Assembly: GCA_020047755.1 (NCBI GenBank)
Contig: JAIFNL010000309.1
Coordinates: forward strand, 1 to 32,012
Reading direction: 5' to 3'
Origin: Bacteroidota bacterium
Lineage (GTDB): Bacteria > Bacteroidota > Bacteroidia > Bacteroidales > JAIFNL01
DNA: 32,012 nucleotides
Below, in pieces: positions 1 through 32,012 of this stretch (positions within the stretch are counted from its first letter, which is position 1; every line of letters starts with the position of its first letter). The notes under the pieces were generated by a model. The model worked only from the letters and a program-made list of their open reading frames with translations, had not been told where the DNA came from and did not search any database. Made by a program: the position numbers and the translations under genes.

Positions 1-5
1 CAGAT

Positions 6-21
6 AAATAAGTAAATGATT
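6..21 (+). repeat. 16 bp direct repeat, left copy
   Basis: AAATAAGTAAATGATT occurs here and again, identical, at 681-696 just after the stop codon of the small gene at 382-672. The repeat brackets that gene and its leader. It may reflect duplication of a gene-sized module whose upstream copy lies outside the window, or chance in AT-rich DNA. Confidence 0.45.
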
Positions 22-103
22 GAATATCAGCAAATATTTAATGTATATCTAATGTAATTGACGGATTGAATGAATAAAAAGAAGATGATAATCGAGTAAA
101 CTG

Positions 104-250
104 CCCACAGTCTAAATAACTGTGGGTGAGCCTCTCTCACCCACTGCGTACCGTCAAATAGTGGATAAGTTTGGTAATGTGGCTATTAAGCGGAAATGAA
201 AAATCAACTTGTTTTTAAGATATTTCCGCTTTGTGCGGTTTGTTTTTTGC
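104..250 (+). promoter_or_regulatory. Structured leader with two sets of competing hairpins
   Basis: This gene-free stretch holds two pairs of overlapping stems. CCCACAGT (104-111) can pair with ACTGTGGG (119-126), but GTGGGTGAG (122-130) can instead pair with CTCACCCAC (136-144), so the two stems exclude each other. The same design follows: GCGGAAAT (190-197) pairs with ATTTCCGC (222-229), while CCGC (226-229) can pair with GCGG (235-238), which is followed by a T-rich run (239-248) as in an intrinsic terminator. The pairings are seen directly; a role as an attenuator, the tail of an upstream RNA or a relic of a mobile element is inference. No promoter of the TTG/TAnnTTTG type was recognised upstream inside the window. 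The rest of 1-381 is AT-rich with no gene. Confidence 0.4.
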
Positions 251-381
251 TTGGGAGGTGCTGAATGTTTTTTTTGTTTTTTTAAATTCATGAAAAGTTT
301 CCAATTAACAAAGGGCACATTATTTTATCTATTTTATTATTAATTGCAATCGGTATATTAACATACAATTTTATTTAAGCT

Positions 382-672
382 ATGAAAATAACGAAAGAAA
401 TTTTAGCACATAAGATATTAGAATACTTAAACCGCCGTATAACAGCCAATGATTTAGCTATTTGGGCGGAAGATGCAATGGTTGAAGGCGATTATCAAGA
501 AAAATATTTTTCCATAATAGCAGATGCATTAGCTGCAATTGGAGCAATTGATGTCAAAGGTTTTGAACTTCCAATTTCATTCTATTTAAACATTCTAGTA
601 AAACTTGATTACCTAACTATTTTTGGATTAGAACCTAAAACAGAAAAAAATAATGAATTAGTTTATGCTTAA
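382..672 (+). CDS. Conserved hypothetical protein, 96 aa
   Basis: This is a small, probably cytoplasmic protein with no signal peptide or membrane segment. It is mostly helical in appearance: residues 1-50 carry a pattern with a YLNRRIT segment followed by LAIWAEDAMVEGDY, then a second hydrophobic helix (IIADALAAIGAIDV) and a hydrophobic C-terminal part. The YLN-x-x-IT...WAED pattern resembles small uncharacterised bacterial proteins I have seen in other phyla, but I cannot name a domain or function. The reading frame has normal codon use for an AT-rich Bacteroidota gene and an in-frame ATG; there is no clear Shine-Dalgarno sequence, which is usual in this phylum. It stands alone on the plus strand, convergent with amtB, preceded by a structured leader and bracketed by a 16 bp direct repeat, so a small mobile or duplicated module is possible. 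Confidence 0.7.
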   Translation: MKITKEILAHKILEYLNRRITANDLAIWAEDAMVEGDYQEKYFSIIADALAAIGAIDVKGFELPISFYLNILVKLDYLTIFGLEPKTEKNNELVYA

Positions 673-680
673 ATAATTGA

Positions 681-696
681 AAATAAGTAAATGATT
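681..696 (+). repeat. 16 bp direct repeat, right copy
   Basis: Second exact copy of AAATAAGTAAATGATT (first at 6-21), eight bases after the stop codon of the 96 aa gene. The sequences beyond the 16 bp diverge. Confidence 0.45.
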
Positions 697-730
697 AAAA
701 TTAGTTTATACGATTTAGGTTTGTTTATAA

Positions 731-780
731 ACTCAAAATAACTTACACCGCCCTAAAGAACGGTGCTAGCTATTTTGAGT
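731..780. terminator. Large hairpin between convergent genes
   Basis: ACTCAAAATA (731-740) pairs perfectly with TATTTTGAGT (771-780), and inside it CACCG (746-750) pairs with CGGTG (761-765). It sits between the convergent 96 aa gene and amtB, a fitting place for a bidirectional terminator, but there is no long T run directly after the stem. The GC-rich inner stem with a CCTAAAG loop resembles the REP-like hairpins at 3201-3226 and 28208-28246. Confidence 0.45.
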
Positions 781-836
781 ATATTTGACAGACTTTAATT
801 AGAAATTTCTAATTTAGAGATTATTAATTAATTGAT

Positions 837-910
837 TTAGCTAAAGTTGTAGTTTTTAAAATTTTAATAATAAAATAACAATAGAACAACTTAACAATGG
901 AACAATTAAT
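837..910 (+). repeat. Decayed fragment of the 3306/20939/27885 element family
   Basis: The run TTAGCTAAAGTTGTAG followed by AATAATAAAATAACAATAG and AACAATGGAACAATTA aligns along its length with the middle of the three fuller copies elsewhere in the window. Both terminal repeats are missing. The fragment runs through the stop codon of amtB (906-908). Confidence 0.5.
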
Positions 911-2123
911 TATAAGCAGTTTCGCCATGTTCGTAAAGGTCTAAGCCTTCTTCTTCTACACGTTTAGGAACACGCAAACCTACCAATTTGTCTATTATTT
1001 TAAACACCACAAACGAACTTGCAATTACCCAAATGCCAACGGTTACAATTCCTATTAGTTGCGAAATGAGCAAACTAAAGCCGCCGTTGTACAATAAACC
1101 ACCTTTGGTTGCAAAAATGCCCACCAACAAAGTGCCTAAAATCCCACCAACTCCATGCACACTAATTGCACCCACAGGGTCGTCGAATCTAAGCTTTTGG
1201 TCGATAAATTCAACCGCAAAAACCATTACAATGCCTACAATGGTTCCAATAAGCACCGCGCCAGAAGGGCTAATAACATCGCAACCTGCTGTAACTCCCA
1301 CCAATCCGGCAAGCGCACCGTTGAGCGACAAGCTAATGCCAGGGCGTTTGTACTTAATCCATGTTACTGCCAACGCCGATAAAAGTCCGGCAGCACCACC
1401 TAAGTTGGTAGTAAGAAAAATGTGCGAAATCATTTTTGCATTCTCTTCGCCCGAAGCCGCCAATTGCGAGCCGGCATTGAATCCAAACCAACCAAACCAC
1501 AAGATAAAAACTCCCAAAGCTGCCATTCCCAAATTATGCCCTGGAATTGCATTGGCTTTGCCGTTGTACTTACCCAAACGAGGTCCCACCATAATTACGC
1601 CCACCAGCGAAGCCCAAGCACCTACCGAGTGTACCGCCGTAGAACCTGCAAAATCGTGGAAAGGAGTTTCAAGTTGCGAAAGCCAACCGCCGCCCCAAAT
1701 CCAATGACCCGAAATAGGATAAATAAAAAGAGTAATAGCGGCACTAAATAATATATAGGCTTCAAAATTAGTACGTTCAGCAACTGCACCCGACACAATA
1801 GTAGCGGCGGTAGCAGCAAAAACCGTTTGAAACATCAAAAATGCGGCATCGGGTATGGTTTTGTTGTAACTATTGTCTGAAAAAAAATCGGGAAAACCCA
1901 CGATACCTGCTACATCTAGCCCAAACATCAAACTATAACCCACTATCCAGAACAAAACACTTCCGATTGCAAAATCCAGAAAGTTTTTCATAATAATATT
2001 TCCAGTGTTTTTTGTACGCGTCAAGCCTGTTTCTACCAGTGCAAATCCGGCTTGCATCAAAAACACCAAAGTTGTAGCCAGCAATACCCAAACGGTATCT
2101 AATGATATTGAAATTGTTTCCAT
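906..2123 (-). CDS. amtB: Ammonium transporter AmtB
   Basis: Inner-membrane channel of the Amt/Mep/Rh family that takes up ammonium. The 405-residue product has the usual length and about eleven hydrophobic segments. Family hallmarks are visible: FALVETG near residue 27, the phenylalanine-gate region FQTVFAATAA (98-107), SGHWIWGGGWL (138-148), and the twin pore histidines H165 (in DFAGSTAVHSVGAW) and H323 (in GAISVHGVGG). No cleavable signal peptide is obvious; the N-terminus looks like the first membrane helix. The gene lies 154 bp downstream of glnK on the same strand, the classic pairing in which GlnK plugs the AmtB trimer when nitrogen is plentiful. Its last codons overlap a repeat fragment, so its 3' end may have been reshaped by that element, but the protein appears full length. 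Confidence 0.97.
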   Translation of the reverse strand: METISISLDTVWVLLATTLVFLMQAGFALVETGLTRTKNTGNIIMKNFLDFAIGSVLFWIVGYSLMFGLDVAGIVGFPDFFSDNSYNKTIPDAAFLMFQTVFAATAATIVSGAVAERTNFEAYILFSAAITLFIYPISGHWIWGGGWLSQLETPFHDFAGSTAVHSVGAWASLVGVIMVGPRLGKYNGKANAIPGHNLGMAALGVFILWFGWFGFNAGSQLAASGEENAKMISHIFLTTNLGGAAGLLSALAVTWIKYKRPGISLSLNGALAGLVGVTAGCDVISPSGAVLIGTIVGIVMVFAVEFIDQKLRFDDPVGAISVHGVGGILGTLLVGIFATKGGLLYNGGFSLLISQLIGIVTVGIWVIASSFVVFKIIDKLVGLRVPKRVEEEGLDLYEHGETAYN

Positions 2124-2277
2124 AATTTATCTTTTGTTATGATTTTTTTTGTTTAAAATTTTGAATCAAAGCACTTTTCTTGAAGTTGTGTACAAAGCCC
2201 AAAGGCTTACACGTAGTTTTTTTCTGCACTTTAAATTCTGTCGTTTTTTTTTGTTTAAAATAAAAAGAGGCTCACCG

Positions 2278-2634
2278 CTATTCTTCTTCTTCTTTTATAT
2301 AAAGAGCCTCGCCGCCTTTTTCGCCTGTGCGAATGCGGTAAGCGGTTTCAATTTCCGACACAAATATTTTCCCATCGCCTATTTCTCCGGTTTTTGCTGC
2401 GGTTTGAATGCTTGTAACTGTTCGTTCCAAAAAATGGTCGCGTACATAAATCGAAAGCATGGTGCGTTCGATTGAGCTTGTGTCGTAATTAATACCACGA
2501 TAGGTTCTTTCTTCTCGGTCTTTTCCTACGCCGCGCACGTCCCAATAAGTAAAAAATTCGATACCTGCTTGGTTCAATGCTTTTTTCACTTCTTCAAATT
2601 TTGTTTTCCTAATAATAGCTTCTACTTTTTTCAT
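2278..2634 (-). CDS. glnK: Nitrogen regulatory protein P-II (GlnK type)
   Basis: Small trimeric signalling protein that reads ATP/ADP and 2-oxoglutarate and controls AmtB. The 118 residues cover the whole family: N-terminal MKKVEAIIRKTKFEEVKKAL, the T-loop region 35-55 ending in YRGINYDTSSIER with Tyr50 at the position of the uridylylated tyrosine of E. coli, the B-loop TGEIGDGKIFV (about 82-92), and the C-terminal RIRTGE motif. The T-loop base reads GVGKDREERTYRG and contains no glutamine where E. coli has Gln39, a residue that contacts 2-oxoglutarate/Mg-ATP. A run of acidic residues ends the protein. It is the first gene of a glnK-amtB operon and has a good promoter about 45 bp upstream. 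Assignment to GlnK rather than GlnB rests on the neighbour. Confidence 0.96.
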   Translation of the reverse strand: MKKVEAIIRKTKFEEVKKALNQAGIEFFTYWDVRGVGKDREERTYRGINYDTSSIERTMLSIYVRDHFLERTVTSIQTAAKTGEIGDGKIFVSEIETAYRIRTGEKGGEALYIKEEEE

Positions 2635-2677
2635 AAGGCTTTTTTTTACTGAGTAATCTTTTTGTTAATTATGTTTG

Positions 2678-2708
2678 CAAAAATATATTTTATCAAACAG
2701 ACCCCCAA
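2678..2708 (-). promoter_or_regulatory. Bacteroidota-type promoter of glnK-amtB
   Basis: On the minus strand TTG (2708-2706) is followed after exactly 20 bases by TATTTTTG (2685-2678), matching the phylum consensus TTG-N17..23-TAnnTTTG. The implied start lies near 2672, giving a leader of roughly 35-40 nt before the glnK ATG at 2634. Confidence 0.7.
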
Positions 2709-2851
2709 ATTTAATACACCTATTTCTCATTTATTAATGTTTATTTAAACTATACCCCCTTTTGAGATGGGGTACTGTTATTTTAAATTGCATTTTAACA
2801 ATAAATTAATTAACACGTAAGCATGGAAAATCGAAATTAAGAATCATGTAA

Positions 2852-3303
2852 CCAAGGTTAGTAACTGGTCTGTTTATTTTGATAATTTTTTTTGTAACTA
2901 ATTTTCACGCTACTATTGCGTTTTAATAAGGGAATAAGGTTAGTATTGTGCTATTTGCTTTATTACTAAGGTTAAAAAATTAAAAATAAGGTTTTTATAG
3001 AAAATAATTAAATACTCTTTGTTAAATTTTATTACGTCCTTAAAAACCTTATCTTTTATTTCTTAAACCTTAGTAACTAAATAATTGTAACAATTAATCT
3101 AACCTTATTCCCTTATTTAAAACGTGCAAGAAAACAACTACTAAAATTCTTATCAAAATAAACAGACCAGTTAGAGGTTGTTTAAATTTTATTTTAATTA
3201 GCCCCGACCTAAAGGTCGGGGCTATTGATTTACAATTATTTATATTTTAGTTTGAGTTGCATTAAATTATTCTTTAAAATATTTAAACAACCTCTTAGTA
3301 ACC
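2852..3303. repeat. Long foldback palindrome (interrupted by a MITE)
   Basis: Four pairs of perfect inverted arms share one centre near 3019: 24 bp (2862-2885 with 3150-3173), 18 bp ATAAGGGAATAAGGTTAG (2926-2943 with 3099-3116), 11 bp TTACTAAGGTT (2963-2973 with 3066-3076) and 12 bp ATAAGGTTTTTA (2986-2997 with 3041-3052). The outer arm continues on the left as CCAAGGTTAG (2852-2861); its partner GTAACCTATTGG resumes at 3298 after the inserted element at 3174-3294. The motif AAGGTT recurs throughout each arm. No open reading frame of note lies inside. It could fold into a very long hairpin and may be a non-autonomous foldback element. Confidence 0.8.
3174..3294. mobile_element. 121 bp MITE with 13 bp TIRs and TTA duplication
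   Basis: GAGGTTGTTTAAA (3174-3186) and its exact reverse complement (3282-3294) bound the element, and TTA is duplicated on both sides (3171-3173 and 3295-3297). Removing the element and one TTA restores the outer arm of the surrounding foldback, so the insertion is younger than the foldback. Inside is a strong GC-rich hairpin, TAGCCCCGACC-TAAA-GGTCGGGGCTA (3199-3224 region). A TNA duplication with GAG ends is typical of the IS1031-like branch of the IS5 family; that parentage is inference. No transposase is encoded. Confidence 0.8.
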
Positions 3304-3305
3304 TA

Positions 3306-3448
3306 TTGGTAGCGTAAAAAAATGGTGGCTTTTTGAAAAAGTTCGCTAAGATTGTAAATTTTTCAATTTTTCATGATAAAATAACAATAGAACAATTTAA
3401 CAATGTAACAATTCGTTAATTTCGGTTACTATCAAGTTACGCTATCAA
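3306..3448 (+). repeat. Inverted-repeat element family, copy 1 (143 bp)
   Basis: TTGGTAGCGTAA (3306-3317) and TTACGCTATCAA (3437-3448) form a 12 bp terminal inverted repeat with one mismatch, flanked by TA on each side. The interior matches copies at 20939-21122 and 27885-28069, including AAAAAATGGTGgCTTTTTGAAAA and the GATAAAATAACAATAGAACA segment, but lacks about 41 bp present in the others just before the right end. It lies directly upstream of the promoter of the DUF488 gene. Confidence 0.75.
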
Positions 3449-3461
3449 TAGTTTAAACTAG

Positions 3462-3491
3462 TTGAATAGTTACAAAAAAAATATAACTTTG
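3462..3491 (+). promoter_or_regulatory. Promoter of the DUF488 gene, nearly leaderless
   Basis: TTG (3462-3464), 19 bases, then TAACTTTG (3484-3491) fits the Bacteroidota consensus. The -7 box ends only four bases before the ATG at 3496, so the transcript would start at or within a few bases of the start codon. Confidence 0.65.
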
Positions 3492-3495
3492 CGAG

Positions 3496-4047
3496 ATGAA
3501 AAAATCTACACTATATTCGATAGGGCACGAAAATAAAACAATAGAGGAACTTATTAAACAAGTAAATTACTTTAATATTCAAACTCTCATTGATGTAAGG
3601 TCAAAACCATATTCAAAGAAGAATCCTCAATTCGATAAATCAGAACTAGAGAACAGTCTTAAAAAGAATAAAATTAATTACCTTTATTTGGGCGAACAAT
3701 TAGGAGGAATACCTTCTGATTTAACTTGTTATACAAAAGGAAAAGTTGATTATGAAAAAATAGGAAAGAAAGATTTTTTTATTGAAGCGTTACAAACTTT
3801 AATTTTGGCAAGCCAACAGCAAATTAACCTTGTAATAATGTGCAGTGAAGGCAATCCTGCCCAATGCCACAGAACAAAATTAATTGGCGAAGCATTGCGA
3901 AAGTCTGGAATTATTTTAAATCACATAATTCGTATGGGCATAGTCAAAGACCAATACGAAGTAATGGCAGAAGTAACAGGAGGATTAAGCATTACTAATT
4001 TATTTGGCGAAACCACAACTTTTACATCTCGAAAAGAATACAAATAG
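3496..4047 (+). CDS. DUF488 family protein
   Basis: The 183-residue product has the DUF488 hallmarks in order: LYSIGHENKT (6-15), LIDVRSKPYSKKNPQF (31-46), YLYLGEQLGG (62-71), and the cysteine motif IMCSEGNPAQCHRTKLI with C116, C124, H125 and R126. The family is widespread and poorly characterised; the conserved cysteines and arginines suggest a metal- or nucleic-acid-related activity, but no reaction can be stated. The protein is probably cytoplasmic, with no signal peptide. The start is fixed by the promoter, whose -7 box ends four bases upstream. The gene is isolated between repeat-rich stretches (elements on the left, inverted repeats on the right) and is more AT-rich than dnaE, which is compatible with acquisition by transfer. 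Confidence 0.88.
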   Translation: MKKSTLYSIGHENKTIEELIKQVNYFNIQTLIDVRSKPYSKKNPQFDKSELENSLKKNKINYLYLGEQLGGIPSDLTCYTKGKVDYEKIGKKDFFIEALQTLILASQQQINLVIMCSEGNPAQCHRTKLIGEALRKSGIILNHIIRMGIVKDQYEVMAEVTGGLSITNLFGETTTFTSRKEYK

Positions 4048-4063
4048 TAGAAAGGGCTTTTCT

Positions 4064-4278
4064 TTCAGACGCTATTTACTTATTTTTAAGCACTTGGCAA
4101 GCGAAATAGACAATTAATTTTGGTTCGCTACTTATTTCTACTGCGTCTGAAGTTTCAATACTTCGTTATTTTTTTTCTAATGAATTAAATAACAGAACTT
4201 TGCCAAAGTTTACTTATTCTGATTATTGTGAAGATAATTAACTATTTAGCAATTAACAAACTGCACTTTGGCAAAGTT
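4064..4278. repeat. Inverted-repeat pairs upstream of dnaE
   Basis: Two inverted repeats lie in the 426 bp between the DUF488 gene and dnaE. TTCAGACGC (4064-4072) is matched by GCGTCTGAA (4143-4151), with a smaller AGCGAA/TTCGCT pair inside (4100-4105, 4124-4129). AACTTTGCCAAAGT (4196-4209) is matched exactly by its reverse complement at 4265-4278; each half is itself almost palindromic (AACTTTG-C-CAAAGTT), like an operator site. No gene is convincing here. Whether these are remnants of small elements or binding sites cannot be decided from the sequence. Confidence 0.5.
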
Positions 4279-4430
4279 TAACGAACTATTAAAGTTTCAC
4301 TTTTCATTATTATCTTCTAACCTTTTGTTGATAACTTTTTGCAAGCTTGTAGTAATTGATTTGCACCAAATTAAGTATTTTAAAGCCGAAATACTTTTCA
4401 ACACCTCTATTTTAATAAAAAATGTTTGCG

Positions 4431-4438
4431 TATTTTTG
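4431..4438 (+). promoter_or_regulatory. Possible -7 box upstream of dnaE
   Basis: TATTTTTG matches TAnnTTTG and lies 35 bp before the dnaE ATG. No TTG is present at the proper distance upstream (the sequence there is TTT), so the call is tentative. Confidence 0.35.
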
Positions 4439-4473
4439 AAAACTCTATACGACTATAAATACAACAAACAATA

Positions 4474-7400
4474 ATGAACAATTTTACTCATTTACACGTA
4501 CATACGCAATACTCGATACTCGATGGAGCTTCCAACATCAAAGACCTGGTAAAGAAAGCAAAAAACGATGGCATGACCGCTATTGCTATTACCGACCACG
4601 GTAATATGTTTGGTGTGAAGAAGTTTCACGAAGCAGCTTTAGCCGAAGGCATCAAACCCATTTTGGGCATCGAAACTTATGTAGCACGCCGCACGCGCTT
4701 CGATAAAATTGAAAAAATAGACCGTTCGGGCTATCATTTGATTGTGCTAGCAAAAAACAAAATAGGCTACCACAATTTAATGAAACTTTCATCGCTTGCC
4801 TACATCGATGGGCTTTATTACCGACCAAGGGTAGATAGAGAATTGCTCGAAAAATACAACGAAGGGCTTATTGTTTGCTCGGCTTGCTTGGGTGGCGAAG
4901 TGCCGCAACACATTATGAAAGGCGATATGCAAGCTGCCGAAGATGCCATAAGGTGGCACAAAAAAGTTTATGGCGACGATTTTTACCTCGAACTGCAACG
5001 ACACAAAACAGGCAATCCTAAAAAAGATTCCGAAATATACGAAAACCAAGTAAAAGTAAATACAGCCATGCTTGAGCTGGCTAAAAAACACAACGTCAAA
5101 GTAATAGCTTCTAACGATGTGCATTTTATTTATGCTGCCGATGCCGAAGCCCACGACAGACTCATTTGCCTAAATACCGGCAAAGACCTCGACGACCCTA
5201 CTCGTATGCAATACACCAAGCAAGAATTTCTCAAATCGCCTGCCGAAATGAGCAAACTTTTTGCTGATGTGCCCGAAGCCGTTACCAATACCATGGAAAT
5301 AGCCGACAAAGTGGAAGAATACAAAATCAATTCAGACCCACTTATGCCCGACTTTGGTTTGCCCGAAGGCTTCACCAACGAAGACGATTACCTCAAACAC
5401 ATTGCCTACGAAGGTATGCACGCACGCTGGGGCGACAATTTAACGCCTCAAATTCAGGAACGAATTGATTTTGAATTGGAAACAATCAAAAAAATGGGAT
5501 TCCCTGGTTACTTCCTTATTGTTTGGGATTTTATAAAAGCTGCACGCGAAATGGGCGTAATCGTTGGACCCGGACGCGGTTCTGCCGCTGGCTCTGCCGT
5601 GGCGTATGCTATTCAAATCACCAACATCGACCCCATAAAGTACGACCTACTCTTTGAACGTTTCCTTAACCCCGACCGTATTTCGATGCCCGATATTGAT
5701 ATCGACTTTGATGATGACGGTCGCCAACAAGTACTCGACTGGGTAGTAGATAAATACGGAGCTAAAAGAGTTTCGCACATTGTTACTTTTGGTACTATGG
5801 CATCGAAAATGGCACTCAAAGACATTGCTCGTGTGCACAAAATGCCTCTTTCGGAAGTGGACAGATACGCCAAATTGATTCCCGACGATGCCAAAAACCT
5901 CAAAGAAGCTTTTCAAGCTGTGCCCGAACTAAAACAAGCGTATAACTCTAACAACGATTTGGTTTCGAGCACCTTTAAGTTTGCCGAAAAATTAGAAGGT
6001 TCGGTACGACAAACCGGAGTTCATGCGTGCGGTATTATCATTGGCAAGGAAGATTTGATGAACAATATTCCTGTTTGTACCGTCAAAGATGTGGATTTGC
6101 TTATCACTCAATACGATGGAAAGTTTGTAGAATCGGTTGGAATGTTAAAAATGGACTTTCTTGGGCTTAAAACCTTATCTATTATAAAGGAAGCCCTCGA
6201 AAACATCAAACGAAGCAAAGGAATTACCATAGATATAGACAATGTAGCCCTCGACGACCCCAAAACCTTCGAGCTTTATTCGCGAGGCGAAACTACCGCG
6301 TTGTTTCAGTTTGAATCGCCCGGAATGAAAAAACACTTGCGTGCTTTAAAGCCCAATCGTTTTGAAGACCTTGTGGCAATGAACGCTTTGTATCGTCCGG
6401 GTCCTATGCAATACATTCCATCGTTCATCAGACGTAAACATGGCGAAGAGAAAATTGTGTATGATCACCCTTTGATGGCTGATTTTCTTGCAGATACTTA
6501 TGGTATTACCGTTTACCAAGAGCAGGTAATGCTTCAATCGCGGGCTTTGGCTAATTTTACTCGCGGACAGTCCGATACTTTGCGTAAAGCAATGGGTAAG
6601 AAGCAAATAAAAATGATGAATGAGCTTAAAGTCTTATTCACTGCCGGTTGCAAAGCCAATCCCGAATTTATGAAACCCATTGGCGGCGACGAAGCCAAAG
6701 CCGAAAAGCTTACCGACAAAATTTGGGGCGACTGGGAAGCGTTTGCTTCGTATGCTTTCAACAAATCGCACTCGGTTTGTTATGCTTACGTTTCGTATCA
6801 AACAGCTTACGTTAAGGCGCATTATCCTGCCGAATTTATGGCAGCCGTTTTGAGCAGAAACCTTTCCGATATAAAGAAAATAACCATCTTTATGGACGAA
6901 ACTCGCCGCATGGGACTAACGATTTTAGGTCCCGATGTAAACGAAAGTTACACCAAATTTACTGTAAACAAGCAAGGTGCTTTGCGCTTTGGAATGGGCG
7001 CAGTAAAAGGCGTTGGCGATGCAGCAGTGCTCGACATCATCAATGAGCGCGACGAACGTGGCGATTTTAAAGACATTTACGACTTTGTAGAGCGTGTAAA
7101 TTTACGCACTGTAAATAAAAAAACCATTGAGTCGCTTGCTCTTGCCGGAGGTTTCGATTCTATGCCAGGTGTAACCCGCGAACAAATGTTCAAAGAGGAT
7201 ACCAACGGACAATCGTTTATCGAAACTTTGCTCAAATACGGCAACAGTTTCCGCACCGACCAAAGCCAAAACCACAATTCGCTTTTCGGCGGCATGGGTG
7301 GCGGCAGTGCCGACATCAAAAAGCCTATGCCCGAACCTGCCGAAACGTGGGGAAAACTCGAACGCCTCAACAAAGAGAAGGATTTGGTGGGCATTTACAT

Positions 7401-8001
7401 TTCGGCTCACCCACTCGACGATTTTCGTTTGGAGCTAATGCAATTTTCTAACAAACAGCTTTCCGATTTTGAAGATATGCCTGCGATGGATAATCAAGAC
7501 GTAAAAGTTGGAGGAATTGTTACCGCTGTGGAGCACAAAACCACAAAAACAGGCAAGCCTTTTGGCTCTATCACGCTCGAAGATTATTCGAGTTCGTACA
7601 AATTTTCATTCTTCGGAAAAGATTACACTACTTATCGCGATTTCATGTACGAAGGTACTTCATTGTATATCACAGGTAGAGTGCAAAAAAAATCGTGGGG
7701 AGATACTAACGAACTGGAATACAAAATAAATAAAATAGAATATCTTTCGGACTTAAAAGACCGCATCAAATCGTTGTCGCTCAAAATTCCTATCGAAAAG
7801 CTAACTACAAACATCATTACAGAAATAAAACACATGATAGAAACCAACAAAGGCAATGCCGAGCTACGTTTCTTGATTTACGAACCCGACTCTAAAACGT
7901 GGGTACAAATGCACTCTAACAATTACAAAGTAAACATAACCAGCGAAGTATTGCATTTCTTGGAAGAACATTCCGATGTGATGGAATACAAACTAGGATA
8001 G
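4474..8001 (+). CDS. dnaE: DNA polymerase III subunit alpha
   Basis: Replicative DNA polymerase of the C family; 1175 residues, normal for DnaE. Domains in order: PHP domain from residue 5 with HLHVHTQYSILDG (H8, H10); palm with GPGRGSAAGSAVAYA (about 366-380); catalytic aspartates D407 and D409 in MPDIDIDF; third catalytic aspartate D561 in KMDFLGLKTL; fingers with YRPGPM and VYQEQVM; a helix-hairpin-helix region (about 835-900); and an OB fold starting at VKVGGIVTAVEHKT (1010). NSLFG (935-939) sits between the HhH and OB regions where an internal clamp-binding motif (QxxLF-like) is found in relatives; its identity here is inference. The ATG at 4474 begins the PHP domain directly. GC content is higher than in the flanking accessory genes, as expected for a conserved core gene. 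Confidence 0.98.
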   Translation: MNNFTHLHVHTQYSILDGASNIKDLVKKAKNDGMTAIAITDHGNMFGVKKFHEAALAEGIKPILGIETYVARRTRFDKIEKIDRSGYHLIVLAKNKIGYHNLMKLSSLAYIDGLYYRPRVDRELLEKYNEGLIVCSACLGGEVPQHIMKGDMQAAEDAIRWHKKVYGDDFYLELQRHKTGNPKKDSEIYENQVKVNTAMLELAKKHNVKVIASNDVHFIYAADAEAHDRLICLNTGKDLDDPTRMQYTKQEFLKSPAEMSKLFADVPEAVTNTMEIADKVEEYKINSDPLMPDFGLPEGFTNEDDYLKHIAYEGMHARWGDNLTPQIQERIDFELETIKKMGFPGYFLIVWDFIKAAREMGVIVGPGRGSAAGSAVAYAIQITNIDPIKYDLLFERFLNPDRISMPDIDIDFDDDGRQQVLDWVVDKYGAKRVSHIVTFGTMASKMALKDIARVHKMPLSEVDRYAKLIPDDAKNLKEAFQAVPELKQAYNSNNDLVSSTFKFAEKLEGSVRQTGVHACGIIIGKEDLMNNIPVCTVKDVDLLITQYDGKFVESVGMLKMDFLGLKTLSIIKEALENIKRSKGITIDIDNVALDDPKTFELYSRGETTALFQFESPGMKKHLRALKPNRFEDLVAMNALYRPGPMQYIPSFIRRKHGEEKIVYDHPLMADFLADTYGITVYQEQVMLQSRALANFTRGQSDTLRKAMGKKQIKMMNELKVLFTAGCKANPEFMKPIGGDEAKAEKLTDKIWGDWEAFASYAFNKSHSVCYAYVSYQTAYVKAHYPAEFMAAVLSRNLSDIKKITIFMDETRRMGLTILGPDVNESYTKFTVNKQGALRFGMGAVKGVGDAAVLDIINERDERGDFKDIYDFVERVNLRTVNKKTIESLALAGGFDSMPGVTREQMFKEDTNGQSFIETLLKYGNSFRTDQSQNHNSLFGGMGGGSADIKKPMPEPAETWGKLERLNKEKDLVGIYISAHPLDDFRLELMQFSNKQLSDFEDMPAMDNQDVKVGGIVTAVEHKTTKTGKPFGSITLEDYSSSYKFSFFGKDYTTYRDFMYEGTSLYITGRVQKKSWGDTNELEYKINKIEYLSDLKDRIKSLSLKIPIEKLTTNIITEIKHMIETNKGNAELRFLIYEPDSKTWVQMHSNNYKVNITSEVLHFLEEHSDVMEYKLG

Positions 8002-8039
8002 TTTTGATAGATAAAATAGCACTGGTGCTTAAATTGATT

Positions 8040-8069
8040 TTGTGATAATTGATAAGTTTTGTAACTTTG
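8040..8069 (+). promoter_or_regulatory. Promoter of the PD-(D/E)XK nuclease gene
   Basis: TTG (8040-8042), 19 bases, TAACTTTG (8062-8069) matches the phylum consensus well. Transcription would start near 8074, so the ATG at 8049 would be upstream of the transcript; the start at 8091 is therefore preferred. Confidence 0.68.
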
Positions 8070-8090
8070 CTAAAATTAAAAATTAAAGTT

Positions 8091-9017
8091 ATGCAAATAG
8101 CAAATCCAATATATGATGTGGTTTTCAAATACTTAATGGAAGATGGTAAAATTGCAAAACTGATGATTTCGTCAATTATTGGTGAAAATATAGAGCAACT
8201 ATCGTTTCTACCACAAGAAATAGTTACCACCAATAATAAAAAACCGAAAAGAAAATCTAAACTTGGACCGTTTTTTACTGTTTATCGTCTTGATTTTTCG
8301 GCAAAAATAAAAACCAACGAAGGATATAAAAGTGTAATAATAGAACTTCAAAAAGCCAAATTTCCAACCGATATAATGCGTTTTCGCAAATACCTTGGAG
8401 AGCAATTCTCAAACAAAGAAAATGTTCAAAAAATAAAAATAGAAAATAGAATACGCAAAACAGGGTTGCCCATTATAAGTATTTATTTTCTGGGGCATAA
8501 ATTAGACCATACTACTGCGAGCGCAATTAAAGTAAGCCGGCAATATCGCGATTTGATTACAGATAAAATCATCGAAACCAAAGAAACGTTTATAGAAAGT
8601 TTAACACTTGATAGTTATGTAATTCAAATTCCATATTTAACGGACAAACGAAGAACCGATTTAGAAATACTATTGAGCGTATTTGACCAAAGCAATCCTG
8701 CTGATAAAGAACATCATATTCTTAATGTAAAGGAAGAAGATTTTCCTGAAAAATATCGACCAATTATTAGAAAATTGCAAAAAGCCGTTCAAGATACAGA
8801 AATAAAAAAGAAAATGGAATTGGAAGATGGCATTATTGATGAATTGGAAGATTTGGAAAGGGAAATTGAAAATTTAGAACTCGAAAATGAGCAAGTAAAA
8901 CAAAAGCTGGACTCTGTTGAAAATGAGCGAGAAAAAGTAAAACAAGAAAATGATACGCTTAAAAAAGAACTTGAAAAAATGAGTAAATTATTGAATGATA
9001 AAAAATCAGATGTATAG
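8091..9017 (+). CDS. PD-(D/E)XK nuclease family transposase / Rpn-like protein
   Basis: The 308-residue protein starts with NPIYDVVFKYLMED, the typical opening of the PDDEXK_2 (Rpn/YhgA-related) family. A putative nuclease core follows: D68 in VYRLDFSAKIKT and E85-x-Q87-K in VIIELQKAK, the E-x-Q-K variant usual in this family, then the conserved MRFRKYLGEQF (about 95-106). Members are DNA nucleases linked to recombination and are often mobile and multi-copy. From about residue 229 to the end the protein is a highly charged coiled coil (repeated LE, ENEQVKQKL, LKKELEKM). I chose ATG 8091 because a good promoter -7 box ends at 8069. The gene stands alone between dnaE and convergent kinase; its AT-rich composition differs from dnaE, consistent with mobility. 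Confidence 0.88.
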   Translation: MQIANPIYDVVFKYLMEDGKIAKLMISSIIGENIEQLSFLPQEIVTTNNKKPKRKSKLGPFFTVYRLDFSAKIKTNEGYKSVIIELQKAKFPTDIMRFRKYLGEQFSNKENVQKIKIENRIRKTGLPIISIYFLGHKLDHTTASAIKVSRQYRDLITDKIIETKETFIESLTLDSYVIQIPYLTDKRRTDLEILLSVFDQSNPADKEHHILNVKEEDFPEKYRPIIRKLQKAVQDTEIKKKMELEDGIIDELEDLEREIENLELENEQVKQKLDSVENEREKVKQENDTLKKELEKMSKLLNDKKSDV

Positions 9018-9105
9018 TACCAGAAAGAAAATGTAAAACGTATTATAATTTAGTTTGTTCTATTAATTTTGCCCAACGAATAAAGCAGATAAACTTGTCG
9101 GAACT

Positions 9106-9147
9106 CTATTTTATGTTTTACCGGAGAGCCAGAAGAAAATAAAATAG
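9106..9147. terminator. Inverted repeat between convergent genes
   Basis: CTATTTTAT (9106-9114) and ATAAAATAG (9139-9147) can form a 9 bp AT-only stem between the nuclease gene and the convergent kinase. It is a weak candidate terminator; the rest of 9018-9177 shows nothing else. Confidence 0.3.
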
Positions 9148-9177
9148 CAGTTTTTTAGAAAAAATCAGAATTACAGA

Positions 9178-9816
9178 CTAAAGTATTACTCTATTCACAC
9201 CTTTTTCGTATTTATGATTGAAAATCGTATCAATCAATCTGTTGTAATCTTCCAGATTGTTTACAAAATCGATGTTGTTTGTGTCGATGATTAAAAAAGT
9301 TCGGTCTTTTTCTTGCGTGAAATAGCTGAAATATCCGCTCTGGATTTTCTCTAAATATTCGTTTTTGATGCTTTTTTCGTAATTTCTACCCCGCTTTTGA
9401 ATGTTTCGTTGCAAATTTTCTATCGAAAGATACAAATAAACGTACAAATCGGGTTTAGGAAGTGAATTGTGTATAATATTGAACAAACGGCGATAGAGCT
9501 TGTACTCATCGTCTTGCAAGGTGTTTTTCGAAAAAATAAGCGACTTGGTAAAATAATAATCGGCTATTACAAAGTTTTTGAACATATCACTGCTCAATTC
9601 GGCTTTGAGCTGATGGTAGCGGTCGGCAAGAAACGAAAGTTCGAGCGGAAAAGAATACTTTTCTGAATCTTCGTAAAACTTTGGCAAAAATGGATTGTCG
9701 GCAAATTGCTCTAAAATAGTTTTTGCGTTGAATTGGTCGGCAATGCGCTTGGTAAGAGAAGTTTTGCCCGCACCTATGTTTCCTTCTATTACTATAAATT
9801 TGTAATTGTTGTCCAT
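9178..9816 (-). CDS. Deoxynucleoside kinase
   Basis: Cytoplasmic kinase that phosphorylates deoxynucleosides in the nucleotide salvage pathway. The 212-residue product matches the dCK/dGK/dNK family in length and motifs: P-loop IEGNIGAGKTSL (10-21), FADNPFLPKFYED (about 38-50), the DRYHQLKAE segment near residue 66, and the late EKDRTFLIID. The substrate (deoxyadenosine, deoxyguanosine or deoxycytidine) cannot be read reliably; bacterial members are often deoxyadenosine or deoxyguanosine kinases. It lies 163 bp downstream of the prolyl oligopeptidase gene on the same strand, separated by a repeat-filled spacer, so joint transcription is uncertain. The sequence appears intact. Confidence 0.92.
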   Translation of the reverse strand: MDNNYKFIVIEGNIGAGKTSLTKRIADQFNAKTILEQFADNPFLPKFYEDSEKYSFPLELSFLADRYHQLKAELSSDMFKNFVIADYYFTKSLIFSKNTLQDDEYKLYRRLFNIIHNSLPKPDLYVYLYLSIENLQRNIQKRGRNYEKSIKNEYLEKIQSGYFSYFTQEKDRTFLIIDTNNIDFVNNLEDYNRLIDTIFNHKYEKGVNRVIL

Positions 9817-9827
9817 CTGTTTATATT

Positions 9828-9979
9828 AATTAGGAATTAGGAATTAGGAATCAATGTTTAACGATTAATGTTTAATGATTAACGTTTAACGATTCATTTT
9901 TCATTCTTTTCATTTTCTTCATTCTTTTCATTCCTAATTCTTAATTCCTAACTCCTAATTCTTAATTCTTAATTCCTAA
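9828..9979. repeat. AATTAGG / CCTAATT repeat-filled spacer
   Basis: The spacer begins with three tandem 7 bp units AATTAGG (9828-9848), continues with degenerate units built on GTTTAACGATTA and TTCATTCTTTTCA, and ends with several CCTAATTCTTAATT units in opposite orientation up to the stop codon of the upstream gene. The two ends are complementary and could fold back. No gene or promoter consensus is seen. Confidence 0.75.
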
Positions 9980-12106
9980 TTATTTATACGGTTCTATCTG
10001 CATATTGAAGAAAGCGAACGACCACATATCGGTGTTTTCTTCAATTTGTTTCGACGTTGGTTTGCCTGCACTGTGTCCGGCATTGGCTTCGATGCGCACT
10101 ATTACTGGGTTTGTGCCTTTGTAAGCGGCTTGCAAAGCGGCAATGTATTTGAATGAGTGCGCAGGCACTACACGGTCGTCGTGGTCGGCTGTGGTAACCA
10201 TAATGGCTGGGTAATTGGCTGTGCTACTGATGTTGTGCAAAGGCGAATATTTGTAAAGATATTCAAATTGTGCTTTGTCGTCGCTTGAGCCATAGTCGCC
10301 AGTCCAAGCCCAACCAATGGTAAACTTGTGAAAGCGCAACATATCGAGCACTCCCACGGCAGGAAATGCCACTTTGAACAAGTCGGGACGTTGATTGGTA
10401 ACCGCAGCAACAAGCAAACCGCCGTTTGAGCCACCTAAAATGGCGAATTTTTCGGGATTTGTGTATTTTTCTTTGATTAAATACTCAGCACCGGCAATAA
10501 AATCGTCAAAAACGTTTTGTTTTTGCAAAACCGTTCCGGCTTTGTGCCATTCTTCGCCATATTCGCCACCGCCTCTGATGTGTGCATTTACAAAAATGCC
10601 ACCATTTTCGAGCCAAGGAATGCGACTGGCGTTGAATCCGGGTTTATACACCACGTTGAAACCGCCGTAACCGTACATAAGCAAAGGATTGTCGCCATTG
10701 AGTTTTGTTCCTTTTTTCATAACAATAAACATCGGAATTTTGGTGCCATCTTTGCTAGTGTAAAATATCTGTTTTGTTTGATAATCTTCCGGTTTGAAAT
10801 CTACTTTGGGTTGGAAATAAATTTCTGATTTGTTGGCTGTTGCATCGTATTTGTAGATGCGTGCAGGCATAGTATATGAAGTGAAAGTATAAAATACTTC
10901 GGCTTCTTTTTTCTTTGCCGAAATACTGTTTACTGCTCCTATGTCGGGAAGTTTAATGTCGTTGAGTTTTTTTCCGGCATAATCATATACACTTAGCTCT
11001 GAATGAACATCTTTGAGATAGTTTACAATGAATTTTCCGTTAGAAGCTACTACGCTTTCCAAAACCGCTTCGGCTTGAGGAATAACATCTGTCCAGTTTT
11101 CTTTGGCAGGTTTTGAGATGTCAATTTTAATTAATCGGTATTTTGGAGCATCGGCATTAGTACGCACATAAAGAATATCTCCTTCCGAATCTACAATTTC
11201 GTATTCGCTTTGAAATTCAGTTACAATATCAATAAATGGAGCATTTTTTTTAGTTAAATCTTTCACTGACCATGCGTTGCCACTGGTTGATTCGGTTTTT
11301 CCTACAATAAGGTATTTTCCATCGTCGGTAACCGATGCGTAGCAGTTTCTTTTGGCGTGTTGTTTGTCTTCATACACCAAAACGTCTTTATCGGCAGGCG
11401 TTCCTACTTGGTGATAATACACTTTGTGGTATTCGTTTACGTTAGAAAGTTCGCCACCTTTTTTAGGAGCATCGTATCGGCTGTAATAAAAACCTGTGCT
11501 TTGTGCGTTCCACGAAATACCCGAAAACTTCACCCATTCTACATGGTCGTCGAGGTCTTTTCCTGTTGCAACTTCTCTGATGTAAATTTCGTTCCAGTCC
11601 GAGCCACCGCGTGCAATGCTGTAAGCCATGTATTTGCCATCTTCGCTAAGTGAAGTAGAGCCAAGAGCTACGGTTCCGTCGGTTGAAAGTGTGTTGGGGT
11701 CGAGAAAAACCTCGCCATCTGAAGCTAAGTCTTTGGTTTTAAAGAGAACGTATTGATTTTGCAAGCCATCATTTTTGAAATAGAAATAGTTGTCGCCTTT
11801 TTTTTCAGGAGCCGAACGTTTTTCGTAGTTCCAAACTTCTTCTAAGCGTTTTTTAATTTTGTCTTTGAACGGAATTTGGGCTAAATAGTCGTTTGTAACT
11901 TGGTTTTGTTTGATAACCCAAGCTTTCGTTTCTTCGGAGTTGTCGTCTTCGAGCCAACGGTAAGGGTCAGCTACTTTTGTACCAAAGTAATCGTCGAAAA
12001 CAGTGGTATCTTTGCGAGTTTCGGGATATTGCATAGTTTGTTTTGGCTCTTTGTTGCACGAAGCAAAAATAGCAAATGTACTAAGTAAAAGGGCAATTTT
12101 CTTCAT
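9980..12106 (-). CDS. Prolyl oligopeptidase family serine peptidase, lipoprotein
   Basis: Peptidase of family S9A cutting short peptides after proline; 708 residues, the usual length. The N-terminus MKKIALLLSTFAIFASC has a lipoprotein signal with the lipobox FASC (C17), so the enzyme is probably anchored in the periplasm or outer membrane. Residues about 30-90 and 420-708 form the alpha/beta hydrolase; between them lies a seven-bladed propeller. The catalytic triad is visible: Ser560 in GGSNGGLL, Asp in TADHDDRVVP, and His678 in NAGHSAGKP; YGYGGFNV and RGGGEYGEEWH are also family motifs. The frame stays open upstream to a TTG at 12217, but that codon lies inside the promoter -7 box, so ATG 12106 is the start. 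Confidence 0.95.
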   Translation of the reverse strand: MKKIALLLSTFAIFASCNKEPKQTMQYPETRKDTTVFDDYFGTKVADPYRWLEDDNSEETKAWVIKQNQVTNDYLAQIPFKDKIKKRLEEVWNYEKRSAPEKKGDNYFYFKNDGLQNQYVLFKTKDLASDGEVFLDPNTLSTDGTVALGSTSLSEDGKYMAYSIARGGSDWNEIYIREVATGKDLDDHVEWVKFSGISWNAQSTGFYYSRYDAPKKGGELSNVNEYHKVYYHQVGTPADKDVLVYEDKQHAKRNCYASVTDDGKYLIVGKTESTSGNAWSVKDLTKKNAPFIDIVTEFQSEYEIVDSEGDILYVRTNADAPKYRLIKIDISKPAKENWTDVIPQAEAVLESVVASNGKFIVNYLKDVHSELSVYDYAGKKLNDIKLPDIGAVNSISAKKKEAEVFYTFTSYTMPARIYKYDATANKSEIYFQPKVDFKPEDYQTKQIFYTSKDGTKIPMFIVMKKGTKLNGDNPLLMYGYGGFNVVYKPGFNASRIPWLENGGIFVNAHIRGGGEYGEEWHKAGTVLQKQNVFDDFIAGAEYLIKEKYTNPEKFAILGGSNGGLLVAAVTNQRPDLFKVAFPAVGVLDMLRFHKFTIGWAWTGDYGSSDDKAQFEYLYKYSPLHNISSTANYPAIMVTTADHDDRVVPAHSFKYIAALQAAYKGTNPVIVRIEANAGHSAGKPTSKQIEENTDMWSFAFFNMQIEPYK

Positions 12107-12214
12107 AAATCGTGTTTTATTTTTTGTTTTTCGCTTGCGCGTTTTTTGTAATAAATTGATTGTTAAGAAATAAATGCTTTGTATGAAATTGGTTTTGTGT
12201 TTTGTAAGTTTGCG

Positions 12215-12245
12215 CAAAGGTAATTTTTTTGATTTGAAAAGGCAA
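12215..12245 (-). promoter_or_regulatory. Promoter of the prolyl oligopeptidase gene
   Basis: On the minus strand TTG (12245-12243), 20 bases, TACCTTTG (12222-12215) matches the Bacteroidota consensus. It gives a leader of about 100 nt before the lipoprotein start at 12106. Confidence 0.68.
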
Positions 12246-12465
12246 TGATTTTTTTGTCTTTTTTACTCTTTTAAATAAAAACATTTGTTGTGAGTTCTGA
12301 ATTTTGAATCAACGTTGTCAGAGTTGAGCTTTTGTAATTGGAACGAACTTGTTTTCTTCCAGACACACAATGGATTCTGAAGCTACGCCTATAAGCGTAA
12401 TTGCGAAATTTCTTTTTTTTATTTTAATAGGTTAGTCGTGTGTGTAATTAAATATCAATACCTGT
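12246..12465. other. Intergenic region without a gene
   Basis: Between the peptidase promoter and the miaA stop codon I see only a small hairpin, TACGC-CTATAA-GCGTA (12384-12399), followed on the plus strand by a T-rich run at 12411-12425. It might stop transcription from miaA, but its T run is on the wrong side for the minus strand. Confidence 0.35.
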
Positions 12466-13422
12466 TTATTTACTTTCAAATAGCATTACAGCTTGTGTTA
12501 TTTTCTTTTCCATTGACTCGTAGCCATCCATCCAATGAATGAGAGTTCCTTTTTTTTCCATTCCTCTAAACCAAGTCATCTGTCGTTTTGCAAATTGGTG
12601 AATTGCTGTATTTAGATTTTCAACCATTTGGTTATAAGTTAGTTGATTTGTTAAATATAAAGTAATAAATTTATATTCTAACCCATAATAAATTAAATCT
12701 TCTGGTACAATGCCTTTGTCTAAAAGCGTTTGTACTTCTTGAATCATTCCGCTCTCAAGGCGTTCGTTCAATCTTTCAGTAATCCGGCGGCGGCGTGAAT
12801 CTCTATCAAAATTAATACCCAGCACAAGGCTGTTTATCTTAGGAAAATTGGTTCGTATATGTGGATTATTTTGGCAAAAAAGCTCAATTTCAATCGCTCT
12901 AATTGCACGTTTTGCTGTATCAAAGTCGCTTGTATTGTGCAAGCGTTTCATGTTTTTTAGTATTTCAGTGAGCTCTGTAAGTGTTTTATTTTCAAGTTCT
13001 TTTCGCAATTTATCGTTAATTGGCGCATTGATAAGTTGGTAATTTTGCAAAACAGATTCGATATACATTCCACTACCTCCGGCAAGAATTGGTGTTTTGC
13101 CTTTTTCTGAAATTTCATTAAATGCTTTGAAAAAATCGTGTTGAAATTCAAAAACATTGTATTTGTATCCGGCTTCTGCAATATCTACTAAATGAGCAGT
13201 AATTTGTTGTCCATCAACTATATAGTCGTCCAAATCTTTGCCAGTTCCAATGTCCATTCCTCTATACACTTGCCTAGAATCGGCACTAATTATTTCAGTA
13301 CCAAGCTTATGGGCTAAATGTGCAGCAAAAGAAGTTTTTCCGCCAGCAGTTGCTCCAAGTATAGTTATTAGATTGTATTTCAATGGTTTGTTGTTAAATG
13401 TTATTTTCCTATTTAAAAACAT
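12466..13422 (-). CDS. miaA: tRNA dimethylallyltransferase
   Basis: Transfers a dimethylallyl group to N6 of A37 in tRNAs that read codons starting with U. Motifs seen (318-residue numbering): P-loop LGATAGGKTS (22-31), ISADSRQVYRGMDIGTGK with the catalytic aspartate, TPILAGGSGMYIESVL, and the late FAKRQMTWFRG that contacts the tRNA. The frame extends upstream to an ATG at 13464 (332 residues), but that would overlap the preceding gene by 56 bp; starting at 13422 gives a 14 bp overlap and a more typical distance to the P-loop, so I prefer it. The gene is the last of a probable minus-strand unit behind the PKD protein, and translation is likely coupled to it. Confidence 0.95.
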   Translation of the reverse strand: MFLNRKITFNNKPLKYNLITILGATAGGKTSFAAHLAHKLGTEIISADSRQVYRGMDIGTGKDLDDYIVDGQQITAHLVDIAEAGYKYNVFEFQHDFFKAFNEISEKGKTPILAGGSGMYIESVLQNYQLINAPINDKLRKELENKTLTELTEILKNMKRLHNTSDFDTAKRAIRAIEIELFCQNNPHIRTNFPKINSLVLGINFDRDSRRRRITERLNERLESGMIQEVQTLLDKGIVPEDLIYYGLEYKFITLYLTNQLTYNQMVENLNTAIHQFAKRQMTWFRGMEKKGTLIHWMDGYESMEKKITQAVMLFESK

Positions 13423-15145
13423 GAATAAAACCTCGTTGAAATTCTTCAGACAGCTCTTTTCCATCTTTCCCTTTGGTTTTGATGGTGTAGAAATAAATTC
13501 CCTCGCTTACAAATCCATTTCCGTTGTTGTGCGTAGTTCCGTCCCAGCCATCTTGCGCCTCTTCTGGCGTTTTGAAGCGGCAAACCATGCGTCCGTCTCT
13601 GTTATAAATTCGGCAATCAATTTCAGCCAGAACATCTTGAAGCTCTTTGTCTTGCGCTTTTGGCTTGATGTGCCAAATATCGTTATTACCATCGCCGTTT
13701 GGCGTAAAAACATTGGGCAAATCTATATCTGAGTTTGGAACAGTAATGAATATTTTTTGCGAAATTGTATCTTTACAACCACTTTCAGAAAATGAAGTTA
13801 ATAAAATTTTATAAGAAGTATCTTGTTCTGCTCTGTACGTAAAAATTGGATTTTCTTCTATCGAAAGCGCATTTTCGTAGCCAAAAAGCCATTCAAATGT
13901 TTTTCCCCAATCAGTTGAATTAGTGAATGTTATTTCAATAGGAGCTTCGCCTCCTTCGGGGTCGAAACTAAAGGTTGGAGCTGTAACTAACACATTTATA
14001 GCTGTATCGCAAGAGCAACCAAAATCATTGTTTACCGCAAAAGTGTAAAGTGTAGCTCCGTATTCTTTGGGAGTAGCAAAAACTGTGGAAGTGAATGAGT
14101 TACCTTCTGTTAAGTTTGTTGGCAAGCCAATGCCTTCGCCTGTCCAACTTACCGTATTTTTATTAAATGTATTTGAAAATTCCCAATTTGGTTCTTGCAA
14201 ACTGGGATTTAGATTAATTCCCCAAGCAAAAAGATAGCCGTTGTTAGTTGATTGATTGTCGTTTACGCTCAAAGTCCATTCGCCATTTAGCGGGCAGCCC
14301 AAGAGGTTTGTCAGAGCTTCGTCAGAAGTGTAATTTCCTGCGGGAAGCGTTGTTTTAGTAGTTGCTTCTGCATTTAACGTTCCAAAAGTAGGCGAATTTG
14401 TCCACGCATATTCATAAGCAGTTCCAATTCCTACGATTGGGTCTAAAATAGGAACACCTAATTTAGAGTCAGTACCACCAAAATTTTTGAGAATTACTTC
14501 GGTATTATTGGGGCATTTTATTTTAATCTGCAAATTAGAACTTGCTGAATGTTCAGCTTTTATGAAAATTTTTTCCAAATCGGCAATGTTGTTGAGAGTT
14601 GCATTTTCGGCAAATGAGAAAAAAGTAATAGAACGCGCGTATTGTGGGTAATTATCAGCTACTTGATAAGGCGAATCAAAAACTATTTGATTGCTAAATT
14701 TGTATTCCCAACTGGCAGAACTTATTTTGGCAGAAAGAATCACTCTATCGCTTTTACATATCGGTTTGTCTGTATTTACAGTAGTTTCTGTAAATTTAGG
14801 TTTCAATCCTACTTGTATTTTTTTTCGCGCAAAGCGAATCGTTCCAAATTCATCAACCACTTTTAAAAGCACATAATAGCCACCATTTTTGGAATAAGAA
14901 TAAGTAACTTGGTCAAAACCCAAATTTGTTTGTTGCGAACCATCGCCAAAATACCACGTAAATTGAGCTTTTGATACATCGAAACTGCCTGAACTTGTGA
15001 TAATTGCGCGCATTGTAATGTTTGCATCAATACATACGTTTGCTATTGGCAAATCGCTAGGCAGAAATTTTAAATCGACTGAAAATTGTGCCGAGCTCAT
15101 AAAATGTAAAAGCAACAAAACGATGGAAGAAAGTAATTTTTTCAT
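13409..15145 (-). CDS. Secreted PKD/P-domain protein with T9SS C-terminal domain
   Basis: A 578-residue secreted protein. Residues 1-19 are a signal peptide ending SSA-Q. Residues about 55-112 form a PKD domain (FTWYFGDGS, then YYVLLKVVDEFG). Residues about 165-312 resemble the P/homoB domain of proprotein convertases: LNNIADLEKIFIKAEHS, LQIKIKCPNNTEVIL and CPLNGEWTLSVNDN. A second PKD-like domain covers about 392-468 (FEWLFGYEN). Residues 475-578 are the gliding-motility-associated C-terminal domain, with LPNVFTPNGDGNNDIW, IYNRDGRMV, WDGTTHNNGNGFVSEGIYFY, which directs export by the type IX system. No peptidase domain is present, so it is likely an adhesin or surface protein. It lies 64 bp behind the GldH-like gene and overlaps miaA. 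Confidence 0.9.
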   Translation of the reverse strand: MKKLLSSIVLLLLHFMSSAQFSVDLKFLPSDLPIANVCIDANITMRAIITSSGSFDVSKAQFTWYFGDGSQQTNLGFDQVTYSYSKNGGYYVLLKVVDEFGTIRFARKKIQVGLKPKFTETTVNTDKPICKSDRVILSAKISSASWEYKFSNQIVFDSPYQVADNYPQYARSITFFSFAENATLNNIADLEKIFIKAEHSASSNLQIKIKCPNNTEVILKNFGGTDSKLGVPILDPIVGIGTAYEYAWTNSPTFGTLNAEATTKTTLPAGNYTSDEALTNLLGCPLNGEWTLSVNDNQSTNNGYLFAWGINLNPSLQEPNWEFSNTFNKNTVSWTGEGIGLPTNLTEGNSFTSTVFATPKEYGATLYTFAVNNDFGCSCDTAINVLVTAPTFSFDPEGGEAPIEITFTNSTDWGKTFEWLFGYENALSIEENPIFTYRAEQDTSYKILLTSFSESGCKDTISQKIFITVPNSDIDLPNVFTPNGDGNNDIWHIKPKAQDKELQDVLAEIDCRIYNRDGRMVCRFKTPEEAQDGWDGTTHNNGNGFVSEGIYFYTIKTKGKDGKELSEEFQRGFIHVFK

Positions 15146-15209
15146 GCAAAATAATTGAAGTATCTTGTTTAATATGAATATTTTAACATAAGTTTTTAGA
15201 ACATTTCTT

Positions 15210-15677
15210 TTAATTTTTTTCGATTATTAATTCCAAACGCATAACATTGGAAATAAATTCTCTATCCGAAAGATGTTCTACTTGAATTTTGTATTCTCCA
15301 GTTTCTTTAAACGTAAATTTCTTTTTAATCAGTTCTTTCAAATCGCAATAATCGCCTATACATTCACTTTTAAATTTACCTCTTAAATTTTTAATATTCA
15401 GCACTTCTGTAAATGTTTCACTTTTGCCGGAAGGTGAAATTGCAGTAACTTTAAGTTTCAATTTTTTATCATAAAAAGCAGAAGTATGCCTAAGATTGAC
15501 ATAAATATTATATTTCTCTCCTATTTCAGAAATGCTATAAGTAAATGTTAGCACATTGCTTTTTTCCCACTTTTCTTCAGGAAAAGTAATAATCGTTGTT
15601 TCGCCTAAATAATTATCTTTACAATTTGATAAAGAAATCATTACAATAAAAAAAAGTATTAGTTTTAATGCTTTCAT
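15210..15677 (-). CDS. GldH-like lipoprotein
   Basis: The 155-residue protein has a lipoprotein signal ending ISLSNC (C19), so it should be a membrane-anchored periplasmic lipoprotein. The body matches the look of GldH, a lipoprotein of the gliding/T9SS gene set: FPEEKWEKSNVLTFTYSI near the start, then YNIYVNLRHTSAFYDKKLKLKV, a middle loop with C and DYCD, and a closing beta strand region YKIQVEHLSDRE. The middle loop holds two cysteines that could form a disulfide. GldH is needed for gliding in Flavobacterium, but homologues occur in non-gliding Bacteroidota and the exact role is unknown. The neighbour on its 3' side carries a T9SS sorting domain, which fits. Assignment is from motif memory, so moderate. 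Confidence 0.72.
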   Translation of the reverse strand: MKALKLILFFIVMISLSNCKDNYLGETTIITFPEEKWEKSNVLTFTYSISEIGEKYNIYVNLRHTSAFYDKKLKLKVTAISPSGKSETFTEVLNIKNLRGKFKSECIGDYCDLKELIKKKFTFKETGEYKIQVEHLSDREFISNVMRLELIIEKN

Positions 15678-15752
15678 ATCGTTTTGTTTTTACAATTAAA
15701 ACACATGGATATATAATTTTTGATAATAAAATTTAGTTAAAAAAACTCATTT

Positions 15753-16799
15753 TTAGTTGTATTGTTTATTGTAATAATTCTGATAATCTCCTGAAACAAC
15801 GTTATTTAACCAAATTTCATTCGTAAGGTACCAGTCAACAGTTTTTTTCAAGCCTTCTTCAAATTGTAACGAAGGCTTCCAATTTAGCTCATTTTGAAGC
15901 TTTGATGAGTCGATGGCATAGCGCAAATCGTGTCCCGCTCTATCTTTTACAAAAGTAATTAATTTTTCAGAAGTTCCAGTTTCACGACCTAATTTTTCGT
16001 CCATAATTTTACACAAAAGGCGTATCAATTCAATATTTGTCCATTCGTTGTTGCCGCCAATATTATAAGTTTCGCCGTTTTTTCCGCCATGAAAAATGGT
16101 ATCAATTGCTGCTGCATGATCTTCTACAAAAAGCCAATCGCGAATATTTTCACCCTTGCCGTAAATTGGAATCGTTCGGCTATTTTTTATATTGTTTATT
16201 GAAAGTGGAATTAATTTTTCAGGAAACTGATTAGCACCATAATTATTTGAACAATTGGAAATTACAATAGGCAAACCATACGTATCGTGGTAAGCACGCA
16301 CAAAATGGTCAGAGCTTGCTTTTGATGCTGAGTAAGGGCTATGCGGGTCGTAAGGTGTTGTTTCAGTGAAGATTCCCTCTGAACCAAGCGAACCATAAAC
16401 TTCATCGGTCGAAATGTGATAAAATAATTTGTCGGAAAAATTTTTTTGCCAAAAATTTTTCGCTGTATTTAATAAAACCATTGTGCCTAAAATATTGGTT
16501 TCTGCAAATTCTAAAGGATTCGTTATCGACCTATCTACATGCGATTCGGCTGCTAAATGGATAACGCCATCAAATTTATATTCATTAAAAAGCTTTAATA
16601 TCAGCTCTTTGTCTAAAATATCACCCTTTATAAAGCTGTAATTCGGCATTTTTTCAATATCTACCAAGTTTTGCAAATTTCCCGCGTAAGTCAATTTATC
16701 TAAATTTACAATTTTATATTCAGGATATTTTGTTACAAATAATCTAACTACATGAGAACCAATGAATCCTGCACCTCCGGTTATTAAAATACTTTTCAT
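15753..16799 (-). CDS. rfbB: dTDP-glucose 4,6-dehydratase
   Basis: Second enzyme of dTDP-L-rhamnose synthesis; converts dTDP-glucose to dTDP-4-keto-6-deoxyglucose using bound NAD. The 348 residues show the extended short-chain dehydrogenase fold: NAD-binding TGGAGFIGSH (7-16), LAAESHVDRSI (82-92), the catalytic triad region HISTDEVYG with T131, D132 and E133, and Y156-x-x-x-K160 in YSASKASSDHF. SNCSNNYGANQFPEKLIPL and the C-terminal DRAGHDLRYAID are specific for RmlB-type dehydratases rather than GalE. The other rml genes are not in the window, so the gene is separated from a typical rhamnose cluster. It is probably the first gene of the rfbB-gldH-PKD-miaA run (gaps 75 and 64 bp). Confidence 0.96.
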   Translation of the reverse strand: MKSILITGGAGFIGSHVVRLFVTKYPEYKIVNLDKLTYAGNLQNLVDIEKMPNYSFIKGDILDKELILKLFNEYKFDGVIHLAAESHVDRSITNPLEFAETNILGTMVLLNTAKNFWQKNFSDKLFYHISTDEVYGSLGSEGIFTETTPYDPHSPYSASKASSDHFVRAYHDTYGLPIVISNCSNNYGANQFPEKLIPLSINNIKNSRTIPIYGKGENIRDWLFVEDHAAAIDTIFHGGKNGETYNIGGNNEWTNIELIRLLCKIMDEKLGRETGTSEKLITFVKDRAGHDLRYAIDSSKLQNELNWKPSLQFEEGLKKTVDWYLTNEIWLNNVVSGDYQNYYNKQYN

Positions 16800-17205
16800 T
16801 TTTTGAAATTATTTTCTGTTATTTTTGTATAAAAATGGATTTTAAATCTCTATATTTTGCTTCTTTTGTTTTGAAAAACACTTCAAAATTAATAAAAATT
16901 GAAAGTAAAAAAAATAGCATACCTTTATTTTGATTAAATAGTGAAAAAAAATGTAAATTTGCAATGTTCTAATTTGAAATTTTCAGTTGATTAAAAATAG
17001 TTAGTTAAATTGTGTAACGAAACAAAAATGAAAGGCATTTCATATCTTGCAAAACGTTTATAAATCAATCAATTAAAAAGGTTATTCACGGTTCACTTTT
17101 GACTATTTAATTATGTTTTAATACTTATAAGCTAACATTTTTTTGTTAGATTTTATTTAATATATCGAATAATATATTTTCTCGAATTTTAAACAAATTA
17201 TTATT
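16800..17205. other. Divergent intergenic region
   Basis: This 406 bp spacer separates rfbB (minus) from the SPOR lipoprotein gene (plus). It is very AT-rich. Apart from one plus-strand promoter match (16930-16961) I see no gene, repeat or clear hairpin, and no good consensus promoter for rfbB. Confidence 0.6.
16930..16961 (+). promoter_or_regulatory. Promoter candidate for the SPOR lipoprotein gene
   Basis: TTG (16930-16932), 21 bases, TAAATTTG (16954-16961) fits the Bacteroidota consensus. The distance to the ATG at 17206 is about 240 bp, so a long leader or an additional, nearer promoter is implied. Confidence 0.5.
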
Positions 17206-18363
17206 ATGAAAAAAATGAAACCAATATTTTTAATTTTTACCCTTTTATTTTTTTTTATATCCTGCGATTCAACTACAAAAAAAAATGAAACAAATGCTGA
17301 TTCTTTAAAACTAGCAAATTTAGACAGTTCTGCTATTGATTCTGGAAAATTGCTGATTGATACATTATTAACAAGCGATGCTTTATTGAAAGCCAATTTT
17401 CCGATGTTAGATTCTTTGACCCGAAAAGTTACTTATAGAGATTCTATTCTAATTTATTGCAATAATCTTTTTAGAGAAACTTACACAAAGCAAGAAGAAA
17501 TTGAAGCCGTTTTGAATTACCGAAATAGTTTATTGCAGCTTATCAATAATTTGGCTTATTCTATCGGCGAGCAAATGTTTGAAGACGAAAAACGTTGGGG
17601 CTTGTTTCAAGAAGAATTGATAAAATTTGGTTTTTTGCCTTATTATGCAGAAGGAATGCTTTCGGGAATAACTATTTCGCCTATTTTAGAAAGTGAAATA
17701 GATGCAATTTGCACGCCCGAGTTTCAACTTAAAATGAAATTTAAAAATGCAGAAGCGAGTTCTTTAGGTGGAGAATATCCTTTTTTAGATCTTTCGGCAA
17801 ACATCAAAATGGTTCTTTTGGGCGAAGAAATGGCAAAAAACTTTCCTAAAAGTCCATCGTACACTGAAATTGAAGAGGCATATCGTTTTGCAATTACTAC
17901 TTTGACTGATATACACGCACTTAGCCGAAATGGCGAAATTGAAGAATATTTGTTGCTCGATATTTCGCGCGATTTTTGGCCCAATGCTACCGATATTTCT
18001 TTCATGGAAACATTTGCAAAAAAACATACCGAATCTAAATTTGCGCCTGTTATAAAACGAATTATCAGTTCTGTTTCTGAAATTCAAGTAAACGAGAATG
18101 TTGATGAAGGGGAAGTGTATTTAGTTGTAGTTGAGAGTTTTGACGATGAGCAGGAAGCTTCAGATAAAGTTTTTGAGTTGTTAAATAAATCAATAGATGT
18201 GCCACACATGGTGAGTTCAAAAAAAGGAAAAGTGGAGCAATTTCATGTAGTTTATCGTTTTTATAGCGACAAGCAAAAAGCCGATAAAGCTTTGGCTAAG
18301 ATAAAAACAAGATTTAAAAAGGCAAAAATTGTACACATTGATTTTAATTGGAATGAAATTTAA
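17206..18363 (+). CDS. Lipoprotein with C-terminal SPOR-like domain
   Basis: The 385-residue product begins with a lipoprotein signal (MKKMKPIFLIFTLLFFFISC, C20) followed by a polar linker, so it should be anchored in the periplasm. Residues about 40-290 are mainly helical, with no family I recognise. The last 80 residues (from about 304, GEVYLVVVESFDDEQEASDK to KAKIVHIDFNW) have the strand-helix-strand repeat and spacing of a SPOR domain, which binds denuded peptidoglycan glycan at division sites; this is inference from pattern, not a strong signature. It is transcribed alone, divergent from rfbB, and ends at a strong terminator. A role at the cell wall is plausible; nothing more can be said. 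Confidence 0.8.
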   Translation: MKKMKPIFLIFTLLFFFISCDSTTKKNETNADSLKLANLDSSAIDSGKLLIDTLLTSDALLKANFPMLDSLTRKVTYRDSILIYCNNLFRETYTKQEEIEAVLNYRNSLLQLINNLAYSIGEQMFEDEKRWGLFQEELIKFGFLPYYAEGMLSGITISPILESEIDAICTPEFQLKMKFKNAEASSLGGEYPFLDLSANIKMVLLGEEMAKNFPKSPSYTEIEEAYRFAITTLTDIHALSRNGEIEEYLLLDISRDFWPNATDISFMETFAKKHTESKFAPVIKRIISSVSEIQVNENVDEGEVYLVVVESFDDEQEASDKVFELLNKSIDVPHMVSSKKGKVEQFHVVYRFYSDKQKADKALAKIKTRFKKAKIVHIDFNWNEI

Positions 18364-18372
18364 TACTAAAAA

Positions 18373-18410
18373 AAATGTCTCGAAAAAATAAATTTTCGGG
18401 ACATTTTTTT
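18373..18410. terminator. Bidirectional intrinsic terminator
   Basis: ATGTCTCGAAAA (18375-18386) pairs with TTTTCGGGACAT (18393-18404) with one G-U pair, extended by A runs on the left and T runs on the right that act as U-tracts for either direction. It lies between the convergent lipoprotein gene and purB and probably serves both. Confidence 0.88.
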
Positions 18411-18454
18411 TAATAAAATATCTATTTACTTCTGGGAAAGTTAGAAAAAACTTC

Positions 18455-19789
18455 TTAAATTCCGGTATAATTCCAAGGTGTAATTTGCTTTAATTCCAAT
18501 TTTATTTCGCTGCTCACATTCAATGTATCGATGAACGAATGAATACTATTCTCGTTGATTTCTCTGTTTGTTCGCGTTAAACTCTTTAAGGCTTCGTAAG
18601 GGTTTGGGTAATTTTCGCGCCTTAAAATGGTTTGGATAGCTTCAGCTACTACAGCCCAGTTTTTGGTCAAGTCGGCTGAGATAGTTGGCTCATTAATAAG
18701 CAGTTTACTAATTCCTTTCTCGAGCGACTTTAGCGAAATAAGCATGTGCGAAAGAGGCACTCCAAGGTTTCTAAGCACAGTAGAATCGGTCAAATCGCGC
18801 TGCAAACGAGAAATAGGAAGCTTAGCCGAAAGGTGCTCCAAAAGCGCATTTGCAATGCCAAAATTTCCTTCAGCATTCTCAAAATCAATAGGATTCACTT
18901 TGTGCGGCATTGCAGAAGAACCCACTTCGCCTGCTTTTATTTTTTGTTTAAAATAATCCATCGAAATATAAGTCCAAATATCGCGAGAGAAATCGATAAA
19001 AATAGTATTGATGCGCTTCAAAGCATCGCAATGCGCAGCTAAATTATCGTAATGCTCTATTTGTGTGGTAGTTTGCGAGCGGCTTAAACTCAAAATTTCA
19101 TCAACAAACTCGTTGCCAAAATCTTTCCAAGCTATTTTGGGGTAAGCAACTACATGGGCGTTGAAATTTCCGGTGGCACCGCCAAATTTGGCAGAATAAG
19201 GAATACTTTTGAGCTGAAGAAGTTGTTTTTCGATACGTTCTACAAAAACATAAAACTCTTTGCCTAAGCGAGTTGGCGAAGCTGGCTGACCGTGTGTACG
19301 AGCAAGCATCGACACTTTGCGCCATTTTTGGCTAAGCGACTTTATTTGTTCAACTACCAATAGAATTTCGGGCAAAATAACTTCTTCCATTGCATTTTTT
19401 AGGCTCAACGGCGTGGCTGTGTTATTTACATCTTGCGAGGTTAAACCAAAGTGAATGAACTCTTTGTATTTTTCTAGCTCCAACGAATCAAATTTTTCTT
19501 TGATAAAATACTCTACCGCTTTAACATCGTGATTTGTAGTGCGTTCTATCGATTTTACTTTTTTTGCGTCGTCTTGACTAAAATTTAAGTAGATTTGCTT
19601 CAGGTCGATGTATTTTTCTTTCGGAAAATCGGCTAATTGTGGCAAAGGAATGTTGCAAAGAGCTATAAAATACTCAATCTCAACCAATATTCTGTATCGG
19701 ATAAGTGCATATTCTGAGAAGAAATCTGAAAGTCGTTCGGTTTTGCTTCTGTATCTGCCATCGATTGGCGAAATTGCGGTTAAACTCAT
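18455..19789 (-). CDS. purB: Adenylosuccinate lyase
   Basis: Acts twice in purine synthesis, splitting SAICAR to AICAR and adenylosuccinate to AMP with release of fumarate. The 444-residue protein has the fumarase/aspartase superfamily pattern: TAISPIDGRY at the start (typical of the E. coli-like PurB group), RTTNHDVKAVEYF (83-95), HFGLTSQDVNNTA (113-125), catalytic His166 in ARTHGQPASPT, and the signature GEVGSSAMPHKVNPIDFENAEGN with the mobile-loop serines S291/S292. All key residues are present and the length is normal. It is a single-gene unit on the minus strand whose 3' end faces the shared terminator at 18373-18410. No consensus promoter was recognised in the 185 bp upstream. Confidence 0.97.
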   Translation of the reverse strand: MSLTAISPIDGRYRSKTERLSDFFSEYALIRYRILVEIEYFIALCNIPLPQLADFPKEKYIDLKQIYLNFSQDDAKKVKSIERTTNHDVKAVEYFIKEKFDSLELEKYKEFIHFGLTSQDVNNTATPLSLKNAMEEVILPEILLVVEQIKSLSQKWRKVSMLARTHGQPASPTRLGKEFYVFVERIEKQLLQLKSIPYSAKFGGATGNFNAHVVAYPKIAWKDFGNEFVDEILSLSRSQTTTQIEHYDNLAAHCDALKRINTIFIDFSRDIWTYISMDYFKQKIKAGEVGSSAMPHKVNPIDFENAEGNFGIANALLEHLSAKLPISRLQRDLTDSTVLRNLGVPLSHMLISLKSLEKGISKLLINEPTISADLTKNWAVVAEAIQTILRRENYPNPYEALKSLTRTNREINENSIHSFIDTLNVSSEIKLELKQITPWNYTGI

Positions 19790-19974
19790 TATTTTTTTTT
19801 TGAATTTCTAGTAAATGAACAAAATAAATTGATGAAAGATTCTAAAAATAAAACGATTCTGGCTGTTTTTCAATTTAAAAAAACAAAAAAGTAATTTTTA
19901 GATATTAATTGAATATTTTTTCTAAAAAAATTAGTGCTAAGAAAATAATGCGTATTTATAGTTTTGAAAATAAA

Positions 19975-20553
19975 TCACTTGCTAATAAAATAAGCAGTTG
20001 TGAAGCCGCCAATTAAACCTATTCCACCGCCTACGAACGAACGTACAAGGCGTTTCCTTTTTGCTACATGCGAATAACCTTTAATGTAATATTCTGATTT
20101 ACCGTCAATTGATAGTTTTGTTGGTTTTGGATTTACTTGTCCTATTCCTATACTAAATGCTAAAGGGATTATAGGCGCGTATTTTCCTACCAAAAAGGGT
20201 GAGGCAAAGCCAATTCCAAGTGCACTTATGAAAGCTCCTGCTGATTTATAACTGCTTGCAGCTACTTCGCCGCTCATATATTCTTTCATATTATCGAGGC
20301 TCATTTCTGCGGTGGGCGTGTAAAAAATATATTCTTTATCGCCAGCTGGAGTTGCTGAAAATAAGTCTTTTGTGGAAACTAGTTTGGTCTTTCCTTTTTC
20401 ATTTTTATAGCGAACGAGCAAATTGTCGTCGGAAAATTCTAATTCCGAAACTTTAAGTTTTTCGCCACTCAAAAGCCATATTTCGTCTTGTGCGTGTGCC
20501 AATGTAATTGTTAATGAAACGATTAAAAAGAAAATTATTTTTTTTAGAATCAT
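19975..20553 (-). CDS. Hypothetical membrane-associated protein, 192 aa
   Basis: I do not recognise this protein. It has a signal peptide (residues 1-21, ending AHAQ), then a short beta-rich section (DEIWLLSGEKLKVSELEFSD, RYKNEKGKTKLVSTKDLF, YIFYTP) that reads like the small strand-rich repeats found in many Bacteroidota envelope proteins. Two glycine-rich hydrophobic segments follow, at about 107-140 (AGAFISALGIGFASPFLVG and the next stretch) and 171-190 (FVGGGIGLIGGFTTAYFI), likely membrane-embedded, separated by a charged loop with KRKRLVR. An envelope or inner-membrane location is likely. It is a single gene on the minus strand, divergent from the DUF4476 gene across a long spacer that carries a repeat element. 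Confidence 0.75.
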   Translation of the reverse strand: MILKKIIFFLIVSLTITLAHAQDEIWLLSGEKLKVSELEFSDDNLLVRYKNEKGKTKLVSTKDLFSATPAGDKEYIFYTPTAEMSLDNMKEYMSGEVAASSYKSAGAFISALGIGFASPFLVGKYAPIIPLAFSIGIGQVNPKPTKLSIDGKSEYYIKGYSHVAKRKRLVRSFVGGGIGLIGGFTTAYFISK

Positions 20554-20938
20554 GGTTTATTTATTTCGTTTTATTGATTTTTAATTGGTTTCTAATTTCT
20601 TTCAAATTGTTTGCAAAAGTAATAAATTTTGCAAAAATCATACTGCTTATTCTTTTACAATTTGTTAAAATTTAGTAACTTTTTTATTTTCGGTAATTTT
20701 ACTTGGTAAATAATTGTTTATTAAATATTTAATGGTTCTTTTTCTTTTCATCGAACTTATTTTTATACTAAAATTTAGCATTTATTTTAGTTATCGCATT
20801 TTGAAAACTTGAAATGAAATGAAAAATTAGACTCATTGTATTCTTTTTTTTATTTTTGTAAAATAATAACCGAAATTTTCTGTTTTATAAAATGATTGAA
20901 TTAACTTTTTTTGAATGCTTAGTTTTTATAACAAGAAT
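20554..20938. other. AT-rich intergenic region
   Basis: No gene is visible between the 192 aa gene and the repeat element. A TACTTTTG box on the minus strand (about 20616-20623) resembles a -7 element for the 192 aa gene but lacks a TTG at the right spacing. Confidence 0.5.
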
Positions 20939-21122
20939 TTGGTAGTGTAAAAAAATGGTGACTTTTTGAAAAAGTTAGCTAAAATTGTAAATTTTACAAT
21001 TTTTCGTGATAAAATAACAATTGAACAATTTAACAATTTAACAATTTGTTATTAGAATTTGGGGGAAATTGCGTAATTTTACTTTTCTTAGAATTTTTGT
21101 TACTCTCAAGTTACGCTATCAA
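20939..21122 (+). repeat. Inverted-repeat element family, copy 2 (184 bp)
   Basis: Begins TTGGTAGTGTAA and ends TTACGCTATCAA (21111-21122), a terminal inverted repeat with two mismatches. The interior shares AAAAAATGGTGACTTTTTG, the GTTAGCTAAAATTGTAAA segment, three tandem AACAATTT units and the TTACTTTTCTTAGAATTT segment with copy 3. It ends 65 bp before the ATG of the DUF4476 gene and may contribute to its upstream control region. Similarity with copy 3 continues a few bases past the right end (AAGTTTGAG), so the exact boundary is uncertain. Confidence 0.8.
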
Positions 21123-21187
21123 AAGTTTGAGGTATTTCAATATTATGTCAATTTTAGATTCGAATTTCTCAAAAAAAACATATAAAT

Positions 21188-22153
21188 ATGAAATTAAAAC
21201 ATTTTTTAGTAGCCGTTTTTCTTTTAGTGAGTACGAATTTATTTTCGCAATCATCTAATTTAATTGTGTTTACAAATAATCCTGTGCAAAAATTCAGATT
21301 ATTGATTAACGGAAATTTGCAAATTAATTCCTTTGAAGAGAATGTAAGAGTTGAAAATATGGAAGCGGGTATTTATCTTGTTCGTGTTATTTTTGAGAAT
21401 AGATTATTGGGCTATATCGAAAAAAGTATTATCGTGCGACCAAATACCGAAAAAATTTACACTTTCATTCAGCAAAGACCTTTGCAAGGCAGAAGGCGGA
21501 TAGACCAAGGACCAGGCACTTCGCCTTTGGTTTTAGAATTGGTGTCTGAATTGCCTCGCTTTTCGGTAGATGACGAATACATGGGCGATGCCAACGATGC
21601 CAACGATGCGGTGAGTTATACAACTACACAATCGCCCGACGGTACGAATGGAGGAATTAAATACGAAAATGGCAATGTGGTAATTGGCAACGACAACAAC
21701 AACATAAGCATTGGTACCAAGGGAATTGATTTTAATATCGACATCGACAATATTATAGAGAAAATAACCAATGAAAATAGTGCAGACAAGCAAAATGGTA
21801 ACAAACAAACTACTCAAAACAACGAAATAACTGAAATTTCTGAAAATCAGAGTAATAATTGTTCTCCAAGTTTTAGCGACACTCAATTTTTGCAAATTAC
21901 AAAAAGCTTACAGCGCGAAACCATGGAGTCCAAGCGATTGGCTGCTGCTAAGTATGTTTCAAACAATAATTGTTTGCTAACCAAGCAAGTGCGTGATATT
22001 GTTCATTTGTTCAATTTCGAAAATAATCGGGTAGAATTTGCTAAATTTGCTTACAGTAGAGTAGCCGACAAAGAAAATTATGCGCTGCTTTTGGATTCGT
22101 TCAAATTTGAAACCTCAAAGCAGGAAATCAAAGAATACATTCACGAATTGTAA
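21188..22153 (+). CDS. Secreted DUF4476 domain protein
   Basis: The 321-residue product has a signal peptide (MKLKHFLVAVFLLVSTNLFSQ) and so is exported. Residues about 22-100 form a strand-rich domain (LIVFTNNPVQKFRLLINGN, AGIYLVRVIFENRLLGYIEK) of a kind that commonly precedes DUF4476. A low-complexity linker rich in D, N and Q covers about 115-215, with DANDANDA and IGNDNNNIS. The last 95 residues (SFSDTQFLQITKSLQRETMESKRLAAAKYV to the end) are the helical DUF4476 domain, recognised by the F-x-x-I/L-K...R...A pattern and paired repeats. Function of the family is unknown. The gene is monocistronic and convergent with recO (13 bp apart), downstream of a repeat element. Confidence 0.88.
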   Translation: MKLKHFLVAVFLLVSTNLFSQSSNLIVFTNNPVQKFRLLINGNLQINSFEENVRVENMEAGIYLVRVIFENRLLGYIEKSIIVRPNTEKIYTFIQQRPLQGRRRIDQGPGTSPLVLELVSELPRFSVDDEYMGDANDANDAVSYTTTQSPDGTNGGIKYENGNVVIGNDNNNISIGTKGIDFNIDIDNIIEKITNENSADKQNGNKQTTQNNEITEISENQSNNCSPSFSDTQFLQITKSLQRETMESKRLAAAKYVSNNNCLLTKQVRDIVHLFNFENNRVEFAKFAYSRVADKENYALLLDSFKFETSKQEIKEYIHEL

Positions 22154-22166
22154 TTGTTTTTAGTGC

Positions 22167-22892
22167 TTAATCGAAAATTTCGGATAATACCGCCAACGAT
22201 TTGATATTAAATGTGCTTTGCAAGTGCAAATTGTAATACAAAATTAAATTTTCGAGCAGCAAGGTTCGTTGCTTTCGAGTTATTTCTGGCTTGTTTTGGT
22301 AAGCATTGGACGTGAAGCCAGCTAAAATTTCACTCAACTCAGGATTGAGCACGTGGCTCGAATTGGTTTGACTTTCCACAAATTTGCCGGCTTGCAAATC
22401 GAAGAAACAATTCGTAGGCGAAAAATTTTGCAGAGGAAAAAAACCAATGAATTTAGAAAGTTGAATTAAGAAAATTAAATGAAAATTACTTATTTGTTTG
22501 GAGTCTATCAATAAATCGAGTGTTTTAATCGAATTTTCGATAAAAAAATATAACTGCTCGTTGGCTTCGTGTTCTTTAAATATTTTGAGCATTAGTTCGG
22601 TTAAAAAAAAACTAATGCTACTTTTGGCAATATTGCTTTGCAAATTGATTAATTGCGTTCCAATTTGCACATCTTTAATGCGTTGCACTTCCCTAGTTAG
22701 TTTAAAATAAACCTCTAGTTCCAGTAAATTGAACGGCTGAAAAAATGCTATTTTATTTTTTGATTTTGGCGAATGAACGCCATTTACTATAAACGAAATT
22801 TTTCCGAATAAATTTGTATAACAATTTACAATTATACTATTGTCGGAAAACTTTGTGGTTTTAAGTACAATGGCTTTGCATTTTTGAAGCAC
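22167..22892 (-). CDS. recO: DNA repair protein RecO
   Basis: Recombination mediator that helps RecR load RecA onto SSB-coated single-stranded DNA. The 241-residue protein has the N-terminal OB fold (CKAIVLKTTKFSDNSIIVNCYTNLFGKISFIVNG, residues 5-38), followed by the helical domain typical of the family (FQPFNLLELEVYFK, ELMLKIFKEHEANEQLYFFIE, LIFLIQLSKFIGFFPLQN). The C-terminal part has NCFFDLQAGKF where many homologues carry a zinc site; the four cysteines of zinc-binding RecO are not seen. It lies 6 bp downstream of the response-regulator gene on the same strand, so the two are probably co-transcribed. Length is normal for Bacteroidota. Confidence 0.93.
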   Translation of the reverse strand: MLQKCKAIVLKTTKFSDNSIIVNCYTNLFGKISFIVNGVHSPKSKNKIAFFQPFNLLELEVYFKLTREVQRIKDVQIGTQLINLQSNIAKSSISFFLTELMLKIFKEHEANEQLYFFIENSIKTLDLLIDSKQISNFHLIFLIQLSKFIGFFPLQNFSPTNCFFDLQAGKFVESQTNSSHVLNPELSEILAGFTSNAYQNKPEITRKQRTLLLENLILYYNLHLQSTFNIKSLAVLSEIFD

Positions 22893-22898
22893 CCTAAT

Positions 22899-23279
22899 TT
22901 ATTTTTTCAAAATGAATTTTTCTAAAATTAAGCGCAAAGTATCTTCACTTATTGGTTTGGATATAAAATCGTTACAACCCGCTTCCCATGCCAAACGGCG
23001 GTCGTCGGGCGAGATGAATGCTGTTTGAACTACAATAGGAATTTGAGGTGCTAGTTCTTTAATTATTTTTGTTGCTTTAAATCCGTCCATTTCCGGCATT
23101 CGCAAATCCATGAGAATCAAGTCAAAAGAAGAATCTTTTTTTACAAAATCTACTCCTTCTTGCCCGTCGAGTGCATGAGAAATATCTAAATTTAGGTTCA
23201 TATCAAGTAGAAACGTTTCAAGGTACATATAATTTATATCTTCATCTTCTACAATTAAAATTTTATACGATTTAGCCAT
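22899..23279 (-). CDS. Stand-alone response regulator receiver
   Basis: The 126-residue protein is a single receiver domain. Acidic pocket E11-D12, phosphorylated Asp58 in LILMDLRMPEMDG, Thr86 and Lys108 (FISKP) are all present, so phosphorylation should work. No output domain follows, which suggests control by protein contact or a relay role (CheY/Spo0F type), and the sequence around MPEMDGFKATKIIKE resembles receivers split off hybrid histidine kinases. The cognate kinase is not in the window. It is the first gene of a two-gene unit with recO, six bases downstream, an unusual pairing with no obvious functional link. Confidence 0.95.
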   Translation of the reverse strand: MAKSYKILIVEDEDINYMYLETFLLDMNLNLDISHALDGQEGVDFVKKDSSFDLILMDLRMPEMDGFKATKIIKELAPQIPIVVQTAFISPDDRRLAWEAGCNDFISKPISEDTLRLILEKFILKK

Positions 23280-23345
23280 TTTCTTTGTTTTTAAATCAGA
23301 TTTGTTGATATTTTATTGTACTTTTATTTCTGAAATGAGCATATA

Positions 23346-23425
23346 AAGAAACAAACTTATTTTAAATTTTCCAACTTTTTTTTTAAAAAAAAGCATAATT
23401 GTGTTTTCCAATAAGTTTGTTTCTT
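23346..23425. terminator. 16 bp perfect inverted repeat with 48 nt loop
   Basis: AAGAAACAAACTTATT (23346-23361) is matched exactly by its reverse complement at 23410-23425. The loop holds a second self-complementary run of T and A (about 23376-23393). It follows the stop codon of the 734 aa gene on the minus strand and precedes the response-regulator gene, so it may end or attenuate transcription; the left arm also contains a CAAACTTA that reads as TAAGTTTG, a possible -7 box, on the minus strand. Confidence 0.6.
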
Positions 23426-23440
23426 CAAAAAAAAACGTCT

Positions 23441-25645
23441 TTAGTTGGTATGAATCAACTCTCCATTTCCATTTAATAGCATGTATTTCATTTGCTTAGT
23501 TTCTGTATTTTCATTTTCTTTTATTCCTTTTACACCTACTAAATTTATCAGGTTGTTATCTATTTTTATAATATTTGTTAAGTAATAATAATTGTTCGAC
23601 AAGAAAGGCAACATTTTAGTTACAGCTCCTTCTTTACTGATAACTGTAAGTAAACCATTGAGTTGTGTAGTTGCAGTGCGGTCAGGAACAAACATCGATT
23701 CCGAGTTTACATTCAAATATTCATGAAAATTTGAAAATACATAAATATTTTCGTTGATTTGAATAATATCTACAAAGTTTCCGTTTATTTTTATGCTTGC
23801 CGGTTTTGTCCAGCTTGGCGTTATTTTTAGCTCGGTGTTGTACGAAGCAACTAATAATTCCGATATTTCTTTTGCATTGGCTTGTTGGCTGTTACCGTAA
23901 TAAGCAATGAGTATTTTTTCGTTAATATCGTCAAAATCGATGTAGCGCGGGTATTTATTTTCGAGCAATACAAACTCGTTTATTTTTTGTCCGGTGTTGC
24001 TCATTTGAACTAATTTATTGATGCAACTTCCTGCTTCCATCGACGTTACCACCAAAAAACAACCCGATGAATAGGCTTGAACCAAAACGCCAGAGTTAGA
24101 CGAAGATAATTCGTTTTCAAACGTTTTGAACCATTTTATTTTTTTATCAACCACTTGGCATACAAACGCTTTTTCTTTGCTGGCAATCACTACTTTTCCC
24201 GAAATGTAAGTTTCTTTGTTTGTTTGGCTTATGCTTTCTGTGGCGGTTTCGTTTTCGGCTAAGCTTGTTTTTGTTTTATTTATTTTGAACGAAATGCTGT
24301 GTTTTCCAAAAATCAAAATTGTATCTATTTGATTTTGAACACTTGCTTTGGCTACAAATTGCATATAATTAGACAAACTGGCTTCAAAAATGGACTCATT
24401 CTCGGCAGCATCTTTTTTGATGTTGTTTTTGAAACCCTCTTCATTTTCAAATTTTTGTGTTACAAATTCGTTGTATTTATTTATCGTTCGCGAATTTATA
24501 TTTTTTTGAGCTACAATAGCCAAACTATCGGCAGTTTTTTTGTTTTCAAGCGTTTTAGAATAAAAATATGCTTTTTTCTTTAAGTCGATTGTTTGATTTA
24601 TTGCGGTATTATTGTCTGTTTTTTTGGTAAAGCGCAAATAATTTGCTTTACTCTCCAAATAATTGAAATAGTCGATTAAAACAGAGTTGTAATCGTATTT
24701 TCCTATTTTGAAAAGTACCTGTGGATTTATTTTTACCGGTGCTACTGAGTCTGAATAGTCCGAAGTGGTTTTGAAACCAGAAATTGTTTGATTCATTGTG
24801 CTATAAGTCGAATCTATGCTCGTTCTGATTTTGTAAATATCCGATTTTGCCAGATTATTAAAATTGTCAATCCATTGTTTGAAGTTCCAAAGCGTAATAT
24901 CGTTTTCCAAAAAGTTGCTGTAAGTCAAACCTTCCAAACGGTAAGTTTCTATGGGTTTGATGGTATGTTTTTGTTTGTACGATTTCAGTGGATAAGCTTC
25001 TAATTGTGTTTCAAATGCACTTAAATAGAGCAGAGCCGAATCATAACTTGTTTGCAATTCGTTTACTTTTTGGTATATTTCGGGGCTTGCCGTTAGCAAC
25101 AATTCCTTTTCGTTGGTATTATTGCGGTTTATTTCCAGAAATAATTCTACGCAGTGGTTGTACAAATCCACACTTCTATTAAAAAGTTTATAAATTTTTT
25201 CGTATTTTTCAACAAATTCGCTATTCAAATTCATTCGGGTGTCAATATCCGAAACAACCCTTTCGGCACTTATTTTTTCGCCTTCTGCCAATTGGATTGT
25301 TTGGTAATAATCGCTATTTTTCCTTACTTCCTTGTCATCGATGTATTGTTTTGCCAAACCAAAATAAACTTTCGTGTGGTAAGCAAAATATCGAACATCG
25401 TCGGGTTGGGTAAAAGGGTCGTATTTTCTCGACCAAGCTTGGGCTATTAAACCCAACTGATAGTACGAATTGGCATGAAAAGGGTCTTGTTGTTGATACA
25501 TTTTTAGCTTTTCGTAGCTCAAAATCGTATCTGTTTGCAATACAAAGCCGTAAATATCTTTGTATTTCAATTCCTTTTGAGCATGTGTAGCTTGTACAAA
25601 AAGAAAAGTAAGCAACAGTAGTATTATTTCTTTTGAATATCTCAT
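23441..25645 (-). CDS. Secreted protein of unknown function, 734 aa
   Basis: I do not recognise this family. A signal peptide (1-22, ending ATHAQ) is followed by a helical region, about 30-250, that begins QQDPFHANSYYQLGLIAQAWSRKYDPFTQPDD and reads like tetratricopeptide-type helices (a conserved PFHAN...YQLG...YDPFT pattern). Residues 260-420 are also helical and rich in K, N and D. From about 465 to the end the sequence becomes strand-rich with repeated hydrophobic-turn units (VVIASKEKAFVCQVVDKKIKWF, LVQAYSSGCFLVVTSM, ENIYVFSNFHEY), probably a beta propeller. It lies 68 bp downstream of the PD40-OmpA gene on the same strand, so the two likely work together at the outer membrane or periplasm. 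Confidence 0.82.
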   Translation of the reverse strand: MRYSKEIILLLLTFLFVQATHAQKELKYKDIYGFVLQTDTILSYEKLKMYQQQDPFHANSYYQLGLIAQAWSRKYDPFTQPDDVRYFAYHTKVYFGLAKQYIDDKEVRKNSDYYQTIQLAEGEKISAERVVSDIDTRMNLNSEFVEKYEKIYKLFNRSVDLYNHCVELFLEINRNNTNEKELLLTASPEIYQKVNELQTSYDSALLYLSAFETQLEAYPLKSYKQKHTIKPIETYRLEGLTYSNFLENDITLWNFKQWIDNFNNLAKSDIYKIRTSIDSTYSTMNQTISGFKTTSDYSDSVAPVKINPQVLFKIGKYDYNSVLIDYFNYLESKANYLRFTKKTDNNTAINQTIDLKKKAYFYSKTLENKKTADSLAIVAQKNINSRTINKYNEFVTQKFENEEGFKNNIKKDAAENESIFEASLSNYMQFVAKASVQNQIDTILIFGKHSISFKINKTKTSLAENETATESISQTNKETYISGKVVIASKEKAFVCQVVDKKIKWFKTFENELSSSNSGVLVQAYSSGCFLVVTSMEAGSCINKLVQMSNTGQKINEFVLLENKYPRYIDFDDINEKILIAYYGNSQQANAKEISELLVASYNTELKITPSWTKPASIKINGNFVDIIQINENIYVFSNFHEYLNVNSESMFVPDRTATTQLNGLLTVISKEGAVTKMLPFLSNNYYYLTNIIKIDNNLINLVGVKGIKENENTETKQMKYMLLNGNGELIHTN

Positions 25646-25713
25646 AACTATTTATATTTTAAGCAAATGTGCTGTTTTGTTTGTTTTTAAGTAACTAAAG
25701 TTTTGTAGCAAAA

Positions 25714-27801
25714 TTAATTTTGTTTAGGCTCGGTGCCTTCAGCCAAAATACCCATTTCTACGCGTCTGTTCATTGCTTTATTTTCGTCGGTATCGTTGGC
25801 TACCAAAGGCTTGCTTTCGCCGTAACCTTTTGCTATTAAGTTGCTTGCATTTGCGCCTTTTTCGGTAAGATAACGAACTACCGATTGTGCGCGGCGGTCT
25901 GAAAGCTTCAAGTTATAAACATCGGAGCCTACATTGTCGGTATGTGCCGAAATTTCTATCTTTATGTAAGGGTTTTTGCTCATCAATTCCACAACGCGGT
26001 CTAGCTCCGAAAACGAAACAGCAGTAAGCTCGTCTGAGTTGGTTTCAAACACAATGTTGTTCAGGTTCAAGCGAGAGTCGGCTTTCAATGCCAAAAGACC
26101 TATTTCTTTTTCTTTTGAAGCTTCTTTGGCTAAATCGATGGCGGTATTGTAAAACGCATAACCTTTGCTCGAAAGTACATTTATCTCATACTCATCGCCT
26201 TCGCGTAGCATCATTTTGTATTTGCCCACATCGCCCATTTCCGATTTTAGATAAATAGTTTCTTTTCGTGTTTTATTTACCAGTACAATATCAGAGCTAA
26301 TCGGACCATCGGTTTGACCGTCTTTGAGGTTTATTACAAACTCGCGTTTCAAAACGGCAAGTTCCATATCTTTCTCAAATTCATCAAATTGAACTATTTT
26401 CTTTATGTTAAAAATCAATGTATCTTGTATGTAGTCTTTTTTGCTTGCTATTATTCTGTACTCCTTGCCCAAGGGCAATTTAATTTTGTATCGTCCCGCA
26501 AACAAAGCGTTTGCTTTTAGCTCCATAAGTGTATTGGTTTCATTGTCAAATACCTCAACCTTTGCATCGAGTGGCTGAAATGTTTCTTCGTCAAAAATAT
26601 TTAAAACCAAGCTGGCGTTTGAATAAAGTTGTATATTTTGCTCAGTCTCTTGGTTTTGAGTAAGGTTACCTACTTCAAAGGGAATAATTTCGTGCGACGA
26701 ATTTTCACCAAAATAGTCTAGTCGATACACCGATTTTGAATTTAAAAAGAACGAATACTCTCCGGTTTTTGGATTATTTTCAAAAGTAGAAATAATTTTT
26801 GAGGTAAAAGGATTTATCACTAAAATAGTGGCTTTCATAGGTTGATTGGTTTCCAAATTGCTTATTTTACCTTTTAGCACCATACTTTTTTCTGGCTGTA
26901 AGTTTGTAGGCATTTCAGCTTTGAAAATCTGGTCGGTTTCTTTCTTTGTATTTTTTTTCGATTGGTTTACCGAGTAAATTTCGTTTCCATCGAAGGTTAC
27001 ATTGGGGTAAATGTTTGAAAATTCATTACTTATGGCATCTATGCGAGTAGGGTCGCTCCAAATGCCATTGGCTATCATTTTGGTAACATACACATCAAAT
27101 GCAAAGTCGGCATTTTTTACCGACGAAAAAAACAAACTTTTATTATCCGACGAAATTCTTGGAGAGCATTCGCAACCTGAATTTATCTGACCCGGCAAAC
27201 GATATGATTTTGACCATTTTCCATTGTTTTTTTCCGATACAAAAATGGTTTTGCATTCATAGTCGCCCGAAAATTCACTTATCTCAACAGCATCTCTCAC
27301 AAAGAAAAACAAATTACCGTTAGACGAAATAGAAGGATCGCTCTCATTTTCTTTGGAGTTGATGTTCGAATCAAACTTTTGAGCTTCTGACCATTGATTG
27401 TTTATTTTTTCGGTAAAATAAATATCCATACCATTACCATCGTTGGCATCGAGGCTAAAATAAATAATGCTGCCGTTGTAGTTAAAACAAACGCCACCTA
27501 TTTTTGTTTCGGCGGCTATTAATTTGTTTATCGACCCTATTTCATTAGGTTCGCTCCACGAGTTTGCACCTTTTTCCCTTATATAGAAAGCATAAGTGCT
27601 TTCGGTTTGCAAGCGAGTTGCATAAATAAGCGATTTTGAATCGAAGGAAAATGATAAAAAGTTAGTCAAACCCGAAGGAATATTTAATTCGGGCACTACG
27701 ACAGCTGTGGCTGCCGGTATTTCTGTTGTTTGTGCTTTGCTTTGCGATATTTGAGTAAATACTGCTGCCAAACTTAGGATTAATATCAATGAAGTTCTCA
27801 T
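25714..27801 (-). CDS. OmpA family protein with PD40 and CRD-like repeats
   Basis: A 695-residue envelope protein. It has a signal peptide (1-23, ending SKAQ), WD40-like PD40 repeats over about 40-300 (FSFDSKSLIYAT, FNYNGSIIYFSLD, ISSDNKSLFFSS and YPNVTFDGNEIYSVN mark the blades), three carboxypeptidase-regulatory-like Ig-type repeats from about 310 to 565 (GKISNLETNQPMKATILV, FDEETFQPLDAKVEVFDN, KDGQTDGPISSDIVLVNK), and a C-terminal OmpA domain (578-690) with ISAHTDNVGSD and LSDRRAQSVVRYL, which binds peptidoglycan. The order PD40-CRD-OmpA resembles PorE of the type IX secretion system, but the N-terminal TPR of PorE is missing. It is the first gene of a two-gene unit with the 734 aa protein. 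Confidence 0.93.
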   Translation of the reverse strand: MRTSLILILSLAAVFTQISQSKAQTTEIPAATAVVVPELNIPSGLTNFLSFSFDSKSLIYATRLQTESTYAFYIREKGANSWSEPNEIGSINKLIAAETKIGGVCFNYNGSIIYFSLDANDGNGMDIYFTEKINNQWSEAQKFDSNINSKENESDPSISSNGNLFFFVRDAVEISEFSGDYECKTIFVSEKNNGKWSKSYRLPGQINSGCECSPRISSDNKSLFFSSVKNADFAFDVYVTKMIANGIWSDPTRIDAISNEFSNIYPNVTFDGNEIYSVNQSKKNTKKETDQIFKAEMPTNLQPEKSMVLKGKISNLETNQPMKATILVINPFTSKIISTFENNPKTGEYSFFLNSKSVYRLDYFGENSSHEIIPFEVGNLTQNQETEQNIQLYSNASLVLNIFDEETFQPLDAKVEVFDNETNTLMELKANALFAGRYKIKLPLGKEYRIIASKKDYIQDTLIFNIKKIVQFDEFEKDMELAVLKREFVINLKDGQTDGPISSDIVLVNKTRKETIYLKSEMGDVGKYKMMLREGDEYEINVLSSKGYAFYNTAIDLAKEASKEKEIGLLALKADSRLNLNNIVFETNSDELTAVSFSELDRVVELMSKNPYIKIEISAHTDNVGSDVYNLKLSDRRAQSVVRYLTEKGANASNLIAKGYGESKPLVANDTDENKAMNRRVEMGILAEGTEPKQN

Positions 27802-27851
27802 TCGTTTATTTTTTGTTAGTTGTTCTCTTTTCTCTGTGTAATTTTTTTTTA

Positions 27852-27859
27852 CAAAAATA
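27852..27859 (-). promoter_or_regulatory. Possible -7 box of the OmpA-family gene
   Basis: On the minus strand TATTTTTG (27859-27852) matches TAnnTTTG, 51 bp before the ATG. The expected -33 TTG is not evident; this region is only 26 bp from repeat copy 3. Confidence 0.35.
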
Positions 27860-27884
27860 ACATTTTCTAACTAAATTTAAAAAT

Positions 27885-28069
27885 TTGGGTGTGTAAAAAA
27901 ATGGTGACTTTTTGAAAATGTTAGCTAAAATTATTAATTGTTCAATTTTTCATAATAAAATAACAGTTAAATAATGGAACAATCTAACAATTTGTTATTA
28001 GAATTTAGAAAAAAATTGCATAATTTCGCTTTTCTTAGAATTTCGGTTACTATCAGGTTACGCTATCAA
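27885..28069 (+). repeat. Inverted-repeat element family, copy 3 (185 bp)
   Basis: The left end is TTGGGTGTGTAA (27885-27896) and the right end TTACGCTATCAA (28058-28069). The interior matches copy 2 along its length, with AAAAAATGGTGACTTTTTG, GTTAGCTAAAATTATTAA, AATAAAATAACAGTTAA and GCTTTTCTTAGAATTTCGG. Copies 1, 2 and 3 share the same orientation. Its left end is 84 bp from the start codon of the OmpA-family gene, which reads away from it. Confidence 0.8.
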
Positions 28070-28163
28070 AAATTTGAGACAATAGTTTTATTAAGTCATT
28101 GTTTGAAATTAGTTTATATTAATCAACATAGAATTTTCTCTCACAACTAGCTTTTATAACTAG

Positions 28164-28246
28164 CTACGGCATTTATGCCGTAGTAGTAAATAAACAAATA
28201 TGTATCTGGGCTTTAGCCCAAACGTTTAGAGTAAAGGCTTTAGCCC
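28164..28246. repeat. Small palindromes (REP-like)
   Basis: CTACGGC-ATTTAT-GCCGTAG (28164-28183) is followed by GGGCTTTAGCCC (28208-28219) and AGGCTTTAGCCC (28235-28246). These short GC-rich palindromes stand out in AT-rich DNA and resemble REP-like hairpins scattered in Bacteroidota genomes. They lie downstream of hsdR and may help end its transcript. The rest of 28070-28321 holds nothing I recognise. Confidence 0.6.
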
Positions 28247-28321
28247 AAATCTTCTATTATCTTTTTAAACAAACTCTACGAAAATATTTTTTTCATGCCT
28301 GCTTTTTTTTGTCATTACAAA

Positions 28322-31300
28322 TTATGCAGCTTTTGAAGTATAGACACTTTTGCCACCTCCATAATAATTTGTATAAATGTGTTGATAAACAATATTTGCT
28401 TTTTCATCAACCTCATTGTCCGAGTAGGGCTCTTGTGGCAAGCGTAAAAGAGTATCGTAAATTGTTGTTTTTACTTGTGCTCTCAATTGAGTACTTTCTC
28501 TCCATCGTTCTACTTTCAATTTCTCTGCTTTTAAAGTTTCCAAAGTCTGTTTCGATACTTTTTTTACTTCGTCTCTTTCTTTATCGCTAAGTGTTTCTTT
28601 TTTAAGCAAATCAAATATTGCAAGCGTTTCTTCGTCAAGTCCTTCTCGCATTGCTCTGCTGTCTTCTTTTGATAAATCATTCAGGAAGTCTGTTAAGTCC
28701 TCAAATGCTTTTTTAGTTGCATTTATATCCTTTCCGTTATTATAGTCATCAATAATCTCTTTGTATTTCTCGTAAAACTCCAAGCGCAAAGGATTTTCTT
28801 TTATCATCTGCTTTAGCTTCTGTTCAATGGCTTTTTGCAAGTCATAAACAAAGGTGTTTTTCTTTTTAATCTTTTGAAATGCTGTTTTAAGTGCATCAAA
28901 ATCTAAACTACTTAAATCAATATAATTCGGTTCTGGTTCTGAAACTTCATTGATAAAAACACTCTCGTTTACAATTGCTTGCAACTGCATCATCATTTCG
29001 GTAATATCAGCCGTTTTCACTTTCTTATCCAATGCACTATAAATGGCTTCAATGGCGTTGAATTGTTTAACGAACGGCTTTATTTCATCTTCGGGATAGA
29101 GTGCTTTGTATTTTCGGGAAACATCTCTTGCCATCATTTCAAACTTCGTTCGGGTAGTTTCGTTTAATCTTACAACATCTGTTGCCTCCTTAATTTTTGC
29201 CAGTTTCTGCATAGGCTTTGCATTCATTAAGTCGGTGATATTAAACCCCAATTCTTTTAAATAACCCTTTGTTGCCCGAATACTTTCTTTTAATTCCTCT
29301 GCCAGTTTTACTAATTTCTCAACAGGGCTTCCGCTTTCGCCTCCGCTACCTTCGCCACCGGAACCGCCTTTCTCTGTTCCGCCATAAACGGAATAGGCTT
29401 TTTCTAGTTGTTTGTAAACATTACCATAATCTACTATCAAACCGTTTTCTTTTTCGTCGGCGTAAACTCGGTTTGCGCGGGCAATCGTTTGCATTAAGGT
29501 ATGACCTTTTATCGGCTTGTCCACATAAACAGTCGAAACACAAGGTACATCAAAACCGGTAATCCACATGGCACAAACAATGGCAAATCGGAATGGATTA
29601 TCTTCGTCTTTAAATTCTTTTTCTAAATCTCGTTCTACAATCTTTTGGCGGTGCGGTGCTATTTCCAAATTCATTTTGCGGAATTTGTCCACCTCGTTTT
29701 GTTCGCTGCTCACTACAACGCAAACTTCCGTTTCTTCTACTTTTGCTAATTTTTGTTTTAAATTCTGTGCTTCGTATTCGTCCGAGGCGTTTTTTATTCT
29801 CTCTTTTAGTTCGGCAATATAACCAGGCCAATACTTCATCATCAGATTATACATTCTTACAGCCGTTGGTTTATCAATAGCCACAAACATTGCTTTTCCC
29901 TGATAACCTCTTTCGTTAAAATGCCAAACCAAATCTTTTGCAATCGCATTCAATCGTTTTTTGGAAGTGAGAATGGGATAATCTCTTTTAAATTCTCGTT
30001 TCAATTTTCGGCGTTGGTCATCGTCTAAATCTTCATTTTCTATCAGTTCCGCCATTTTTTCATCTAAGTCAGGATTTTCTATTCCTAATTTCTCGCCCCT
30101 GTTCAGGTATCGCAAAGGAAGTGTTGAACCATCTTCAATAGCTCGTTTAAAATCGTAAATTGAAACATATTCACCAAAAATGTTTTTTGTGAGCTCCAAT
30201 TCTTCTTTAATTAAAGGCGTTCCTGTAAAGCCAAGATAAGAAGCATTCGGAATCCCATTAAAACGCATATTGCGAGCAAATGTTCCGGCTTGTGTACGAT
30301 GAGCTTCGTCCGAAATGACTATTATATTTGATCTATCCGTAATAAGTGGATATTCGCTATCTGTTTTTTTATCAATCGAAAATTTGTGGATTAATGAAAA
30401 TACATAACGATGATTTTCCTTTAATAATTCACGTAAATGATCTCTGCCGGTTATCCCTTTTTTGCTTCCCGCAATCACATTTTTTTCGGTAACTGCACCA
30501 ACGCCCGTAAATGTATCGTATAGTTGGCGTTCCAATTCGGTGCGGTCGGTTACCAACAAAAAGGTATAGCTACCCCCAAATTTCCGATGTATCTTTTGTG
30601 CTATAAAAACCATTGAATACGATTTCCCGCTGCCTTGTGTGTGCCAAAATACGCCTAGTTTGCCTTTTAGCTCTTCTATGTTTTTTGCCTTATTCAGCAC
30701 TTTATTCACACCTATAAACTGGTGGTTCTTGGCTAATATCTTTATTAAATTGCCTGCCGAATTATCAAAAAGTATAAAATTTTCAATCAAATCCATCAAT
30801 CGGCTCTTGTCGCAAGTGCCCCGAAGCATCGTGTCGAGGCTTACAATCCCTTCTTCATCTTCTTCTATTCGTTTCCATTCGTTAAAGAATTTGTACGGAC
30901 TGGTTATTGTTCCTATTTTGGCATCAGTGCCATTGCTTAGAATGATAAAACCATTGGAATGGAACAGGTGCGGAATAGTATCTTTGTAATCGTTTAAATT
31001 ATCGGTGTAGGCATTTCTCAAATCGGTATGGTGGGCTTTTAGTTCAAAAAACACCAACGGAATACCGTTCACAAAACCTATAATATCGGGGCGGCGGTTA
31101 TAAAGCTCGCCAACCACTTCTAACTGACGAACAGCCAGAAAATGGTTTTCTGTTGGATTGTCAAAATCAAAGACTTTTAGTTTTTTCTTTTCAAGTTCGC
31201 CTTTTTCGTTGGTAAAACTTACATCTACGCCTTTGGTCAAAAGCTCATATTTTTCCTTATTGATTTGCTCCAATTTTTTATCGGCTGCCTTTTGACTTAT

Positions 31301-31531
31301 TTGGTCAATGGCGTGTTGATAGGCAACATTTGGCAAGTCTGGATTTAATTGTTGTAAGGCTTGCAGCAAATAACGTTTCAGAATAACTTCCGATTTGTCT
31401 TCTCTCCCCAATAAACCTCCCTCGCCAAAACTTTCTTTTGTCCAAGCAGTGTTTACTTGCCAACCCAATTCTTCGAGAACATCGTGTGTGGCTTGTTCTA
31501 CTAAATTATTTTCTGAATATTCGTTGCTCAT
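28322..31531 (-). CDS. hsdR: Type I restriction enzyme, R subunit (HsdR)
   Basis: Motor and nuclease subunit of a type I restriction-modification complex, which cleaves unmethylated DNA after ATP-driven translocation. The 1069 residues are complete and of normal length. The N-terminal PD-(D/E)XK nuclease is visible: P148-D149 in NRRPDIIGFV and E163-L-K165 in VFFELKAH, with a downstream Q/Y-type helix. The superfamily 2 helicase follows: Walker A TQGSGKS (298-304), DEAH box at 408-411 (VISDEAHRTQ), motif III GFTGTP (434-439), and a late ITGFDVP plus QTIARANR. The C-terminal part is helical and should contact HsdM/HsdS. It starts with a 4 bp overlap (ATGA) with the small AlbA-winged-helix gene upstream. 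Methyltransferase HsdM is not in the window. Confidence 0.97.
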   Translation of the reverse strand: MSNEYSENNLVEQATHDVLEELGWQVNTAWTKESFGEGGLLGREDKSEVILKRYLLQALQQLNPDLPNVAYQHAIDQISQKAADKKLEQINKEKYELLTKGVDVSFTNEKGELEKKKLKVFDFDNPTENHFLAVRQLEVVGELYNRRPDIIGFVNGIPLVFFELKAHHTDLRNAYTDNLNDYKDTIPHLFHSNGFIILSNGTDAKIGTITSPYKFFNEWKRIEEDEEGIVSLDTMLRGTCDKSRLMDLIENFILFDNSAGNLIKILAKNHQFIGVNKVLNKAKNIEELKGKLGVFWHTQGSGKSYSMVFIAQKIHRKFGGSYTFLLVTDRTELERQLYDTFTGVGAVTEKNVIAGSKKGITGRDHLRELLKENHRYVFSLIHKFSIDKKTDSEYPLITDRSNIIVISDEAHRTQAGTFARNMRFNGIPNASYLGFTGTPLIKEELELTKNIFGEYVSIYDFKRAIEDGSTLPLRYLNRGEKLGIENPDLDEKMAELIENEDLDDDQRRKLKREFKRDYPILTSKKRLNAIAKDLVWHFNERGYQGKAMFVAIDKPTAVRMYNLMMKYWPGYIAELKERIKNASDEYEAQNLKQKLAKVEETEVCVVVSSEQNEVDKFRKMNLEIAPHRQKIVERDLEKEFKDEDNPFRFAIVCAMWITGFDVPCVSTVYVDKPIKGHTLMQTIARANRVYADEKENGLIVDYGNVYKQLEKAYSVYGGTEKGGSGGEGSGGESGSPVEKLVKLAEELKESIRATKGYLKELGFNITDLMNAKPMQKLAKIKEATDVVRLNETTRTKFEMMARDVSRKYKALYPEDEIKPFVKQFNAIEAIYSALDKKVKTADITEMMMQLQAIVNESVFINEVSEPEPNYIDLSSLDFDALKTAFQKIKKKNTFVYDLQKAIEQKLKQMIKENPLRLEFYEKYKEIIDDYNNGKDINATKKAFEDLTDFLNDLSKEDSRAMREGLDEETLAIFDLLKKETLSDKERDEVKKVSKQTLETLKAEKLKVERWRESTQLRAQVKTTIYDTLLRLPQEPYSDNEVDEKANIVYQHIYTNYYGGGKSVYTSKAA

Positions 31532-31971
31532 AATTGATAATTGTTAATGGTTGGGGTTAATTTGCTGTCGGCAGCGAATACAATTAACCATTTCCCTGCT
31601 TTTGTTGAACCAATTCGATTTAGGTATCCCTGCTCTTTTAACTTGCTTAGCTGCTTCGTTACAGCTCGCCGACTAATATTAAGGATTTCGGCAATTTGGT
31701 CAGTTGTTATCCTGTCGTTTTCCGAAATCAAATTTAATATCGCCTGAGTATTCTTTGGGAAACTTTCTAAGGAACTTTCTAAGGAACTTTCTAGGGAACT
31801 TTGGTTATTGTCATCAATACCAAGCAACAGCACACCGCCGGCAGCATTGGCAAAGGCACAAACTTCGCCCGCAAGTTCTTTTACTTTTGAAGGAACATTT
31901 ACTTTAAACTCTGCATTGTAGCCCTCGCCCGATTGTGCTATGCTTTGTATGTCCTCTGCGCTTAGTTTCAT
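31528..31971 (-). CDS. Compact AlbA_2 (Schlafen-type) plus winged-helix protein
   Basis: The 147-residue protein joins two parts. Residues 1-55 are the N-terminal part of an AlbA_2/AAA_4 putative DNA-binding domain: ESG-like SGEGYNAEFK (14-23) and LAGEVCAFANAAGGVLLLGIDD (33-54). Residues 58-70 are three SLES repeats. Residues 74-135 are a winged helix (ITTDQIAEILNISRRAVTKQLSKLKEQGYLNRIG). In larger relatives (about 400-550 residues, from memory) the AlbA_2 domain is followed by a further ATP-binding-like region before the same winged helix; that middle is absent here. The gene overlaps the probable hsdS stop and the hsdR start by 4 bp each, so it is translated as part of the restriction operon. 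A regulatory role is plausible but not shown. Confidence 0.85.
   Translation of the reverse strand: MKLSAEDIQSIAQSGEGYNAEFKVNVPSKVKELAGEVCAFANAAGGVLLLGIDDNNQSSLESSLESSLESFPKNTQAILNLISENDRITTDQIAEILNISRRAVTKQLSKLKEQGYLNRIGSTKAGKWLIVFAADSKLTPTINNYQL
31761..31802. repeat. 12 bp tandem repeat, 3.5 copies, in coding frame
   Basis: AACTTTCTAAGG (31761-31772) repeats at 31773-31784, then once more with one base changed (31785-31796), and half a unit follows. On the coding strand each unit adds SLES to the compact AlbA-winged-helix protein. A 12 bp unit changes linker length without shifting the frame. Confidence 0.9.
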
Positions 31972-32012
31972 AATTCAACCTCCATTTTTTCCACATCAAT
32001 CACCCCTGTCAT
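31968..32012 (-). CDS. hsdS: C-terminal end of probable HsdS (partial)
   Basis: The minus strand from the window edge reads MTGVIDVEKMEVEL and a TGA stop at 31970-31968, which overlaps the ATG of the next gene by four bases (ATGA). The LMTG-x-I-x-V-like ending is reminiscent of specificity subunits, whose last helix often closes with LLTG or LMTG followed by a short basic or acidic tail. Together with the adjacent hsdR this makes HsdS the likeliest owner. Only 14 codons are visible, so the call is from context; the gene continues beyond the window. Confidence 0.55.
   Translation of the reverse strand: MTGVIDVEKMEVEL

Follow-up and report, generated by a model that had tools for sequence, protein, structure and literature searches.

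A foldback MITE in a Bacteroidales genome that probably joins the ends of a DDE-like insertion sequence to an inverted repeat pair of a Y1 transposase system

Miniature inverted-repeat transposable elements (MITEs) are dispersed in multiple copies that lack a transposase gene, share their terminal inverted repeats with an autonomous insertion sequence (IS) and are flanked by target-site duplications. In a second class of small repeats, those of the REPtrons/REPINs and TIRtrons of Y1 transposases (RAYT/TIRYT; PMC3733652, PMC6006769), units with a GTAG tag lie inverted on either side of the Y1 gene and are dispersed both singly and as inverted pairs. Among Y1 transposases (TnpA), a Y---Q--HH signature defines subclass 1.2, which generally lacks the typical terminal secondary structures of the IS200 type (PMC6006769).

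The locus described here appears to combine both classes. It lies in a window of 32,012 nucleotides, the whole stretch of DNA analysed, which is an entire contig (C285) of a fragmented 4.6-Mb Bacteroidota genome (G000). We put the probability at roughly 85% that the feature is a non-autonomous foldback MITE with the ends of a DDE-like IS and, as cargo, two inverted copies of a repeat module, M, belonging to a Y1 system, and that a 121-bp MITE later inserted into its right-hand target duplication. Like other MITEs, the element is short, has inverted ends and a target duplication, occurs in several copies and shares its ends with an IS in a close relative. It differs from them in its interior, which consists of two inverted copies of a Y1-linked repeat rather than IS-derived sequence and makes the whole unit a hairpin.

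Geometry of the element and a nested insertion

The foldback MITE proper spans 304 bp (2866–3169) between a left terminal inverted repeat on the plus strand (TGGTCTGTTTATTTTG, 2866–2881) and a right one on the minus strand (CAAAATAAACAGACCA, 3154–3169). The original prediction of four coaxial perfect inverted arms near position 3019 was borne out, with arms of 24 bp (2862–2885/3150–3173, centre 3017.5), 19 bp (2925–2943/3099–3117, centre 3021; predicted as 18 bp), 11 bp (2963–2973/3066–3076, centre 3019.5) and 12 bp (2986–2997/3041–3052, centre 3019), and the element is 72% identical to its own reverse complement over its full length. This order does exceed that of ordinary DNA: perfect runs that share a centre and are no shorter than 8 bp sum to 24, whereas 200 dinucleotide shuffles gave 18 at most, and the RNA fold of 2840–3310 has an energy of -156.5 kcal/mol versus -76.2 +/- 6.0 for shuffles (z = -13.5). 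Folded without the insert, 2860–3170 remains a single long hairpin (-100 kcal/mol).

The left target duplication is the 9-mer GTTAGTAAC (2857–2865), and its right copy is split by the nested MITE into GTTA (3170–3173) and GTAAC (3298–3302). The outer arm had been thought to continue past a later insertion. That insertion (3174–3294) is real to the base; the outermost pairing, of the 2852–2856 region with ~3303–3309, belongs instead to the target, which is itself palindromic (ACCAAGG-TTAGTAA-CCTATTGGT) and therefore made the arm appear to extend past the insert. The supposed outermost arm is thus largely target site.

The nested 121-bp MITE has the ends GAGGTTGTTTAAA/TTTAAACAACCTC, an internal hairpin (3199–3224), a TTA target duplication (3171–3173 and 3295–3297) and ~20 or more relatives in its own genome. 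Because it sits inside the right-hand target duplication of the foldback element, it must be the younger of the two. Several of its copies have 3-bp T-N-A duplications, a habit of IS5-type elements of the IS1031 group, which are a candidate affiliation for this MITE. Another dispersed palindrome, ATTGATACGATGACTTTAAGTCATCGTATCAAT, occurs elsewhere in the same genome (L002, L007, L055, L057).

Module M and the Y1 transposase genes beside it

Two inverted copies of module M make up the inner arms, and the AAGGTT motifs that had been seen to recur along the arms are the boxes of this separate repeat. The left copy (2925–2996, plus strand) has its boxes at 2925–2941 (AATAAGGGAATAAGGTT), 2964–2973 (TACTAAGGTT) and 2985–2996 (AATAAGGTTTTT), and the right copy (3042–3117, minus strand) at 3042–3053, 3066–3075 and 3101–3117. 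Both fit a consensus of 64 distinct units found in other genomes, in which AATAAGGTAATAAGGTT is followed by ~25 variable bases, CTACTAAGGTT, ~12 bases and AATAAGGTTTT, for a length of ~72 nt (range 68–77 nt). M carries four TAAGG boxes as direct repeats and a GTAG tag within the box CTTAGTAG. Although the tag is that of GTAG REPs, the palindromic stem is missing: 45 single units showed no secondary structure (mean z of +0.66 and +0.21 on the two strands) and the alignment fold scored 0.0, which rules out M as a hairpin REP. Integron attC sites have the layout RYYYAAC/GTTRRRY, to which the AAC/GTT boxes, judged by eye, do not conform.

In a survey of 393 Bacteroidales genomes, a sample of the order, the gapped M pattern was found in 52, often in at least 10 copies, whereas a reversed-pattern control gave no matches. 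Viral contigs contained no M. Adjacent units are inverted in 27 of 30 pairs, and most tail-to-tail pairs have a tight gap of 8–13 nt. In some units (L190, L210) all boxes shift together from AAGGTT to AAGGGA/AAGGGT, as if one co-evolving protein recognised them.

M is tied to Y1 transposase genes. At G004:C9 and G017:C284, tnpA lies between inverted M copies, and its stop codon overlaps the first box. Of the best 30 tnpA loci, 21 reach an identity of 52% or more, and every one of these has M boxes in its vicinity; at 12 of them the boxes are inverted on both sides of the gene, as in REPtrons and TIRtrons. The nine loci below 45% identity have just three stray boxes. M is present in 15 of the 21 genomes with a tnpA of this clade versus 37 of the 372 others (Fisher p = 2.8e-10, for related genomes that are not independent). 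Two observations count against our explanation: no tnpA of the clade was detectable in 37 of the 52 M-bearing genomes, and none is present in the element's own genome, where the best match has 42% identity and no M beside it. The M-adjacent transposase matches Y1_Tnp (E = 4e-20), and all readable clade members have the HUH and Y---Q--HH signatures of subclass 1.2. M therefore resembles the repeats of REPtrons/REPINs and TIRtrons in its arrangement, dispersal and tag, but differs from them in being hairpin-free (z about 0), in its direct TAAGG boxes and in its association with a Y---Q--HH enzyme, a link that may be new.

More distant Y---Q--HH genes have other inverted flanking repeats, in which the hairpins GGTGCGTAGCACC or GGGCGTAGCCC lie beside ATCTTTGTAG (L157, L201, L204). 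At E < 1e-3, such flank repeats were detected in 14 of 19 real pairs, compared with 1/28 and 0/33 distal controls and 5/57 swapped pairs. Because the M box CTTAGTAG resembles CTTTGTAG of these repeats, M may be a variant with direct CCTTAT boxes in place of the hairpins. TnpA may act on M, and M pairs may spread as single-stranded intermediates.

Outer ends, copies and a same-ended IS

Among 247 genomes of the order, exact matches to the end TGGTCTGTTTATTTTG are confined to G000 (5) and G001 (26), a same-genus genome and the nearest relative among those compared. The two further copies in the element's own genome (C244:13584–13903, 90%; C231:1–224, 85%) are both at contig ends, as expected because repeats break assemblies; the genomes are drafts and some copies are partial. 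In G001, complete short end pairs bound homologous elements of 199–258 bp, and one locus (L110) is a 32-bp end-to-end remnant. Direct 9-mers flank the paired ends of G001 copies: they are identical in four (L067, L071, L105, L106), have one mismatch in two (L066, L111) and two in another (L104), and are lost in L107. The preferred 9-mer in the genus follows GTNNNNNAC. In G001, the palindrome AACTTTGCCAAAGTTTTAAACTTTGGCAAAGTT accommodates many of the copies in its loop, and L040 holds an uninterrupted relative of it. This palindrome is a favoured target of TGGTCTG elements (L040, L104, L106).

The search for an empty site was less successful than that for homologous copies. With the DUF488 neighbour as an anchor, we found no orthologous empty site that would directly match this insertion, only a 30% homologue in a different context, and this too counts against our explanation.

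G001 also contains an IS (C83; L104 758–2604) whose 16-bp ends are identical to those of the element and lie 1847 bp apart, enclosing reading frames of 82, 347 and 123 aa. The proteins of the IS had no matches in Pfam, NCBIfam or PDB, including a PDB profile search, and so none to a known transposase profile; an intact relative from Thiodictyon also had no Pfam match. Relatives of the 347-aa frame occur on Nostoc and Thiodictyon plasmids at about 27–32% identity. The Thiodictyon protein is a single 571-aa frame, and the Nostoc gene is preceded by a small separate ORF, as in G001. Both plasmid elements end in TAGGGTGTTGAYTTTG-like repeats, which resemble the TGGTCTG-element ends, and both are surrounded by 9-bp duplications (CAATGAAAC in Nostoc, CCCACCACC in Thiodictyon). 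The likeness thus extends to a homologous transposase, similar ends and the duplication, although identity is 28–38% and the proteins are annotated as hypothetical (for example, WP_100918684.1) rather than as transposase in the records seen. Duplications of 5 or 7 bp were also weighed, as AAC...GTT at the ends leaves the boundary ambiguous, but these relatives decide in favour of 9 bp.

In an alignment of four rows, the IS transposase shows conserved D, D and E-like positions. Its AlphaFold model reached a pLDDT of just 30 and was discarded, which leaves sequence as the sole basis for an RNase H-like DDE fold; the enzyme is probably DDE-like and would use DDE chemistry. The sole IS copy is split into its three frames at two A9 runs, and the window's own genome has no gene for this transposase; we count both facts against our explanation. 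Taken with the further copies, the 9-bp target duplication and the same-ended IS in G001, the missing gene also agrees with the original suggestion of a non-autonomous foldback transposon, one that has presumably transposed by being mobilised in trans.

Could the mobile unit instead be the inner M pair, REPIN-like and moved by a Y1 transposase, with the outer repeats as incidental flanks? M does occur outside this element as solitary copies and inverted pairs, in the same and in other genomes. Copies in G000 and G001, however, start and stop exactly at TGGTCTG...CAGACCA with 9-bp duplications, which Y1 transposition is not expected to generate. We consider this alternative unlikely and, for this copy, largely excluded.

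A host regulatory or structural element, such as a long RNA hairpin, attenuator or cruciform, is less probable still. The fold is strong, and the site is intergenic between two divergent genes, a minus-strand P-II gene adjoining an ammonium transporter gene and a plus-strand DUF488 gene. Yet an Rfam search of the whole window gave no matches, other copies lie in unrelated places, the ends and target duplication are of transposon type, and single M units are unstructured; a tRNA/tmRNA search also found none. The earlier proposal of a DNA or RNA structural element thus gained no positive support, and the hairpin is accounted for by the two mobile layers.

It is very improbable that the foldback arose by inverted duplication of half an IS end, with the M motifs as chance AT-rich boxes: the two halves are near-symmetric, but M is a defined module that adjoins tnpA genes and is missing from the IS itself, and the M survey excludes such an event except as the first origin of the inverted pair.

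A probable chimera of two transposition systems

Returning to a foldback MITE with IS ends and Y1 cargo, we find M boxes in all seven of the complete short G001 elements examined and none in the 1847-bp IS. The M pair therefore came with the founding MITE, not with the IS, and M was rejected as a terminal binding site of the TGGTCTG IS. The inverted M pair, as cargo, gives the element its hairpin shape, and the enclosure of single-strand Y1 inverted repeats by the ends of a double-strand DDE-like IS makes it a chimera. A different MITE in G017, with GGCATTTTTCATTTAT ends (~40 end matches), likewise contains an M pair, but with the order of the two copies reversed; its GGCATTTTTCAT ends would place it in an IS family unrelated to that of the TGGTCTG ends. 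Such chimeric MITEs therefore seem to have arisen at least twice.

How might the element move? A DDE-like transposase from a little-described IS family, provided in trans, would recognise its two ends of 16–17 bp (TGGTCTGTTTATTTTG...). Once bound to both, the transposase could cut the element out or copy it, and insertion at cuts staggered by 9 bp within the loop of a short palindrome would create the 9-bp duplication (GTTAGTAAC here). By a possible second route, a Y1 TnpA could act on the M pair as a single strand during replication; we only infer such a route, because no TnpA of the clade was found in the element's own genome.

A broader proposal is less likely than not, though far from negligible. 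In it, M would represent a novel kind of recognition element for Y1 transposases, one that forms no hairpin, combines four TAAGG boxes with a GTAG tag and is cognate to a single clade of subclass 1.2. M would be distributed over many families of Bacteroidales and would have been captured again and again, as an inverted pair, by MITEs of unrelated IS families, and two unrelated transposases could move the resulting chimeras.

Our results point to a DDE-like IS family that neither Pfam nor NCBIfam contains, and they offer the poorly understood TnpA subclass 1.2 a concrete candidate substrate. The element itself would be an example of small mobile elements assembled out of parts from two unrelated transposition systems.
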